64,000 nt of DNA from Gammaproteobacteria bacterium (GTDB taxonomy: Bacteria; Pseudomonadota; Gammaproteobacteria; GCA-001735895): the NCBI GenBank assembly GCA_024638385.1, contig JAHEKJ010000008.1, positions 1 through 64,000 on the forward strand, in the 5' to 3' direction. Below are positions 1-64,000 of this stretch, one piece after another. The position numbers were made by a program, and so were the translations under genes. The notes below the pieces were generated by a model that had not been told where the DNA came from, ran no database searches, and saw only the letters and a program-made list of their open reading frames with translations. Position 1 is the first letter of the stretch. Every line of letters starts with the position of its first letter.

Positions 1-402
1 GCGATGATGGAGGCGATCGAACTGGTGCGCGACGGCAAGGCGCCGAAGGAGCCGCAGGATCCCGACGCCGGCAGCTACGAGGGCTGGTGCCGCAAGGACG
101 ACGTGCAAATCGACTGGAGCCGGGACACCGATACGGTCTACAACCTGATTCGCGGCGCCAATCCGCAACCCGGCGCATGGACGACTTTCGAGGGTAACGA
201 AGTCAAGCTCTTCGACAGCCGCAAGGCCGACGGCAGCGGCGCGCCCGGCGAAGTCCTGTCGGTTGGCGACGACGGCGTCGTTATTGCAACAAGCGATGGC
301 GCGATTCGGGCGATCAAGGTTCGTGCCGATGCTGGTAAAGTAACCGCTGCGGAATATGCGGCCGCGGCCGGGCTGTCGGCGGGTTCCAGGCTCGGCAGCT
401 GA
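1..402 (+). CDS. Formyltransferase C-terminal part (Fmt/FDH-hydrolase-like), 5' truncated by window
   Basis: The frame is open from the first base, so only about the last 133 residues are present and the true start lies outside the window. The text resembles the C-terminal domain of methionyl-tRNA formyltransferase and of the hydrolase domain of 10-formyl-THF dehydrogenase: a W-x-R-D-T sequence around residue 37, then N-L-I-R-G-x-N-P-Q-P-G-A-W. It lies 51 bases upstream of fhs on the same strand, which fits a role with 10-formyl-THF. It could be a true Fmt or a formyl-THF-using enzyme of C1 catabolism; the missing N-terminal catalytic domain would decide. Confidence 0.75.
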   Translation, partial: AMMEAIELVRDGKAPKEPQDPDAGSYEGWCRKDDVQIDWSRDTDTVYNLIRGANPQPGAWTTFEGNEVKLFDSRKADGSGAPGEVLSVGDDGVVIATSDGAIRAIKVRADAGKVTAAEYAAAAGLSAGSRLGS

Positions 403-453
403 GCGGTCCACAACTAACGAGAGCGGCTGGTGCGCCAGCCCGAGAGGATTGAC

Positions 454-2121
454 ATGAGTGACATCGAAATTGCCCGCGCGGCCACCGCGCAACCAATCCA
501 GGACATTGCCGACAAGATCGGTATCCCGACCGACGGCGTGCGGCCCTACGGCAACACCAAGGCCAAACTCGATCCGGACTACATCGCGTCGCTCGAGAAC
601 AAGCCCGACGGCAAGCTGATCCTCGTTACCGCGATCACGCCGACGCCGGCCGGCGAGGGCAAGACCACGACCTCGGTCGGCCTGCACGACGGCCTGTCGC
701 GAATCGGCAAGAAGTCGATCGTCTGCCTGCGCGAGCCGAGCCTCGGCCCGTGTTTCGGCATGAAGGGCGGCGCCGCCGGCGGCGGCCACGCGCAGGTCAT
801 TCCGATGGAAGACATCAATCTCCATTTCACCGGCGATTTTCACGCGATCGGCGCGGCGCATAACCTACTGTCGGCGATGGTCGACAACCACATCTACTGG
901 GGCAACGCGGCCGGCCTCGACGCGCGCCGCATCGCGTGGAAGCGCGTCGTCGACATGAACGACCGCGCGCTGCGCGGCATCGTCAACTCGCTCGGCGGAC
1001 CGGGCAACGGCTTCCCGCGCGAGGACGGCTTCGACATCACCGTCGCCTCCGAGGTCATGGCGATCTTCTGCCTGTCGAACAATCTGGCCGACCTGCAGGC
1101 GCGGCTCAACAAGATCATCGTCGGCTATACCCGCGACCGCGAGCCGGTAACCGCGGCGCAGGTCAACGCGCCCGGCGCGATGGCGGTGCTGCTCAAGGAC
1201 GCGATCGCGCCGAACCTCGTGCAGACGCTCGAGAACAACCCGGCCTTTATCCACGGCGGCCCGTTTGCCAACATCGCGCACGGCTGCAACTCGGTGATCG
1301 CGACCAAAACCGCGCTCAAGCTCGCCGACTACGTCGTCACCGAGGCCGGCTTCGGCGCCGACCTCGGCGCCGAGAAATTCTTCGACATCAAGTGTCGCAG
1401 CGCGGGACTAGAACCCGACGCCGCGGTCATCGTCGCGACCATCCGCGCGCTCAAGATGCATGGCGGGGTCAAGCTCGACGATCTCGGCAAGGAAGACGTC
1501 GCCGCGGTCGAGAAGGGCTGCAGCAACCTCGCGCGCCACATCAGGAACGTCAAGTCCTTCGGCGTGCCGGTGGTGGTCGCGATCAACCGCTTCAGCGCCG
1601 ACACCGACGCCGAGGTTGCGAAAGTGCGCGATACCGCGAAGGAACTCGGCGCGATCGCGATCGACTGCACCCACTGGGCCGACGGCGGCGCCGGCACCGA
1701 GGAGCTGGCCAACCACGTCGTCAAGATGATCGACGACGAGCCGAGCAACTTCGCCCCGCTGTACGACACCGAGATGCCGCTGTGGGACAAGATGAAAACC
1801 ATCGCGACGCAGATCTACGGCGCCGAGGACATCATGGCCGACAAGAAGGTGCGCGACCAGATCGCGCAATTCCAGGACGCCGGCTTCGGCAACCTGCCGA
1901 TCTGCGTCGCCAAGACGCAGTACAGTTTCTCGACCGACCCCAGTCTCAAGGGCGCGCCGAGCGGGCACGAGGTGCCGATTCGCGAGGTGCGGCTGTCGGC
2001 CGGCGCCGGCTTCCTGGTCTTCGTCTGCGGCGAAATCATGACGATGCCGGGGCTGCCGCGGGTGCCGGCGGCGGACAAGATCCACATCGACGACGACGGC
2101 CTGATCCAGGGGCTGTTCTAG
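454..2121 (+). CDS. fhs: Formate-tetrahydrofolate ligase
   Basis: This enzyme condenses formate, ATP and THF to 10-formyl-THF in the cytoplasm. The 555-residue protein has the family's usual length and a P-loop [10 protein letters not shown] at about residues 64-73. I chose ATG 454 because GAGAGGA lies just upstream and the product starts M-S-D-I-E-I; an in-frame GTG at 430 lacks a ribosome site. It follows a formyltransferase fragment and precedes a stress protein and formate dehydrogenase genes, so formate can be assimilated or oxidised from the same locus. Confidence 0.97.
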
Positions 2122-2138
2122 CCGGGAGGGCGTAGGAC

Positions 2139-2993
2139 ATGATAAAGATCATTCTGGTACCGATCGACGGCTCGGAGCGCGCCGCGGCAGTGCTCGACAC
2201 CGCGCACATTATCGCCGGGCGCTTCGACGCGCACATCAAGATCTTGCACGTGCGCGAACGCGCGAGCGAGCCTTATCTGTTCGCCGACCTGCCGCAAAGA
2301 TTCCGCGAGCAGTACGAAGAGTTGGCGTCGAGCGCGGTCGATACGGTCATCGACAATGTCAAGGAACAATTCGAAGCCTTCGTCGAGAAATCCGGCGTGA
2401 CCGTGGTCGAGAAACCCGGGCAGGCCAGCGGGGTTGGCGCATCTTTCGAAATCATCAAGGGCGATCCGGGCACCGTGCTCAATCACGAGGCGCGCCTCGT
2501 CGACGTGGTCCTGATGTCGCGCCCGACCCGCCACCGCGTCGGCGGTCTCGGCGTCGGCGAGCGCCTCGAATCCCTGCTGTTCCACTCCGGCCGGCCGGTG
2601 CTGATCGTGCCGCCGGACTGGAGCGCGCGCAAGGTCGACCACGCCGCGATCGGCTGGAACGACAGCGTCGAGTCGGCGCGCGCGCTGGCGATGACGCTGC
2701 CGTGGCTGCCGCAGATGGAAAAGGTCTCGGTGCTGGTGTCGAAAAAGCGCGACGCGCAGGGCGACGAGGTCATCGAGTATCTCGGCTTTCACGGCGTCAA
2801 GGCAGAAAAGCAAATAATGTCGAACAAGCGCGATGACGTCGGCGAACGGTTGCTTGCGACCTGCAAGGACATCGGCGCCGAGTTTCTCGTCGTCGGCGGC
2901 TTCAGCCACACGCGCACCCGGCAGCGCTTCTTCGGCGGCGTGACCAGCCACCTGCTGAGCAATACCGACATCATCACGGTGATGGCGCATTGA
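2139..2993 (+). CDS. Tandem universal stress protein (UspA family)
   Basis: The protein has 284 residues, about twice a single Usp domain, and reads as two UspA folds. The first opens with I-I-L-V-P-I-D-G-S near the N-terminus. The second ends with the typical V-V-G-G-F-S-H and T-D-I-I-T-V-M run. Usp proteins bind ATP or other ligands and are induced by stress; a specific role cannot be read. It starts 17 bases after fhs with GGGAGGG upstream, so it is probably co-transcribed with fhs. Confidence 0.85.
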   Translation: MIKIILVPIDGSERAAAVLDTAHIIAGRFDAHIKILHVRERASEPYLFADLPQRFREQYEELASSAVDTVIDNVKEQFEAFVEKSGVTVVEKPGQASGVGASFEIIKGDPGTVLNHEARLVDVVLMSRPTRHRVGGLGVGERLESLLFHSGRPVLIVPPDWSARKVDHAAIGWNDSVESARALAMTLPWLPQMEKVSVLVSKKRDAQGDEVIEYLGFHGVKAEKQIMSNKRDDVGERLLATCKDIGAEFLVVGGFSHTRTRQRFFGGVTSHLLSNTDIITVMAH

Positions 2994-3049
2994 CGACCGG
3001 TCCTGACGAAACGACATGTTTTACATCCTCCTACCTGGGTTAAAATTGT

Positions 3050-3077
3050 CCCCGTTCCTCGCGCGCGGGGAATTTTT
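3050..3077 (+). terminator. Terminator- or attenuator-like hairpin ahead of formate dehydrogenase genes
   Basis: CCCCG at 3050-3054 pairs with CGGGG at 3066-3070 and is followed by AATTTTT. This may end the fhs-usp transcript. A possible weak promoter lies directly upstream (TTTACA, 15 bases, TAAAAT at 3041-3046), in which case the hairpin would sit at the 5' end of the formate dehydrogenase mRNA. The stem is short, so confidence is low. Confidence 0.35.
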
Positions 3078-3100
3078 CTGAGGTAGCGCTAGAGACTTCT

Positions 3101-4813
3101 ATGGCACAGGCACAACCCACGAACGGCGCGGTCGATCACCGGCAGAAACGCAGCCGCGGCAAGACCAAGGGACGGATCGTCGATCTCAACGCGCTGATCG
3201 AGGTGCAGGGCGTGCTCGGCGACGCGTCGCGCCGGCGCGATCTGCTGATCGAGCACCTGCATGGGATCCAGGACAGGTTCGGGCACCTGTCGGCGGCGCA
3301 CCTGACCGCGCTCGCGCACGAGATGAAGCTGGCGACCACCGAGGTATACGAGGTCGCGAGCTTTTACCACCACTTCGACGTAATCCGCGAAGGCGAGAGC
3401 GCGCCGCCGCCGCTGACCGTGCGCGTTTGCGATTCGGTCAGTTGCGAACTGGCCGGCTGCGAGGAATTGATCGGCGCGCTCGGCGGCGCGCTCGGCGACG
3501 GCGTGCGCGTGCAGCGGGTACCCTGCATCGGCCGCTGTGACCGGGCGCCGGTGGCGGTGGTCAGGCAGAATACGCTCGACCATGCCGACGTCGACAAGGT
3601 CCGGGCCGCGATCGAAGCCGGCGAACTGGCGCAGCCGTTGCCGGACGATTGCATCGACTACGATGCCTATCGCGCCGACGGCGGTTATGCCCTTTACGAC
3701 AAGCTGCTCGCCGGCGAGACTAGCGGCGACGAAATCATCGAAACGCTGCAGGGCACGCAGCTGCGCGGCCTCGGCGGCGCCGGTTTCCCGGTCGGGCGCA
3801 AGTGGAGCATTCTGCGCGATCAGCCCGCGCCGCGGCTGTGCGCGATCAACATCGACGAGGGCGAGCCGGGCACCTTCAAGGATCGCCACTACATGCTGAC
3901 CGACCCGCACCGCTTTCTCGAAGGCATGCTGATCGCGGCGAAAGTCATCGATATCGAGGCCTGTTACCTTTATATCCGCGACGAGTACCCGTCGGTGATC
4001 GCGGTGCTCGAGCAGGCGGTCGACGATTTGCGAAACCAGTCCGGTTACGACCTGCCGCACATCGAGATCCGTCGCGGCGCCGGCGCCTATATCTGCGGCG
4101 AGGAGTCGGCGATGATCGAGTCGATCGAGGGCAAGCGCGGCATGCCGCGGCTGCGCCCGCCGTATGTCGCCCAGGTCGGCCTGTTCGGCCGGCCGACGCT
4201 CGAGCACAACTGCGAATCCCTGTGGTGGGTGCGCGATATTATCGAGAAAGGCTCGGACTGGTTCGATTCGCAGGGCCGCAACGGGCGCAAGGGCCTGCGC
4301 AGCTTCTCGGTCTCGGGCCGGATCAACAATCCCGGCGTGCACCTCGCGCCGGCCGGGATCACGATCCGCGAGCTGATCGACGAGTACTGCGGCGGCATGC
4401 AGGACGGCCACAAGTTTTACGCCTACTTCCCCGGCGGTGCGTCGGGCGGCATCCTGCCGGCACACCTGGGTGACATTCCGCTCGACTTCGACACGCTGCA
4501 GGAGTACGGCTGCTTCATCGGCTCGGCCGCGATCATGGTGCTGTCGGATAAGGACCGCGCGCGCGACGCCGCGCTCAACACGATGAAATTTTTCGCCCAC
4601 GAATCCTGCGGCCAGTGCACGCCGTGCCGGGTCGGCACCGACAAGGCGGTCGGCCTGATGGCGCAGGAAACCTGGGACATCGAAAAGCTCGAGGACCTGT
4701 GCACGGTCATGCTCGACGCGTCGATCTGCGGGCTTGGCCAGGCCGCGCCGAACCCGATCCAGTGCGTGATCAAGTATTTCCCGCACGAGCTCGGCATCGA
4801 GGAGGATGCGTGA
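3101..4813 (+). CDS. fdsB: NAD-dependent formate dehydrogenase beta subunit (NuoE-NuoF fusion, FdsGB-like)
   Basis: This 570-residue protein is the diaphorase arm that passes electrons from formate to NAD+. Residues about 30-165 are NuoE/FdsG-like, with a 2Fe-2S Cys set at C110, C115, C142 and C146. Residues about 200-565 are NuoF-like, with a glycine-rich FMN/NADH region (R-G-L-G-G-A-G-F) near 221, G-A-G-A-Y-I-C-G-E-E for NADH, and a 4Fe-4S site at C503, C506, C509 and C543. The gamma and beta subunits of FdsGBA-type enzymes are therefore one chain. The stop overlaps the start of the alpha-subunit gene by one base (TGATG), indicating coupled translation. Confidence 0.93.
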   Translation: MAQAQPTNGAVDHRQKRSRGKTKGRIVDLNALIEVQGVLGDASRRRDLLIEHLHGIQDRFGHLSAAHLTALAHEMKLATTEVYEVASFYHHFDVIREGESAPPPLTVRVCDSVSCELAGCEELIGALGGALGDGVRVQRVPCIGRCDRAPVAVVRQNTLDHADVDKVRAAIEAGELAQPLPDDCIDYDAYRADGGYALYDKLLAGETSGDEIIETLQGTQLRGLGGAGFPVGRKWSILRDQPAPRLCAINIDEGEPGTFKDRHYMLTDPHRFLEGMLIAAKVIDIEACYLYIRDEYPSVIAVLEQAVDDLRNQSGYDLPHIEIRRGAGAYICGEESAMIESIEGKRGMPRLRPPYVAQVGLFGRPTLEHNCESLWWVRDIIEKGSDWFDSQGRNGRKGLRSFSVSGRINNPGVHLAPAGITIRELIDEYCGGMQDGHKFYAYFPGGASGGILPAHLGDIPLDFDTLQEYGCFIGSAAIMVLSDKDRARDAALNTMKFFAHESCGQCTPCRVGTDKAVGLMAQETWDIEKLEDLCTVMLDASICGLGQAAPNPIQCVIKYFPHELGIEEDA

Positions 4814-7554
4814 TGGCAGCCAATCCGGACACCATTTTCGAAACCATCGAGTTCACGCTGAACGGCAAGACCGTCGAGGCCTTGCCGGGCGAGACGATTC
4901 TGAAGGCGGCGCAGCGCACCGGCACCGAGATTCCGCACCTGTGCTATACCGACGGCCTGCGCGAGGACGGCAACTGCCGCGCCTGCATGGTCGAGATCGA
5001 CGGCGAGCGCGTGCTCGCGCCGAGCTGCTGCCGGCAGCCGAGCAAGGATATGGTCGTGCACTCGGACAACGAGCGCGCGGTCAAATCACAGAAGCTCGTG
5101 CTCGAGCTGCTGCTGTCCGACATGCCGGAGAAAAGCTACACGCTCGACAACGAATTGACCTACTGGGCCGACAGGCTCGGCGTCGGCACGCCGCGCTTCG
5201 CGCCGCGGCGACAGCCGTCGGCCGACCTGTCGCACCCGGCGATCGCGGTCAATCTCGACGCCTGCATCCAGTGCACCCGCTGCCTGCGCGCGTGCCGTGA
5301 AACCCAGGTCAACGACGTCATCGGTCTCGCGCATCGCGGCCACCTCGCCGAAATCGTGTTCGACATCGGCGACCCGATGGGCGAGTCGTCGTGTGTCGCC
5401 TGCGGCGAATGCGTCGCCGCGTGCCCGACCGGCGCGCTGACCGACGCCAGCGGCGCGCATCTCGTCGAGGCCGACCGCGAGGTCGATTCGGTGTGCCCCT
5501 ACTGCGGCGTCGGCTGCCTGCTGACCTACCACGTGAAGGACGACAGAATCGTCCGCGTCGAAGGCCGCGACGGCCCGGCGAATTTCAGCCGGCTGTGCGT
5601 CAAGGGCCGCTACGGTTTCGATTACGTCAATCATCCGCAGCGGCTGCTGAAGCCGCTGATTCGCAGGGACGGCGTGCCCAAGGGACTGAACGAGCACTTC
5701 GACCCGTCCGACCCGACGAAGATGTTCCGCGAAGCGAGCTGGGACGAGGCGATGGAACTCGCCGCCGGCGGACTGAAGAAAATTCTCGCCGAGGACGGCG
5801 GCTCGGCGCTCGCCGGCTTCGGCTCGGCCAAGGGCTCGAACGAGGAAGCCTATTTGTTCCAGAAGCTCGTGCGCGTCGGCTTCGGCACCAATAATGTCGA
5901 CCACTGCACGCGGCTGTGCCACGCGTCGAGCGTCGCCGCGCTGCTCGAGGGCATCGGCTCGGGCGCCGTGTCGAACCAGGTCGAGGACGTCAAGCACGCC
6001 GAGGTGTTCATGGTCATCGGCTCGAACCCGACGACCAATCACCCGGTCGCGGCGACCTTCATGAAGAACGCGATCAGGCAGGGCAAGAAGCTGATCCTGC
6101 TCGATCCGCGCAAAACCGAAATCGCGCGCCACGCGACGCACTTCCTGCAGTTCAACCCGTCGACCGACGTGTCGCTGCTGAACTCGATGCTGCACGTGAT
6201 CATCGAGGAGGGGCTCACCGACGACGATTTCATCGCCAACCGGACGACTGACTTCGAGGCAATCAAGGCCAACGTCGCCGACTTCAGCCCGGAGAAGATG
6301 GCGCCGGTGACCGGTATCGACGCCGACACCGTGCGCGAGGTCGCGCGGCTGTTCGCGACGTCGAAGGGTTCGATGATCTTCTGGGGCATGGGCATCTCGC
6401 AGCACATTCACGGCACCGACAATTCACGCTGCCTGATCGCGCTGTCGATGATCACCGGCCAGGTCGGCCGGCCGGGCACCGGGCTGCACCCGCTGCGCGG
6501 CCAGAACAACGTGCAGGGCGCGTCCGACGCGGGCCTGATTCCGATGGTGTTCCCGGACTACCAGCGCGTCGACAACCCGGAGGCGCACGCGTGGTTCTCG
6601 AAGTACTGGAACGCGAAGCTCGACGACAAGCCGGGGCTGACCGTGGTCGAAATCATGCACGCGGTGCTCGAAGGGCAGATCCGCGGCATGTACATCATGG
6701 GCGAGAACCCGGCGATGTCGGACCCGAACCTGAACCACGCGCGCGCGGCGCTGGCCGCGCTCGAGCACCTCGTCGTGCAGGACATGTTCCTGACCGAGAC
6801 CGCGGCCTACGCCGATGTCGTGCTGCCGGCCTCGGGCTGGGCCGAGAAGGACGGCACCGTGTCGAATACCGATCGCCGCGTGCAGCTCGGTCGCGCCGCG
6901 GTGCCGCTGCCGGGCGAGGCGCGCCAGGACCTGTGGATCATTCGCGACATCGGCAAGGGCATCGGGCTCGACTGGAATTACGAGCACGTCTCGGAGGTTT
7001 ACGACGAGATGCGCCGGGCGATGCCGAGCATCACCGGGATTACCTGGGAACGCCTGAACCAGGTGTCGTCGGTGACCTATCCCTGCGACGACGAGAACGA
7101 TCCGGGGCAGGGCGTGGTCTTCATCGAGGATTTCCCGACCGCCAACGGCAAGGCGAAGCTGGTCGCGGCGAAAGCGATTCCGCCGGACGAGCAGCCCGAC
7201 GAGGAGTTCCCGTTGATCCTGATCACCGGGCGCCAGCTCGAGCACTGGCATACCGGCTCGATGACCCGCCGCGCCAGCGTGCTCGACGCGATCGAACCGG
7301 TACCGGTGGTCTATGTCAACGCCAGGGATCTCGAGAACCTCGGGGTCGAACCGGGCGGCGAGATCGTCGCCCGATCGCGCCGCGGCGAGATCCGCGCGTT
7401 CGCGCGGCCCGACGGCGCGCTGAAGCCGGGCGAAGTATTCATCCCGTTCTGCTACCAGGAAGCCGCGGCCAACCTGCTGACCAACGAAGCGCTCGACCCG
7501 TTCGGCAAGATCCCCGAATTCAAGTACTGCGCCGTCCGCCTCGAAGCCGCCTGA
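4813..7554 (+). CDS. fdsA: NAD-dependent formate dehydrogenase alpha subunit (molybdopterin, Cys type)
   Basis: The 913-residue catalytic subunit oxidises formate to CO2 at a Mo- or W-bis-MGD centre. N-terminal 2Fe-2S ferredoxin cysteines include C44, C55, C58 and C72. They are followed by C-I-Q-C-T-R-C and C-V-A-C-G-E-C cluster motifs, then C-P-Y-C-G-V-G-C that opens the molybdopterin part. The active-site position is cysteine (C-T-R-L-C-H, codon at 5917-5919, residue 369), not selenocysteine. The open frame extends upstream to 4615, but the start is ATG 4813 because it overlaps the beta-subunit stop. No fdhD or delta subunit follows here. Confidence 0.95.
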   Translation: MAANPDTIFETIEFTLNGKTVEALPGETILKAAQRTGTEIPHLCYTDGLREDGNCRACMVEIDGERVLAPSCCRQPSKDMVVHSDNERAVKSQKLVLELLLSDMPEKSYTLDNELTYWADRLGVGTPRFAPRRQPSADLSHPAIAVNLDACIQCTRCLRACRETQVNDVIGLAHRGHLAEIVFDIGDPMGESSCVACGECVAACPTGALTDASGAHLVEADREVDSVCPYCGVGCLLTYHVKDDRIVRVEGRDGPANFSRLCVKGRYGFDYVNHPQRLLKPLIRRDGVPKGLNEHFDPSDPTKMFREASWDEAMELAAGGLKKILAEDGGSALAGFGSAKGSNEEAYLFQKLVRVGFGTNNVDHCTRLCHASSVAALLEGIGSGAVSNQVEDVKHAEVFMVIGSNPTTNHPVAATFMKNAIRQGKKLILLDPRKTEIARHATHFLQFNPSTDVSLLNSMLHVIIEEGLTDDDFIANRTTDFEAIKANVADFSPEKMAPVTGIDADTVREVARLFATSKGSMIFWGMGISQHIHGTDNSRCLIALSMITGQVGRPGTGLHPLRGQNNVQGASDAGLIPMVFPDYQRVDNPEAHAWFSKYWNAKLDDKPGLTVVEIMHAVLEGQIRGMYIMGENPAMSDPNLNHARAALAALEHLVVQDMFLTETAAYADVVLPASGWAEKDGTVSNTDRRVQLGRAAVPLPGEARQDLWIIRDIGKGIGLDWNYEHVSEVYDEMRRAMPSITGITWERLNQVSSVTYPCDDENDPGQGVVFIEDFPTANGKAKLVAAKAIPPDEQPDEEFPLILITGRQLEHWHTGSMTRRASVLDAIEPVPVVYVNARDLENLGVEPGGEIVARSRRGEIRAFARPDGALKPGEVFIPFCYQEAAANLLTNEALDPFGKIPEFKYCAVRLEAA

Positions 7555-7571
7555 CTCCATCTTTCAAGATC

Positions 7572-7614
7572 GGGGACAGACCGATTTTCGCGCAGCGAAA
7601 ATCGCTCTGTCCCC
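7572..7614. repeat. REP-like palindrome (GGGGACAG family), copy 1
   Basis: Arms of 19 bases starting GGGGACAGA and ending TCTGTCCCC pair with one mismatch around a CGCAG loop. It lies between the convergent fdsA and sucD genes and can also act as a two-way terminator. The GGGGACAG ends resemble REP elements mobilised by REP-associated tyrosine transposases; no such transposase gene is in this window. Confidence 0.75.
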
Positions 7615-7705
7615 TTTACCGCTGCGAATGCAGTCCGGTAGTCGCGGATCGTATTTCGATTTAACCTGGATTTCGCCAGACCGGTACTGCTTCGCTGGCT
7701 TCGAG

Positions 7706-7746
7706 GGGGACAGAGCAGTTTTGCTGCGCAAAACTGCTCTGTCCCC
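7706..7746. repeat. REP-like palindrome (GGGGACAG family), copy 2
   Basis: This is a perfect 18-base inverted repeat, GGGGACAGAGCAGTTTTG with its complement, around a CTGCG loop. That loop is the reverse complement of the loop in copy 1, so the two palindromes are arranged head to head about 90 bases apart, as in a BIME. It sits 25 bases beyond the sucD stop. Confidence 0.8.
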
Positions 7747-7770
7747 GATTGTTGGGTTTTCGGCGAGGGT

Positions 7771-8643
7771 TTAGCGGAGTGCGGCGGCGATGGTGGTGCC
7801 GATGTCCATCGGCGAGCGGGCGATTTGCACGCCGGCGTCCTGCAGTGCCTTGATCTTCGACTCGGCGTCGCCCTTGCCCCCCTGGATGATCGCGCCGGCA
7901 TGTCCCATGCGCCGGCCCTCGGGCGCGTATTGCCCGGCGATATAGGCGACGATCGGCTTCGACGTCGGGTTGTCGCGCAACCAGGCCGCGGTCTCCTCTT
8001 CGCTGCTGCCGCCGATTTCGCCGATCAGCACGATGCCGCGGGTTTCGTCGTCGGCGACGAACAGCTCGAGGCAATCGATGAAGTTCGTGCCCTGGATCGG
8101 ATCCGCGCCGATACCGACGCAGGTCGTCTGGCCGAGGCCGACTCGGGTGGTTTGCTCGACCGCCTCGTAGGTCAGCGTGCCGGCGCGCGAAACGATGCCG
8201 ACCTTGCCGCGTTGGAAGATCCGGGTCGGCATGATGCCGATCTTGCATTCTCCCGGCGTGACGATACCCGGGCAGTTCGGTCCGATCAGCCGCGTGTTCG
8301 AATCCTTGAGCCGCGCCTTGACGCGCAGCGTGTCGAGCACCGGGATGCGCTCGGTAACGCAGACGACGAGCTCGATGCCGGCGTCGATCGCCTCTTCGAT
8401 GGCGGCCGCGGCGTTAGCAGGCGGGACGAACACGACGCTCGCGTTGGCGCCGGTTTCGTCGCGGGCGGCCTGAACGCTGTCGAAAATCGGCAGGCCGAGA
8501 TGCTGCTTGCCGCCCTTGCCGGGGCGCACGCCGCCAACCATGTTGGTGCCGGCGGCGATCGCCTGCTCGACGTAAAAGGTCCCCTGCCGGCCGGTAATAC
8601 CCTGGCAGATGACGCGCGTATTCTTGTCGGCCAGTATCGCCAT
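7771..8643 (-). CDS. sucD: Succinate-CoA ligase alpha subunit
   Basis: The 290-residue protein follows the SucD pattern throughout: [13 protein letters not shown] near the start (CoA-binding Rossmann domain), [14 protein letters not shown] in the middle, and M-G-H-A-G-A-I with the phosphorylated histidine near the C-terminus. It starts 3 bases after the sucC stop. Malate-CoA ligase (MtkB) shares these motifs, and the nearby C1 genes leave a malate-CoA role open, but the text is closest to ordinary SucD. Confidence 0.9.
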
Positions 8644-8646
8644 GAT

Positions 8647-9906
8647 TCAACCCCTGTGGCTGCCGAACAGCGATTTCGAACGCGACCACCAGGACTTGCG
8701 GTGATCGACCTTGCGTGCGTGCGCGGCGTCGACGGCGAGATTGGCGACCTCGGTCAGGCTGTCGGCGAAGCGGATGTCGTGGCCCGAGTCCTTCAGCCGG
8801 CGGAGGCCGACCTCGGCATTGACGCCGGTCAGCCGGACGACCAGCGGCACGCGCAGCGGTTCCTCGACCAGCGCGGTCAGGATCGCGTCGGCGACCGTGT
8901 CGCAGCGCATGATGCCGCCGCCGAAGATGTTGACCAGGATCGACTTGACGTCGGGGTCCGAGGTCAGCAGCTTGAACGCGTCGCGCACCACCGCCTGCTC
9001 GACCACCGGCGGCACGTCGAGGAAGTTGGCCGGATTGCCGCCGGCGTACTTGATCGCGTCGAGCGTCGCCAGCGCCAGGCCGGCGCCGTTGGCCATGTAG
9101 CCGATGTCGCCGTCGAGCTTGACGTAGTTGATGCCGTGGATGCTGGCGCGCAACTGGCCCTCCGGCAGCTGGCTTTCATCGCGCAGGCTGCGGATGTCGG
9201 GGCGACGAAACAGTGCGTTGTCATCGAAGGTCATGACCGCATCGAGCGCGAGCACCTCGCCCTGACGCGTGATCGCGAGCGGATTGATTTCGATCAGCGA
9301 GCAGTCCAGCGACGTGAATAGCCGGTACATCGATTCGATGATGTCGAGGATCTGGCCGAATTGCGGCTCGGCGATATCGAAATCCCTGATTTGCGCGGCG
9401 ATCGCATCGCGGTCCGGTCCCGTCAGCAGGTCGATCGGAATTCGCAGGATGGCGGCCGGATCCTCGGCCGCGGTTTTCTCGATGTCCTGCCCGCCTTTGG
9501 CCGAAAAAACCAGCAATAGCCGCGCGCTGCTGCGGTCGACCAGCATCGCCAGATAGAGTTCGCGCTGCACGTCGCAGCCGCTTTCGATATAAATGCGTTC
9601 GACCTTGCGCCCGGCGCTGCCGGTCTGGTCGGTGATCAGCACCTGGCCGAGCATTTCGCCGGCCGCGCGCTTGACTTCGTCGAAACTGACGACGATACGC
9701 ACGCCGCCCTGCGATTGATCCTGGCCGCGAAAGTGGCCGGCGCCGCGGCCGCCCGAATAGACCTGCGCCTTGATTGCCCAGCGCGTCGCGTCGAGGCTAC
9801 TGGCGACCTCGACCGCCTCCTCGACCGATGCGGCAACCCAGCCGGGTGGCACCGGGATGCCGTGCTCTTTGAGAATCTGCTTGGCCTGGTATTCGTGTAT
9901 GTACAT
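8647..9906 (-). CDS. sucC: Succinate-CoA (or malate-CoA) ligase beta subunit, divergent
   Basis: The 419-residue protein begins M-Y-I-H-E-Y-Q-A-K, the usual SucC/MtkA opening, with an ATP-grasp domain and the E-I-N-P-L and V-N-I-F-G-G motifs. It is about 30 residues longer than typical SucC. Two oddities stand out: an insertion after G-G-R-G near residue 53, where canonical proteins read G-G-R-G-K-A-G-G, and F-L-D-V-P-P where the family has F-L-D-V-G-G-G-A. The acceptor could be succinate or malate. It lies between qor and sucD with gaps of 6 and 3 bases. Confidence 0.85.
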
Positions 9907-9912
9907 GTCAGC

Positions 9913-10899
9913 CTAGTCCCGCACCTCGAGGATAATTTTGCCGAAGTGTCCGCCACGTTCCATCAGTGTATGCGCTTCGGCGGCGTCCTTCAAAGGAAAC
10001 CGGGCGCCGATCTCCGGCGCGATGGTGCCGTCGGCGAACAGCGGCATCACGGTATTTTCGAATTCCGCGACGATATCGGCCTTTTCGGGCGCGGGCCGCG
10101 AGCGCAGCACCGAGCCGATGATGCGCTGGCGCTTGACCATCATCGTCGCGAGATTGAGCTCGGCCTTGATGCCGCCCATGACGCCGATCAGCATCAGCGT
10201 GCCGGCAAGCGCGAGCGACTTCATGTTGCGCTCGAGATAGTCCGCGCCGATGTGATCGAGGATCACGTCGACGCCGCGCTTGTCGGTGAGCGCGCGAATC
10301 TCGTCGGCGAAATCCTGATCGCGGTAATCGATCACGTGGTCGGCGCCCTGCGCGCGCACCCGATCGAGCTTGCCGCTCGACGCGGTGACGAAAACCGTCG
10401 TTTCCGGGGAGAGCGCCTTGCACAGCTGGATCGCCGCGGTCGCAACGCCGCCGCCGCCGCCGTGGATCAATACCGAGGATTTGCCCTGCACGCCACCGAG
10501 GCGAAACAGGTTGAGCCAGGCGGTGATGTAGGTTTCGCAGATGCAGGCTGCCTGCTCGAAGCTGACGCTGTCCGGAATCGCCATCGTGTGGCCTTCGTTG
10601 GCGAGCGTGTACTCGGCATAGCCGCCGCCGCCGACCAGCGCGACGACGCGGTCGCCGACCGCGAAGCGCGAGGACCCGCCGCCGAGCGCCGCGACCGTGC
10701 CCGCGACCTCGAGGCCGAGAATTTCGGAATCGCCCGGCGGGGGCGGGTAGTTGCCCTGGCGCTGAATCACGTCGGGTCGATTGACCGACGTGGCGTGCGT
10801 TTCGATCAGGATCTGGCTGTCGCCGGGCGTCGGTGTATCGACGTCGGCGAATTGCATCATTTCGGGGCCGCCGAAATCACGCAGCGTAATCGCCTTCAC
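9913..10899 (-). CDS. Quinone oxidoreductase, PIG3-like MDR family
   Basis: This 328-residue zinc-free medium-chain reductase opens M-K-A-I-T-L-R-D-F-G-G and has N-R-P-D-V-I-Q-R-Q-G-N-Y-P-P-P, a signature of the PIG3/TP53I3 quinone reductase branch. A nucleotide-binding V-L-I-H-G-G-G-G-G-V stretch lies near residue 150. Such enzymes reduce quinones or enones with NADPH. The start is GTG 10899, because AGGAGG at 10908-10913 is well spaced for it. It is the first gene of the operon with sucC and sucD, controlled from the palindrome at 10928-10944. Confidence 0.85.
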   Translation of the reverse strand: MKAITLRDFGGPEMMQFADVDTPTPGDSQILIETHATSVNRPDVIQRQGNYPPPPGDSEILGLEVAGTVAALGGGSSRFAVGDRVVALVGGGGYAEYTLANEGHTMAIPDSVSFEQAACICETYITAWLNLFRLGGVQGKSSVLIHGGGGGVATAAIQLCKALSPETTVFVTASSGKLDRVRAQGADHVIDYRDQDFADEIRALTDKRGVDVILDHIGADYLERNMKSLALAGTLMLIGVMGGIKAELNLATMMVKRQRIIGSVLRSRPAPEKADIVAEFENTVMPLFADGTIAPEIGARFPLKDAAEAHTLMERGGHFGKIILEVRD

Positions 10900-10927
10900 G
10901 CATTCTCCTCCTGGGGTATTCTAATTT

Positions 10928-10944
10928 TGGTATACAATATACCA
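10928..10944. promoter_or_regulatory. GntR-like operator upstream of qor-sucC-sucD
   Basis: TGGTATACAATATACCA is a perfect 7-base inverted repeat around CAA, 29 bases upstream of the qor start. Its size and TGGTA...TACCA ends fit operators of GntR/FCD-type repressors. AT-rich hexamers inside it could also serve as the -10 region on the minus strand, so binding would block transcription. No GntR gene is in the window. Confidence 0.55.
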
Positions 10945-10972
10945 GACCTGATCACCAGACAAGCCCCGCCGT

Positions 10973-12562
10973 TCAGTATCCCATTGCGCAACCGTCCTTG
11001 CGCGGGTCCGAGCCGCCGTGCAACACGCCCTGCTCCCAGTCGACGACGATCGCCTGACCGCCGCCCCAAGGGCCGTCGAGCGTCGTCACCTGGTGACCCT
11101 TCGCGGCGAGCCCGTCGCGGGTCGCCTGCGGCACGCCGTCCTCGACGTCGAGCATGCCGCCGTAGAGGAAAAAGCGCGCCGCGTCGAGCGCCTGCTGGAT
11201 ATCCATGCCGTAGTCGACCCAGTTCGACAGCACGTAGGTCTGGCCCATCGCCTGGTATTGCCCGCCCATGACCCCGAACGACAGCACCGGCCGGCCGCCG
11301 CGGTAGGCGATCGCCGGGATGATCGTGTTGAGCGGCCGCTTGCGCCCTTCGAGCCGGTTGAAGTGCCCGGGTTCGAGATTGAATCCGGCGCCGCGGTTTT
11401 GCAGGTTGATGCCGGTCGATCCGGCCACGAGCCCCGACCCGAACGAGTAAAAAGTGCTGTTGATGAACGAGCAGACGTTGCGGTCGCGGTCGACGACGCT
11501 GATGTAGACCGTGTCGCGATGCGTCGGGAATACCGATTCGACCGGCTGGCGCATGGCCCGCTGCATGTCGATGCGCGAAAACAGGGTCTGCGCAAACTCG
11601 TCCGACAGCAGCTCGTCGACCGGCAGTTCGGCGAACGCCGGGTCGGCGACGAAACGGTCGCGCTCGGCCATCGCCAGCGTGAACGCTTCGCTCAGCAAAT
11701 GCACGTGCTCGGGGCCGAGATGCGGCAGCGCGGCGACGTCGGTCTGTTTGAGGATGTTGAGCGCCATCAGCGGCGTGATGCCCTGGCCGTTGGGCGGTGT
11801 CTCGTAGAGTTCGTAACCGCGATATCCGGCATGCACCGGCTCGACCCACTCGGATTCGTGCGCGGCGAAATCGTCGAGCGTGAACAGCCCGTCCCGGGAA
11901 TCGCTGTAGCGTACGATTTCGGCGGCGATCTCGCCGCGGTAGAAGACTTCGGGTCCCTGCTCGGCGATCAGCCGCAGCGAGCGCGCGAGATCGGGCTGGC
12001 GGTGGACCATGCCGGCGGCCGGCGCCTGGCCGTCGACCAGGTAAGCGGTCTCGGTCTCCGGCGTCTGCCTGAGTCGCTCGACGTGCTTCTTCCAGTTCCA
12101 CGCGATCACCGGTGTCACCGCGTAACCGTTTTCGGCATAGTGGATCGCCGGCGCCAGCAGTGACGCGAACTCGCGCTTGCCGAAGCGCGCGTTGGCCTGG
12201 TACCAGGCGTCGACCGCACCCGGTACCGTGACCGACAGGATGCCCTGGTCGGGCATCTGCTGGAAGCCGCGCGCGCGCAGCGCGTCGATGCTCGCCGCCG
12301 CCGGCGCGCGGCCGCTGCCGTTGAGCGCGTGCAGGCTGTCGCCGGCCGCGTCGTGGTAGAGCAGGAAGCAGTCGCCGCCGATGCCGGTCGAGTATCCCTC
12401 GACGACCGACTGCACGGCGCAGGCCGCGATCGCGGCGTCGAGCGCATTGCCGCCGTCGCGCATGACCTGCAGCGCGGTCTCGGTCGCGAGCGGCTGGCTG
12501 GTTGCGGCCATCGCGTCGGTCGCCATGACGACCGAGCGCCCCGGGAGCTGGTGATTTCGCAT
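10973..12562 (-). CDS. ggt: Gamma-glutamyltransferase-family Ntn hydrolase
   Basis: Translation from ATG 12562 gives 529 residues, in the range of GGT precursors. G-G-N-A-L-D-A-A-I-A near residue 40 and the autoprocessing site R-D-T-V-Y-I-S-V-V-D are visible, with T351 the expected nucleophile of the small subunit. I see no convincing signal peptide, so it may be cytoplasmic, unlike periplasmic E. coli GGT. GGT enzymes hydrolyse or transfer gamma-glutamyl groups. It lies beside a MetE-like protein, an amine oxidase and a polyamine-type transporter, so the substrate may be a gamma-glutamyl amine rather than glutathione. Confidence 0.85.
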   Translation of the reverse strand: MRNHQLPGRSVVMATDAMAATSQPLATETALQVMRDGGNALDAAIAACAVQSVVEGYSTGIGGDCFLLYHDAAGDSLHALNGSGRAPAAASIDALRARGFQQMPDQGILSVTVPGAVDAWYQANARFGKREFASLLAPAIHYAENGYAVTPVIAWNWKKHVERLRQTPETETAYLVDGQAPAAGMVHRQPDLARSLRLIAEQGPEVFYRGEIAAEIVRYSDSRDGLFTLDDFAAHESEWVEPVHAGYRGYELYETPPNGQGITPLMALNILKQTDVAALPHLGPEHVHLLSEAFTLAMAERDRFVADPAFAELPVDELLSDEFAQTLFSRIDMQRAMRQPVESVFPTHRDTVYISVVDRDRNVCSFINSTFYSFGSGLVAGSTGINLQNRGAGFNLEPGHFNRLEGRKRPLNTIIPAIAYRGGRPVLSFGVMGGQYQAMGQTYVLSNWVDYGMDIQQALDAARFFLYGGMLDVEDGVPQATRDGLAAKGHQVTTLDGPWGGGQAIVVDWEQGVLHGGSDPRKDGCAMGY

Positions 12563-12584
12563 GATTTTAACCTGGTTGTTATTG

Positions 12585-12596
12585 CCCGCAGTATAA
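12585..12596 (-). promoter_or_regulatory. Possible -10 element of ggt, shared with the ABC operon
   Basis: On the minus strand the text reads TTATACTGCGGG, containing TATACT, 23 bases upstream of the ggt ATG. The identical 12-mer occurs at 15330-15341 upstream of the ABC transporter operon. Neither copy has a good -35 hexamer at 17 bases, so an activator may be needed, or the match may be chance. Confidence 0.4.
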
Positions 12597-12720
12597 CCCG
12601 GGGACCGTGCAATCGCCCGTCCGCGGGTACCGATTCGAGTCGTCAGTGACGGAAGCTGACAGTATGACAAACGAGCCGCGGTTTCGGTTCACGCCGAATC
12701 CGTCGTGGCGGGCGCTCCGA

Positions 12721-13737
12721 TCAGAGGCGCTCGCGCGCGAGCGCGGCGCCGGCCGCGAGCGCCCACAGCTTGCCGGCGGCGACGGCCTTCGGCATCGGCG
12801 CCAGGCCGCAATTGGTGCAGGCCGTGACCTGCTCGGGCGCGACGTAGCGGCAAGCGTCCTCGATCACCGCCGCGACCTGCTCGGGCGTCTCGATGTCGTT
12901 GCGCGTCACGTCGATCGCGCCGACCAACACCTGCTTGTCGGCGAGCAGACCGACAAGCGACATGGGCACGTGGGAATTGGCGCATTCGAGCGACACCTGG
13001 TCGATCGTGCTCGCGTTCAGCGCCGGGAAGATCGCCTCGTACTGGCGCCACTCGTCGCCGAGCGTCTGCTTCCAGTCGAGATTCTGCTGGATGCCGTAGC
13101 CGTAGCAGATGTGTACCGCTGTCGTGCAGGTCAGGCCCTCGCGGGCGCGCTGCAGCGCGTCGATGCCCCAGTCCCTGACGTCGTCCATGAACACGTTGAA
13201 GGCGGGCTCGTCAAACTGGATCACGTCGACGCCGAGCGCTTCGAGTTCGCGCGCTTCCTCGTTCAGCAGCGCGGCGAAGGCCATCGCCATGTCGGCGCGG
13301 CGGCCATAGTGGTCGTCGGCAATCGTGTCGCAGATCGTCATCGGCCCGGGCAGCGTGAATTTCATCCTTCGGCTCGTGTAGTGCCGGCAGAATTCGACTT
13401 CTTCGCTGTGAACCGGCCGCTGGCGCGAGACCGGCCCGGTGACGGTCGGCACCTCGGCGTCGTAGCGGTTGTCGCGGATGCCCATCGTCGTCATCCGGTT
13501 CCAGTCGATGCCGTCGACGTGCTTCAGGAATCCGTGCACGAAATGCTCGCGGAACTGCTCGCCGTTGGAGACGATATCGATGCCGGCGGCTTCCTGCTCC
13601 TTGAGCCAGACCAGCGACGCGTCGCGCTTGCCGCGCTCGAGCGCGTCGCCGTCGAGCCGCCACGGCGCCCACAGTTTCTCGGGTTCGGCGAGCCATTCCG
13701 GCTTCGGCAGGCTGCCGGCGATCGTCGTTTCGAACAT
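12721..13737 (-). CDS. Cobalamin-independent methionine synthase-like protein (core MetE)
   Basis: The 338-residue protein corresponds only to the C-terminal catalytic barrel of MetE. It opens T-T-I-A-G-S-L-P-K-P. Likely zinc ligands are the His and Cys in H-I-C-Y-G-Y-G, the Glu in L-E-C-A-N-S and the Cys in T-N-C-G-L. This core form occurs in short methionine synthases and in other thiol methyltransferases of the UROD/MetE superfamily. The methyl donor cannot be read from sequence. A GGGAGGC site precedes ATG 13737. It is divergent from the FAD oxidase at 13930. Confidence 0.8.
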   Translation of the reverse strand: MFETTIAGSLPKPEWLAEPEKLWAPWRLDGDALERGKRDASLVWLKEQEAAGIDIVSNGEQFREHFVHGFLKHVDGIDWNRMTTMGIRDNRYDAEVPTVTGPVSRQRPVHSEEVEFCRHYTSRRMKFTLPGPMTICDTIADDHYGRRADMAMAFAALLNEEARELEALGVDVIQFDEPAFNVFMDDVRDWGIDALQRAREGLTCTTAVHICYGYGIQQNLDWKQTLGDEWRQYEAIFPALNASTIDQVSLECANSHVPMSLVGLLADKQVLVGAIDVTRNDIETPEQVAAVIEDACRYVAPEQVTACTNCGLAPMPKAVAAGKLWALAAGAALARERL

Positions 13738-13803
13738 GCGTGCCTCCCGCCCGACGGGCGCTCGAGTGGATCGCTAATGTTAGCACGGCGCCTGCCGGGA
13801 TGG

Positions 13804-13825
13804 GCCCCGGCTCGCGGGCCGGGGC
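13804..13825. repeat. GC-rich inverted repeat in a divergent promoter region
   Basis: GCCCCGGC and GCCGGGGC pair around a 6-base loop between the divergent MetE-like and FAD-oxidase genes. No T-run follows on either strand, so it is not a clear terminator. It may be regulatory or structural. Confidence 0.4.
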
Positions 13826-13929
13826 GACCGGTTTTCGGTGGGACAACGGACCCGAGCGCTGATTTTCCCTTTAACGCGTGCATGAATCATAATTCGCGGA
13901 TCATGTCGGATCTTATCCCCTGGAGGCAA

Positions 13930-15228
13930 ATGTCCGAATCGCTGTTCACCGCCGATTGCAAGACGACACCGTATTGGTGGGAAGCTGCGCCGCGGCCCGG
14001 GCTGCCGTCCGCGAAGTTGCCGGCCGCTGCCGACGTCGCCGTCATCGGCAGCGGCTACACCGGCCTGTGCGCGGCCCTGCAGACCGCGCGCGCCGGCCGC
14101 GAGACGGTCGTGTTCGATGCCGAAGATGCCGGCTGGGGCTGCAGCACGCGCAACGGCGGGCAGATCAGCACCAGCCTGAAGCCCGATTTCGCCGAGCTTG
14201 CCGCGAAACACGGCGCCGATCGCGCCCGCGCGATACTGGAGGAGGGGGACCGTTCGCTCGCCTGGATCGGTGAATTTGTCGCCGCCGAGAACATCGACTG
14301 CGATTTCAGGATATGCGGCAAGTTCGTCGGCGCGCACAATCCGCGCGAGTACGAGCGCCTCGGTCGCAAGATTGCCAACCCGACCGCCGGGCTCGAAATC
14401 GAAGCGCACCTGGTCCCGGGCGCCGAGCAGCACGCCGAAATCGGCAGCGACTTCTATTGCGGCGGCGCGGTCTATCCAAGATTCGCGTCGCTCGATCCGG
14501 CAAAGTACCACCGGGGCCTGTTGCAACGCGTGCTCGATGCGGGCGCGATCGTTGTCGACCACTGTCCGGTCTCGGCAATCGAGCGCGACGGCGACGGCTT
14601 TCGCGTCGCGACAGCCCGCGGGACCGTCAAGGCCCGCGACGTCGTCGTCGCCAGCAACGGCTACACCGGCGCGCTGACGCCGCGGCTGCGGCGGCGCGTG
14701 ATCCCGATCGGCAGCTACATCATCGCGACCGAACCCTTGCCGCGCGAACTGATGGACCGGCTGATTCCGCGCGACCGCATGCTCGGCGACACCCGCCGGC
14801 TCGTGTTCTACTACCGCGCGTCGCCCGACCGCCGCCGCATCCTGTTCGGCGGCCGTGTGTCGCTCGCCGAGACCGACCCGTTCGTGACCGGGCCGCGGCT
14901 GCACGCGGAGATGGTGAAAATCTTCCCCGAACTCGCCGCCACGCGGATCAGTCACAGCTGGGTCGGCTTCGTGGCCTATACCTTCGACACGCTGCCGCAC
15001 CTCGGCCGCGACGACGGCGTCTACTACGCGATGGGCTACTGCGGTTCCGGCGTCGGCATGGCGAGCTACCTCGGCACGCGCATCGCCCGGCAACTGCTCG
15101 GGCTGGCCGACGGCCGCACCGGCTTCGACGGACTCGAGTTCGAGACGCGACCGCTGTACGCCGGCAATCCCTGGTTCCTGGCGCCGTCGGTGCTGTACTA
15201 CCGCTGGCGCGACAAGCTGAATCTTTAG
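13930..15228 (+). CDS. FAD-dependent amine/amino-acid oxidase (PuuB/DAO-like)
   Basis: The product is 432 residues with an N-terminal Rossmann motif V-A-V-I-G-S-G-Y-T-G-L at about residues 37-47, then G-W-G-C-S-T-R-N-G-G-Q, typical of gamma-glutamylputrescine oxidase (PuuB), glycine oxidase and related enzymes. A C-terminal G-Y-C-G-S-G-V-G-M motif contacts FAD. The frame stays open far upstream, but ATG 13930 has GGAGG at the right distance. About 200 bases later comes a polyamine-type ABC operon in the same direction, so the oxidised substrate is probably what the transporter imports. Confidence 0.88.
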   Translation: MSESLFTADCKTTPYWWEAAPRPGLPSAKLPAAADVAVIGSGYTGLCAALQTARAGRETVVFDAEDAGWGCSTRNGGQISTSLKPDFAELAAKHGADRARAILEEGDRSLAWIGEFVAAENIDCDFRICGKFVGAHNPREYERLGRKIANPTAGLEIEAHLVPGAEQHAEIGSDFYCGGAVYPRFASLDPAKYHRGLLQRVLDAGAIVVDHCPVSAIERDGDGFRVATARGTVKARDVVVASNGYTGALTPRLRRRVIPIGSYIIATEPLPRELMDRLIPRDRMLGDTRRLVFYYRASPDRRRILFGGRVSLAETDPFVTGPRLHAEMVKIFPELAATRISHSWVGFVAYTFDTLPHLGRDDGVYYAMGYCGSGVGMASYLGTRIARQLLGLADGRTGFDGLEFETRPLYAGNPWFLAPSVLYYRWRDKLNL

Positions 15229-15329
15229 CGCACGCCCCGAATTCACGGGCCGGTCGGCGCCCGCGTCAATTGTCGGTTGGCGGACATTCGCCTGTCATCG
15301 GTGGCGCTAGAATGATCGGCTCGGGGTGT

Positions 15330-15341
15330 TTATACTGCGGG
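15330..15341 (+). promoter_or_regulatory. Possible -10 element of the ABC operon, shared with ggt
   Basis: TTATACTGCGGG matches the element upstream of ggt at all 12 bases. It lies 90 bases upstream of the binding-protein start, leaving room for a leader. No strong -35 is seen. Confidence 0.4.
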
Positions 15342-15430
15342 ATCCTGGACTGGCGGCACGACCCCCTTGGTCCTCGGATCAACAACAATAATTCCGAATG
15401 ATAGTTTCACTTTACAACTGGAGGACTAAC

Positions 15431-16519
15431 ATGTTCCAAATTGCCAAAACGGCCGGTCGCGGCCGGTCTTCGCTCATTGTCGCCTTCGCCTCGGCGGCGG
15501 TATTCACCGCCGGCGTCACCATCGCCGCCGACCCGATCACCGTCGTATCCTGGGGCGGCAGCTACGGCACCGCGCAGGACAAGGCGCTGTTCGAGGACGC
15601 GTCGAAGAACACCGGCATTCCGCTCAACCGCGAGTCCGGCGCGAGCATGTCGAAAACCTGCCTGCAGGTCGAGTCGGGCTCGGTGACCTGGGACCTCGTC
15701 GTCACCGGGTCGGGCGGCGCGGCCGCCGCGGCGGCCAAGGGCTGCCTCGAGAAGATCGATTACAGCGTCGTCGACGTATCCGACTTCTATCCGAATCTCT
15801 ACACCGACTACTGCGTCGGCTCCGATGTATTCGCGACCGTGATGGCGTGGAACACCGACAAGTACGGCATGCCGGGCGATCCCGGCGCGCCGAAGTCATG
15901 GGCCGATTTCTGGGACGTGAAAAAATTCCCCGGCACCCGCGCCTACCGCGCCAACAACGTCGACGGCGCGCTCGAGCCGGCGCTGATGGCCGACGGCGTG
16001 CCGCCGGAGAAGGTCTACGAAGTCCTGTCGACGCGCGCGGGCATCGAGCGCGCGGTCAACAAGATCCGCGAACTGAAGCCGCACATCGCCGTGTTCTGGG
16101 GTTCGGGCGCGCAGCAGGCGCAGCTGATGAAAGACGCCGAGGTCGACATGTCGACCGGCTGGAACGGCCGCTTCGACAACGCCAAAAAGGACGGCGCCAG
16201 GGTCGGCTACACTTTCAACCAGGCGCTGCTCGACTATGATTGCTTCGCGATGCCGAAAGGCGCGCCCAACAAGAAGGTCGCGATGGCGTTTCTCGCCGAG
16301 ATCTCGAAGCCCGAGTACCAGGCCAACCTGCCGTTCCACATCACCTACGGCCCGACCAACAAGAAGGCTTACGAGGTGACCAAGGCGCCGAAGGAACTGA
16401 TCGAGTCGCTGCCGTCGCACCCGAAAAACGTACCGATGATGCTGCCGGTCAGCCTCGACTGGTACGGCAAGCACCGCAGCGAGGCGCTCGAGCTCTACAT
16501 GGAGATGCTGAGCGAGTAA
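15431..16519 (+). CDS. Periplasmic binding protein of spermidine/putrescine-type ABC transporter
   Basis: The 362-residue protein has a signal peptide of about 35 residues ending near A-A-D-P, then V-V-S-W-G-G-S-Y-G, typical of PotD/PotF-like solute-binding proteins. GGAGG precedes ATG 15431; an earlier ATG at 15398 has no such site and would spoil the signal peptide. It heads an operon with one ATPase and two permeases. The class includes binders of polyamines, gamma-aminobutyrate and other cationic or zwitterionic compounds; the exact ligand is not determined. Confidence 0.92.
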   Translation: MFQIAKTAGRGRSSLIVAFASAAVFTAGVTIAADPITVVSWGGSYGTAQDKALFEDASKNTGIPLNRESGASMSKTCLQVESGSVTWDLVVTGSGGAAAAAAKGCLEKIDYSVVDVSDFYPNLYTDYCVGSDVFATVMAWNTDKYGMPGDPGAPKSWADFWDVKKFPGTRAYRANNVDGALEPALMADGVPPEKVYEVLSTRAGIERAVNKIRELKPHIAVFWGSGAQQAQLMKDAEVDMSTGWNGRFDNAKKDGARVGYTFNQALLDYDCFAMPKGAPNKKVAMAFLAEISKPEYQANLPFHITYGPTNKKAYEVTKAPKELIESLPSHPKNVPMMLPVSLDWYGKHRSEALELYMEMLSE

Positions 16520-16583
16520 GCCATTCGTTCGCGTTCGCCGGGCTCGAATGCCCGGCGGGCGCGAATTTCGGGGGAACTACGAA

Positions 16584-17694
<1,111 letters not shown>

Positions 17695-17708
<14 letters not shown>

Positions 17709-18594
17709 CGAGCAGGCTCCGGCGCTGAACGCGGAGCCGCTGAGGCGACAGGAAAGCCGCGAGCAATGGATGCTGCTGAGCCTCGCCACGCCGGCGCTAC
17801 TCGTCATCGCCGCGATCATCGTGATCCCGGTCGGCTGGCTGTTCTACCTGTCGTTCGTCGGCGGCGACGGCGAGCTTTCGCTCGAGCATTACCGCAAGAT
17901 GGTCGAATACAAGTCCTACGCGCGGGTATTCGTCGTCACCTTCCAGGTCAGCCTGCTGACGACGTTGATCTGCATTGTGCTCGGCTATCCGCTGGCCTAT
18001 TTTCTCGCGCACCTGCCGCCGCGCTGGGTCGGCATCTTTATGCTGACCGTGTTGTTGCCGTTCTGGACCTCGCTGCTGGTACGCACCTACGCGTGGCTCG
18101 TGTTGTTGCAGAAAAAGGGCCTGCTCAACGAGTTCGCGATCTCGATGGGGCTGTGGGAGACGCCGGTAAAGCTCGTGCACAACCTGACCGGGACGCTGAT
18201 CGGCATGGCTCACATCATGCTGCCGTTTCTCGTGCTGCCGCTTTACGGCGCGATGCGCAAGATCGACCGCGACATGATGCACGCGGCGGCCAACCTCGGT
18301 GCGTCGCCGGTGCACGCGTTCTGGAAGGTCTACTTCCCGCTGTCGCTGTCGGGCCTGGTCGCCGGCTCGCTGATCGTGTTCGTCTTGTGCCTCGGCTTCT
18401 ACGTGACCCCGGCGGTGCTCGGCGGCGGCCGCGTCGTGATGGTGTCGACGCAGATCACGGCGATCCTCGAACACCAGTTCGACTGGGGTGCGGCCAGCGC
18501 GCTCGGCGTCGTGCTGCTGGTCGCGACGCTCGCGATCCTGTATCTCGCGGCGCGCTTGCTCAAGCTCGACAACGTGTTGTTCGGCGGGCGCTGA
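17695..18594 (+). CDS. ABC transporter permease 1 (PotB-like)
   Basis: This inner-membrane protein of about 299 residues has a hydrophobic first helix after about 30 polar residues, and several further helices. The conserved cytoplasmic loop reads A-A-N-L-G-A-S-P-V-H-A-F-W-K-V-Y-F-P-L, the EAA-type contact with the ATPase. The start overlaps the ATPase gene by 14 bases (or 8 if ATG 17701 is used), so the genes are translationally coupled. Confidence 0.92.
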
Positions 18595-18595
18595 C

Positions 18596-19411
18596 ATGGG
18601 CTGGTTGCGGCGGGCGGCATCGGATACCCAGGTCACACACGGCGACCGGCTGTGGCTATACGTCGCCGCCGCGGTCATCATGCTGCTGCTCGTGATCCCG
18701 ACCTTCATCGTGATTCCGATGTCGTTCTCCGATTCGCAATACCTCGAGTTTCCGCCAAGCCACTGGTCGCTGCGCTGGTACCACGAGTACTTCGAGTCGT
18801 CGAAATGGATGCGCGCGACGGTAACGTCGCTGCAAATCGGCACGCTGACGATGCTGGTTGCGACCCCGCTCGGTACCGCCGCGGCCTACGCGCTGTTCGT
18901 CTCGGGCCATCGCCTCTCGCGGGCGCTGTTCGCATTGCTGATCACGCCGATGATCGTGCCGGTGATCCTGATCGCGATCGGCACCTTTTACGCCTATGGC
19001 CGGGTCGGGCTCAACAACAGCATCACCGGGCTCGTGCTCGCACACACCGCGCTCGCGTCGCCGTTGGTCATGATCGTCATCACCGCCGCGCTCAGAAACT
19101 ACGATCTGAACCAGGAGCGCGTCGCTCGCAGCCTCGGCGCGACCCGCTGGAAGGCGTTCTTCGTCATCACGCTGCCGCAGATCAAGTTCTCGGTACTGAC
19201 CGCCGCGCTGCTGTCGTTCCTTACGTCATTCGACGAGGTCATCGTCGCGATCTTCGTGTCCGGCGGCTCCAACGCGACCCTGACCAAGCACATGTTCGCC
19301 GCGCTACGCGACTATATCGACCCGACGATCGCGGCGATCTCGACGGTCATGATCGTGATTTCGACCGTGCTGTTACTCGCGATGCAATTTCTCGGCCGGC
19401 AGACGCGCTGA
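18596..19411 (+). CDS. ABC transporter permease 2 (PotC-like)
   Basis: The 271-residue membrane protein starts M-G-W-L-R-R at ATG 18596, directly after the permease 1 stop. The EAA loop reads V-A-R-S-L-G-A-T-R-W-K-A-F-F-V-I-T-L-P. About six membrane helices are apparent, as in PotC. It completes a one-binding-protein, one-ATPase, two-permease importer. Confidence 0.92.
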   Translation: MGWLRRAASDTQVTHGDRLWLYVAAAVIMLLLVIPTFIVIPMSFSDSQYLEFPPSHWSLRWYHEYFESSKWMRATVTSLQIGTLTMLVATPLGTAAAYALFVSGHRLSRALFALLITPMIVPVILIAIGTFYAYGRVGLNNSITGLVLAHTALASPLVMIVITAALRNYDLNQERVARSLGATRWKAFFVITLPQIKFSVLTAALLSFLTSFDEVIVAIFVSGGSNATLTKHMFAALRDYIDPTIAAISTVMIVISTVLLLAMQFLGRQTR

Positions 19412-19532
19412 GATCGACGCGGAGCTCGTCATGTCGGCGCAGCTGCGCGGCCCAACCGGCGTCCGGCACGGACATCCCGCCGGACGATTCGGGTAAGATG
19501 GGCGCGCGATAGAAATCTCGGCGGAGCCGGGC

Positions 19533-20366
19533 ATGAATAGCCTCGTCAAACTTCTGCTTTTCGGCGCCGGCGTTTACGGGCTGCTGGTCGCGTTCGTGTA
19601 CTTTGCGCAGTCGAGCCTGTTGTATTACCCGAACGTCGCGGGACGGACGCTGGTTGCCACGCCGGCAGATATCGGGCTCGCCTACGAGGACGTGAACCTG
19701 ACCACCGGCGACGGCGTGCGGCTGCACGGTTGGTTCGTGCCGGCGCCCGGGGCCCGCGGAACGCTGTTGTTCTTCCACGGCAACGCCGGCAACATTTCGC
19801 ACCGCCTGGAATCGATCGAGATCTTTCACCGCCTCGCCCTCGACGTATTCATCATCGATTACCGCGGCTATGGCCGGAGTGACGGCAAGCCGGGGGAGCA
19901 GGGCACCTACGACGACGCCGACGCGGCCTGGCGCTACCTGGTCGAGACTCGCGGCGTCGATCCCGCGCGGATCGTCGTCTTCGGCCGCTCGCTCGGCGCC
20001 GCGATCGGGGCCCGGCTCGCCGCGCGCGAGCGGCCTGGCGCGCTGATCCTCGAATCGCCGTTCGCGTCGATCGAATCGATGGGCAGGCGGCTGTATCCGT
20101 TCCTGCCTGTGCGCTTGCTCAATCGATTCGGCTACCAGACCGCTGATTACGTCAGCCGGATCGGCTGCCCGGTGCTCGTGATTCACAGCCGCAACGACGA
20201 GATCATCCCGGTTGCCGAGGGCCGGGCGGTGTACGCCGCCGCGCGCGAACCGAAACGCTGGCTCGAGATTCGCGGCGGCCACAACGACGGCTTTCTCGTT
20301 TCGGGCCGCGTCTATCTCGACGGGCTCGAAAGCTTTCTTGCCGGGTCGTTGCGACCGTCGCGCTAA
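19533..20366 (+). CDS. Membrane-anchored alpha/beta hydrolase (ABHD13/FrsA-like)
   Basis: The 277-residue protein has an N-terminal membrane segment at about residues 5-25, then an alpha/beta-hydrolase domain. F-F-H-G-N-A-G-N forms the oxyanion region, G-R-S-L-G-A-A the nucleophile elbow, and late Asp and His residues (N-D-E-I-I-P, G-G-H-N) complete a Ser hydrolase triad. The group includes esterases and thioesterases of unknown substrate. It lies 121 bases after the transporter operon and is probably transcribed separately. Confidence 0.8.
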   Translation: MNSLVKLLLFGAGVYGLLVAFVYFAQSSLLYYPNVAGRTLVATPADIGLAYEDVNLTTGDGVRLHGWFVPAPGARGTLLFFHGNAGNISHRLESIEIFHRLALDVFIIDYRGYGRSDGKPGEQGTYDDADAAWRYLVETRGVDPARIVVFGRSLGAAIGARLAARERPGALILESPFASIESMGRRLYPFLPVRLLNRFGYQTADYVSRIGCPVLVIHSRNDEIIPVAEGRAVYAAAREPKRWLEIRGGHNDGFLVSGRVYLDGLESFLAGSLRPSR

Positions 20367-20492
20367 ATCCGGGCTGCGCATCGGCCGGGCGTAGCGAAGC
20401 GTTTCGCCAGCCACGACTTGCCGGAATTTCGCGACTCGCCCACGGCTGCGTTAAACTGGGCGCATCATCGATAATCAACGAAGGAGCCATCC

Positions 20493-20951
20493 ATGGGAAT
20501 TTCATCCGGATATCGGCGCGCCACCGAAACGTTGGACAAGTACCGGGACCATACTTACGCGTTGCTCAGAATAGTGACTGGATACCTTTTCCTGTGGCAC
20601 GGCTCGCAGAAGCTGCTCGATTTCCCGAGCGCGTTTCCGTTCGGCGAGCTGAGCCCGTTGTTCTTCGTCGGCGGCCTGGTCGAACTCGTCGGCGGCGCGC
20701 TGGTCTGCGTCGGCCTGTTCACGCGCGTGTCCGCATTTATCTGCAGCGGGCAGATGGCGGTTGCCTACTGGATGTTCCATGCCCCGCAGGCCAACCCGAT
20801 CTTCCCGATCCTGAATGACGGCGATCTCGCGATTCTGTACGCCTTCGTTTTCCTCTACATCGCCTGCCGCGGCGGCGGCATCTGGAGCCTCGATGGCCTG
20901 CGCCCGCGGGGCGCCGGCAACGCTGACGATCCCGGGCAGCCAGAGCGCTGA
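20493..20951 (+). CDS. DoxX family membrane protein
   Basis: The 152-residue protein has four predicted membrane helices and a DoxX-like pattern: R-I-V-T-G-Y-L-F-L-W-H-G-S-Q-K-L in the first helix region and G-G-L-V-E-L-V-G-G-A-L in the second. DoxX-like proteins are linked to thiosulfate:quinone oxidoreduction or redox stress, but many members have no known role. AAGGAG precedes the ATG. Confidence 0.82.
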   Translation: MGISSGYRRATETLDKYRDHTYALLRIVTGYLFLWHGSQKLLDFPSAFPFGELSPLFFVGGLVELVGGALVCVGLFTRVSAFICSGQMAVAYWMFHAPQANPIFPILNDGDLAILYAFVFLYIACRGGGIWSLDGLRPRGAGNADDPGQPER

Positions 20952-21197
20952 GCCTGGCGATCGCGCGGGACGGCAGGCGCCCCGGGCGCGATCTTTTCGA
21001 TTGCCGGTCGGGCGGAGTTCGATCGGCGAAGTAACGGCCAACGCCAGGCAATCCGGCCGGCCTGGCGATTCTGATCCCGCTGGAGGGTGCCCGGTTCCGG
21101 ACAAATCCCCGAACTCGAAGCTCAGTTGACCTGCATCTAATCGGCGGGCGGCACGGTCCACTATGCTGATCTTATGCAGATCAATTGAGGGGGATGA

Positions 21198-21620
21198 ATG
21201 AGCGTTAAAGTCGAAGAGCTGATGACCCGTTCGGTGGTCACGGCGCAACCGCATCATACGGTCGAGCACGTGCGCAAGATGCTCGAGAAAAATTCGATCG
21301 GCGCGGTGCCGGTGGTCGATAGCGACGGCCACCCGGTCGGGATTATCTCGGCGACCGACCTGGTGCATGACCTCAAACCCGGATCGCCGATCAGCCACAT
21401 CATGACCGAGAAGGTCTACACGGTGCCGCTCTACGACGACACCAGTATCGCCGCGCGGGTCATGCGCAACCACCACATCCATCGGGTCGTCGTCACCCAC
21501 GAGCAAAAGGTCGTGGGCGTGCTGAGCGCGTTCGATCTGCTCAAGCTCGTCGAGGAGCACCGGTACGTGTCGAAAAACGCGCCGACGCCGGCGAAGCGCA
21601 AGGGCGGCAAGCGCCACTAG
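21198..21620 (+). CDS. Tandem CBS-domain protein
   Basis: This 140-residue protein is made almost wholly of two CBS motifs forming one Bateman module: V-E-E-L-M-T-R-S-V-V-T and I-G-A-V-P-V-V-D-S-D-G in the first, then I-M-T-E-K-V-Y-T-V and H-R-V-V-V-T in the second. Such stand-alone modules bind adenine nucleotides and may act as energy sensors. The tail is basic (K-R-K-G-G-K-R). GAGGGGG precedes ATG 21198. Confidence 0.88.
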   Translation: MSVKVEELMTRSVVTAQPHHTVEHVRKMLEKNSIGAVPVVDSDGHPVGIISATDLVHDLKPGSPISHIMTEKVYTVPLYDDTSIAARVMRNHHIHRVVVTHEQKVVGVLSAFDLLKLVEEHRYVSKNAPTPAKRKGGKRH

Positions 21621-21708
21621 CGCCGGCGTGATGCGAAGCTGCCCCGGAATAGGCGGCTCCGGGTTAAACTGCCCGGGACGACATTGACGGCGACCTCGAG
21701 GTCCGGTG

Positions 21709-23064
21709 ATGAACGCTAGTAACAAGCCCGGGGCGCGTTTCAGGACGGTCGCACTCGGACTGTCGGCCGGCGGCTTCGTCCTGACCTGGTGGTCGTGGCC
21801 GCTGGCGGACCCGCGCCAGGCCATCGTCGCGGCGACGCTGGTCGCGGTCGTCGTATTGTGGGTTAGCGAAGCCATGCCGCTTTACGTTTCGGCGCTCGTC
21901 GGCTCTTTCCTGCTGCTGTCGCTGGGCGGTTTTTCCGCCGACGCGGTTTTTGCACCGTATTTCGATCCGGTCATCGTGCTGTTTCTCGGCGGCTTCGTGC
22001 TCGCCCGGGGGATGCAGAAACATACGATCGATCAACGCATCGCGCATGAAATCCTGACGCGCGTCGGCGACCGGCCGCTGATCTTTGTCCTCGGGCTCAT
22101 GGTCGTGACCGCCTTCCTGTCGATGTGGATGTCGAACACCGCGTCGGCGGCGATCATGATCCCGATCGCGATCATCGTGCTGAAGGAAAACCATTTGTTT
22201 CACGGGCAGTCCCGCTTCGCCAGGGGCGCGGTGCTCGCGGTGGCCTACGCCGCGACGATCGGCGGCATCGGCTCGCTGGTCGGCAGCCCGCCCAACGCAA
22301 TCGCCGCGCGCTATCTCGGCGAACGCGGCGTCAGCCTCGATTTCGTCGGCTGGATGCTGCGCGCGCTGCCGTTTGTCGTGCTGGCGCTGCTGTTTACCTG
22401 GATGCTGCTGTTCCTGTTCAACCGCCCGGAAATCGGCCGGATCCGCTTCAGCTTTACACCGCGTCGGCTCGAAAGGCCGCAAAAGCTGATCTTCGCGGTA
22501 TTCCTGCTGACCGTCATCGGCTGGCTCACGACCGGGTGGACCGGATTGTCGGCGTCGACGATCGCACTGATCCCGGTCATCGCCCTGTTTGCGCTCGGCC
22601 TGCTCGACGAAACCGACCTCGGCGCCATTTCGTGGCCGACGCTGCTGCTGTTCGGCGGGGGTTTGAGCCTCGGTTCGGCCGTGAGCCAGGTTGGCATCGA
22701 CACCTGGCTCGCAGGGCAGATGCAGGCCTCGATCGCGGGGATACCGCTACTGCTGGCCCTGACGGCGATGGTGTTTTTCGGCATTCTGGTGACGATGGTC
22801 GCGAGCAATACCGCCTCGGCCGCGATCCTGATCCCGCTGATGTTGCCGCTGTCGGCGGTTCTCGGCATCGACCCGGGGTCGATCGCGATGCTGGTTGCGA
22901 TCGGCGTATCGCTCGACTTCATGATGCCGGTCGGCACACCGCCGAGCGCGATCGCCTACTCGACCGGGGTCGTCAGCGTGCGCGACATGATCAGGAACGG
23001 TTTTATGGTCAACATCGGCACCGGGCTGATCCTGGTCACGCTCTTTTATTTCGTTTACCTATGA
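21709..23064 (+). CDS. SLC13/DASS family permease
   Basis: The protein is about 451 residues with ten or more membrane helices. It has two copies of the S-N-T-A-S-A-A motif (M-S-N-T-A-S-A-A and A-S-N-T-A-S-A-A) that form the Na+ and carboxylate sites in DASS transporters, and a late V-G-T-P-P-S-A-I-A-Y signature. Likely substrates are dicarboxylates, citrate or sulfate, moved with Na+. GAGG lies 7 bases before ATG 21709. It converges with the fasciclin gene. Confidence 0.9.
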   Translation: MNASNKPGARFRTVALGLSAGGFVLTWWSWPLADPRQAIVAATLVAVVVLWVSEAMPLYVSALVGSFLLLSLGGFSADAVFAPYFDPVIVLFLGGFVLARGMQKHTIDQRIAHEILTRVGDRPLIFVLGLMVVTAFLSMWMSNTASAAIMIPIAIIVLKENHLFHGQSRFARGAVLAVAYAATIGGIGSLVGSPPNAIAARYLGERGVSLDFVGWMLRALPFVVLALLFTWMLLFLFNRPEIGRIRFSFTPRRLERPQKLIFAVFLLTVIGWLTTGWTGLSASTIALIPVIALFALGLLDETDLGAISWPTLLLFGGGLSLGSAVSQVGIDTWLAGQMQASIAGIPLLLALTAMVFFGILVTMVASNTASAAILIPLMLPLSAVLGIDPGSIAMLVAIGVSLDFMMPVGTPPSAIAYSTGVVSVRDMIRNGFMVNIGTGLILVTLFYFVYL

Positions 23065-23170
23065 CCGTGATCGAGCCGATATTGCGAGTGGGCGCGATCG
23101 CGGAATCCGGCAAGGAGGGCCGGTAACCGGGTAACGTCCGCTGCCTGGCGGCAGAAAAAACCAGGTACGG

Positions 23171-23198
23171 AAAAAAAGGGGCCGGATAAACCGGCCCC
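23171..23198 (-). terminator. Rho-independent terminator of the fasciclin gene
   Basis: On the minus strand GGGGCCGG and CCGGCCCC pair around a 5-base loop and are followed by seven Ts. It sits 45 bases past the fasciclin stop. This is a strong, textbook intrinsic terminator. Confidence 0.88.
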
Positions 23199-23242
23199 AA
23201 GCTTGGGAAGAACTGAGCAGGGGAACTCAGTTGGGGAGGACT

Positions 23243-23707
23243 TCAGTTGGGGAGGACTACGGTGTCGATGACGTGAATGACGCCGTTGCTGGTTTCGATA
23301 TCGGCGGCGGTTACTGTCGCGTTGTCAACCCTGACGCCATCGGTGGCGTCGATCGACAGCTTGCTGCCCTGTACGGTCGCGACGCTGGCCGTCTTGCCGG
23401 CGATGTCGCCCGACATGACTTTGCCCGGAATCACGTGGTAGGTCAGGATCGCGATCAGCTGGTCCTTGTTCTCGGGCTTGAGCAGGTTCTCGACGGTGCC
23501 TTCGGGCAGCGCGGCGAAAGCCGCATCGGTCGGTGCGAAAACGGTGAACGGTCCGTCGCCTTTGAGCGTGTCGACCAGGCCCGCCGCCTTGACCGCGGCG
23601 ACCAGGGTTTCGAACTGGCCGGCGCCCACGGCGGTGTCGACGATGTCCTTGGCCTTGACGGTCACGCTGGTCAGCGCCAGCGGCACGGCCGCGACAAGGC
23701 CGATCAT
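23243..23707 (-). CDS. Secreted fasciclin (FAS1) domain protein
   Basis: A single FAS1 domain with [14 protein letters not shown] and Y-H-V-I-P-G-K-V follows a hydrophobic export signal, for 154 residues from ATG 23707. Such proteins act in adhesion outside the inner membrane. A perfect AGGAGG lies about 28 bases upstream of this ATG, which is too far. An in-frame ATT about 15 bases upstream would give I-S-R-R-F-M and a better signal peptide with two arginines, so the true start may be a rare codon. An in-frame TAA lies just above, limiting any extension. Confidence 0.88.
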
Positions 23708-23886
23708 GAAACGACGTGAAATACTCGTGAATTAACCTCCTAAGTCAATAAAATTACGCAATGCCTGGATTTCTACGACGTTTTGCGCGACGCGGATCAC
23801 CACGCGCGGCGATGACGCGCAATCGCATCGGAAAAGATTATTGAAACGGTTAACGAACCCGAGCGCCGGGGCGCCAGGTCGGAATC

Positions 23887-24192
23887 TCAGCGCAGATTCG
23901 GCTGGTGAGTCATGCTGTAGACGGTATCGAGCAGGCTTTGCACGGTCGTGCGCTTGGCGCCGATCGAGACCTCGTGGTCCGGCAGCACGTAGCCTTCGCG
24001 GAAGCGCCGTGCCTTGTTGCCGCTGATCAGGAACAGGCCATTGGTCGAATCGAGGTCGCGCAGCAGAATCTTGCCGCCGACGAACTTGAGTTCGGCGTGC
24101 TCCTTGCTGACGGAAGGGTCGTCGATAAGCACGTGTCCTTCCCTGCCGATGATGAAGCTGCGCCCGTCGAGGGAGCCGAAACTGTTGACCAT
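23887..24192 (-). CDS. FHA domain protein
   Basis: The 101-residue protein is a lone forkhead-associated domain with I-G-R-E, S-V-S-K-E-H-A-E-L and D-S-T-N-G motifs, which bind phosphothreonine peptides. ATG 24192 fits the fold start; a longer TTG start at 24231 lacks a ribosome site. A Ser/Thr kinase gene lies at 50029, far away but possibly a functional partner. No enzymatic domain is attached. Confidence 0.85.
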   Translation of the reverse strand: MVNSFGSLDGRSFIIGREGHVLIDDPSVSKEHAELKFVGGKILLRDLDSTNGLFLISGNKARRFREGYVLPDHEVSIGAKRTTVQSLLDTVYSMTHQPNLR

Positions 24193-24460
24193 CGTTTGCT
24201 GCGAACCGGTTTGATGTTGGCGATATTGCAAGTTTAGCAGCTTCGCGCGCGCGAAGTTGTGGCGTGTTTCCCATTTGCCCCGCGGCGCTCGACGAACGGC
24301 AGCAAACAGGGCGCCGAGCGGCTCGTCGAGCGGACCGGCATCACACTTTTCGCAAGCCCTGGCCGGCGTCGATAAATTCGGGGCAGAACAAAATTGGCGC
24401 GCCGGGAAATCGGGCCCCGGGGCGGATTTTACCGCGGGTTTTGGGCTTACGGGCCGGGTC

Positions 24461-24670
24461 TTACCAGTGCAGCCAGCGAAAATGCAGCCGGCACGGGCGG
24501 ATGACGGCCACGAAAAACCAGCGGATGATGCGCTCGATGGCGGTGATCAGCTTGTAGGTCGATTCCGAAATCAGCATCGAAATCGTCACGGTCGAGTTCG
24601 GAAATCGGTCTTCTTGCGGTTCCACCGTTACGTCTCCGGTCGTTTCGAGTCGAATACCGCGATCGGGCAA
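24461..24670 (-). CDS. Small hypothetical membrane-associated protein
   Basis: The 69-residue frame ends with a likely membrane-active helix I-R-W-F-F-V-A-V-I-R-P and a basic tail. It starts inside a 31-base palindrome and has no clear ribosome site, so a downstream start (for example the GTG in T-V-T-I-S-M) is possible. It is the best open frame in the 24193-24776 gap, but coding status is uncertain. Confidence 0.4.
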   Translation of the reverse strand: MPDRGIRLETTGDVTVEPQEDRFPNSTVTISMLISESTYKLITAIERIIRWFFVAVIRPCRLHFRWLHW

Positions 24671-24688
24671 TGCCCGTGCCCGATCGCG
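24658..24688. repeat. 12-base inverted repeat
   Basis: CGCGATCGGGCA and TGCCCGATCGCG pair perfectly around a 7-base loop, upstream of the VWA gene and over the start of the small minus frame. No T-run follows. It may be an operator or a short palindromic repeat. Confidence 0.5.
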
Positions 24689-24776
24689 AAGCGAAATTCA
24701 TCCTTCGAATAATAGTCAATATTTCTCCTATCGTCATCGTCCCGGCTCCGACGGTGCGGTTGCCGGGAGGTTTGCC

Positions 24777-25514
24777 GTGAATTTGGCTAGAATGGCGGGC
24801 ATGGCCGGCAACGACGACAAGTTACCGCAGAAATCGAGCAAGGCCGCGATCGACGCGTTCGTCGACAAGGTCCGTTCGACACCGGTGGTCAAGCCCGCCG
24901 GCGCGCGCGGGCGCCTGATCTTCGCGATGGACGCGACCGCGAGCCGCGAGCCGAGCTGGGACCGGGCTTGCCAGCTGCAGGGCGAAATGTTCGCCGAGAC
25001 GGCGGCGCTCGGCGGGCTCGACATCCAGCTGTGCTACTACCGCGGCTTCGGCGAATTCGACGCGAGTCCATGGCTGTCGTCCTCGCAAGCCTTGCTCGAG
25101 CGCATGACGAGCGTCTCGTGCCGTGGCGGCCGCACGCAGATCGAAAAAGTCCTGCGCCAGGCGATCGCGGAAACCAGGCAGCACAGGGTCCAGGCGCTCG
25201 TCTTCGTCGGTGACTGCATGGAAGAGAACGTCGACGAACTGAGCCACCTCGCCGGGCAGCTCGGCGTGCTCGGCGTGCCGGTGTTCCTGTTCCACGAGGG
25301 CGACGAGCCGCTGGCACGGCGCGCTTTCGAGGAGATCGCGCGCCTGACACGCGGTGCCTATTGTGCCTTCGACGCGAACAGCGCGAGCCAGTTGCGCGAC
25401 CTGCTCGGCGCGGTCGCCGTCTACGCCGCCGGCGGCCACGCAGCGCTGCAGGATTTCAGCAAGAACCGTGGCGAGGTGGTGCGGCGGCTGACCCGCCAGC
25501 TCGGCAAGGATTGA
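24777..25514 (+). CDS. VWA-domain protein
   Basis: The 245-residue protein has a von Willebrand A fold with a MIDAS-like D-A-T-A-S starting at D52 and later L-V-F-V-G-D strands. There is no signal peptide, so it is cytoplasmic. GTG 24777 has GGGAGG 5 bases upstream; ATGs at 24792 and 24801 are weaker choices. The next gene, a membrane J-domain protein, starts 3 bases after its stop, so the pair forms one operon and probably one complex. Confidence 0.75.
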   Translation: MNLARMAGMAGNDDKLPQKSSKAAIDAFVDKVRSTPVVKPAGARGRLIFAMDATASREPSWDRACQLQGEMFAETAALGGLDIQLCYYRGFGEFDASPWLSSSQALLERMTSVSCRGGRTQIEKVLRQAIAETRQHRVQALVFVGDCMEENVDELSHLAGQLGVLGVPVFLFHEGDEPLARRAFEEIARLTRGAYCAFDANSASQLRDLLGAVAVYAAGGHAALQDFSKNRGEVVRRLTRQLGKD

Positions 25515-25517
25515 GCC

Positions 25518-26246
25518 GTGGCGCGGCTGCTACTGCTGCTCGCCGTCTTCGTCGGCCTGTTTTTCCTGTTCCGCTGGTGGTTCCGCCAGCCACCGCGGGT
25601 GATCTGGCAATCGCTCGCGGTGCTGCTCGCGGTGGTCTTGCTGGTGCTCGTGCTGACCGGGCGCGCGCACTGGCTGGCCGCGGTTTTCGCCGCGCTGCTG
25701 CCGTTCGTGCGCGGCCTGCTGTCGATGCTCAACCTGCTGCCGCTGCTGAAACGGCTGTTCGGCGGCGCCGGCGCGGCGCGGCCGTCGGCGCAGGCGAAGT
25801 CCGGGCAGACGTCGACCGTCGAAAGCAAGTACCTGCGCATGAGCCTCGACCACGATTCCGGCGACATCGGCGGCGAGGTCCTCGAGGGCGCGTTCGCCGG
25901 CAAGGCCCTGAATCAACTGGGTCTCGACGAATTGCTGCAATTGCTCGGCGAGTGCCAGGACGACGAGGATTCGGTCGCGATGCTGCAGGCATATCTCGAT
26001 CGCGTTTACGCCGACACCTGGCGGCAACAGGCCGGCGCGCAGGGCGAGCGGCGCGCGGCCGGCGAGTCGGACGAGATGACGCGCGCGGAAGCGCTGCAGG
26101 TGCTCGGTCTCGACGACGGCGCCAGCGACGACGAGATCGTCGACGCCCACCGCCGGCTGATGCAGAAGCTGCACCCCGACCGCGGTGGCTCGGCCTATCT
26201 CGCGGCTAAAATCAACCAGGCCAAGGACACGCTGCTGGGCAAATAA
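25518..26246 (+). CDS. Membrane-anchored J-domain protein
   Basis: The 242-residue protein has N-terminal hydrophobic helices at about 1-20, 30-48 and 50-70 and a C-terminal J domain (about 185-242) with the H-P-D motif at 219-221. A C-terminal J domain after membrane helices is the arrangement of TIM14/Pam18 and DjlA-like co-chaperones that recruit Hsp70 to a membrane. The start is GTG 25518. It is paired with the VWA protein; the client is unknown. Confidence 0.82.
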   Translation: MARLLLLLAVFVGLFFLFRWWFRQPPRVIWQSLAVLLAVVLLVLVLTGRAHWLAAVFAALLPFVRGLLSMLNLLPLLKRLFGGAGAARPSAQAKSGQTSTVESKYLRMSLDHDSGDIGGEVLEGAFAGKALNQLGLDELLQLLGECQDDEDSVAMLQAYLDRVYADTWRQQAGAQGERRAAGESDEMTRAEALQVLGLDDGASDDEIVDAHRRLMQKLHPDRGGSAYLAAKINQAKDTLLGK

Positions 26247-26351
26247 CGGCTTAGAGACACGAGGAGACAGCCCACCCCGGCGTCGTTTTATACGCGCGCC
26301 GAAATCATCGTTTACAATGCCCCGGTATTACCGAACGCGGAGAGTTCGGCC

Positions 26352-26618
26352 ATGTCATCGATCGACGATCTGAGCGAAGCGGGGAAAAACGCCTACCAGG
26401 CATTTCTCGACATGCGCGACAGCAAGCACGCGCATTATGACTACCTGCGGGCGATCGAAAGCAAGTACCAGAGTGGCGGCGTACCGGGTCCGGACGAGGC
26501 CCGCAAGCTCGAAAAACTACTCGCGAATCACGACCGTAACGTGCTCGCGTTCAAGACGGCGATGAGCGGGGTGGCCGACAGCGACGAGATGGAAATCCTG
26601 GTAAGGCTGATGTCCTGA
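26352..26618 (+). CDS. Small hypothetical helical protein
   Basis: The 88-residue acidic protein opens M-S-S-I-D-D-L-S and looks all-helical, without cysteine, signal or membrane segment. I do not recognise the family. CGGAGAG lies upstream of the ATG, and codon use matches its neighbours. A weak hairpin with a T-run follows near 26625-26655. Confidence 0.65.
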   Translation: MSSIDDLSEAGKNAYQAFLDMRDSKHAHYDYLRAIESKYQSGGVPGPDEARKLEKLLANHDRNVLAFKTAMSGVADSDEMEILVRLMS

Positions 26619-26699
26619 GGTTGGTCCGGCAGCATTCCGGCGAAATTTTTTTCGAGCATTAGTAAATAGCCCGCCTTTTGCCGGGTCCGATGCCTTCGG

Positions 26700-27368
26700 T
26701 CAACGTCGAATCAGCGGCGCGGTCAGCGAGAAGCGGTAGATGACGTGCAGGAAAATCGCCAGCACGGCGAGCTGGTAGGCGCCGTCGATGCGCTGCAGCC
26801 AGCCGGGCCGGTGCGCGGGCCGGGGCCACAGGTAAGAACTGACCAGCTCGCCCGGTTCACGAGTTTCGGTTGCGGCCATTGCCCGCCGGTAGTCGGGGCA
26901 GACGCCGGGATGCGCGTTCAGCGCATCGACGATGTACCCGAGATACTGCGCGGTCGGCTTCAATCCGGGCGTCGAGCGATTGGTCTGGTAAAAATACAGC
27001 CGCACGCCGTCCTGCTCGATCCAGGTGCGGCGGTAACGCCTGATCACGGGCACGACCTCGTAATAATCCATGCGCGCGGCATCGCGGCCGGACAGCGTCA
27101 GCAGGTAGCCGTACACGGTTTCCCCCGTCGCCGGCTCGACCGACGCATATCCGCAGCCGGCATGGGGCGCGGGATGATCGAAACGCAGGCCGTGGTCACG
27201 CAGCGCGAATGGCCTGATCGCGAGAGGCTTTATCCGCCGCTCGTGCAGAATGTCGTCGCACAGGTTGGCGCCGAACGCGAGATAGTTGACCTGCTCGGCG
27301 CCGTGACCGAACAGGCGGCGGAGGTTGCAGAGCTCGAAGCGCAGGCGCCAGATCAGGTATCGCAGCAT
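26700..27368 (-). CDS. Gamma-glutamylcyclotransferase-like (AIG2/GGCT fold) protein with C-terminal helix
   Basis: The 222-residue protein has the GGCT substrate loop Y-L-A-F-G-A-N-L at 29-36 and an acidic position E104 in M-D-Y-Y-E, where the family keeps its catalytic Glu. GGCTs release 5-oxoproline from gamma-glutamyl compounds. A hydrophobic segment near residues 200-215 could anchor it to the membrane, which is unusual for GGCT. A 5-oxoprolinase-type enzyme is at 44597 and a GGT at 10973, so a pathway link is possible but not shown. Confidence 0.7.
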   Translation of the reverse strand: MLRYLIWRLRFELCNLRRLFGHGAEQVNYLAFGANLCDDILHERRIKPLAIRPFALRDHGLRFDHPAPHAGCGYASVEPATGETVYGYLLTLSGRDAARMDYYEVVPVIRRYRRTWIEQDGVRLYFYQTNRSTPGLKPTAQYLGYIVDALNAHPGVCPDYRRAMAATETREPGELVSSYLWPRPAHRPGWLQRIDGAYQLAVLAIFLHVIYRFSLTAPLIRR

Positions 27369-27523
27369 CGGAGTCGTTCTTCAATCCCGAACGGTTGGTC
27401 GACGAAACATTGTAGCGCCGGGAATCGTCGCGACTCAATGGGCTTTCGCGAACGCCGCGCGAGTTGGGAATCGTCCGGCGAAGGCGTATCATTCCGGCTC
27501 CCGCTATCGATCCCGGTGATCCC

Positions 27524-27940
27524 ATGTCAGGCACCCCGCTCGCGCCCGGCCTCGCGGCCAGCACCGAAATTCTCGTCGGCACGCGCGATACCGCGCACCA
27601 CGTCGGCAGCGGCAAGATCAAGGTGCTGGCGACGCCGGTCATGGTCATGCTGCTCGAGGAAGCGGCGTTGAACGCGGTCGAGGGCTTGCTGCCCGCCGGC
27701 CGGCAAACCGTCGGCACGCGCCTCGACGTCAGCCACGTCGCGGCGACGCCGGTCGGCATGCGTGTCACGGCGCACGCCGAGGTGATCGAGGTCGACGGGC
27801 GCAAGCTGAAATTCCGGGTCTGGGCCGAGGACGATGTCGAGCGAATCGGCGAGGGCATCCACGAGCGCATCGTCGTCGACGTCGAGCGCTTCGACAAGCG
27901 CACGCGCGCGAAAACTGCACAAATCAAGGGCATTCGCTAG
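27524..27940 (+). CDS. FlK-like hotdog thioesterase
   Basis: The 138-residue protein resembles the fluoroacetyl-CoA thioesterase FlK family. Likely catalytic residues are T37 (A-T-P), E45 or E46 (L-L-E-E-A) and H71 (V-S-H-V-A-A-T-P). The natural substrate of most members is an unknown short acyl-CoA. Start ATG 27524 gives the usual N-terminus; the open frame continues upstream without a ribosome site. It is divergent from the GGCT-like gene. Confidence 0.82.
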   Translation: MSGTPLAPGLAASTEILVGTRDTAHHVGSGKIKVLATPVMVMLLEEAALNAVEGLLPAGRQTVGTRLDVSHVAATPVGMRVTAHAEVIEVDGRKLKFRVWAEDDVERIGEGIHERIVVDVERFDKRTRAKTAQIKGIR

Positions 27941-27973
27941 CCGGAAAAGCGCGTTGCCGACGATGTCGGCTCG

Positions 27974-28492
27974 TCAGTTCGGAATCAGCGTGATGTCGTA
28001 GCGGCCGAACATCATGGTCTTGCCGTCGACGGTACCTGCCTCGAGAAAAATCGCCAGCGGATCGTCCTCGGCCGCTTTCGGGTCATTCTTGAAGTGAAAC
28101 TCGGTATCGATGTACCGGTAGCCGTCATGGTCGACGACGACGTGCACGTGGCTCAGACGGTGGCTGTTGCCCGGAATCACCGAGCCGAACTGGTAGACGC
28201 CTTTTTCATTGGTGTGCACGTAGCCGCGGTGGTAGCTCCAGTCGAGGCCCTCGCTGTCGGCATGGCGAAACCAGATCGCGACGTTCGGTATCGGCGTGCC
28301 GTCGATGCTGGTGACGCGCCCGCGGATGCGCATGCGCTGGCCGCGGTCGCCGGGCTGCCACAGGTCGACCATTTTCGGTTTGCCGCCGTCCGCCTGGGCG
28401 TCGGCCGGCAGGGGCAAGGCCAGACCGATCAGCAGCCCCAGCGCTACGACCAGGATCGAAAGGCCACGCTCGAACGGGTTCGTCATCTGCAT
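27974..28492 (-). CDS. Secreted intradiol-dioxygenase-like protein
   Basis: From ATG 28492 the product is 172 residues with a signal peptide ending near A-D-A-Q-A and a beta fold like intradiol ring-cleavage dioxygenases. R-G-R-V-T-S-I-D-G-T-P-I-P-N is a typical entry strand. H115 and H117 (S-H-V-H-V) match the iron-binding H-x-H. The second Tyr ligand expected after P-G is not evident (P-G-N-S-H-R), so iron binding or activity may be altered. Export of such a protein suggests action on phenolic matter or a structural role. Confidence 0.7.
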   Translation of the reverse strand: MQMTNPFERGLSILVVALGLLIGLALPLPADAQADGGKPKMVDLWQPGDRGQRMRIRGRVTSIDGTPIPNVAIWFRHADSEGLDWSYHRGYVHTNEKGVYQFGSVIPGNSHRLSHVHVVVDHDGYRYIDTEFHFKNDPKAAEDDPLAIFLEAGTVDGKTMMFGRYDITLIPN

Positions 28493-28855
28493 TCTTCGTC
28501 GAGATCGGGCCGCGCCTGCTGGCGTCCTGCGTGCGATTTCGTGCTCCGCCCGACCGCTTCTCACCGGTTATCCGAGAAAGGTAATAAGATGCCCTCGCTT
28601 GTGCAGACAGTCAAGCGACGTCACGCGCCGCCCGGATTGCGGCCGGCCCCACCGGAACTTGCCGCAGCCGGGGCGCCGGGCTATCAAGCCCTAATACCGT
28701 GAATAGTAAAAAAATCGCATATTTCGAGTGAAGCCCTGTGCTAAATTTCGCCCGGATTTTGACGGTTTCGTGCACTTCTCCTATAACAAGGGACGAAGAT
28801 GATGCGTCAAAGGGGGACCTGGACCAATCCAATTCCTGAATTACAGGGCACAGAC
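28493..28855. other. Intergenic region with the OmpA-lipoprotein promoter
   Basis: This 363-base gap lies between divergent genes. It holds the sigma70 promoter at 28759-28787 and, at 28589-28702, a 37-codon frame starting M-P-S-L-V-Q-T with AAAGG upstream, which I do not count as a gene because it is proline- and alanine-rich and lacks other support. Confidence 0.5.
28759..28787 (+). promoter_or_regulatory. Sigma70-type promoter of the OmpA lipoprotein
   Basis: TTGACG at 28759-28764 and TATAAC at 28782-28787 are exactly 17 bases apart. Transcription should start near 28794, which places the in-frame ATG at 28799 almost at the 5' end and supports ATG 28856 as the real start. Confidence 0.75.
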
Positions 28856-30217
28856 ATGCGTATATCCAATCCAATCATGTGTTTCGCAGTCGCACTCTCG
28901 CTGTACGGCTGCGCAAGTAGCAAGACGGCCGACATGGCTTCGGCCGATGATACGGCCGCGGCGGTCGCCGAGGTGACCGCCCTGATGCAGCAGGGCGAGC
29001 GAATGCAGGCCGACCTGCTCGCGTTCAAGGCCTACCGCGAGGCCGACGAGCATTATCGTAAGGCGCAGCGAGGTCTCGCCGGCAATTACCAACCGGACTA
29101 CATCCTCGAGAATGCGGCCGAGGCGAAGACTCATGCCGAAGTCATGATCGCGCTGGCGAAGGATCGCAGTTCCAACGCAACGCGAATCCTGCAGTCGCGC
29201 AGGGCGGCGCTCGACGCGGGTCTCAGGGCCAGCGATCGGCTCGTCGACGTGCTCGCGGACGTCGACGACGACTTGCGCGACGAGACGAAAGACTTCGCCC
29301 GGACATTGAGTCCGGAAGATTTTTCGGAGTTTCAGAAGCGCTATTTTTCGCTCGAGGTCAGGGCCGTCCAGTATCGCGAACTCGATGCGGTCAAGCAGAG
29401 AATCGCGCAGGCCGTCAGGCAGGATGCCGACGATCGCGCGCCGAACACGCTGCGCGCGGCGAAGTTCGACGTCAGCGAGGCCGAAAACCTGATCGCGCAG
29501 AGCCCGCGCGACCCCGGCGTGCACATGCCGAGCGTCAAGCGCGCGGTGGCTAGCGCCGTGCTGTTGTCCGATGCCATGGACGTCATCATGGATGCTCCCG
29601 GAACGCCGGAAAACGTCGCCTTGCGCATCGTCAAGCAAAACCGCGAACTCGCGAAACTCGAGCAGAACGTCGGCAACCTGCAGCAGGACCTCGAGTCGAC
29701 CAAGTCGAACCTCAAGTCGACGCAGTCGACGCTGATGGAAACCGAAGGCGCGCTTCAGGAGCAGAACCTGGAGCTCGCGAGGACCTCGACCCAGGTGCGT
29801 TTCCAGCGCGCGATGGACGAGGCGGTGAAGCATTTTTCCGACGACGAAGCCTCGGTTTACCAGCAGGGCAACAAGCTGATCTTCCGGCTCAAGACGATCA
29901 ACTTCCCGTCGGGCACCGCCAACATCCCGGCGAACTCGATGCCGTTGCTGGCCAAGGTCGACGACATCATCCGCTCGCTCGGCGCCGAGCTCGTCGCCGT
30001 GCAGGGACATACCGATTCGGTCGGCGCGAGCGAACTCAACAAGAAGCTCTCGACCGATCGCGCGATCTCGGTCGCCAACTACCTGGCGTCGCTCGCCGGA
30101 GGCTACAAGATCGGCTACATCGGTTACGGCGAGTCGCGGCCGATCGCGACCAACGAGACCAAGGAAGGTCGTGCGATCAACCGGCGGGTCGACCTCGTCG
30201 TCACGGCCAAGCCGTAG
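28856..30217 (+). CDS. OmpA-family lipoprotein with DUF4398-like coiled N-domain
   Basis: The 453-residue protein has a lipoprotein signal with lipobox L-Y-G-C and lipidated C19. A long helical, coiled-coil region follows (about 40-330, with heptad-like K-S-N-L-K-S-T-Q-S-T-L). The C-terminal OmpA domain carries V-Q-G-H-T-D-S-V-G and N-R-R-V-D-L for peptidoglycan binding. It should tie the outer membrane to the cell wall. It has its own promoter and terminator. Confidence 0.9.
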   Translation: MRISNPIMCFAVALSLYGCASSKTADMASADDTAAAVAEVTALMQQGERMQADLLAFKAYREADEHYRKAQRGLAGNYQPDYILENAAEAKTHAEVMIALAKDRSSNATRILQSRRAALDAGLRASDRLVDVLADVDDDLRDETKDFARTLSPEDFSEFQKRYFSLEVRAVQYRELDAVKQRIAQAVRQDADDRAPNTLRAAKFDVSEAENLIAQSPRDPGVHMPSVKRAVASAVLLSDAMDVIMDAPGTPENVALRIVKQNRELAKLEQNVGNLQQDLESTKSNLKSTQSTLMETEGALQEQNLELARTSTQVRFQRAMDEAVKHFSDDEASVYQQGNKLIFRLKTINFPSGTANIPANSMPLLAKVDDIIRSLGAELVAVQGHTDSVGASELNKKLSTDRAISVANYLASLAGGYKIGYIGYGESRPIATNETKEGRAINRRVDLVVTAKP

Positions 30218-30244
30218 GACTCGCGATTCACGCAACGACAAAAA

Positions 30245-30274
30245 GGCGGGGGATGATTCCCCCGCCTTTTTTTT
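30245..30274. terminator. Intrinsic terminator between convergent genes
   Basis: GGCGGGGG and CCCCCGCC pair around ATGATT and are followed by eight Ts on the plus strand. The minus strand also has a short T-run (from AAAA upstream), so it can serve both the OmpA lipoprotein and the gene ending at 30285. Confidence 0.92.
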
Positions 30275-30284
30275 CTACTTCGGG

Positions 30285-30866
30285 CTAGTAGATCTCGAAT
30301 TCGAAGACGAACGCGAACAGGTAGACTTCGTAGCAGATCAGCAAGACGTAGCCGGCGCAGAAGAATTGCAGCAGGTGCTCGACGTTGAACGCACCGAACA
30401 GCCGGCGCCGTGCGGCGACGACCAGGATCACGACGGATAGCGACGTGAGCCAGATCTTGCTGGTGACGAATCGATCGACGCCGCCGGCCAGCATCGACGC
30501 CATCAGCGCGTTGCCTTCGGAGGCGCCGATGTTGATCAGGTTCAGCGTGAACAGCGCGTCGGTGCAACTGAGCAGCAAGACACCCAGCGCGAGGTACAGG
30601 ACGCGCGGTCTGTGCCAGTCGAAGAAGTAATGATGCTGGTCGGATTCCCGTCGGCTGGTCCGGCGGCGGGGCCGGAAATTGCCGTACAGGAAAGATCGCC
30701 AACCGCGCTGCCGGCGATTATCGCCGTCGCGCCGCTCCACCGGCCTGTCGCTGGCCGCCACCGGGTCATCGTCCGTCGGCGTACGGGCGACGGTTACCGA
30801 AAGCTCGGAATCGTCGGGACCGGAAGGTTTTGCGTCGAATCGATCTGAACGAGATTTCCCTGTCAT
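30285..30866 (-). CDS. DUF5658-like membrane protein
   Basis: The 193-residue protein has a charged, Arg-rich N-terminal third and then about three membrane helices. The motif C-T-D-A-L-F-T-L with E-G-N-A-L-M further on matches the pattern of DUF5658 proteins. Its role is unknown. ATG 30866 has GGGAGA upstream; the longer frame has no such site. A possible small RNA and terminator lie upstream at 31057-31257 on the same strand, so an attenuated transcript from that promoter is conceivable. Confidence 0.7.
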   Translation of the reverse strand: MTGKSRSDRFDAKPSGPDDSELSVTVARTPTDDDPVAASDRPVERRDGDNRRQRGWRSFLYGNFRPRRRTSRRESDQHHYFFDWHRPRVLYLALGVLLLSCTDALFTLNLINIGASEGNALMASMLAGGVDRFVTSKIWLTSLSVVILVVAARRRLFGAFNVEHLLQFFCAGYVLLICYEVYLFAFVFEFEIY

Positions 30867-31056
30867 GGGTCTCCCTTGTTTTATCGCTATGTCCGATCCT
30901 ACTAGCCTGACCCGTCGCGGATGTTGATGCGGTTGGCACTTTTGGGGTATTCGGGCCGCCCGAGGCCCACACGGCGCAATCAATGGCGTGATCGGTAAAT
31001 CGTCGAACCCGTCGGCCGGGGCGCGTAGAGCGCCGAGTGCATCATGACGGCAAATG

Positions 31057-31085
31057 AAAAAAGGGCCGCCGGATTCCGGCGGCCC
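31057..31085 (-). terminator. Intrinsic terminator of the candidate small RNA
   Basis: On the minus strand GGGCCGCCGG and CCGGCGGCCC pair around a 3-base loop, followed by six Ts. No long gene ends just upstream of it on that strand, which is what draws attention to the short transcript. Confidence 0.85.
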
Positions 31086-31170
31086 CCGAGTTACTTTGGA
31101 GAAAGGCCGTCTGGATCTTCACCGGTAGAACCGGGCTCGATCCGGAGTTGCCGAGCCTCTCGGCTCTCCG

Positions 31171-31227
31171 TCAGGAGTCGATCCCCCCAAGTGTTACGGT
31201 ACCTTTCTCGAATATCTCTGTAGACAC
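31171..31227 (-). CDS. 18-residue micro-ORF within the candidate small RNA
   Basis: GTG 31227 starts the frame MSTEIFEKGTVTLGGIDS and stops with TGA at 31171. AAAGGGGG lies 7 bases upstream, a good ribosome site. It has no rare-codon run, no attenuation-type amino-acid repeat and no known family. It might be a leader peptide or a functional micropeptide. Confidence 0.4.
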   Translation of the reverse strand: MSTEIFEKGTVTLGGIDS

Positions 31228-31263
31228 TAGATCACCCCCTTTAAGTTGTTTGACATGCTCTGA

Positions 31264-31291
31264 AGCATGACACAGATTTCCGGTCTGTCAA
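31264..31291 (-). promoter_or_regulatory. Promoter-like sequence of the candidate small RNA with overlapping palindrome
   Basis: On the minus strand TTGACA (31291-31286) is followed after 16 bases by CATGCT (31269-31264), a modest -10. The -10 lies in a near-perfect inverted repeat, TGTCATGCT-TCAG-AGCATGTCA, which could be an operator. Confidence 0.5.
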
Positions 31292-31411
31292 TTCCGACCA
31301 CGACCCCGCCGTGGGCGGCGGATGAACAATGCGACATAGTTGCGCCCAGCCGGCCGCCATAATCGGGTAGACTGTCAGCCGATATCAAGGCTGACCGGAT
31401 GGCGTCATAGC

Positions 31412-32419
31412 TTGGATCTGCTGACCCAGGGTCTGCTCGGCGGTGCGCTGGCGCTGTCGCTTGCAGACAGCAAAAAATCGCGCCCTGCCGCGGTCATCGG
31501 GTTCACCGCCGCGATGCTGGCCGATGCCGATATCCTCATTCGTTCCGCCGACGACCCTCTGCTCAACGTCGAGTTTCATCGTCACTTCACGCATTCGCTG
31601 ATTTTCATTCCGCTCGGCGCGTTGATCGCGGCGCTGATCCTGTGGCCGCTGGTGAGCAAGCATCTCGGCTTCGCGCGGATCTACGGCTACGCGCTGGCCG
31701 GTTACGCGACCGCCGGCCTGCTCGACGCGTGCACCAGCTACGGCACCCATTTGCTATGGCCGTTCAGCGACGAACGAATTTCATGGAGCATCGTCGCGAT
31801 CGTCGACCCGGTGTTCACGCTGTTGCTGCTGATCGCGCTGATCCTCGGCATGAAGTCTCGCAAGCCGCGCGCGGCGCGCGTCGGCCTCGCGCTCGCCGGC
31901 GCCTACCTGCTGCTCGGCGTCTGGCAGCATCAGACAGCGCTGCAAGTCGCGCGCAGCCTCGCCGCGCAGCGCGGGCACGAGGTCGAGCGCATCCTCGTCA
32001 AGCCGACGCTCGGCAACCTCGTGCTGTGGCGTTCGGTCTACGAGAGCGGCGGCCGCTTTTACGTCGACGCGATCCGGGTCGGCCCGGGCGCCGATCGAGT
32101 TTATCCGGGCGGCTCCGCGCGCCGCTTCGTTGCCGGGCGCGATCGCCCCGGGCTGCTGCCCGGCAGCGTGCTCGCGCGCGACATCGAGCGCTTCGACAAA
32201 CTCGCCGACGGATTCGTCGTTGCCGATCCCGGCCGCGACAACGTCCTGACCGATGTCCGCTACTCGATGCTGCCGACCACGATCGCGCCGCTGTGGGGCC
32301 TCGACCTCAGGGTCGACTCGTCGACGCGACACGCGAACTTCGTCAATTATCGCGACCGGCCCGCGAACGCCCGCGAGCAGTTCGTGGCGATGTTTCTGGG
32401 GCGCGATCTGCCGGAATAG
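31412..32419 (+). CDS. YdjM-like membrane-bound metal-dependent hydrolase
   Basis: The protein has 335 residues when started at TTG 31412. That start gives L-D-L-L-T-Q-G-L-L-G, the usual opening of this family, whereas the longer frame from 31340 adds polar residues without a ribosome site. Metal-ligand residues appear in D-A-D, H-R-H-F-T-H-S and the later S-Y-G-T-H. About four membrane helices follow. The family is distantly related to LexA-regulated YdjM and its substrate is not known. Confidence 0.82.
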   Translation: MDLLTQGLLGGALALSLADSKKSRPAAVIGFTAAMLADADILIRSADDPLLNVEFHRHFTHSLIFIPLGALIAALILWPLVSKHLGFARIYGYALAGYATAGLLDACTSYGTHLLWPFSDERISWSIVAIVDPVFTLLLLIALILGMKSRKPRAARVGLALAGAYLLLGVWQHQTALQVARSLAAQRGHEVERILVKPTLGNLVLWRSVYESGGRFYVDAIRVGPGADRVYPGGSARRFVAGRDRPGLLPGSVLARDIERFDKLADGFVVADPGRDNVLTDVRYSMLPTTIAPLWGLDLRVDSSTRHANFVNYRDRPANAREQFVAMFLGRDLPE

Positions 32420-32525
32420 GTATTACGAATGCGGACCGGGCGGCGACGATGCGCGCGGATCGATCGGGGGATCGGTTTATGGACCTCGGGCCGGGGAGGA
32501 TCCGGCCGTGCGAAGCCGCGGGAGC

Positions 32526-32798
32526 TTACTTCTGTTGCCGGCGCGCGGCGTAGGGCGAGTAACCGAGGGACGCGCGGCGGTTGAGATTTTCGGCGAACTC
32601 CTCGGCGTGCTCGGTGACCGAGCGCAGGGTACCCGCGCGCTTGCCGGTGATCGCCGATTCGCCGCGCCCGATCACGTATTGATACCACTTGTCGCCGGAT
32701 TCCCCGGCAGGCGGGCTGGTTTTCTTGACGCTGGTGACGGCGAAATGCCGTCCTTCGAGGGTGTCGTCTGTAGCGGGTGCCGTAGCGGATTTCGTCAT
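32526..32798 (-). CDS. Small conserved-looking hypothetical protein
   Basis: The 90-residue basic protein starts M-T-K-S-A-T-A-P-A-T at ATG 32798, with AAGG upstream. The middle W-Y-Q-Y-V-I-G-R-G and a charged helix with E-H-A-E-E-F-A-E-N-L suggest a folded cytoplasmic protein. I do not recognise the family. The frame is open further upstream to 33314, but that part reads like non-coding sequence. Confidence 0.55.
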   Translation of the reverse strand: MTKSATAPATDDTLEGRHFAVTSVKKTSPPAGESGDKWYQYVIGRGESAITGKRAGTLRSVTEHAEEFAENLNRRASLGYSPYAARRQQK

Positions 32799-33117
32799 TT
32801 GAGCCTTGCCTGTAGCAACCGATTCGCTGGCCGCGACGCGCGCAGGCATGGACCAGCGGTCCGGTTCGATTCTATGTGCGTTGTGATGGAAATCTGGAAG
32901 AATTCTGTATTGCGGGCGGTGCTGGCCGGTGAGCGCCGAACTGAAGTGGTCATCATACACGAAATTCGCCGAAAAATCCGGATCAACCGGCAAATACCGG
33001 CGGCGCGACGAGCGAACTTGTTCATCTGTTTCATTGGCTTGCGACAACCGCGCTTCACTCGGCCGGGCCTTACGCGCATAATCGTCGATGCCGATCATGC
33101 CGCCCAAGGAGACGACG
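32799..33117. other. Intergenic region, divergent promoters
   Basis: This 319-base gap separates the divergent genes at 32526 and 33118. Several frames are open through it but none has a convincing ribosome site or protein-like composition. I see no clear promoter hexamers. Confidence 0.4.
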
Positions 33118-33498
33118 ATGAAATGCCCCAAGTGCCAGTCAGAGCTCGAGACCATCAAGTTCGAAGATATCGAGGTCGAGCGCTGCGTCGCCTGCCGCGG
33201 ACTCTGGTTCGACATGCTCGAGAAGGAAGATCTTCTTAAACTCGAAGGCTCGGAGTCGATCGACATCGGCGAAGCGCGGGTCGGCAAGGAGCATTCGAAA
33301 ATGCGCGACGTCAAGTGCCCGGTGTGCTCGGAACCGATGATATCGATGGTCGACCGGGACCAGGATCACATCCACTACGAATCCTGCCCGATATGCTACG
33401 GGACCTTTTTCGATGCCGGCGAGTTTCGCGACCTCAAGGAACACTCGGTCATCGAGCGATTCGTCGAAATGCTGAAAACCCTGCGCTCGAATCTCTAG
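33118..33498 (+). CDS. Tandem TFIIB-type zinc-ribbon protein
   Basis: This 126-residue protein carries two zinc-ribbon modules. The first is M-K-C-P-K-C with C-V-A-C-R-G-L-W-F-D, the second C-P-V-C with C-P-I-C-Y-G-T-F-F-D. The G-x-W/F-F-D feature after the second CxxC is typical of zf-TFIIB (COG3809-like) proteins of unknown role. AAGGAG precedes ATG 33118, so the upstream in-frame start at 33088 is not needed. Confidence 0.85.
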   Translation: MKCPKCQSELETIKFEDIEVERCVACRGLWFDMLEKEDLLKLEGSESIDIGEARVGKEHSKMRDVKCPVCSEPMISMVDRDQDHIHYESCPICYGTFFDAGEFRDLKEHSVIERFVEMLKTLRSNL

Positions 33499-33575
33499 GC
33501 GCCCGCTACAGACGTTGCGTCAACGCTTTGGGAAGTCGGGCATAATATCGGTTTTTCAATCTCGGGAGCGAACAC

Positions 33576-34169
33576 GTGTACTGGCTGTTACAGATAGCGG
33601 CAACGCTGGCGATCGCGGCGATCTGCTGGTATTACTTTCCCAGGCTGGTCTCCTCCGGTCGTCTCGGCGCCTGGGTTACGGATCACTACCAGCCGATGGT
33701 CGTCTCGCTCGGCCAGTGGCTGATCGTGCTGGTTGCGGTCGTCGTCGTCATGCGCTTCTTCGGATTCAGCGCGGGCCAGGTGCTGGCCAGCCTGTCGGCG
33801 TTCGCGCTGGTCGCGGCGGTCGCGTTTTTTGCCTACTGGAGCGTACTCAGCAACGGCCTTTGCTCGCTGCTGCTCTACCTGTTTCAGCCGTTTCGGATCG
33901 GCGACTGGATCGAGATGCGCGAGAACGAAAACAACATCGTCGCCGCCGGCAAGGTCACTGGGATCAATTTAATCTACGTGACGCTCGCCTACGAGGATGC
34001 CGACGGTGTCGACAACGAATACCAGATCCCGACCAATCTGATGTTCCAGCGCACGATCCGGGTGGTGCGCGGCGAGGACACCAAGAGCCTCGGCCAGCAT
34101 TACGCCGAATACTACGGCCGGCCGGCCGCGCCGACCGCACCCAAAGGCGACGACACCGTCACGCCGTGA
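33576..34169 (+). CDS. MscS-family mechanosensitive channel, short form
   Basis: The 197-residue protein has three membrane helices; the third reads L-A-S-L-S-A-F-A-L-V-A-A-V-A with the small-residue pattern of the MscS pore. It is followed by Q-P-F-R-I-G-D-W-I-E, the conserved entry to the beta domain. A short cytoplasmic part and a Pro/Ala-rich tail replace the full MscS vestibule. The start is GTG 33576 after CGGGAG. Confidence 0.82.
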   Translation: MYWLLQIAATLAIAAICWYYFPRLVSSGRLGAWVTDHYQPMVVSLGQWLIVLVAVVVVMRFFGFSAGQVLASLSAFALVAAVAFFAYWSVLSNGLCSLLLYLFQPFRIGDWIEMRENENNIVAAGKVTGINLIYVTLAYEDADGVDNEYQIPTNLMFQRTIRVVRGEDTKSLGQHYAEYYGRPAAPTAPKGDDTVTP

Positions 34170-34229
34170 ACGCGCGGTAATCTGCCTGCTCGCCTAGCGG
34201 AACCCGGGACCTCGGAACATTCCCGAGGT

Positions 34230-34394
34230 TCATGGTATTTCGCCAGGCATGACCGGCGCGCTGAATGCCAATGCCGAGGCGATCAGTACGATCGTCGCGG
34301 CGTGGAGGAAATTGATTGTCGGAACCCGCGTCGGGAATTCCCGCATAATGCCGGGGCTCAACGGCGAAGCTGCCGGAATAGAAGCTTTAGCCAT
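34230..34394 (-). CDS. 54-residue single-span membrane protein
   Basis: The frame starts M-A-K-A-S-I-P-A at ATG 34394 with a very strong GGAGGA site 4 bases upstream. It has one hydrophobic segment (about residues 27-48, F-L-H-A-A-T-I-V-L-I-A-S-A-L-A-F) after a short N-terminus with two arginines, so it could be a membrane peptide or a short exported protein. A hairpin ACCTCGG/CCGAGGT lies just past the stop (34209-34229). I do not recognise the family. Confidence 0.55.
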   Translation of the reverse strand: MAKASIPAASPLSPGIMREFPTRVPTINFLHAATIVLIASALAFSAPVMPGEIP

Positions 34395-34851
34395 GTCTCC
34401 TCCATTTTTTTATTTTCTTGAATTTTTCATGATACAGATATCGATTCCGATCGATTCACCCGTACGGATTAAATAGGCATAAAAGTTTTTTATAACGGTG
34501 CGTGGCGCTATTGGCAATTGGTGGTCGCGCTCGGGAATCGATTTGCTATGACTGCGAGCCCGAAACCGCTTGCTGGCAGGGTCTTGTCAGCGTGATCCAC
34601 TTCGCGGGCGCGCGAAAAACTGCGCAAAGCGGCGCCCGGAAAAATAGACTCGTTCAATAAGGTTTCAGGCGAATAAACATATTTAATTTTTGGCAGCTAT
34701 CGAAATCGATCCGCCATGCAGAAACGGTTTTACCTCGGCAGCCCTGGCCTGGCGCGAAGACCACTTATCCTTTCCGGCCGCGTTCGATTCCGTTTACACT
34801 TTGCTCCGACTGGATTGACGTGCCGCGGGCACGCCCGAGGAGACCCCGAAC
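34395..34851. other. Intergenic region, AT-rich
   Basis: This 457-base gap between divergent genes is clearly richer in A and T than its surroundings around 34400-34500 and 34660-34700. It probably holds the promoters of the small minus gene and of the alcohol dehydrogenase. I see no long frame and no strong hairpin. Confidence 0.4.
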
Positions 34852-35934
34852 ATGAAAGCTGCCGTCTGCCGCGAACACGGTAAACCGCTGGTCATCGAGA
34901 ATCTCGAGCTCGCCGAGCCGCAGGCCGGCGAGGTCCGGGTCAGGATCGCCGCCTGCGCGATCTGCCACAGCGACATCATCTACATGGACGGCGGCTGGGG
35001 CGGCGAACTGCCCGCGGTCTACGGCCACGAGGCCGCCGGCGTCGTCGAGCAGATCGGTCCCGGCGTCTCGCTGGTCAAGCCTGGCGATCACGTCGTCGTC
35101 ACGCTGATCCGCTCCTGCGGTCACTGCTTTTTCTGCGCGCAGGGCGATCCGCACATCTGCGAGACCCGCTTCCCGCTCGACTTCAATAGCCCGCTGCACC
35201 GCGACGATGGCGAGAAGGTCGTCCACGGGCTGCGCACCGGCGCGTTCGCTGAGCAGGTCGTGGTCGACGCGTCGCAGGTCGTCGCGATCCCGGAGTCGGT
35301 GCCGCTCGACAGCGCGTCGCTGCTCGCCTGCGGCGTGATCACCGGGCTCGGCGCGGTCGTCAACACGGCGAAGGTGCCGCCCGGCAGCAGCGTGGTCGTG
35401 GTCGGCACCGGCGGCGTCGGCCTCAACAGCGTGCAGGGCGCGGCGCTGTCGGGCGCGAAGACGATCATCGCGCTCGACCTCGACGACGGCAAGCTCGCGG
35501 CGGCCAAGGCGTTCGGCGCGACCCACGGCATCAATACGGCGCAGGAAAACGCGCTGGCGCAGATCCAGGCGCTGACCGGCGGGCGCGGCGCGGACTACGT
35601 CTTCGTCACCGTCGGCAGCACCGCGGCGATCGAGCAGTCGGTCGATTTCGCGCGCCGCGGCGGCACGATCTGCATCGTCGGCATGCCGCCGTCGGGCGCG
35701 ATGGCCGCGTTCGAGGCGGTCAACATCGCCGACAGCGGCAAGAAGCTGATCGGCAGCAAGATGGGCTCGACGCGCCTGCAGATCGACATGCCCGGGCTGG
35801 TCGAGCTCTACCGGCAGGGGCGGCTGAAGCTCGACGAGCTGATCACGAACCGCTACCCGCTCGAGCAGATCAACGAGGCGATCGATTCGGTCCGCCGGGG
35901 CGAGGCGCTGCGCAACGTGATCGTTTTCGAATAA
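34852..35934 (+). CDS. Zinc-dependent alcohol dehydrogenase
   Basis: The 360-residue medium-chain dehydrogenase has both zinc sites. Catalytic ligands are in I-C-H-S-D and G-H-E-A-A-G; structural ligands are the four Cys of C-G-H-C-F-F-C and H-I-C. The NAD-binding motif is V-V-V-G-T-G-G-V-G-L. The layout is that of the class III-like and Zn-ADH subfamilies, but residues for glutathione-linked formaldehyde oxidation cannot be judged by eye. GAGG lies upstream. A MITE-like repeat starts 4 bases after the stop. Confidence 0.88.
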   Translation: MKAAVCREHGKPLVIENLELAEPQAGEVRVRIAACAICHSDIIYMDGGWGGELPAVYGHEAAGVVEQIGPGVSLVKPGDHVVVTLIRSCGHCFFCAQGDPHICETRFPLDFNSPLHRDDGEKVVHGLRTGAFAEQVVVDASQVVAIPESVPLDSASLLACGVITGLGAVVNTAKVPPGSSVVVVGTGGVGLNSVQGAALSGAKTIIALDLDDGKLAAAKAFGATHGINTAQENALAQIQALTGGRGADYVFVTVGSTAAIEQSVDFARRGGTICIVGMPPSGAMAAFEAVNIADSGKKLIGSKMGSTRLQIDMPGLVELYRQGRLKLDELITNRYPLEQINEAIDSVRRGEALRNVIVFE

Positions 35935-35938
35935 TCTC

Positions 35939-36178
35939 GGGGTCGGACCACGGCAAGGCATTGATTTTATTGAATTTATGGTCTTAAAAAGACCGGTTTT
36001 TCGCCTTGGAGCATTGATTTTGCCGTCAAAACGGGTGCTCCAACGCGGATCGGCGCCCGTCGTTTCGGCGATCGTTACAACCCCGATTTTGGCCGCAGAA
36101 TCGGGCTTTTAAGCGCCTGAGAAGGTTAAAACGGGATAGAATTCGCGGAAATTCAAGGGGTTATCGTGGTCCGACCCC
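35939..36178. repeat. MITE-like element, copy A
   Basis: The 240-base element has terminal inverted repeats GGGGTCGGACCACG (35939-35952) and CGTGGTCCGACCCC (36165-36178). The interior has no gene but shares short blocks with copy B, such as T-rich text followed by CGCCTTGGA and TTTAAGCGCC. No clear target duplication is seen. It fills the adh-dadA gap, ending 36 bases before the dadA start. Confidence 0.8.
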
Positions 36179-36214
36179 GCTGTAACCGCTGTAAAGCAAT
36201 GCCGAGGAGATCGA

Positions 36215-37483
36215 ATGCGAATCGTCGTACTGGGAGCCGGGATCATCGGCGTCACCACCGCCTATTACCTGGCGCGCCTCGGGGCCGAGGTCGAGGTGCT
36301 GGATCGCCAGCGCGGGCCCGGCCTCGAGACCAGTTTCGCCAATGCCGGCGAGCTGTCGTACGGCATGACCTCGCCGTGGGCGGCGCCGGGCATTCCGTGG
36401 AAGGCGATCAAATGGATTTTCATGAAGCATCGCCCGCTGCTGATCCACCCGTCGCTGAGCCCGGCGATGTGGCGCTGGTGCGCGCAGATGCTGGCGAACT
36501 GCAACGCCGAGGCATACACCCGCAACAAGGGCCGCATGGTGCGCATCTCGAATTACAGCCGCGACTCGCTGACCGAGCTGATGCGGGAGCTGCCGATCGC
36601 CTTCGATCAGCGCGAGCTCGGCACGCTGCAACTGTTCCGCAAGCAAAAACAGGTCGATGCGTCGAAAGCGGACCAGGCAGTGCTGGCCCGCTACGATTCC
36701 CCGTTCGAGGTGCTCGACCGCGACGGCTGTATCGCCGCCGAGCCCGGCCTGGTCCACGTCGCGGACAAGTTCGTCGGCGGCCTGCGGCTCACCGCCGATC
36801 GCACCGGCGACTGCCGGATGTTCACCCAGGCGCTGGCGGAAAAAGCCGCCGCGATGGGCGTCGGGTTCCGCTACAACGTCAACATCGACGGCGTGGCGAT
36901 GGCGAACGGCCGCATCGTCGGAATCGACACGTCGGAAGGCCGGGTCGAGGGCGATCGGTTCGTCTGCGCGATGGGGCCGTACGCGCCGATTCTGCTGCGA
37001 AGCATCGGCATTCGCGTGCCGATCTACCCGATCAAGGGCTACTCGATCACCCTGCCGATCACCGATCCCGACGCGGCGCCGCGCTCGACGATCATGGACG
37101 AGACCTACAAGGTTGCGATCACGCGCCTGGGCAACCGCATCCGGGTCGCCGGCCAGGCGGTCGTCGCCGGCTACGACCGCAAGCTGGGCCGCAACGCGAC
37201 CGACAGCGTGCGCCACGTCGTCAGCGACCTGTTCCCGCGCGGCGGCGACGTCAGCAAGGCCGAGGGCTGGACCGGACTGCGGCCGATGACGCCCGACGGC
37301 ACGCCGTGCATCGGCCCGACGCGTTACGACAACCTGTTCCTGAATACCGGCCACGGCACGCTCGGCTGGACCATGGCCTGCGGCTCGGCGCGGATCGTCG
37401 CCGATATCGTGATGGGGCGTGAGCCGGAAGTCGACATGGACGGGTTGACCCTAGCCCGCTACGGTCACGCGGTGTCGACGTGA
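36215..37483 (+). CDS. dadA: D-amino-acid dehydrogenase
   Basis: The 422-residue flavoprotein opens M-R-I-V-V-L-G-A-G-I-I-G-V and has S-F-A-N-A-G-E-L-S-Y-G, typical of DadA. The C-terminal G-L-R-P-M-T-P-D-G-T-P and G-H-G-T-L-G-W-T-M motifs contact FAD and substrate. It oxidises D-amino acids to keto acids and passes electrons to the respiratory chain at the inner membrane. GGAG precedes ATG 36215. The next gene, a nitrilase-family amidase, overlaps or adjoins it. Confidence 0.92.
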   Translation: MRIVVLGAGIIGVTTAYYLARLGAEVEVLDRQRGPGLETSFANAGELSYGMTSPWAAPGIPWKAIKWIFMKHRPLLIHPSLSPAMWRWCAQMLANCNAEAYTRNKGRMVRISNYSRDSLTELMRELPIAFDQRELGTLQLFRKQKQVDASKADQAVLARYDSPFEVLDRDGCIAAEPGLVHVADKFVGGLRLTADRTGDCRMFTQALAEKAAAMGVGFRYNVNIDGVAMANGRIVGIDTSEGRVEGDRFVCAMGPYAPILLRSIGIRVPIYPIKGYSITLPITDPDAAPRSTIMDETYKVAITRLGNRIRVAGQAVVAGYDRKLGRNATDSVRHVVSDLFPRGGDVSKAEGWTGLRPMTPDGTPCIGPTRYDNLFLNTGHGTLGWTMACGSARIVADIVMGREPEVDMDGLTLARYGHAVST

Positions 37484-37509
37484 TCCCGGGGCAAGCGAAG
37501 CGGGAACCC

Positions 37510-38301
37510 GTGCGAATCGGAATCTTTCAATGCGCCGCCGGCGGCCTGTCGCTCGACGCGAGGCTCGAGCGGTTGCGCGACGCGGTCGCGGGCGCGCAAA
37601 CCGGCGCGGATGGCGGGCTCGACCTGGTGCTGTGCCCGGAACTGTTCGCCTCCGGTTACAACGTGGCCGACGAGCTGGCCTCCCGCGCCGAGCCCGCCAC
37701 CGGCGCGATCTTCGCGCGTTTCGCCGAGCTCGCGAGGGCACTCGACATCGCGATCGTCTACGGTTACCCGGAGCAGGGCGACGGCTGCATCCACAATGCC
37801 GCCGCGTTCGTTTCGGCCGAGGGCGAGTTGCTCGCCAATCACCGCAAGCAGCTCAATTCGCCGGGCAGCTTCGAGGAAGCCTGTTTCGCGCCCGGCGAGC
37901 ACACCACGATGCTGTCCTGGCGCGGCCTCCGGATCGCGATCCTGATCTGTTACGAGGTCGAGTTTCCCGAGGCGGTGCGCTGCGCCGCGGTGGCCGGCGC
38001 GAAACTCGTGCTCGTGCCGACCGCGCTGACCGATCGATGGGGCGTGGTCGCGGAGCAGGTGGTGCCGGCGCGCGCGTTCGAAAACGGCGTCTGGCTGGCC
38101 TACGCCAACCATGCCGGTCACGAAAACGGCCTCGACTATCTCGGCGGCAGCAAGATCGTCGCGCCCGACGCGAGTATCGAGGCCGCGGCGGGCCCCGACG
38201 AGGCCTTGATCGGCGCGACGATCGACCCGGGGCGGGTCGAGGCGGCGCAGCGGCGCCTGCCATACCTCAGGGACTACCGGCGCTATCGCTGTAACACTTG
38301 A
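37510..38301 (+). CDS. Carbon-nitrogen hydrolase (nitrilase superfamily)
   Basis: This enzyme of about 263 residues has the Glu-Lys-Cys triad context: P-E-L-F early, N-H-R-K-Q in the middle and I-C-Y-E-V-E-F-P at the nucleophile Cys. I chose GTG 37510, which gives the usual opening R-I-G-I-F-Q after GCGGGA; GTG 37480 overlaps the dadA stop and is also possible. Placement behind dadA suggests an amidase acting on an amide linked to D-amino-acid use. The substrate is not known. Confidence 0.85.
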   Translation: MRIGIFQCAAGGLSLDARLERLRDAVAGAQTGADGGLDLVLCPELFASGYNVADELASRAEPATGAIFARFAELARALDIAIVYGYPEQGDGCIHNAAAFVSAEGELLANHRKQLNSPGSFEEACFAPGEHTTMLSWRGLRIAILICYEVEFPEAVRCAAVAGAKLVLVPTALTDRWGVVAEQVVPARAFENGVWLAYANHAGHENGLDYLGGSKIVAPDASIEAAAGPDEALIGATIDPGRVEAAQRRLPYLRDYRRYRCNT

Positions 38302-38462
38302 GCCGTTGCGGCCACTATTTCGCCAGAAACTGCTAAATATTGTCTTTAGGTCTTCAACGAGGTGAGGCGTCGGCGCCAAGATCCGACCGAAACCTCGAAT
38401 ATTGATCGGATCCGAAACACCGCCCGGCGGTTTGCGGAATCCGGTCGGGATGGTTACCAGCC

Positions 38463-38888
38463 ATGGTCACGTACTTCATAGTCCCGGCAGTCTTCGGGGG
38501 TTTCACCTTCCTGATAGTCTTGTTCGTCGCGCCCGTGATCGTCGCCGAGGCGGATCTCGTTGCGGGCGTCGCCGGGCTGATTCTCGATTCGTCGAACCGG
38601 TATTTTGCCACCACGCCGCCGATCGTTGCGAGTTACATCGCCAATCTGAACCTGGCCATCGTCGCCGTCACGGCGGGTTTACTAATGACCGTAGGCGTCC
38701 AGCTGCTCGCGATCGTGCAGGCGGCATTCGTTGGCCTGTGCCGGGGAATCGGGTCGCTCCTGCGGTGGGAGCGGAAAAAGGACGAGGCGCGCGATCTGCC
38801 GCCGATCGAGATGGATGCGAGGTATCGCGATGCGAAAGAAGAGAAAAGGGTTTTCGGCCGGGGCCTCGACTCGATCGACCGGGACTAG
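38463..38888 (+). CDS. Hypothetical two-span membrane protein
   Basis: The 141-residue protein has a hydrophobic N-terminus (about 4-30), a second span (about 65-92) and a charged cytoplasmic tail with R-W-E-R-K-K-D-E-A-R. I do not recognise a family. No strong ribosome site is seen. Codon use matches the region. Confidence 0.55.
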   Translation: MVTYFIVPAVFGGFTFLIVLFVAPVIVAEADLVAGVAGLILDSSNRYFATTPPIVASYIANLNLAIVAVTAGLLMTVGVQLLAIVQAAFVGLCRGIGSLLRWERKKDEARDLPPIEMDARYRDAKEEKRVFGRGLDSIDRD

Positions 38889-39008
38889 CGTGCATGCCGG
38901 ATTGAAACCTTGATTTACGAGTCTCTCTCCGGAAAAAGTCGGAATCTCCGGATTCGGTGTCGGCGGTATTTACCTCTGGATCCCGTCGGTTCGCCGCATC
39001 GGGTCAAG

Positions 39009-39068
39009 CCGCGGAATGACAGAGTTGACCGCGGGATGACGAGATTGGCTGCGGGACGACCGAATCGG
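39009..39068. repeat. Three tandem 20-base repeats
   Basis: Three adjacent 20-base units, each containing GCGGRATGAC or GCGGGACGAC, run from 39009 to 39068 and stop 2 bases short of the end of the HD-GYP gene. They resemble parts of the CCGCGG-type intergenic repeat at 48323. There is no spacer variation, so this is not CRISPR. Confidence 0.65.
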
Positions 39069-39070
39069 GG

Positions 39071-40603
39071 TCAGGCGGTAGCGCCGGTGCAAAGCGGGTT
39101 TTCGTCGTTGTCGAGGTAGGTCTCGGCGATGCGGACGAACTCGTCCTCGACCGCGACGAACGCGTCGACCACGTCGGGGTCGAAGTGGCTGCCCCTGCCG
39201 TCGACGATGATGTCGCGGCTCTTCGCGTGGCTGAAGGCTTCCTTGTAGATTCGCTTCGAGCGCAGCGCATCGTAAACGTCGGCCAGCGCCATCAGGCGCG
39301 CCGACAGCGGAATGTCGCTGCCGGCGAGGCCGTCCGGGTAACCCGAGCCGTCCCACTTCTCGTGATGCCACTGGGCGATTTCGCAGGCGTAGGCAAGGAA
39401 ACCGCTGCTGCCGTACTGGCGCTCGCCGGCGCGCAGCGCTTCGGCGCCGAGCTGCGCGTGGGTCTTCATGATTTCAAACTCGTGCTCGTTCAACTTGCCG
39501 GGCTTTAGCAGGATCGAATCCGGAATGCCGACCTTGCCGACGTCGTGCAGCGGCGCGGACTGGAACAGCAGGTCGACGATCTCGTCGCTCAACTGGTCGG
39601 CGTAGGCCGGCAGCCTGCGCAGCTCGAGCGCGAGCAGCCTGACGTAATGCTGGGTGCGGACGATATGCGCGCCGGTCTCGTTGTCGCGGGTCTCGGCGAG
39701 CGACGCGAGGCTCAGAATCGTGACTTCCTGGGTCGATCGGATTTCGCGGTTCTGCGCGTCGAGCTGCTCGATCATGCGGTTGGTCAGGCGCGCGATCTCG
39801 CCGAGCTCGTCGTGACTGATTGCCGGGATACGCGCATCGAACTGGCCTTCGCCCACGGCGGCGAGCACGTTGCGCTCGCGCTGCAGCAGCCAGTTAAGCT
39901 GGCGGCCGTAGTTCGCCATGACCTTGACCAGGTAGGCGAGGAAGACGAAGGTGACCAGCGCGACTTCGACCAGCACCGTGAGGCTCGCACGGGTGCGGCT
40001 TTCGTCGGTCAATTGCTGCAGCCACTCGAAATCCTTGTAGATCAACATCACGAGGATGACCGCCATCGCGATGACGCCGAGCGTGATCATTCCGACGAAG
40101 CGGCCGACCAGCGGCACGAAGGAGTGGTCGGTCTCGATCGATTCGCCCCGCGCGTCGCGCCGCTGCATGATCCGCGTCGCCTCGCCGATCGCGGTGTCGA
40201 TGACGATGAAGAACCCGATGCCGGTGATGCCGAACAGGATCTTGAGACCGCTGCCGAGCGGAAACTGGTGGACGATCATGTTGTAGCCGCCGAGGATCGC
40301 CGCGGCGCCGGCCAGGACCGTGAAATCGACACGCACGAGCCGCCCGAGATAGCCGCGATCGGCCTGCCAGCCGGCGACGATCCAGTTGCGCACGAAAAAC
40401 GCGAGACCCATTACGACGGCGAAGCCGATCACGACCTCGATGACCGGCAGTGAATCGATGAACGGGCAGACCTCGGTGCCGTAGAATACCATCAGGACTG
40501 CCGCAATCGCGTAGTGGATGGCCAGGTTGCGGGTAGGGGCGACGGACCCGTGCGACCCGTTTTGCGGCGAGGCCTCGGACAGCAGCGGGGTAACTGAATT
40601 CAT
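39071..40603 (-). CDS. Membrane HAMP/HD-GYP phosphodiesterase-like protein
   Basis: From ATG 40603 the product is 510 residues. An N-terminal part with about six membrane helices is followed by a HAMP-like segment (V-G-E-G-Q-F-D-A-R-I) and an HD-GYP domain with L-H-D-V-G-K-V-G-I-P-D and H-H-E-K-W-D-G-S-G-Y-P. HD-GYP proteins break down cyclic di-GMP. All key residues are kept. The periplasmic sensing part is unknown. The longer frame to 40684 lacks a ribosome site. Confidence 0.85.
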   Translation of the reverse strand: MNSVTPLLSEASPQNGSHGSVAPTRNLAIHYAIAAVLMVFYGTEVCPFIDSLPVIEVVIGFAVVMGLAFFVRNWIVAGWQADRGYLGRLVRVDFTVLAGAAAILGGYNMIVHQFPLGSGLKILFGITGIGFFIVIDTAIGEATRIMQRRDARGESIETDHSFVPLVGRFVGMITLGVIAMAVILVMLIYKDFEWLQQLTDESRTRASLTVLVEVALVTFVFLAYLVKVMANYGRQLNWLLQRERNVLAAVGEGQFDARIPAISHDELGEIARLTNRMIEQLDAQNREIRSTQEVTILSLASLAETRDNETGAHIVRTQHYVRLLALELRRLPAYADQLSDEIVDLLFQSAPLHDVGKVGIPDSILLKPGKLNEHEFEIMKTHAQLGAEALRAGERQYGSSGFLAYACEIAQWHHEKWDGSGYPDGLAGSDIPLSARLMALADVYDALRSKRIYKEAFSHAKSRDIIVDGRGSHFDPDVVDAFVAVEDEFVRIAETYLDNDENPLCTGATA

Positions 40604-40680
40604 GACAGGACCGGCCGGTAGAATTGCATGCGAAACCCTTATCGGCCGATTCGCCGGATACTGGAACGGCGTTGCCGCCG

Positions 40681-41679
40681 TCAATTCGATGAGCCTCTTT
40701 CGCTAAGCAGTTGCTGGAGCATGGCCTCGAGACCCAGTACGAGCGGCACCATCTTTTCGTAGTCGACCTTGTCGGGGGTGTCCTGCGCGCTGTGGTAGTA
40801 CGGGTAGCGGTAAGGCGCGGTATCGGTGATCATCAGCGCGGGATAGCCGTGCTGCCAGAAGGAACGGTGATCGGACCAGTCGACGCCGGGGATGAAGGCC
40901 GGCGCCGCCACGCCCTCCGACGGGAAGCGCGCGTGCGCCCTGAAGGCGGCGAGCGAGCGCGTGACGAGACCGCGCGAACGCAGGTTGCCGACGAAGCCGA
41001 CGAAGTTGCCGCTATCGGGATAGAACAGGTTGAACGGAAACGGGTATCGCTGGCTGCCGGCCTCGTCGCGAAAATAGCCGATGGTCTCGAGCGAGTACAT
41101 CGCGACGATCCTGTCCCGCCTCGCGGCGGCGTTGCGCGCGTAGACCGCGCTGCCCATCGTGTCGTAGTAAAAGTGCGGCGGCTCTTCGTTGACAAAGGCG
41201 ACGAAACGAATCGTGCGCGCCGGGTCGGCCGCGCCGAATCGCGCCGCGAGCTCGAGCAGCGCGGCCACGCCCGAGCCGTTGTCGTTCGCGCCGGGCGAAC
41301 CCATGACGGCGTCGTAATGCGCACCGACGACGACGATTTCTTCCGGCTGGGTCCGGCCCCGGCGCGTAACCTCGAGATTCGCAAACTGGTCGTCGCCGAC
41401 GGGATAGAACTGATACTTGACGTCGTAACCTGCCGCCTCGAATTGCGCGGCAATGTAATCCCGGGCGGCGGCGAGGCCTTGCTTTTCGACGTGATTGCGC
41501 CCCGCGGGATGGCGGCACAGCGTTTCGACATGCGCTCGCAGGCGCTCGGCCATCTCGAGCCCTTCGGCATCGAGCGGCGGCAGTCGGCCCCGGTACGACT
41601 GCCCCGGCATCCAGACCATGTAGGCGAGCAGCGCGGCCACCGCCAGAACGGGACCGATCATCAGGACTATCGAGGACAT
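40681..41679 (-). CDS. M28-family membrane-anchored aminopeptidase
   Basis: The 332-residue protein starts with a membrane or signal helix (V-L-M-I-G-P-V-L-A-V-A-A-L-L-A) and has a zinc peptidase domain. Metal ligands lie in G-A-H-Y-D-A, A-N-D-N-G-S-G and a late D-H-R-S-F-W; N-E-E-P-P carries the catalytic Glu. It should act in the periplasm on peptides. Start ATG 41679 is chosen because the upstream part of the open frame is low in protein-like sequence. Confidence 0.82.
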   Translation of the reverse strand: MSSIVLMIGPVLAVAALLAYMVWMPGQSYRGRLPPLDAEGLEMAERLRAHVETLCRHPAGRNHVEKQGLAAARDYIAAQFEAAGYDVKYQFYPVGDDQFANLEVTRRGRTQPEEIVVVGAHYDAVMGSPGANDNGSGVAALLELAARFGAADPARTIRFVAFVNEEPPHFYYDTMGSAVYARNAAARRDRIVAMYSLETIGYFRDEAGSQRYPFPFNLFYPDSGNFVGFVGNLRSRGLVTRSLAAFRAHARFPSEGVAAPAFIPGVDWSDHRSFWQHGYPALMITDTAPYRYPYYHSAQDTPDKVDYEKMVPLVLGLEAMLQQLLSERGSSN

Positions 41680-41835
41680 CGATGATTTCGCCTTCGCGAC
41701 GGGCACGTCATTGTACCCGCTGAGCCCGCCGTCGGGGGGCGGGCCGGCGCGTCGAATGGTCGGTTGCGACTGGCATTTCCCGCCTACTTTCTCTAGGGTT
41801 CGGCTTGATTGCAACCGGATTCGGATCGGTCGAGC

Positions 41836-42504
41836 TTGCAAACCCGGTATCTTGTTTTCGCTATTGTCCTGGCGTCGCTGCTTCAGCTCGGCTGCGCCGC
41901 GGTGCCGGAGGGCCTGTTCCCGCCCGCTCCCGGCGAGCCGACGAAGCCGGTTTACCTCGTCAGCCACGGCTGGCATGCGGGGATTGTCGTAAGACGCGCG
42001 GATATCCCGCCCGGCGTCTGGCCGCAGTCGCGCGACTTCCCGGATGCCGAGTTCCTCGAGGTCGGCTGGGGCGACCGGGATTACTACATGACGCGGCGCC
42101 CCCACTTTGGCCATGTACTCAAGGCCGGCTTGTTACCGACCGCAAGCGTGCTGCAAATCGTCGGTTTCAACGGCCCGGTCGAGCGTTATTTTCCGCGCAG
42201 CGAAGTGATCCGGATCGACCTTTCAGAAGACGGGTTCGAGCGCCTTTGCCGCTATCTCGAGGACAGCCACGCCGTCGACACTGCCGGTCGCGCGCAACCG
42301 CTCGGCCGGTCGCTCTACGGCCGCGGCAGCTTCTACCTGTCGCGCGAGACCTATCACCTGTTCAATACCTGCAACGCGTGGACCGCGCGCGCGATGCGCG
42401 CAGCCGGCTGCCCGGTTACGCCGGCGGCCAACCTGCTGGTCGACACGCTGATGTCGAACCTGTCCAGATGCGGCACGGTAATCCGACCCCGACTAGACGA
42501 CTAG
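41836..42504 (+). CDS. DUF2459 lipoprotein
   Basis: Started at TTG 41836, the 222-residue product has a lipoprotein signal with lipobox L-Q-L-G-C. The following Y-L-V-S-H-G-W-H-A-G-I-V and E-V-G-W-G-D-R-D-Y-Y match DUF2459 (TIGR02117), a family often near polyhydroxyalkanoate genes, of unknown function. A late N-T-C-N-A-W-T Cys and the H-G-W-H motif suggest a papain-like hydrolase fold. An upstream TTG at 41809 is an alternative start. Confidence 0.8.
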   Translation: MQTRYLVFAIVLASLLQLGCAAVPEGLFPPAPGEPTKPVYLVSHGWHAGIVVRRADIPPGVWPQSRDFPDAEFLEVGWGDRDYYMTRRPHFGHVLKAGLLPTASVLQIVGFNGPVERYFPRSEVIRIDLSEDGFERLCRYLEDSHAVDTAGRAQPLGRSLYGRGSFYLSRETYHLFNTCNAWTARAMRAAGCPVTPAANLLVDTLMSNLSRCGTVIRPRLDD

Positions 42505-42709
42505 CACTGGCTGCGCGCGGGACCGGGCTGCGATTGTCGTTTTGCGGATGGATTTGGGCTCTGATTCGGGCATCCTTGCGGTACCCTCGGGACCGCCATC
42601 GAATACCGGATACATGGTTATTGATTCCTGCAAAAAAAGGCGCAAGATTAGCCCGTTGAATCGAATTCGAGGCGATCGGGTTTACCCGGGTTCGGAGTCG
42701 AGATTCAGG

Positions 42710-43267
42710 ATGAAATGCAAGTATCTGATTTTCGTCATTATGCTGGGCTTTCCAGGTCCGCCTGAAGCCGATGTCTACGTCGAACTCGGATTCGAGACCG
42801 GCGGTGAAACTCTCGGCAGCACGCGGCGCGAAGACCTGGACGCGGGCGGCGGCATCAAGCTCGCGCTCGGACTCAAAAAATACATCGGTGGCTTCGACGA
42901 CGTCGGTCTCATATTTTCGCTCGGTTTCCTGTTCGACTATATCGATGCATCGAACGGCGATGCCGAGACCGACGCCACCGTCCTAGAGTTGACCTATTTC
43001 CGCGACCTCGGTCCGCATCGATTCGGAGTCGGCGGCAGTTACCATCTGAATCCGCAGTACGAAGACGACCTCGTCGGCATGCCGCGGACCAAAATCGATT
43101 TCGACGACGCGCCGGGCGTATTCGTCCGTTACGGTTACTTGTTCAGCAGTGATGAGGCCGGGCAGCAGGCCGAAATCGGCATCCGCTACACGGTCATGGA
43201 CTACGAGGTCGGCGGCGAGCGCATCGATGCCGGTGGGTTCGGATTTTTCGTATCGGGCTCATTTTGA
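42710..43267 (+). CDS. Putative outer-membrane beta-barrel protein
   Basis: The 185-residue protein has a short signal peptide (M-K-C-K-Y-L-I-F-V-I-M-L-G-F) and then alternating polar/hydrophobic strands rich in Gly, Tyr and Phe. It ends G-F-F-V-S-G-S-F with a terminal Phe, the usual recognition end for outer-membrane assembly. No specific family is recognised. It lies 55 bases upstream of the rhombotarget lipoprotein in the same direction. Confidence 0.65.
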   Translation: MKCKYLIFVIMLGFPGPPEADVYVELGFETGGETLGSTRREDLDAGGGIKLALGLKKYIGGFDDVGLIFSLGFLFDYIDASNGDAETDATVLELTYFRDLGPHRFGVGGSYHLNPQYEDDLVGMPRTKIDFDDAPGVFVRYGYLFSSDEAGQQAEIGIRYTVMDYEVGGERIDAGGFGFFVSGSF

Positions 43268-43322
43268 TCCGGTCGAGCGTCGAATCGCCATGCAGTCTTG
43301 TACCTCGAGGGAGGGCCCTATC

Positions 43323-44225
43323 ATGAATTCCGGAAATCTTAAAACGGCTGTCATCCTGCTTCCGTTTGCGTTCGTGTTTTTATCGGGGTGTCTCGGATAC
43401 CAGACCCGCCTCAATAGCAGCGTGGTCGATTACCTTTATCCCACCGCGGAGCAGGCGAAAGTCGAACCGTCGGTGCCGGTGCTCAAACTGCCGATCAGCG
43501 TCGGCATCGCGTTCGTGCCGGAACAGACCGGCGGCCGGCGCGGAACCGCCGGAGTCTGGTCGAACTGGTCCGGGTCCGGGGTGCTGTCGGAGGCGAAGAA
43601 GGCGGAGCTGCTCGAGCGGGTCGCGGCCAATTTCCGCAGTCTCGACTATGTCGACAACATCGAGGTCATTCCGTCGGCTTACCTCAGGCAGGGCGGTAGT
43701 TTTACCAATCTCGACCAGATAAAGACAATGTACGGAATCGACGTCATCGCGCTGGTCTCCTATGACCAGATCCAGTTCACCGACGAAGGCATGCTGTCGT
43801 TTACCTACTGGACGATTATCGGCGCCTATGTCGTCGCCGGCGAAAAGAACGATACGCACACGATGCTCGACACCGCGGTCTACGATATCGCCAGCCGGAA
43901 GATGCTGTTGCGCGCGCCCGGCGTGAGTAACGTCAGGGGCAGCTCGACGATCGTCAACCTGAGCGAGGAACTCAGGAAAGACAGCCTGCGCGGCTTCGAA
44001 CTCGCGGCCGAGGACATGATCCCGAATCTCAAGGCGCAGCTCGAACGACTGAAGGAGAAAATCAAACAGGAACCGGAGAAAATCAAAGTGGTGCGCGCGA
44101 CCACGAGTAGCGGGCCCAGCGGCGGCGGAGGCTCCGGCGGCGCGATCGGAATCCTCGAGATTCTGGTCCTGCTGGCTATTCTGCCGCTTGCCGCTCGCGG
44201 ACGCCGCCGGCACTGGCGGGAGTAA
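43323..44225 (+). CDS. Rhombotarget lipoprotein (lipobox plus GlyGly-CTERM)
   Basis: The 300-residue protein has an N-terminal lipobox L-S-G-C (C23) and a C-terminal sorting tail: Gly/Ser-rich G-G-G-G-S-G-G, a hydrophobic segment I-L-E-I-L-V-L-L-A-I-L-P-L and an Arg cluster. This GlyGly-CTERM tail is cut by rhombosortase, and the lipoprotein class with both signals is known as rhombotarget lipoprotein. No rhombosortase gene is in the window. GGGAGGG precedes ATG 43323. Confidence 0.85.
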   Translation: MNSGNLKTAVILLPFAFVFLSGCLGYQTRLNSSVVDYLYPTAEQAKVEPSVPVLKLPISVGIAFVPEQTGGRRGTAGVWSNWSGSGVLSEAKKAELLERVAANFRSLDYVDNIEVIPSAYLRQGGSFTNLDQIKTMYGIDVIALVSYDQIQFTDEGMLSFTYWTIIGAYVVAGEKNDTHTMLDTAVYDIASRKMLLRAPGVSNVRGSSTIVNLSEELRKDSLRGFELAAEDMIPNLKAQLERLKEKIKQEPEKIKVVRATTSSGPSGGGGSGGAIGILEILVLLAILPLAARGRRRHWRE

Positions 44226-44244
44226 ACCAGGCAAGGGACACCGT

Positions 44245-44486
44245 GGGGTCGGACCACGCCAACTCATTGTTCTAGTTGAATATTGCTCTAAAATCGGCCA
44301 TTTTTCGGCCTTGGAACCTCGTTGTTAGCGTAAAAAAAAGGTCGATCTAAGAGAATTCGTTCTTGCCCATCGGCTGGCGCGTTAAATGGCCGGTTTCGAC
44401 GGCAAAATCGCAGGTTTAAGCGCCCGATCGGGGCTTAAATCGCAACGAAATCGAGATAATTCAATGAGTTATCGTGGTCCGACCCC
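44245..44486. repeat. MITE-like element, copy B
   Basis: The 242-base element has the same 14-base ends as copy A: GGGGTCGGACCACG at 44245-44258 and its complement at 44473-44486. Here the inverted repeats extend to about 25 bases with two mismatches (AACTCATTG on both sides). The interior has no gene. It fills most of the 371-base gap before the 5-oxoprolinase gene, starting 20 bases after the lipoprotein stop. Confidence 0.82.
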
Positions 44487-44596
44487 GACCGGCTCGCCTC
44501 CTGGCATCGAAATCCCCGGTTTTATTGATCGTCGTTGCCTTTGGATGCGGGAGTTACAATAAACTTTTCAAATAAAAGACAGCCGTTAGCAGCCCG

Positions 44597-47500
44597 TTGA
44601 GCGTAAAACGAAAATATCAATTCTGGATCGACCGCGGTGGTACCTTCACCGACGTCGTGATGCGCGGTCCCGACGGGGCCCTGAAGACCCACAAGCTGTT
44701 GTCGGAAAATCCCGAGCAGTACGCCGACGCCGCCCTGCAGGGCATCCGCGATCTGCTGGGCGTTCCGCGCGATGCACCGATACCGGCGGCCGACATCGAA
44801 GCGATCAAGATGGGCACCACGGTCGCCACCAATGCGCTGCTGGAGCGCAAGGGCGACCGCACGCTGCTGGTCATCACGCGGGGATTCGGCGATGCCCTGC
44901 GAATCGGCTATCAGAACCGGCCGCGCCTGTTCGACCGCAATATCGTGCTGCCGGAAATGCTCTACGAGCAGGTCATCGAGGTCGCCGAAAGGCTGACCGC
45001 CCGTGGCGATGTTCTTGACGAACCGGACCCCGAAATCGTTGCCCGGGACCTGCAGGCGGCTTACGACAAGGGCATCCGTTCGGCGGCGATCGTATTCATG
45101 CACGGCTACCGGTTTCCGGCGCACGAGCAGACGGTCGCCGCGATTGCCCGCGAAATCGGCTTCACCCAGGTGTCGGTATCGCACGAGGTCAGTCCGCTGG
45201 TCAAGCTGATCTCGCGCGGCGATACGACCGTGGTGGATGCCTACCTGTCGCCGATCCTGCGCCGCTACATCGACGGGATCGCCGCCGAGATCGCGAGTCA
45301 TACCGCGGCTGCGCCCCGGCTAATGTTCATGCAATCCAACGGCGGCCTGACCGACGCCCACCTGTTCCAGGGCAAGGATAGCATCCTGTCGGGCCCCGCC
45401 GGCGGCGTCGTCGGCATGGTGCGAACCGCCGTCATGGCGGGCTATGACAAGGTCATCGGCTTCGACATGGGCGGCACGTCGACCGACGTGTCGCACTACG
45501 ACGGCGAATACGAACGCGAATTCGAAACGCTCGTCGCCGGGGTGCGCATGCGCGCGCCGATGATGCGGATTCACACGGTCGCCGCCGGTGGCGGATCGAT
45601 CCTGCATTTCGACGGCGCGCGCTACCGGGTCGGGCCGGATTCGGCCGGCGCCGATCCCGGGCCCGCGTGTTACCGCCGCGGAGGGCCGCTCGCGGTGACC
45701 GACTGCAACGTCATGCTGGGCAAGATCCAGCCGCGCTATTTCCCCCGCGTGTTCGGTCCGAACGCGGACCAGATGCTCGATGCCGGGGTCGTGCGCGCCG
45801 GCTTCGAGGCGCTCGCCGAAGAGATATCGAAAGCCAGCGGCAAACCGGCCAGCGCGCACGAAGTCGCGGAGGGATTTCTCAAGATCGCGGTCGAGAACAT
45901 GGCCAACGCGATCAAGCAGATATCCGTGCAGCGCGGCTACGACGTGACCGAGTACACTCTGAACTGTTTCGGCGGCGCGGCCGGCCAGCACGCCTGCCTG
46001 GTCGCCGACTCGCTCGGCATGAAGCGGGTGCTGCTGCACCCCTTCGCGGGCGTCCTGTCGGCCTATGGCATGGGCCTCGCCGACATCCGCGCGATACGCG
46101 AACAAACGGTGGAAATACCGCTGACCGAAGAAACGCTCGCGTCCCTGGCGTCACTCCTCGATGACCTGGAAGCCGCGGCGCGTTCGGAGGTCGCGGAGCA
46201 GGGCGTGGCCGACGCCGGTATCGACGTGCTGCGCAGGCTGCATCTTCGTTACGAGGGTACCGATACGCTGCTGGTCGTCGCCTTCGGCACGCTCGAGCAG
46301 ATGATGACCGAATTCGAAACCGTGCACCGCGGCCGGTTCGGCTTCAACGTGCCCGATCGCGGCCACATCGTCGGCACCGTGTCGGCGGAAGCCATCGGCC
46401 GGATGGAGTCCGTCGAACACGACTCGGTCCGGCCGGTATCCGACGCTGCCGCGGTGCAAGCCCTCGACACGGTCGCGCTTTATACCGGCGGCGAAACCCA
46501 CCGGGCGCCCGTCTACCAGCGCGATGTCCTGCAACCGGGCCAACGGCTGGACGGCCCCGCGATTATCGTCGAACAAACCGCGACCACGCTCGTCGAGCCC
46601 GGCTGGCAGGCGACCATGACGGAGCCGGGACAGCTGCTGTTGCAGCGCGTCGTGCCGCTGCCGGCGCGAGTCGCGATCGGCACGGATCATGGCGTCGCGG
46701 GAGAGCAGGGCGCGGACCCGATCCTGCTCGAAATCTTCAACAACCTGTTCATGTCGATCGCCGAACAGATGGGCGCGACGCTCGCCAACACGGCCTATTC
46801 CGTCAACATCAAGGAGCGGCTCGACTTTTCCTGCGCCGTCTTCGACCGCGACGGCCACCTGGTCGCCAACGCGCCGCATATGCCGGTCCATCTCGGCAGC
46901 ATGGGCGAGAGCATCAAGGCCGTCATCCGCGAGCGCGCCGACCGCATCAAGCCGGGTGACGTGTATGCCCATAACGCGCCCTACAACGGCGGCACGCACC
47001 TGCCGGACGTCACCGTGATCTCGCCCGTATTCGATGAAGCGGGCGCCGAATTGCTGTTCTTCGTCGCCTCCCGGGGGCACCACGCGGATATCGGCGGTAT
47101 CACGCCGGGTTCCATGCCGCCCGGCAGTAAGACGGTCGAGGAAGAGGGCATCCTCATCGACAACTTTCTGCTCGTCGAGAACGGGCGGATGCGCGAGCAG
47201 GCCCTGACCGAATTGCTCGGCAGCGGCAAGTATCCGGCGCGCAACCCGCGGCAGAACGTGGCCGACATGGCCGCCCAGATCGCCGCCAACGAAAAAGGCG
47301 TCCAGGAGCTTCGCAAGATGGTGGACCACTTCACGCTCGCGACGGTCAACGCCTACATGCGCCATGTGCAGGACAACGCCGAGGAATCCGTGCGCCGGGT
47401 CCTGGGCGTCCTCAAGAACGGCTCCTTTGCCTGCGACCTGGACCAGGGTCATCGTATCCGGGTCGCGATCACGATCGACGAGAAGAATCGAAAGGCGGTG

Positions 47501-48262
47501 ATCGATTTCGGCGGCACGTCGGACCAGGTCGGCAGCAATTTCAACGCGCCGTCGGCGATCTGCATTGCCGCGGTCCTGTATGTTTTCCGGACCCTGGTGG
47601 ACGACGACATACCCCTGAACGCGGGCTGCCTGAAGCCGCTCGAGATCATCATTCCGGATGGCAGCATGCTGAGTCCGCGATATCCGGCGGCGGTCGTCGC
47701 GGGTAACGTCGAAACCTCGCAGAGCATCACCGAAACGCTCTACGGCGCGCTCGGGGTAATGGCCTCGTCGCAGGCGACGATGAACAATTTCACCTTCGGC
47801 AACGACCGGCATCAATACTATGAAACCATTTGCGGCGGATCGGGCGCGGGTTCCGATTTCGACGGCACCGATGCGATTCACACGCACATGACCAATACCC
47901 GCCTCACCGACCCGGAAATCCTGGAATGGCGTCACCCGGTCATGCTGGAAAGCTTCGCCATCCGGGCCGGTTCGGGCGGCGAGGGCGCCCACCGGGGCGG
48001 TTGCGGCGTCGTGCGCCGCGTGCGCTTCCTCGAAGCCATGACGGCCTCGATCCTGTCGGACCATCGCCGCGTGCCGCCATTCGGGCTCGCCGGCGGCGAA
48101 CCGGGGCAAGTGGGTCGCAACCGGATCGTCCGACGCGATGGCGCGATCGAGGAACTGGCGGGCGCCGACAGCACGCAGATGAATCCCGGCGACGTGTTCG
48201 TCATCGAAACCCCGGGTGGCGGTGGATTCGGCACGAAGCCGGCATCGAACGGCGCGGATTGA
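44597..48262 (+). CDS. Fused hydantoinase/5-oxoprolinase (HyuA-HyuB type)
   Basis: The 1221-residue protein has the eukaryote-like full length of ATP-dependent 5-oxoprolinases. The N-terminal half is HyuA-like (D-R-G-G-T-F-T-D-V, then D-M-G-G-T-S-T-D-V and G-G-G-S-I). The C-terminal half from about residue 710 is HyuB-like (M-G-A-T-L-A-N-T-A-Y-S, H-L-G-S-M-G and G-G-G-G-F-G-T at the end). It should open 5-oxoproline or a hydantoin with ATP. The start is TTG 44597, the first available, with only a weak ribosome site. A MITE-like element lies 110 bases upstream. Confidence 0.92.
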   Translation: MSVKRKYQFWIDRGGTFTDVVMRGPDGALKTHKLLSENPEQYADAALQGIRDLLGVPRDAPIPAADIEAIKMGTTVATNALLERKGDRTLLVITRGFGDALRIGYQNRPRLFDRNIVLPEMLYEQVIEVAERLTARGDVLDEPDPEIVARDLQAAYDKGIRSAAIVFMHGYRFPAHEQTVAAIAREIGFTQVSVSHEVSPLVKLISRGDTTVVDAYLSPILRRYIDGIAAEIASHTAAAPRLMFMQSNGGLTDAHLFQGKDSILSGPAGGVVGMVRTAVMAGYDKVIGFDMGGTSTDVSHYDGEYEREFETLVAGVRMRAPMMRIHTVAAGGGSILHFDGARYRVGPDSAGADPGPACYRRGGPLAVTDCNVMLGKIQPRYFPRVFGPNADQMLDAGVVRAGFEALAEEISKASGKPASAHEVAEGFLKIAVENMANAIKQISVQRGYDVTEYTLNCFGGAAGQHACLVADSLGMKRVLLHPFAGVLSAYGMGLADIRAIREQTVEIPLTEETLASLASLLDDLEAAARSEVAEQGVADAGIDVLRRLHLRYEGTDTLLVVAFGTLEQMMTEFETVHRGRFGFNVPDRGHIVGTVSAEAIGRMESVEHDSVRPVSDAAAVQALDTVALYTGGETHRAPVYQRDVLQPGQRLDGPAIIVEQTATTLVEPGWQATMTEPGQLLLQRVVPLPARVAIGTDHGVAGEQGADPILLEIFNNLFMSIAEQMGATLANTAYSVNIKERLDFSCAVFDRDGHLVANAPHMPVHLGSMGESIKAVIRERADRIKPGDVYAHNAPYNGGTHLPDVTVISPVFDEAGAELLFFVASRGHHADIGGITPGSMPPGSKTVEEEGILIDNFLLVENGRMREQALTELLGSGKYPARNPRQNVADMAAQIAANEKGVQELRKMVDHFTLATVNAYMRHVQDNAEESVRRVLGVLKNGSFACDLDQGHRIRVAITIDEKNRKAVIDFGGTSDQVGSNFNAPSAICIAAVLYVFRTLVDDDIPLNAGCLKPLEIIIPDGSMLSPRYPAAVVAGNVETSQSITETLYGALGVMASSQATMNNFTFGNDRHQYYETICGGSGAGSDFDGTDAIHTHMTNTRLTDPEILEWRHPVMLESFAIRAGSGGEGAHRGGCGVVRRVRFLEAMTASILSDHRRVPPFGLAGGEPGQVGRNRIVRRDGAIEELAGADSTQMNPGDVFVIETPGGGGFGTKPASNGAD

Positions 48263-48322
48263 AGCGACATCCAACCGGTTTCTGCACCGCAAGACAGGAT
48301 AGCCGTTAGCGTAAATCGCGAG

Positions 48323-48353
48323 CCCGGATACCGCGGTCAAGCCGCGGCATGAC
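48323..48353. repeat. CCGCGG-type intergenic repeat fragment
   Basis: CCCGGATACCGCGG is followed by TCAAG and CCGCGGCATGACA, forming a CCGCGG-loop-CCGCGG hairpin between convergent genes. Similar CCGCGG...ATGACA text occurs at 39009. It resembles scattered short intergenic repeats found in many proteobacteria. Confidence 0.5.
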
Positions 48354-48360
48354 ATCGCTG

Positions 48361-49440
48361 CTATTGAAACTCCTGTTTCAAATCCACGGTCGAGCGCTGG
48401 CCGATCGCGTCGAAGTTGAGGTCGAGCCAGTTCTCGGTCACGCGCCGGCCCTCGTCGCGCAGGTGGCAGAGAAAATCCCATTCCGGGCTGAACTTGCTGG
48501 CGATGCCGAACTTGCCGGTGACCTCGTCGGCGCGAATCGAATGGATGTTGAGATGGGTGAAGTGAAAGTGATCGCGGAACTCTTCCTTGATCCAGCCCTC
48601 CTCGACGATTCGCTTGACGAAATGGATCGCGCGCATCTCGCGCAGCAGCGACGAGTTGAAGCTGATCTCGTTGATGCGGTTGAAGATGTCGCGCGACGTC
48701 CGCGGCACCTCGTCGCGTTCGATCGGGTTGACGTGCAGGATGACGATGTCGCGGGTGTCGGTGTGGTAGACCAGCGGGTAGAGCGCGGGATTACCCATGT
48801 AACCGCCGTCCCAGTAGGCTTCGCCGTCGATCTCGACCGCCTGGAACAGCATCGGCAGGCAGGCCGACGCGAGCACGGCATCGAGGCTCACTTCCTCGTT
48901 GCGGAAGACCTTGATCTTGTTGGTCCGCACGTTGGTCGCGCAGATGAACATCTGCGTATTCCTGCAGCGCTTGATCTCGTCGAAGTCGACGTGCTTCGCG
49001 AGTACGTCGCGCAGCGGATTGAAATTGAGCGGGTTGAACTGGTAGGGCGAAAAGACCCGCGTGAAGGTGTCGAACCAGTGGTAACCTAGCGACTGGTTGA
49101 CGCTTTCCCAGCCGCCTAAGAACTGCTCCCAGAAGCCTGGCTTGACCGGGTTGTAGCGCTGCCCGGCGTCGCTGATGTCCTTCCAGAAATCGTGCAGCGC
49201 CTCGCGCGCGCCGTCAACGCCGCGTTTCATCTTGCCGTAGGAATAAACCGCGGTATTCATCGCGCCGGCGCTGGTGGCGCTCAGGCCGTCGATCTCGAGC
49301 CGGCCGTCCTCGCACAGCTTGTCGAGCACGCCCCACGCGAACGCGCCGTGGGCACCGCCGCCCTGCAGGGCGAGGTTGACCATTTTCGGTTCGTTCGGCC
49401 GGGCTTTTCTTCGGCGTCGGGTGATTACGGGGTCTGTCAT
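48361..49440 (-). CDS. Patatin-like phospholipase
   Basis: The 359-residue protein has the oxyanion loop Q-G-G-G-A-H-G, the nucleophile S57 in A-T-S-A-G (a variant of G-x-S-x-G) and the catalytic Asp in W-D-G-G-Y. It has no signal peptide. Bacterial patatins hydrolyse phospholipids or other lipids; some are linked to polyhydroxyalkanoate granules. It stands alone with flanking repeats on both sides. Confidence 0.88.
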   Translation of the reverse strand: MTDPVITRRRRKARPNEPKMVNLALQGGGAHGAFAWGVLDKLCEDGRLEIDGLSATSAGAMNTAVYSYGKMKRGVDGAREALHDFWKDISDAGQRYNPVKPGFWEQFLGGWESVNQSLGYHWFDTFTRVFSPYQFNPLNFNPLRDVLAKHVDFDEIKRCRNTQMFICATNVRTNKIKVFRNEEVSLDAVLASACLPMLFQAVEIDGEAYWDGGYMGNPALYPLVYHTDTRDIVILHVNPIERDEVPRTSRDIFNRINEISFNSSLLREMRAIHFVKRIVEEGWIKEEFRDHFHFTHLNIHSIRADEVTGKFGIASKFSPEWDFLCHLRDEGRRVTENWLDLNFDAIGQRSTVDLKQEFQ

Positions 49441-49482
49441 GATTGGCGCTTACTTTAGCCTGTCATATTCATCACAGCGCGG

Positions 49483-49654
49483 CGTCATTGCGAGGAGGCG
49501 TCAGCCGACGAAGCAATCTCCCGGCCCTTGCCTGACCTCGGGAGATTGCTTCGCTGCTTCACAGCTCGAAATTACGGCAAGTATCGGGAGATCCCTCGTT
49601 GCACCCGGGACGCCTGCGGCGGATTGCTTCGCTGCTTCGCGGCTCGCAATGACG
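49483..49654. repeat. Intergenic palindromic repeat, CGTCATTGCGAG ends
   Basis: The 172-base block starts CGTCATTGCGAG and ends with its exact complement. Internal GAAGCAATCTCCC, GGGAGATTGCTTCG and a second GGATTGCTTCG form further inverted pairs. This type of repeat, with GACGAAGCAATC text, is widespread between genes in proteobacteria. It lies between the divergent patatin and RHH genes. Confidence 0.75.
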
Positions 49655-49783
49655 CCGATTTTTGGGCTCAAGTAGGAGTCATTCGGTTCTGTCATGGTGA
49701 ATCCTATTTGATCGATTACGGTCGGGTCGTTGCCGGCAGGACAGTGTATGCCAAAAAAGCCGCGCATCGGAGCGCAATATCGG

Positions 49784-49812
49784 TTGTGCGCGGACCGGCG
49801 AGCCGATATACT
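49784..49812 (+). promoter_or_regulatory. Promoter of the RHH-kinase operon
   Basis: TTGTGC at 49784-49789 and TATACT at 49807-49812 are 17 bases apart. The ATGTAGCCACAT inverted pair at 49836-49847, directly before the RHH start, is a possible operator for the ribbon-helix-helix protein. Confidence 0.5.
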
Positions 49813-49847
49813 TCTTCGCGAATACTGTGTATCCAATGTAGCCACAT

Positions 49848-50039
49848 ATGGCCAAGACCGCGGCGCTCCGCATTCGGATCGAGCCGAAACTACACAAGGA
49901 GTTTCTCGCCGCCTGCAAGGCGCAGGATGTTCCCGCTTCGCAGGTGCTGCGCGAATTCATGAAACAATTCGTATCCGCCAATCAACAAACACCGCAACTG
50001 GACTTCTTTCAGCAGGCGAGGCATACCCGTGTCGATTGA
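49848..50039 (+). CDS. Ribbon-helix-helix antitoxin-like regulator
   Basis: The 63-residue protein has an RHH pattern: strand A-L-R-I-R-I, then helices E-F-L-A-A-C and S-Q-V-L-R-E-F-M-K-Q-F-V. Such proteins are DNA-binding dimers and often antitoxins that repress their own operon. The short tail F-F-Q-Q-A-R could contact a partner. It overlaps the kinase gene by 11 bases, so the two are translationally coupled. Confidence 0.78.
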   Translation: MAKTAALRIRIEPKLHKEFLAACKAQDVPASQVLREFMKQFVSANQQTPQLDFFQQARHTRVD

Positions 50040-51354
50040 GCAAAGACCCCGCCCCCGCGTGCGGGAGCTGCCCCCGAGTATCGGAAAATACGAAATCAAG
50101 GCCTTGCTCGGCGAGGGCGCGACCGGCGCCGTTTTCGAGGGCTTCGATCCCGACATCGAACGCCGCGTCGCGATCAAGACACTGCACCCGCACCTGCTGG
50201 CCGGCCGGGTCGGCGCCGGGCTGCTCGCGCGCTTCAAGCGCGAGGCGATCTCGGCGGCGAAATGCGCGCATCCAAACATCGTCGCGATTCTCGAGTACGG
50301 CCAGCAGGACGACTGGCCGTTCATCGTCATGGAATACGTCGACGGGATATCGGTGCAACGCCTGATCAAGCAACGGCGCGCGCAGGGCCGCGGCATCAGC
50401 CTGAAGCGCAACCTCAACATCGTATCGGGGCTGCTCGCCGCGCTGCACGCGGCCCACGGCCTCGGCATCGTGCATCGCGACGTCAAGGCTTCCAACGTGC
50501 TGATCACGCGCGACGGCGGCCAGATCAAGCTGGCCGATTTCGGCATGGCGCGGCTCGCCGAGAGTTCCGACCTGACGATGATCGGCTCGCTGATCGGCTC
50601 GCCGCGCTACATGGCGCCCGAGGTCCGGTTCGGCCTGAGCGCCGATCACCGCGCCGACGTGTTTTCGGCGACGCGACTGTTCCTCGAGTTGCTGAAAATG
50701 CTGCCCGACAGTACCCGCTGCCCGCGCACGCAGCTCGCGTACATCGCCGACATGCCGCCGGGCAACCGGATCGACTACTCGGTGCCTTACCCGAGCGCGT
50801 TCATCCCGGTGCTCGTCCGGGGGCTGGATCCGGATCGGACCAGGCGTTACCAGTCGGTCGGCGACCTGATGAAGGCGATCAAGCGAGCGCTACCCAATCT
50901 GCAATTGCAGCAGGCTCCCGACTTTTACGCCAGGGCGGTCGCGGTCGACAGACCCGCGGCCGCGGCGGCGGCGGCGAGCGACGAGGAGGTGGAAGCGCTG
51001 ACGAGCCTGCTCGCGGTCTTTACCGGCCCGCTGGCGAAGGTCATCGTCGACAAGCACAATGTCGGCAGTATCACGGCGGACAACCTCGCGCAAGAGATCG
51101 CCGCCAAGATTCCCGAGCGCGAAAAGCAGCTCGAGTTCCTGCGGCGCTGGCAGACGATGTGCTCGACCCGGCAGTCGCCGATCGACGCGATCGACGCGAT
51201 CGAGGCCCGGCGGCCGGAGATCTTCCCCGAGGCCGCGCACTCGCGGGGCGACATGCTGAACCGGATCGGCAGCAAGTTCGCGCATTACCTCGAGCCGATA
51301 ACCCGGACGCTGTCGCGCAAGGGCAAGGGCAACGACGGACCAGGGTCGGCCTGA
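50029..51354 (+). CDS. Ser/Thr protein kinase with helical C-terminal domain
   Basis: The 441-residue protein has a complete Hanks-type kinase domain: G-E-G-A-T-G-A-V at about 28-35, K50 in V-A-I-K, D151 in H-R-D-V-K-A-S-N and D170 in D-F-G. Residues about 320-430 form a soluble helical region similar to tails seen on other bacterial kinases. No membrane helix or PASTA repeat is present, so it is cytoplasmic. Start GTG 50029 lies inside the end of the RHH gene. Phosphorylation of the RHH protein or of an FHA partner (23887-24192) is possible but not shown. Confidence 0.9.
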   Translation: MSIEQRPRPRVRELPPSIGKYEIKALLGEGATGAVFEGFDPDIERRVAIKTLHPHLLAGRVGAGLLARFKREAISAAKCAHPNIVAILEYGQQDDWPFIVMEYVDGISVQRLIKQRRAQGRGISLKRNLNIVSGLLAALHAAHGLGIVHRDVKASNVLITRDGGQIKLADFGMARLAESSDLTMIGSLIGSPRYMAPEVRFGLSADHRADVFSATRLFLELLKMLPDSTRCPRTQLAYIADMPPGNRIDYSVPYPSAFIPVLVRGLDPDRTRRYQSVGDLMKAIKRALPNLQLQQAPDFYARAVAVDRPAAAAAAASDEEVEALTSLLAVFTGPLAKVIVDKHNVGSITADNLAQEIAAKIPEREKQLEFLRRWQTMCSTRQSPIDAIDAIEARRPEIFPEAAHSRGDMLNRIGSKFAHYLEPITRTLSRKGKGNDGPGSA

Positions 51355-51364
51355 TCGGAGAGGT

Positions 51365-51463
51365 CGGTGGCGATCGAAGCGGCGACGGGTCGCCGGGCAA
51401 CGATGGCCGTCGCTAGCGCACCGCGACCAATCGCCACCGGCCCGGTGGGTTGGCGCACCGGGC
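51365..51463. repeat. Nested inverted repeats downstream of the kinase
   Basis: CGGTGGCGAT at 51365-51374 pairs with ATCGCCACCG at 51430-51439. Directly after it, GCCCGGTG (51440-51447) pairs with CACCGGGC (51456-51463). No T-run follows. The pair may stabilise or end the kinase mRNA. Confidence 0.45.
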
Positions 51464-51506
51464 AGCTACCGGGCGAATATCCGAAACCGGGCCGGGGAGG
51501 GATATC

Positions 51507-51821
51507 ATGCCTTTGATCGTCAAGATAATCCTCGTGTTGATTGTCGGCATTTTCGTGGTTTTTACGTTCCTGTGGTTTTACTACGGAGCCACCGGACCCG
51601 CGGCTTGCGCGTTGCAGAAGCGCAAGCTGCTGCCAGACAAATGCCTCGGGGCCTGCGCCGCCGGATTCGTCTGCATCAATACCGGCGACCGGCCTTATGG
51701 CCCCTTCGGTCTCGGCGGGACGCAGCATGCCATTTGCAACTGCGTCCCCGCGGCCTGGGCGGCCGGCCTGTCGACCCCGGGTGGCGACGATTCCGATTCC
51801 GACGGGGAGTCGAACCAGTAG
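51507..51821 (+). CDS. Small Cys-rich membrane-anchored protein
   Basis: The 104-residue protein has one N-terminal membrane helix (about 3-27), then a periplasmic part with about five Cys, including C-A-L, C-L-G-A-C, V-C-I-N and I-C-N-C, and an acidic tail. The even spread of Cys suggests disulfides or metal binding. GGGGAGG precedes ATG 51507. It follows the kinase gene in the same direction, 152 bases away. No family recognised. Confidence 0.65.
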   Translation: MPLIVKIILVLIVGIFVVFTFLWFYYGATGPAACALQKRKLLPDKCLGACAAGFVCINTGDRPYGPFGLGGTQHAICNCVPAAWAAGLSTPGGDDSDSDGESNQ

Positions 51822-51859
51822 GCCGGCACGCAGGGCGGCCGACGCGAGCCGCTATCCTC

Positions 51860-52495
51860 TCAGCCGAGGTCGGGCTCCGTCTTGCCGAAGCATTCGAGCC
51901 GGCTCATCCGTTCCCACCAGTCGGCGAAGCCCGGCACGTCGAAGACCTTGCCGGCGTCTTCGGTCAGGCTGACGTAGAAACAGATCGGCCCGAGGTAGAA
52001 GTCGGCCAGCGTCGGCTTGTCGCCCGCAATCCACTCCGACTCGCCGCGGATTTCCATCAGCTTGGTCAGCACCTTGCGCGATTCCTCGATCGACTTTTGC
52101 AAAAACGCCGCGTCGGGGTTGCCGATGAAGTCGGGAAACAGGTGGTAACCGGCGACGCCGACGAGCGCGCCGTAGCCGTAGGCATCGATCACGCTGATGG
52201 CCATGTCCATGCGCGCGCGGTCTTTCGCGTTGTCGGGGATAAAAGACGGCCCGTCGAGCACGTCGTCGAGAAAGCGCGTGATCGCGCTGGTCTCGATCAG
52301 GCGAAAACCGTCGACGTCGACCACCGGCACCTTGCCGAACGGGTGACGCTCGAGATGCTCCGGCTCGAGCGGTTCGCCGGCGAGCACGTTGACCGGCACC
52401 TGCTCGTAGTCGGCGCCTTTTTCGTGCAGCAGCATGCGCACGGTGCGCACGTAGGTGCTGCCGTCGAATCCGTAAAGAACGATCTGCTTGGCCAT
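51860..52495 (-). CDS. Glutathione S-transferase family protein
   Basis: The 211-residue protein has a thioredoxin-like N-domain with the E-T-S-A-I-T-R-F motif that binds glutathione, K-V-P-V-V near the cis-Pro and an all-helical C-domain with L-A-D-F-Y-L-G. The N-terminal S-T-Y-V-R region would carry the catalytic Ser or Tyr. The substrate is not determined. Confidence 0.88.
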   Translation of the reverse strand: MAKQIVLYGFDGSTYVRTVRMLLHEKGADYEQVPVNVLAGEPLEPEHLERHPFGKVPVVDVDGFRLIETSAITRFLDDVLDGPSFIPDNAKDRARMDMAISVIDAYGYGALVGVAGYHLFPDFIGNPDAAFLQKSIEESRKVLTKLMEIRGESEWIAGDKPTLADFYLGPICFYVSLTEDAGKVFDVPGFADWWERMSRLECFGKTEPDLG

Positions 52496-52932
52496 GGCTT
52501 TAGCTCCTGTTTATGGTTGTGATCGGACGTGATCATTCTACGCCGATTCAAGCGCAATGGATCAAGGCGAGGGCCCGGCATCTCGATCCGCTCGGTTGGA
52601 CCGGCGCCACGATTTCATTTTTGTCGATGACCCCGGACGAATATCTGCCGCTGAACCCCGGGCCGTTTGCTCGCGAGGATGCTATCGGGCCAACCGCCGG
52701 AGCGCGACCCCGCCACGAGTCGGGTTCGCCGGCGGGAAAGTTTCAAAGGGGTCAGTGTCGATTGAAAGAATTACAGCCGAAATGGGCCAACGAATTATTC
52801 TGAGCCTGCAGATTTTTCTATCGACACTGACCATTTTGATCCTTTTAAGGTTCAATTCCGCGAAACGGGATTATTGCAGGCTGTAAAATGTATCTATAAT
52901 CAGGTTGTCCATGCTATAGCCGATTCGTCTCC
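52496..52932. other. Intergenic region with a REP-like palindrome
   Basis: This 437-base gap lies between divergent genes. Open frames at 52513 and 52557 lack ribosome sites and do not look like proteins. The clear feature is the inverted repeat at 52750-52832; the sequence after it, up to the HD-GYP start at 52933, is AT-rich and probably promoter DNA. Confidence 0.4.
52750..52832. repeat. REP-like inverted repeat (GGTCAGTGTCGAT)
   Basis: GGTCAGTGTCGAT at 52750-52762 and ATCGACACTGACC at 52820-52832 are perfect complements across a 57-base interior. The left side continues outward as AAAGGG and the right side as an imperfect ATTTTGATCC. It resembles the GGGGACAG elements at 7572 and 7706 in style but differs in sequence. 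Confidence 0.65.
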
Positions 52933-54060
52933 ATGACCGCGCACAGCGACGCCCTCGAAGAACTCAACAAGCTCGTGCCGCTGCGGGACAAGCTGTATGC
53001 CACGCACCAATCCATCGCCGAAATGTTCCCGTTCATCGTGCGGATCGCGATCGCGATCTACGATCCCGAGACGAGCGTGCTCAAGACCTTCCTGCACAGC
53101 AGCGGCGACGACAATCCGCTCGATCACTACAGCGCCCTGCTCGACGACGCCCCGTCGCTCAAGCAGATCCTGAAAAGCGGATCGCCGCGAGTCATCAACA
53201 ACATGCTGACCTTCGAAGGCGAGGGCGGCGAGCACACGCGCCGGCTCGGGCGCTACGGCTATGCCGCGAGCTACACGATGCCGATGTTCAGCAACGGGAT
53301 TTTCTTTGGCTTCGTATTCTTCAACGCGGACCAGACCGACGTCTTCGACGAGAGCACGCTGCGCCAGCTCGATACCTACGGCCACCTGATCTCGCTGATG
53401 GTAATCAACGAGATCATCCCGATGCAGGTGCTGAACGCCGCGGTCAAGACCACCGGCAACTTCACCCATCTGCGCGATCCGGAGACCGGCAGCCACCTCG
53501 ATCGCATGTCGCGCTACAGTCGCCTGATTGCCCGTGCTATCGCCGACAAGTACGACCTCGACGACGAATACATCGAACACATCTTCATGTTCTCGCCGCT
53601 GCATGACATCGGCAAGATCGGCATTCCCGACGAAATCCTGCTCAAGCCCGATCGCCTCGACGAGCGCGAGACCGAGGTCATGCACGGCCATGCCAGGCTC
53701 GGCAAGCGCATGGTCGACGAGATTCTCGAAAATTTCGGCCTCGACAACCTCGCCCACGCCGACATGCTGCGCAATATCGCCGAGTTTCATCACGAATCGG
53801 TCAATGGGCAGGGTTATCCGCGCGGCATGAAGGGCGCGCAAATTCCGCTCGAGGCGCGCATCGTCGCGGTCGCGGACGTGTTCGACGCGCTGACCAGCGC
53901 GCGGCCGTACAAGGAGGCCTGGTCGAACGAAGTCGCGATCGGGGAGCTTAAAAAGCTGGCGGGCGAATCGCTCGACCGCGATTGCGTCGACGCGCTGATC
54001 CGTAACCTCGACGAAGTCGAACGCATCCAGCAACAGTTCCGCGAGGACTTCTACGGCTGA
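52933..54060 (+). CDS. GAF-like/HD-GYP signalling protein
   Basis: The 375-residue soluble protein has an N-terminal GAF-like sensor (about 1-165) and an HD-GYP domain with L-H-D-I-G-K-I-G-I-P-D and H-H-E-S-V-N-G-Q-G-Y-P-R-G. It is expected to cleave cyclic di-GMP in response to an unknown ligand. The last 19 codons (R-N-L-D-E-V-E-R-I-Q-Q) recur as a fragment at 61327-61385. Confidence 0.88.
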   Translation: MTAHSDALEELNKLVPLRDKLYATHQSIAEMFPFIVRIAIAIYDPETSVLKTFLHSSGDDNPLDHYSALLDDAPSLKQILKSGSPRVINNMLTFEGEGGEHTRRLGRYGYAASYTMPMFSNGIFFGFVFFNADQTDVFDESTLRQLDTYGHLISLMVINEIIPMQVLNAAVKTTGNFTHLRDPETGSHLDRMSRYSRLIARAIADKYDLDDEYIEHIFMFSPLHDIGKIGIPDEILLKPDRLDERETEVMHGHARLGKRMVDEILENFGLDNLAHADMLRNIAEFHHESVNGQGYPRGMKGAQIPLEARIVAVADVFDALTSARPYKEAWSNEVAIGELKKLAGESLDRDCVDALIRNLDEVERIQQQFREDFYG

Positions 54061-54067
54061 GGCATTA

Positions 54068-54117
54068 CGGTGACGTTTGACTTTATTCTGCGCAGCAAAG
54101 CAAGTTAACGGTCACCG
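54068..54117. repeat. Imperfect inverted repeat after the HD-GYP gene
   Basis: CGGTGACGTTTGACTTT pairs imperfectly with AAGTTAACGGTCACCG across a loop containing CTGCGCAGC. The GCGCAGC apex is like the REP-type loops at 7591 and 7724. Half of a similar unit, AACTGTCACCG, precedes the HD-GYP fragment at 61327. Confidence 0.5.
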
Positions 54118-54225
54118 AGACTTCGAAACCTGAGCACATAGGCGCCTCACAACACACTGTTCTTTGCCCGGTAAAACGGTGAAAATGGGGTATTTTGCGT
54201 TTTCCCATTCTGCCAGGGAAACAAT

Positions 54226-57200
54226 ATGCCGGGCAAAGCGAGTGACGTCGCCGGCTTGCCACCGGCGCGATTGAGAGTCCGACTTCTGGGTGCAGCCGAA
54301 GTATTGCTGGACGGCCATCGCCTGCCTGCCTTCGACTCGCCTCGCCTGCAGCGATTTCTTGCCTTGCTCGTGTTGCGAAGGCAGGCGCTTCAGCGCGCGA
54401 AAACCGCATTCGAGCTCTGGCCGGACTCCGACGAAAGCCAGGCGCGCACGAATCTCAGAAAGCTGCTTCACGACTTGCGCCGATCATTGCCGGATGTCGA
54501 GCGCTTCGTCGAGATCGGCAACGACACCGTGCGCTGGATTCCGGACGGGGGTAGCGATGTCGACGTCCTGAAATTCCGCGACGCGATCGCCGCCGGCGAC
54601 CTCGAGTTGGCCGCACGCACTTATTGCGGCGATCTGCTTCCTGCCTGTTACGACGACTGGGTGCTCGACGAACGCGCGAAGCTACGCAATGAAGCGCACG
54701 AGATCCTGGCGCGATTGATCCGTGAAGCGGCCGAGCGCGAGGATTACGACCTGATGCTCCGGTCTGCGCAACGCATCCTCGAGCTCGAGCCGAGCGACGA
54801 GGTCGCCGTGAAGGCGCAGATGGATGCTTACCTCGCGCTCGGTGACAGGGCCGAGGCGCTGCGGTCGTATCATCGTTACGCGGAGGCGCTGGAGCGCGAC
54901 CTGGGGCTGTCGCCGAGCGATGCGATTGGCGCCAGGTATCGCGAGCTGCGGGGCGATCCATCAGAACGCGAGCCCGGGCCGGGCGATGATCCGTCGTCGA
55001 TCGCCGAATCGCCGTTCGTCGGCCGCGGTCCCGAGTGGCAGCAACTCGTCGAGGCCTGGGATCTCGCGCGCGGCGGTAGTGCGCATCTCGTGCTGATCAG
55101 CGGTGAGGCCGGGGTCGGCAAGTCCCGGCTGGCCGAGGAGTTCGGCCGTCGCGTCCGCGCGGACGGCTACCCGGTTGCATCGGCGCGTGCCTACGAGGCG
55201 GCGGGCCGGTTGCCGTGGGGGCCGGTGGTCGACCTGCTGCGCGCGGATGCGCTCTGCGGCCAGGTCGAGACGCTCGAAACGCCCTGGCGAGCCGAACTGG
55301 CTCGCCTGCTGCCCGAATTGCTGGATGACGCGTTCTCGCCCGAATCGGTCCCGGTAAACGACCAGACGCAACGTCATCGCCTGTTTGATGCCATCAGCCA
55401 GGCTATCGTTGGCGGTGATCGCCCGCGCCTGCTGATCATCGACGATCTGCAGTGGTGCGATGCCGAGACGATCGAACTGATCGGTTTCCTGGTCCATTCC
55501 CGATCAACGGCGCCGATCCTGGTTATCGCAACGGTCCGCACCGAGGAAATCCCCGACGGGCACCCCCTGGTCGGGCTGGTCGATGCCCTGACGCACGACC
55601 AGGCGATGACCGCGGTGCCGCTCGACCGGTTCGATGAATCGACCACGGCGACGCTCGCGGCGCGGATGCGCGGCGCGGAATCGATCGACAAGAAGCTCGC
55701 GGCACGGATCTGGAACGAGACCGAAGGCAATCCGCTGTTCATCGTCGAAACGCTACGTGCCGGCATCTCTGCCGATGGCAGCGAGGCTGTACTGACGCCG
55801 ACGATGCGGGTTGTGCTGCGGGCGCGGCTCGACCAGCTGAGCGAAGGCGCGCGGCGAATCGCCGAGGTCGCGGCCGTCATCGGGCGACCCTTCTCGATCG
55901 GGCTGCTGGCGGCGGCCAGCGGGTCCGATGACCAGGAAATCGTCGCTCGGATCGACGAGCTCTGGCGACGACGAATCATCCGCGACCAGGGATTCCGCTA
56001 CGATTTCAGTCACGACAAGCTGCGGGCGATTGCGCTCGAGCTGATCGGTCCCGCGCGCCGGCGCCGGTTTCACGCGGCCGTCGCGGCGGCGCTGGCGCTC
56101 GAGGCGCAAGACGATAGCGCGGCGGCCAGCCCGCGACTGGCGGCCCACTACGACCAGGCCGGCATGATCGAACCGGCCATCGAGGCTTACCGATTGGCGG
56201 GCGCCAGGGCGGTGGCGGTGTCGGCCCTCGACGAAGCGATCGCGATGTTTCGGCGCGCGCTTGCGCTGCTAAGCGATCTGCCGCCTTCGGCGACGCGCGA
56301 TGGCCTCGAACTCGATATCCGGATTGCCCTCGGATCGCCGCTGGTCGCGGTCGAAGGCTACGGATCAAAGGCTTCGCACCGGCTCTACGAACGGACCCTC
56401 GCGCTTTGCCGCAGGCTCGAAAAGCCGGCAAATCCGCCGATTCTGCGCGGTCTCGGCCTCGCGCGGCTGCAGGGTTGCCGCTTCGATGATTGCGACGGCT
56501 TCGCCCGTAGCCTGCTCGAGCAACAAAGTCGCGATCCGATCGCCCTCACCGAGGGCCGCTACCTGCTCGGCGTCAGCGCGTTCTGGCAGGGCGACCTCGC
56601 AACCGCGCGGCGCTATCTCGACGGGGCGATCGAAGCCTACGATCCGGCGCGCCGCGCCGAGCACCTGGCGTCGTATGCCCAGGACCCGAAAGCGATCTGC
56701 CTGGTGCGGCGCGGCCTTGCCGAGCTGTGGGCCGGCGATATCGACCGGGCATTTGCCGACGCCGAATCCGCGCTCGAACTCGCCAACGAACTCGATCATT
56801 TGATGACGCTGGCCTACGTCTACACCTACGCGGCAATCCTGGTTGCCGAAACCGGTGACCTGGCGCACCTCGCCGAACTCCTCCAGGAGGCGGATCGATT
56901 GTGGCAGCGACTTATGGAGCGCTATCTCGTCGTCGTGCTCGATGCCCTGCGGGGCTGGCTGGAAGTCTGCGACGGGGAGGCTGCCGGCGTCGAAAAGATC
57001 GTGCGCTCGGTGGCGCGCTCCCGTACCGACGGCGAGACCCTCCATCTGAGCTACACGCTGCTGCTGCTCGCCCGCGCGCGCGCGTCGCTCGGTGAGTACC
57101 ACGAGGGACGGGCCGCCATTCGCGACGCGATCGCGTGGACCCACGACCGCCAACAGCGATACCTGGAGGCCGAACTGTGGCGCGTCGACGGCGAACTGGT

Positions 57201-57432
57201 CTATGGGCTGGGAGAAGCCGAAACCGCGATGGCGTCATGGCGCAAGGCCGTCGACGCGGCCCATGCCCAGGGCGCCGGGTGGCTCGAACTGCGCGCGCTC
57301 CACGCGCTCGTCAGCCGGTTTCCCGATCGGGCATTGCACGAGCGGCTGGCTGAACTCGTCGAGACAATCCCGGCGAGCCGGGATCTGCCGGCGTTCCGCG
57401 CGGCGAGGAGCTTTTTACAGGAATCGGGCTGA
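54226..57432 (+). CDS. BTAD-domain AAA-ATPase transcriptional activator
   Basis: The 1068-residue protein has an N-terminal winged-helix-like DNA-binding domain (about 15-100), a bacterial transcriptional activation domain (BTAD, about 105-240, ending L-E-R-D-L-G-L), an ATPase with Walker A G-E-A-G-V-G-K-S at 293-300 and a Walker-B-like L-L-I-I-D-D-L-Q-W, and a long TPR-like C-terminus. This is the SARP/AfsR and MalT-like STAND layout. AGGGAAA precedes ATG 54226. It is 64 bases upstream of an oxidase gene in the same direction, so that cluster is its likely target. Confidence 0.88.
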   Translation: MPGKASDVAGLPPARLRVRLLGAAEVLLDGHRLPAFDSPRLQRFLALLVLRRQALQRAKTAFELWPDSDESQARTNLRKLLHDLRRSLPDVERFVEIGNDTVRWIPDGGSDVDVLKFRDAIAAGDLELAARTYCGDLLPACYDDWVLDERAKLRNEAHEILARLIREAAEREDYDLMLRSAQRILELEPSDEVAVKAQMDAYLALGDRAEALRSYHRYAEALERDLGLSPSDAIGARYRELRGDPSEREPGPGDDPSSIAESPFVGRGPEWQQLVEAWDLARGGSAHLVLISGEAGVGKSRLAEEFGRRVRADGYPVASARAYEAAGRLPWGPVVDLLRADALCGQVETLETPWRAELARLLPELLDDAFSPESVPVNDQTQRHRLFDAISQAIVGGDRPRLLIIDDLQWCDAETIELIGFLVHSRSTAPILVIATVRTEEIPDGHPLVGLVDALTHDQAMTAVPLDRFDESTTATLAARMRGAESIDKKLAARIWNETEGNPLFIVETLRAGISADGSEAVLTPTMRVVLRARLDQLSEGARRIAEVAAVIGRPFSIGLLAAASGSDDQEIVARIDELWRRRIIRDQGFRYDFSHDKLRAIALELIGPARRRRFHAAVAAALALEAQDDSAAASPRLAAHYDQAGMIEPAIEAYRLAGARAVAVSALDEAIAMFRRALALLSDLPPSATRDGLELDIRIALGSPLVAVEGYGSKASHRLYERTLALCRRLEKPANPPILRGLGLARLQGCRFDDCDGFARSLLEQQSRDPIALTEGRYLLGVSAFWQGDLATARRYLDGAIEAYDPARRAEHLASYAQDPKAICLVRRGLAELWAGDIDRAFADAESALELANELDHLMTLAYVYTYAAILVAETGDLAHLAELLQEADRLWQRLMERYLVVVLDALRGWLEVCDGEAAGVEKIVRSVARSRTDGETLHLSYTLLLLARARASLGEYHEGRAAIRDAIAWTHDRQQRYLEAELWRVDGELVYGLGEAETAMASWRKAVDAAHAQGAGWLELRALHALVSRFPDRALHERLAELVETIPASRDLPAFRAARSFLQESG

Positions 57433-57496
57433 CGCGGAACGCTTGCGGAACGCCCCGGGGTGCATACTCGGCGCAAATCAGTAACAGGAGCACCCG

Positions 57497-58888
57497 ATGA
57501 CCGATCTCAGCCACGCCTTGCGCGACCAGGTTCGCGGCCGCGTCGTCACCGCGTCGGATCCGGACTACGACGACGCCCGCCAGGTCTACAACGCGATGCA
57601 CGATCGCAGGCCTCGCGCCGTGGTCCAGTGCGTCGATTCGGCCGACGTCATGGCCGTCATCGCCGCGGCCCGCGCCGGCGGCCTCGACCTCGCGGTGCGC
57701 GGCGGGGGGCACAGCGTTCCCGGATTCGGCACGGTCGATGACGGCCTGGTCATCGATCTGGCGAAAATGAACGGCGTGCGGGTCGATCCGGTTAAAAAGG
57801 TCGCCCGCGTCGGCGGCGGCGCGACCCTCGGCGACGTCGACCATGCGACCTGCCCGTTCGGCCTGGCGGTGCCCGGCGGGATTATCTCGACGACCGGGGT
57901 CGGCGGCCTGACGCTCGGCGGCGGTCTCGGCTACCTGACCCGCAGCTGCGGGCTGACGATCGACAGCCTGCTGTCGGCCGACGTCGTGCTCGCCGACGGC
58001 CGGCAGGTGACCGCGAGCGACTACGAGAACGAGGATCTGTTCTGGGCCCTGCGCGGCGGCGGCGGTAACTTCGGCGTCGTCACGAGCTTCGAGTTTCAGC
58101 TGCACGCGGCCGGCGACGTCGTCGGGGGGCCGCTGTTCTACGAATTCGACGACGCCGCGGCGGTCCTCGAGGGCTACCGCGAATACATCGCCCACGCGCC
58201 GGAGCAGCTCGGCTGCTTTTTCGGCTGGCAGATCGCGCCCGAGGCGCCGTTCATTCCCGCCGATCGAATCGGCGACCTGTTCTGCGTGCTGGTCACCTGC
58301 TGGAACGGCCCGCGCGAAGAAACCGAACGGGTATTCCAGCCGCTGCGTGACGTCGCCGAGGTGAGAGCCGAGTTCGTCGACGTCATGCCTCTACCGGCGC
58401 TCAACAGCCTGTTCGACGACGCGGTGCCGAAGGGCATGCAGCATTACTGGAAGGCTGACTTCATCACCGAACTTACCGACGAGGCGATCGCCGCGCACAT
58501 CGAGCACGGCCGCAACACGCCGCACATCAGCTCGAGCATGCACCTGCACCCGATCAACGGCGCGGCGCAGCGGGTTGGCGCCGAAGAGACCGCCTTCGGC
58601 CACCGCGACAAGAATTTCTCGCCGGTGGTCGCCGGCATCTGGGACGACCCGGCCGACAACGAGGCCAACATCCAGTGGGTCAAGGACTACTACGCGGCGA
58701 TTCATCCGCATTCGGGCAGCGACGGCGGCTACGTCAATTTCATGTCCGATGACGACGACGCGCGCGCACCGGCGAACTATGGCGCGAGTTACGCGCGGCT
58801 CGCGGCGGTGAAGGCCGCCTACGATCCGGACAACCTGTTCCACGTCAACCAGAACATCGCTCCCGCAAACGCGGGCGTGACTGCGTGA
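57497..58888 (+). CDS. FAD-linked oxidase, berberine-bridge-enzyme type
   Basis: The 463-residue protein is a PCMH/FAD_binding_4 oxidase with BBE C-terminus. R-G-G-G-H-S at 68-73 offers H72 as the covalent flavin site. The position that carries a second, Cys-linked bond in bicovalent enzymes is not Cys (G-G-I-I-S-T-T-G-V-G-G), so single attachment is expected. The C-terminal Y-D-P-D-N-L-F-H-V-N-Q-N motif is typical. AGGAGC precedes the ATG. A close homologue starts at 63911. Confidence 0.92.
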   Translation: MTDLSHALRDQVRGRVVTASDPDYDDARQVYNAMHDRRPRAVVQCVDSADVMAVIAAARAGGLDLAVRGGGHSVPGFGTVDDGLVIDLAKMNGVRVDPVKKVARVGGGATLGDVDHATCPFGLAVPGGIISTTGVGGLTLGGGLGYLTRSCGLTIDSLLSADVVLADGRQVTASDYENEDLFWALRGGGGNFGVVTSFEFQLHAAGDVVGGPLFYEFDDAAAVLEGYREYIAHAPEQLGCFFGWQIAPEAPFIPADRIGDLFCVLVTCWNGPREETERVFQPLRDVAEVRAEFVDVMPLPALNSLFDDAVPKGMQHYWKADFITELTDEAIAAHIEHGRNTPHISSSMHLHPINGAAQRVGAEETAFGHRDKNFSPVVAGIWDDPADNEANIQWVKDYYAAIHPHSGSDGGYVNFMSDDDDARAPANYGASYARLAAVKAAYDPDNLFHVNQNIAPANAGVTA

Positions 58889-58914
58889 ATTATTCAATTA
58901 GGAGGAGCGACGAA

Positions 58915-59583
58915 ATGAAAGACCAATGGCTTTTCAAGAGCGAAACCTACGATAACTGCAACTGTGAGATCAACTGCGGTTGCCAGTTCAACCTGCCGAG
59001 CACCCACGGATTCTGCCAATCGGCCTATACCGGCCAGATCGTCGATGGCTATTTCAACTCGACGCCGCTGACCGGGCTGAAGTGGTCGGCTATCTACCAG
59101 TGGCCCGGTGAAATCAAGGACGGCAACGGCAAGCGTCAGATCGTCATCGACGAACGCGCCGACGCGGCGCAGCGAGCCGCGCTCGAAACGATTATCGCGG
59201 GCGAGGCCTGCGTGCCGCTGAGCAACGTTTTCTCGGTGTTCGCGTCGACCTGCACCGAGTTCTGCGAGACCCTGTTCCGGCCGATTCGTCTCGACGCGAA
59301 CGCCGAGCACAGGACCGCGGATATCGAAATTCCCGGTGTTCTGACCAGCACCGGCCGGCCGATCGTCAATGAGTTCGACGACGAACCGTTCCGCATCGCG
59401 CTGGCGCGGCCGAGCGGCAGCTTCGAATTCACCTATGCCGATATCGGCCGCGGATCGACCTCGGTGACGGGTGACATGGAAATGGCCTTTTCCGATACCT
59501 ATGCACATTACTGTGTTCATCACTTCGACCAGGACGGTCTCGTCAGGGAACGGTCGCGGCTCACGGCCTGGCTGGACGGCTGA
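58915..59583 (+). CDS. DUF1326 protein with CxCxxxCxC motif
   Basis: The 222-residue protein begins with a cysteine cluster C-N-C-E-I-N-C-G-C (C15, C17, C21, C23), the mark of DUF1326, and has more Cys and acidic residues downstream. The cluster suggests metal or redox cofactor binding, but no function is proven for the family. TAGGAGGAG gives a strong ribosome site before ATG 58915. It is the third gene of a four-gene row and precedes its usual partner, DUF2182. Confidence 0.9.
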   Translation: MKDQWLFKSETYDNCNCEINCGCQFNLPSTHGFCQSAYTGQIVDGYFNSTPLTGLKWSAIYQWPGEIKDGNGKRQIVIDERADAAQRAALETIIAGEACVPLSNVFSVFASTCTEFCETLFRPIRLDANAEHRTADIEIPGVLTSTGRPIVNEFDDEPFRIALARPSGSFEFTYADIGRGSTSVTGDMEMAFSDTYAHYCVHHFDQDGLVRERSRLTAWLDG

Positions 59584-59605
59584 TCCGCGAGCGGAGCGAC
59601 AAGCG

Positions 59606-60430
59606 ATGACGCCTCCCGTCGATACGGCATTCGAGGCGGCGCTCAGGCGTGACCGGTTGATCGTGATCGCCGCGCTGGTTGCGGTCATCGCGCTGTCGTG
59701 GGCGTACTTGCTGGCCGGCGCCGGCATGGGCATGTCGGGGCTCGAAATGACGCGCATGTCGCAGCACGAGTTGACCGGTAACGTGGACCACGCCGCGAAG
59801 ATGCATCCCGCGGCCTGGACTCCCGGCTACGCCGCGCTGATGTTTAGCATGTGGTGGGTCATGATGATCGCGATGATGCTGCCGAGCGCGGCGCCGCTGA
59901 TGCTCGTGTTCGCGACGGTCAATCGCCGCCAGCGCGCGACCGGCCGCCCGCACGTCGCGATGGCAATCTTCGCCTCCGGCTATCTCGCCGCCTGGGGCGC
60001 GTACAGCCTCGCCGGCGTGTTGTTGCAGTGGGTATTCGAACGAATCGGTATCCTGTCGCCGATGCTCGTCGCGAGCAGCGATGAATTCGTCATATTTCTG
60101 CTGCTTGCCGCGGGCCTCTACCAGCTCACCCCGATCAAGCAGGCCTGCCTTCGCTACTGCCGGTCGCCGCTCGATTTTCTGAACAGCCGCTGGCGTCCCG
60201 GTGCCGCCGGCGCGTTGCAGATGGGCCTCTTGCAGGGTGCCGCCTGCGTCGGTTGCTGCTGGTTCCTGATGGCGCTGATGTTCGTCAGCGGCCTGATGAA
60301 CCTTTACTGGATCGCGGGGCTTGCACTACTCGTGCTGCTCGAGAAGACCATTCCCGGCGGCCAGTCGTTTGGGCGCGCGATTGGTATCGGCCTGCTCGTC
60401 GCAAGTGCCGGAGTGCTCGCGCTGACATAA
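59606..60430 (+). CDS. DUF2182 membrane protein
   Basis: The 274-residue protein has about seven membrane helices and Met-rich stretches (M-F-S-M-W-W-V-M-M-I-A-M-M-L-P) and C-V-G-C-C-W in a later helix. DUF2182 proteins are annotated as predicted metal-binding integral membrane proteins and are commonly paired with DUF1326. CGGAG precedes ATG 59606. Met and Cys in the membrane would suit copper(I) handling, but this is inference. Confidence 0.9.
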   Translation: MTPPVDTAFEAALRRDRLIVIAALVAVIALSWAYLLAGAGMGMSGLEMTRMSQHELTGNVDHAAKMHPAAWTPGYAALMFSMWWVMMIAMMLPSAAPLMLVFATVNRRQRATGRPHVAMAIFASGYLAAWGAYSLAGVLLQWVFERIGILSPMLVASSDEFVIFLLLAAGLYQLTPIKQACLRYCRSPLDFLNSRWRPGAAGALQMGLLQGAACVGCCWFLMALMFVSGLMNLYWIAGLALLVLLEKTIPGGQSFGRAIGIGLLVASAGVLALT

Positions 60431-60431
60431 A

Positions 60432-60476
60432 GGGTTCGGCGATAAACTAGCCTCGTTCTCGCTTGTCGCCGAACCC
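60432..60476. terminator. Bidirectional terminator-like hairpin
   Basis: GGGTTCGGCGA and TCGCCGAACCC pair perfectly over 11 bases around a 23-base loop, between the convergent genes ending at 60430 and 60494. Only short T-runs flank it (CCTTAAATTT on one side, TTTATG on the other). Confidence 0.5.
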
Positions 60477-60493
60477 CCCTTAAATTTCTTCCG

Positions 60494-60817
60494 CTAGTCC
60501 CTCAGATCGACCGGGCGAAAGATTTCCCAGTGGCTCGAGCCGGGCACGACCAGCGGCTCCATTTCGTCGCCGAATTTGGCGTGCGCCTCGTACTTCACCA
60601 TCTCGTCCCATTTATCCTGGAGGTCTTGCAGGGTTTCCACCTCGAGATCGAACTCGTAACGAGATTCCATCGCGCCGATCGAGCCGGTCCGGATGCGTTG
60701 CTGGCTGCTGGTAATGCCGACTTTCTCCCCGACTTCCCGGTCCCACTCTTTTATCTTTTTTTCGAATTCGTCCTTCTTGCCAAAGCGAACATCGATGATC
60801 CAACGTGCGATAAACAT
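60494..60817 (-). CDS. NIPSNAP-like dimeric alpha/beta-barrel protein
   Basis: The 107-residue protein starts M-F-I-A-R-W-I-I-D-V-R-F-G at ATG 60817 after GGGGTACGG. A beta-alpha-beta pattern with K-K-D-E-F-E-K-K, S-R-Y-E-F-D-L-E-V and W-E-I-F-R-P at the end resembles the NIPSNAP/ABM small-barrel group. Such proteins are dimeric and of unclear function. Confidence 0.65.
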   Translation of the reverse strand: MFIARWIIDVRFGKKDEFEKKIKEWDREVGEKVGITSSQQRIRTGSIGAMESRYEFDLEVETLQDLQDKWDEMVKYEAHAKFGDEMEPLVVPGSSHWEIFRPVDLRD

Positions 60818-61042
60818 TTTACCGTACCCCGAATACGCGGATTGCACCGCAACCGGGAAATTGTATCAAACCGAAAGACGCGAAACGGAACGCGTTTCTT
60901 TTGGTTAAATCCAGGTAGCGGTCCGTATCCGAAATATCAGCTTAAACTGAGGCGAGTCAAACTCGTCCCGCTCGGGTCTGTTAAAAAGGCAGGCACGGCG
61001 TGTTTCGTCATCAACGACAAAGACCAGGTGCGAGGCCCAGGC

Positions 61043-61243
61043 ATGCAAGAACATGAATACATCAAGGTCATCGATCGCGTGCATATCACGACGGCGATCG
61101 ATCAGCTCAAGAAGGTCAGACCGGCGCAGAGTATCGGCGGAATCTCCGAGACCGACCTGGAAGAAATAATTTTCAAGCTCAAAGAGTGGGAAGAGGAATT
61201 GTTTCGGGTCGTGGACGTCATTCCGGACATGCAAGGCGATTGA
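61043..61243 (+). CDS. Small acidic helical hypothetical protein
   Basis: The 66-residue protein opens M-Q-E-H-E-Y-I-K-V-I-D-R-V and has a long amphipathic, acidic helix with L-E-E-I-I-F-K-L-K-E-W-E-E-E-L-F. The frame is open further upstream, so GTG 61028 is also possible. No family recognised. It sits at the left edge of a segment with odd codon use. Confidence 0.5.
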   Translation: MQEHEYIKVIDRVHITTAIDQLKKVRPAQSIGGISETDLEEIIFKLKEWEEELFRVVDVIPDMQGD

Positions 61244-61326
61244 AAGGCTGCTTCTGCCTTTCGGGAATCAAGGGGACGGTCAACCTGTTCGTCCACTGCA
61301 ACTCGAGGTAACTGTCACCGAATTTC

Positions 61327-61385
61327 GAAATCTCGACGAAGTCGAACGAATCCAGCAACGGTTCAAGGAAGACTTTTACGGTTAG
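61327..61385 (+). pseudogene. 3' remnant of a second HD-GYP gene
   Basis: Read as R-N-L-D-E-V-E-R-I-Q-Q-R-F-K-E-D-F-Y-G-stop, this fragment matches the last 19 residues of the HD-GYP protein ending at 54060, with Q to R and R to K changes and many silent changes. Nothing upstream matches. The left edge abuts a GTAACTGTCACCG sequence like half of the inverted repeat at 54068. It is likely what is left of a paralogue after deletion or insertion. Confidence 0.7.
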
Positions 61386-61526
61386 CCGCTCGAGACGGCA
61401 GCCGGAATCAAGGGATTCCGTGCCGATCGACTATCCGGGGCGCGATGGCGTGACTGTTCGTGTTGCCAGGCACGGTGAAATCATTCGACACCGAGCCCGT
61501 TTTATTTTCATCTGGAAGTACAACCC

Positions 61527-62240
61527 ATGAGCACACATCGCAGAGTTGGGAGGGACTCGGGCCCAAACAGTGCCTCATGGTGGTACCTGGCTTCAGTGAC
61601 AGTGCTGGGCAGCGGATCGATGTTGGCAGCAAGTCGTTTTCCGGGAGGTTTTGACTGGGCCTATACCGTGGCCTCCGCGCTGGCTTCGCAAAAGCATAAT
61701 CCACAGGGCAGCTTCTGGTTTGCCGGTGCCCTGTCGTTGGCAATGGCGTTGCTTTGGCCCTACGCGACAGCGCTGAAACAACGACGGGATTGGACACACC
61801 GCGGACTGCTGACATTCGCCATTGTTGCCTTGCGCGCAGGATTGCTCAGCGGTGTGTTACTGGGCCTGGAGAGGCTGCTGATTCGCGATCTTTCGGCCCT
61901 GGTGAACAAGGCTCACGAGACTCTCGGCCTTTTTACCTTCTTCGGTCTGTATATCGGCACCATCGGTTTACTGGTATGCGCGATGCTGCCTCGGAAAGTC
62001 CATTTCTTCACGTTGTTGCTGATCATCAGTCCCCTGCTGGCAATTTGCATCACCCAGGTTTGGCTGTTCCTGGATCAACGTGACCTGGGATGGGTGGACA
62101 CCGACTGGCGAGCAATGGGCATCCCAGTCTGGCTGAGCTTCGCCTTCTGGCAATGGCTGGCGATCGGATTTCTCTGGCTAGGTCTGGGCTTGCTTTCGTT
62201 TGCCGGTGTGCATAGAGAATCAAAAACAGATATACCGTAG
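61527..62240 (+). CDS. Multi-span membrane protein, atypical codon use
   Basis: The 237-residue protein has about six membrane helices (such as L-L-T-F-A-I-V-A-L-R-A-G-L-L-S-G and F-F-T-L-L-L-I-I-S-P-L-L-A-I). The overall pattern recalls DUF998-like proteins, but I cannot assign it. Codons such as ACA, AGA, AGG, TCA and CCA are far commoner here than in the rest of the window. It is flanked by a pseudogene fragment and decayed repeats, so it was probably acquired. Confidence 0.6.
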   Translation: MSTHRRVGRDSGPNSASWWYLASVTVLGSGSMLAASRFPGGFDWAYTVASALASQKHNPQGSFWFAGALSLAMALLWPYATALKQRRDWTHRGLLTFAIVALRAGLLSGVLLGLERLLIRDLSALVNKAHETLGLFTFFGLYIGTIGLLVCAMLPRKVHFFTLLLIISPLLAICITQVWLFLDQRDLGWVDTDWRAMGIPVWLSFAFWQWLAIGFLWLGLGLLSFAGVHRESKTDIP

Positions 62241-62344
62241 GTGCGGACAGATTCATTTTTAACCGGGCATTCATGCGCCGAAATGTAGGCTTCGAGGCGA
62301 CTCTGAAAAGCTGGCTGTATCGAAGTCGACCTTAAAGGCATCAT

Positions 62345-62435
62345 TTTACCCCTGTAAAGTCGCACTAAAGCGTCTCATCGGTGCCGATTCGACAATAAAG
62401 TATCTTTATATCAATGGGATAGCATGGTCCGACCG
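62345..62435. repeat. Decayed MITE-like copy C
   Basis: The right part ends ATGGTCCGACC, like the TIR of copies A and B, and includes CTAAAGCG and TATCTTTATATCAAT. It matches copy D at 62603-62690 over most of its length, with substitutions. Its left end near 62239 (GGTGCGGACAGATTCATT) is blurred. Confidence 0.55.
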
Positions 62436-62602
62436 CATTGATTCATTGGTTGATACTATTTTCGAAAGTAACCGTAAATCTCGATCTGTCCCCCGGCTTT
62501 TCTATGGCATCATGCTCGGCTAACACGAGCGACTCGAACCACGGGGCTCCAGGCTCCGTTATAGCCTTACGCCAGGCTCCCATTCAAACTCAGACCGGGC
62601 AT

Positions 62603-62690
62603 TTTTGCCCGTTAAAAGTCGCATTTAAGCTTCTCGCCGGCGCCGATTCGACGAAAAAAGTATCTCTATGAATCAAGTATGCTGTCCCGC
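62603..62690. repeat. Decayed MITE-like copy D
   Basis: This is a direct, diverged repeat of copy C. Shared blocks include AAAGTCGCA, GCCGATTCGAC and AAGTATCT. The terminal inverted repeat is lost (GCTGTCCCGC). It lies just past the end of the GlxA-type regulator gene. Confidence 0.5.
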
Positions 62691-62725
62691 GATTCTCGGA
62701 CCCGCAAATCGACTCGGGACGCGGC

Positions 62726-63739
62726 TCACCGCGCACGCGCGGCGATGCTGCTGAACTTCCGGCGGTAGACGGCCGGGGTCAGACCGACCTTGCGCTTGAA
62801 GACCCGACGGAACGAGGCGGGATCCTCGTAACCGACCGAGCTGCTGATAGCCTCGATGTTGGTGGCTTTCGACTCGAGCAGTTGTTTGGCGGCCTCGATG
62901 CGGATCCCCTGCACGTAATCGATCGGCTGGTAACCGGTCGCGGCGCGAAAGCGGCGCGCAAAGGTGCGCGCGTTGAGCCCCGAGCGCTCAACCATCTCGG
63001 AGACCGGATTCGGCTGGTCGTAGTGCTCCTCGATCCACGACTGGCACTGCTGCACGATGGCGTCGTCGTGCCGGGTATTGCAATTCATCGTGCTGAACGG
63101 AGCCTGCCCGTCGACATGCGACGTCAGCAGGTAAACCCGGGCAGTGTTGAGCGCCTGGTTGAGACCACAGAAACGCTCGATCAGGTAAATCGCCAGGTCT
63201 TGCCACGAGGTCACGCCGCCCGCGGTCACCACTCGCTTGTGTTCGGCGCCCAGGTTCAGAATCGATTCCGGCACGAACTTCACTTGCGGAAAATACTCGC
63301 GGAACATGTCGCCGTAGGCCCAATGGCTCGACGCCTCGTGACCGTTGAGAAAGCCAGCCTCGGCCAGCAGGGTCGAGCCCGAACAGACCGAGCAGAGGAG
63401 CGAATCGCGCGCGTGCATGCGCTTGAGCCACTGAATCTCGGCCGCGTGTTTGCCGAGCGGCGACTGGTCGAGCGGCGTATACATGTCGCAGACGACGACG
63501 GCGTCCGCCCGTTCGATATCGTCGGTGCCGGCCTGCGGCTGAACCGGTATGCCGCTCAGGCAGACGAACGGTTCGGACGAAGTGGCGACGATCCTGACGT
63601 CCAGCATGCTCTCGTCGAGGACTCCGCCGATCATTTCCTCGTAGTCGGGGCCGACGTTACCGAGCACGTCGTAGAGGCCGTAGAGGACGCTGGCCGTCGT
63701 ATCCCGTGACGCCAGCAGGCAAACCAAGGGTTTTTCCAT
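62726..63739 (-). CDS. GlxA-type transcriptional regulator (DJ-1/PfpI plus AraC HTH)
   Basis: The 337-residue protein has an N-terminal DJ-1/PfpI-like domain (V-C-S-G-S-T-L-L-A-E-A-G elbow) and a C-terminal double helix-turn-helix of AraC type (L-N-A-R-T-F-A-R-R-F-R-A-A-T-G and Y-E-D-P-A-S-F-R-R-V-F-K). Such regulators control quaternary amine, amino-acid or aromatic catabolism in proteobacteria. It is divergent from an oxidase gene at 63911 and probably activates it. Confidence 0.92.
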   Translation of the reverse strand: MEKPLVCLLASRDTTASVLYGLYDVLGNVGPDYEEMIGGVLDESMLDVRIVATSSEPFVCLSGIPVQPQAGTDDIERADAVVVCDMYTPLDQSPLGKHAAEIQWLKRMHARDSLLCSVCSGSTLLAEAGFLNGHEASSHWAYGDMFREYFPQVKFVPESILNLGAEHKRVVTAGGVTSWQDLAIYLIERFCGLNQALNTARVYLLTSHVDGQAPFSTMNCNTRHDDAIVQQCQSWIEEHYDQPNPVSEMVERSGLNARTFARRFRAATGYQPIDYVQGIRIEAAKQLLESKATNIEAISSSVGYEDPASFRRVFKRKVGLTPAVYRRKFSSIAARAR

Positions 63740-63799
63740 GCGAGCGGGTTCCTCGATCGGAACGGGGTTGTCAAATATGCCACGATTATGTGCTTTATG

Positions 63800-63822
63800 C
63801 CATTTTGGCTGTCCATTTTGCC
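63800..63822. promoter_or_regulatory. Direct-repeat operator candidate for the GlxA-type regulator
   Basis: CCATTTTGGC (63800-63809) and CCATTTTGCC (63813-63822) lie 13 bases apart in the divergent promoter region. AraC-family proteins typically bind two direct half-sites near this spacing. A further TTTTGGCG follows near 63836. Confidence 0.5.
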
Positions 63823-63910
63823 CCGCTTTTGTAAGTTTTGGCGATTGTTGCGGCCGGGTCTTCGACCCTAGAATGATTTTCCAGTCATCAGCAAATAATC
63901 GGAGTCGAAA

Positions 63911-64000
63911 ATGAGCAAGCCGGCAGAAGAACTTTCCAGTCGGATCGGCGGCGAAGTGCTGGCGCCGAACAGCGACGGTTACGATGAGGCGCGCGCGATC
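63911..64000 (+). CDS. FAD-linked oxidase paralogue, 3' truncated by window
   Basis: Only the first 30 codons are present: M-S-K-P-A-E-E-L-S-S-R-I-G-G-E-V-L and D-E-A-R-A-I. They align with the start of the BBE-type oxidase at 57497 (L-R-D-Q-V-R-G-R-V-V and D-D-A-R-Q-V). CGGAG lies upstream. It is divergent from the GlxA-type regulator. The assignment rests on a short N-terminus. Confidence 0.65.
   Translation, partial: MSKPAEELSSRIGGEVLAPNSDGYDEARAI

Follow-up and report, generated by a model that had tools for sequence, protein, structure and literature searches.

A probable CC2171-superfamily RNA gene with a conserved 18-codon ORF in a gammaproteobacterial lineage: a candidate translation-gated coding sRNA

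What is encoded on the minus strand at positions 31291-31057 of the window, the 64,000-nucleotide stretch analyzed here from contig C162 of a metagenome-assembled gammaproteobacterial genome of 4.25 Mb: a leader of the neighboring gene, a minimal mRNA, or a regulatory RNA? On reading the sequence, the parts of a gene are found in place in this segment, namely a promoter, an extended Shine-Dalgarno (SD) sequence, an 18-codon ORF with a GTG start, a long-range helix and a terminator. We conclude with high confidence that the locus is a gene that stands by itself and encodes a structured, ~200-nt RNA with an 18-codon ORF, and that it belongs to what we denote the CC2171 superfamily, an alphaproteobacterial group from which it was probably acquired horizontally. 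The best overall explanation, to which we assign a probability of about 0.5, is that this acquired RNA works as a translation-gated coding sRNA.

The -35 element TTGACA (31286-31291) is identical in all 19 related gammaproteobacterial copies, and the form TTTGACA is seen in many copies from f56, an alphaproteobacterial family that is probably Rhodobacteraceae. A 16-nt spacer separates it from the -10-like element CATGCT (31264-31269), and a promoter block of the GGCATGCT type is kept across the genus. The built-in promoter scan of the locus made no call on the TTGACA/CATGCT promoter because CATGCT is a weak -10 element. The RNA is expected to start near 31257, and the stretch after CATGCT, AAACAACTTAAAGGGGGTGATCTA, leads into the ORF on the minus strand. 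In the window copy, a perfect inverted repeat, CATGCTtcagAGCATG, spans the -10 region (31254-31269, minus strand); it is absent from the other aligned copies of the genus and probably reflects either chance or a local operator. The unit ends in an intrinsic terminator, GGGGGCCGCCGGAATCCGGCGGCCCTT with its T tract (31087-31057), in which a 12-bp stem (31087-31061; 10 G-C pairs) is followed by T6. The gene is single-copy in the genome of the window.

The SD, AAAGGGGGTGATC (31242-31230), is near-invariant in the alignments and is complementary to nearly the whole single-stranded tail of 16S rRNA (GGCTGGATCACCTCCTTA, taken from one member of the genus). The predicted duplex is roughly twice as stable as that of an ordinary AGGAGG site (-23.7 to -28.2 vs ~-13.5 kcal/mol), and in the predicted fold most of the 5′ tail of the RNA is single-stranded or pairs weakly. 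The ORF itself (31227-31171) starts with GTG, ends with TGA and encodes VSTEIFEKGTVTLGGIDS. A sequence-only reading of this DNA had already picked out the promoter pair, the strong ribosome site, the GTG frame and the strong terminator, all of which are present where it placed them on the minus strand; the dedicated transcript unit with a small ORF that it proposed is likewise supported by sequence comparison, as a gene unit with a selected ORF.

The length of the ORF is 18 codons in 18 of the 19 gammaproteobacterial copies (17 in the remaining one) and in 47 of 51 copies from f56, each from a different genome; the start codon is GTG or ATG. The stop codon itself varies (TAG 20, TGA 19 and TAA 8 in f56; TGA 13, TAA 4 and TAG 1 in the gammaproteobacterial set) at a constant position, with at least 21 stop-codon changes on the RNA tree and none to TGG (P = 3e-7, a value not corrected for relatedness). 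Among f56 codons with a single difference, the synonymous fraction is 0.40, above the expected 0.28, and the true frame shows this best; in the same test on the gammaproteobacterial set alone, another frame equals the true one, and the early codons are fixed as nucleotides, with hardly any variation even at synonymous sites. The f56 ORFs follow the pattern VSRxxLExGVGTxxxxxx-stop, with the LE-x-GVGT core conserved inside the family. Peptides from different families have little in common beyond the initial Met/Val-Ser, and the SD and ORF recur. By these comparisons, selection acts on the end of the ORF, the ORF is very likely translated, and the peptide sequence is weakly constrained and differs between families.

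The whole unit, from promoter to terminator, is present in 16 of 31 genomes of the genus (BLAST E values down to 1e-54, covariance model down to 1e-72), with promoter hexamers, SD and ORF all kept; a further copy is cut by a contig end in genome G021, for a total of 16-17 of 31. In the sister genus, the unit was found in 2 of 8 genomes. About half of the genomes of the genus are without the RNA, which is either dispensable or missing through incomplete assemblies. One genome, G003, carries two diverged copies on separate contigs (L005 on C259 and L030 on C273), possibly through duplication or a mixed bin. A weak covariance-model match in G023 (L060) with neither SD nor ORF was judged to be due to chance.

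The neighboring genes are unrelated between genomes, close relatives excepted. In the window, the RNA is flanked by ordinary neighbors, a gene for a DUF5658 protein (30285-30866, minus strand) and a YdjM-family gene (31412-32419, plus strand); searches with tblastn gave no matches to either protein in 28 related loci, and the locus showed no match to a phage or plasmid. Thus, the contexts change around a conserved unit, which is therefore a gene in its own right rather than a leader for DUF5658. The sequence-only reading had offered an attenuated leader of this gene (30866-30285) as one possibility, and indeed the gene lies on the same strand ~190 bp downstream of the RNA, the ORF resembles a leader peptide and a terminator is present. 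However, other genomes have a different gene downstream, so that there is no conserved regulated gene of the kind expected for an attenuator leader, and the probability of this scenario is close to negligible.

The predicted fold of the RNA (31257-31057) has an energy of -83.5 kcal/mol vs -66.4 (sd 4.5) for dinucleotide shuffles (z = -3.8; 0 of 200). Its overall shape is a single long helix, formed by ORF codons 7-12 and a pre-terminator segment, around several inner hairpins, with the terminator directly after it; this replaces the two separate compound hairpins of the sequence-only reading. The start-codon hairpin (TAGTGTCT/AGATATT, 31229-31211; helix 2 of the consensus fold) is nearly invariant within the genus; in f56 it is paired to 95.6%, and two of its pairs carry double changes. 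In the long-range helix, the 5′ arm lies in the ORF (GAGAAAGG, 31209-31202, continued by CCGT at 31199-31196), and the 3′ arm is the CU-rich, SD-complementary element CCTTTCTC (31106-31099), preceded by ACGG. Both arms are identified by the folds and by a swap test. Within the helix, around and after the stop codon, lie the inner hairpins (helices 4 and 5, 31190-31114), which hold 6 of the 13 pairs with double changes in the gammaproteobacterial alignment; the terminator (helix 7) is paired in 98.2% of cells, with double changes in 5 pairs.

Over the 60-pair structure in that alignment, 92% of cells are paired, and the number of double-changed cells is 44 vs 18 expected (0 of 500 shuffles), an excess that is lost when the partners are slid. 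In the f56 alignment, the corresponding numbers are 132 vs 55 (0 of 500). The sequence-only reading had named the lack of compensatory changes as what would speak against a structured RNA; the covariation found here is strong. Because relatedness can inflate covariation counts, an alignment-free swap test was also run, which compares cognate with swapped partners for the energy at which ORF codons 6-13 pair with the pre-terminator element. Cognate partners pair better in the gammaproteobacterial set (-20.5 vs -18.0 kcal/mol, 0 of 2000) and in f56 (2 of 2000), and the controls with reversed or mismatched regions showed no cognate gain; the permutations still break relatedness, and accordingly the test is supportive rather than absolute. 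Pairing between early ORF codons and the pre-terminator segment is found in every family examined (mean z from -1.3 to -3.6). In f56, the counterpart of the 3′ arm, CCCACCTCC, is also able to pair with the SD (-16.4 kcal/mol, 4 of 2000; mean z -3.2), whereas the swap test gave no support for such SD pairing in the gammaproteobacterial set. Two mutually exclusive pairings are thus predicted to be available in f56, and a cis switch is indicated for f56 only.

The claim that the RNA matches no known RNA family holds insofar as none is reached at the Rfam gathering threshold, but the RNA turns out to be a remote relative of CC2171 (RF01867), with which it aligns end to end at 30.0 bits vs a threshold of 75 (E = 9e-5, the value from the first, small-region scan). 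Of 18 relatives compared with Rfam, the one of Caulobacter type alone reaches the threshold. Across 398 genomes of the phylum, RF01867 matches 86 genomes at E <= 0.001, 13 of them above threshold, and all but the genome of the window lie outside its class. Nearly all of 70 loci read carry AAAGGAGGTGATC, then, 2 nt on, GTG or ATG and an ORF of 14-31 codons. Of 289 alphaproteobacteria, 62 carry the exact motif AAAGGAGGTGATC-(N2)-GTG/ATG, nearly always as a single copy, and the reversed pattern gave no match in these genomes; of the 149 f56 genera, 101 have the motif. A search of 274 Gammaproteobacteria with a slightly different pattern found one carrier, the genome of the window. We define a wider CC2171-like superfamily in this analysis by an extended SD, GTG or ATG 2 nt on, a short ORF, and pairing of an ORF arm with a pre-terminator segment, all of which are found in the window.

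In a FastTree phylogeny of the RNAs, the gammaproteobacterial copies are monophyletic (support 1.0) and nested inside f56 (0.96), with which they have a promoter and a peptide core in common. The f56 RNAs further resemble that of the window in the 18-codon ORF, the CAAAATCTGTGGCA-type promoter and the same helix between ORF and 3′ arm; they differ in that their SD, GGAGG, can be sequestered by CACCUCC, in place of GGGGG and CCUUUCUCC in the window. Horizontal transfer from an f56-like donor into the gammaproteobacterial lineage is suggested as the simplest reading of these relationships, and a wide, almost unstudied alphaproteobacterial RNA family seems to have entered a single lineage of marine, uncultured Gammaproteobacteria. 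Other subtypes are apparent among alphaproteobacteria: the f46 subtype (L082, L090, L094 and similar loci), recovered only below the Rfam threshold, has an 18-codon ORF MSHGSA...R-stop, and contig C1 of genome G064 carries two RNAs of the family, L076 (805104-805255, with an MSHCH-type ORF) and a motif match at 2921849-2922077 (AAAGGAGGTGATCCGATG) that resembles the MSHGS type, so that paralogous subtypes may coexist in this genome.

Because the ORF supplies the 5′ side of the predicted long stem, a translating ribosome would have to open this stem, and we therefore propose a translation-gated sRNA. The exposed 5′ tail would capture 30S subunits by pairing with almost the whole 16S tail, and the ribosome would start at the GTG and run into the stem. 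As long as ribosomes are absent, the stem would stay closed and hide the CU-rich, SD-complementary 3′ arm; a ribosome on the 18 codons would free this arm, which could then pair either with the RNA's own SD, resulting in autorepression through the alternative fold of the f56 RNAs, or with the SDs of other mRNAs as putative targets in trans. Under this scheme, the conserved signal would lie less in the peptide than in the act of translating the ORF. Sequence comparison establishes the gene unit, its conservation and covariation, the kept stop position and the kinship, while transcription, translation, gating and any target in trans are inferred. We hold the gating mechanism tentatively, at somewhat less than even odds. 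The earlier suggestion of a dual-function sRNA appears to have named the right class, that of coding or dual-function sRNAs: the conservation of the stop indicates that the ORF is under selection, as such an sRNA demands.

Three other readings compete with translation gating. The RNA could be a plain mini-mRNA whose 18-residue peptide is the product and acts alone, the stem merely shielding the RNA from nucleases. The strong SD and conserved ORF length, together with the weak purifying selection on f56 codons and the LE-x-GVGT core, fit this possibility, but the peptides share little between families beyond Met/Val-Ser whereas the RNA features persist, the early gammaproteobacterial codons scarcely vary, synonymous sites included, and covariation is strong in and around the ORF; we regard it as unlikely, albeit the most serious of the three. 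A base-pairing regulatory sRNA, in which the translated ORF is incidental to function and the CU-rich arm or the loops bind target SDs, is less probable still: the stop position is held across the at least 21 codon changes and the CU-rich arm is buried in a stem in the predicted fold, even though a CUCC-containing 3′ arm precedes the terminator, as in mmgR/SuhB, and the 3′ half weakly resembles that family (23-30 bits, threshold 41).

The least probable of these readings is a decoy: pairing with the 16S tail over 16-17 bp would let the RNA titrate 30S subunits or sense free ribosomes. This would account for the near-complete complementarity to the 16S tail and its conservation across families. 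A decoy, however, has no need for a conserved stop codon or for the helix between ORF and 3′ arm, and with one gene per genome would require extremely high expression.

Translation gating, if it holds, could extend beyond this locus. An RNA gene of this kind, one per genome, is carried by roughly two thirds of the f56 genera sampled and by many other alphaproteobacteria, and the family seems to have been recorded so far only in its Caulobacter form, as non-coding. It is possible, although we consider it doubtful, that this class-wide alphaproteobacterial RNA is a translation-gated regulator that reports ribosome activity to gene expression and has moved into one gammaproteobacterial lineage. 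The combination of extreme 16S-tail complementarity, a conserved ORF and a variable peptide provides a testable case of translation as the signal that sets the structure of an sRNA, and the gammaproteobacterial branch is an independent natural test of which parts of the RNA are needed.

CC2171 itself is an already catalogued sRNA. In the papers open to search, mentions of it are limited to the Rfam 15 paper and a list of Mesorhizobium predictions; a search by sequence string came back empty, and the text of a 2025 Caulobacter RIL-seq paper on CrfA and SisA-D has no mention of 2171. Within that same scope, there appears to be no description of how widely the family extends, of its ORF or of its gammaproteobacterial branch. 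Most Caulobacter ncRNAs are reported to be untranslated and two of the earlier predicted ones to be translated (PMC4117421); CC2171 may or may not be among these two.

Compared with CC2171, the RNA of the window is of similar length and shares the 5′ block CAACAA..AAAGGAGGUGAUCcAGUGUCU, including the GUG start (the CC2171 block AACAA..AAAGGAGGUGAUC.AGUGUCU is recovered in the covariance-model alignment), the pairing of early ORF codons with the segment before the terminator, and the intrinsic terminator straight after the closing helix. The CC2171 consensus closing helix CAUUGUC/GACAAUG is not found in the window, where GAGAAAGG/CCUUUCUC occupies its place with the same topology. Unlike CC2171, the window copy is gammaproteobacterial; the ORF sequence of CC2171 is different, and Rfam types the family as an sRNA gene, with no ORF mentioned in the output read here. 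The mmgR/SuhB RNAs (RF00519) similarly have a CUCCC motif followed by a terminator hairpin, but the model is without an ORF or extended SD, and membership was rejected at 23.0 bits for the window and 30.4 for the best relative, below the threshold of 41; the sub-threshold matches to mmgR/SuhB, BjrC1505, ncS01 and RcsR1 mostly reflect shared terminator-like 3′ ends. The dual-function attenuator sRNA rnTrpL/peTrpL of Sinorhizobium contains a translated 14-aa ORF (PMC10117765) and is thus likewise a small RNA carrying a tiny ORF, with translation predicted in the case of the window. The Sinorhizobium RNA is leaderless and tied to trpE, whereas that of the window has no fixed downstream gene and carries an extreme SD.
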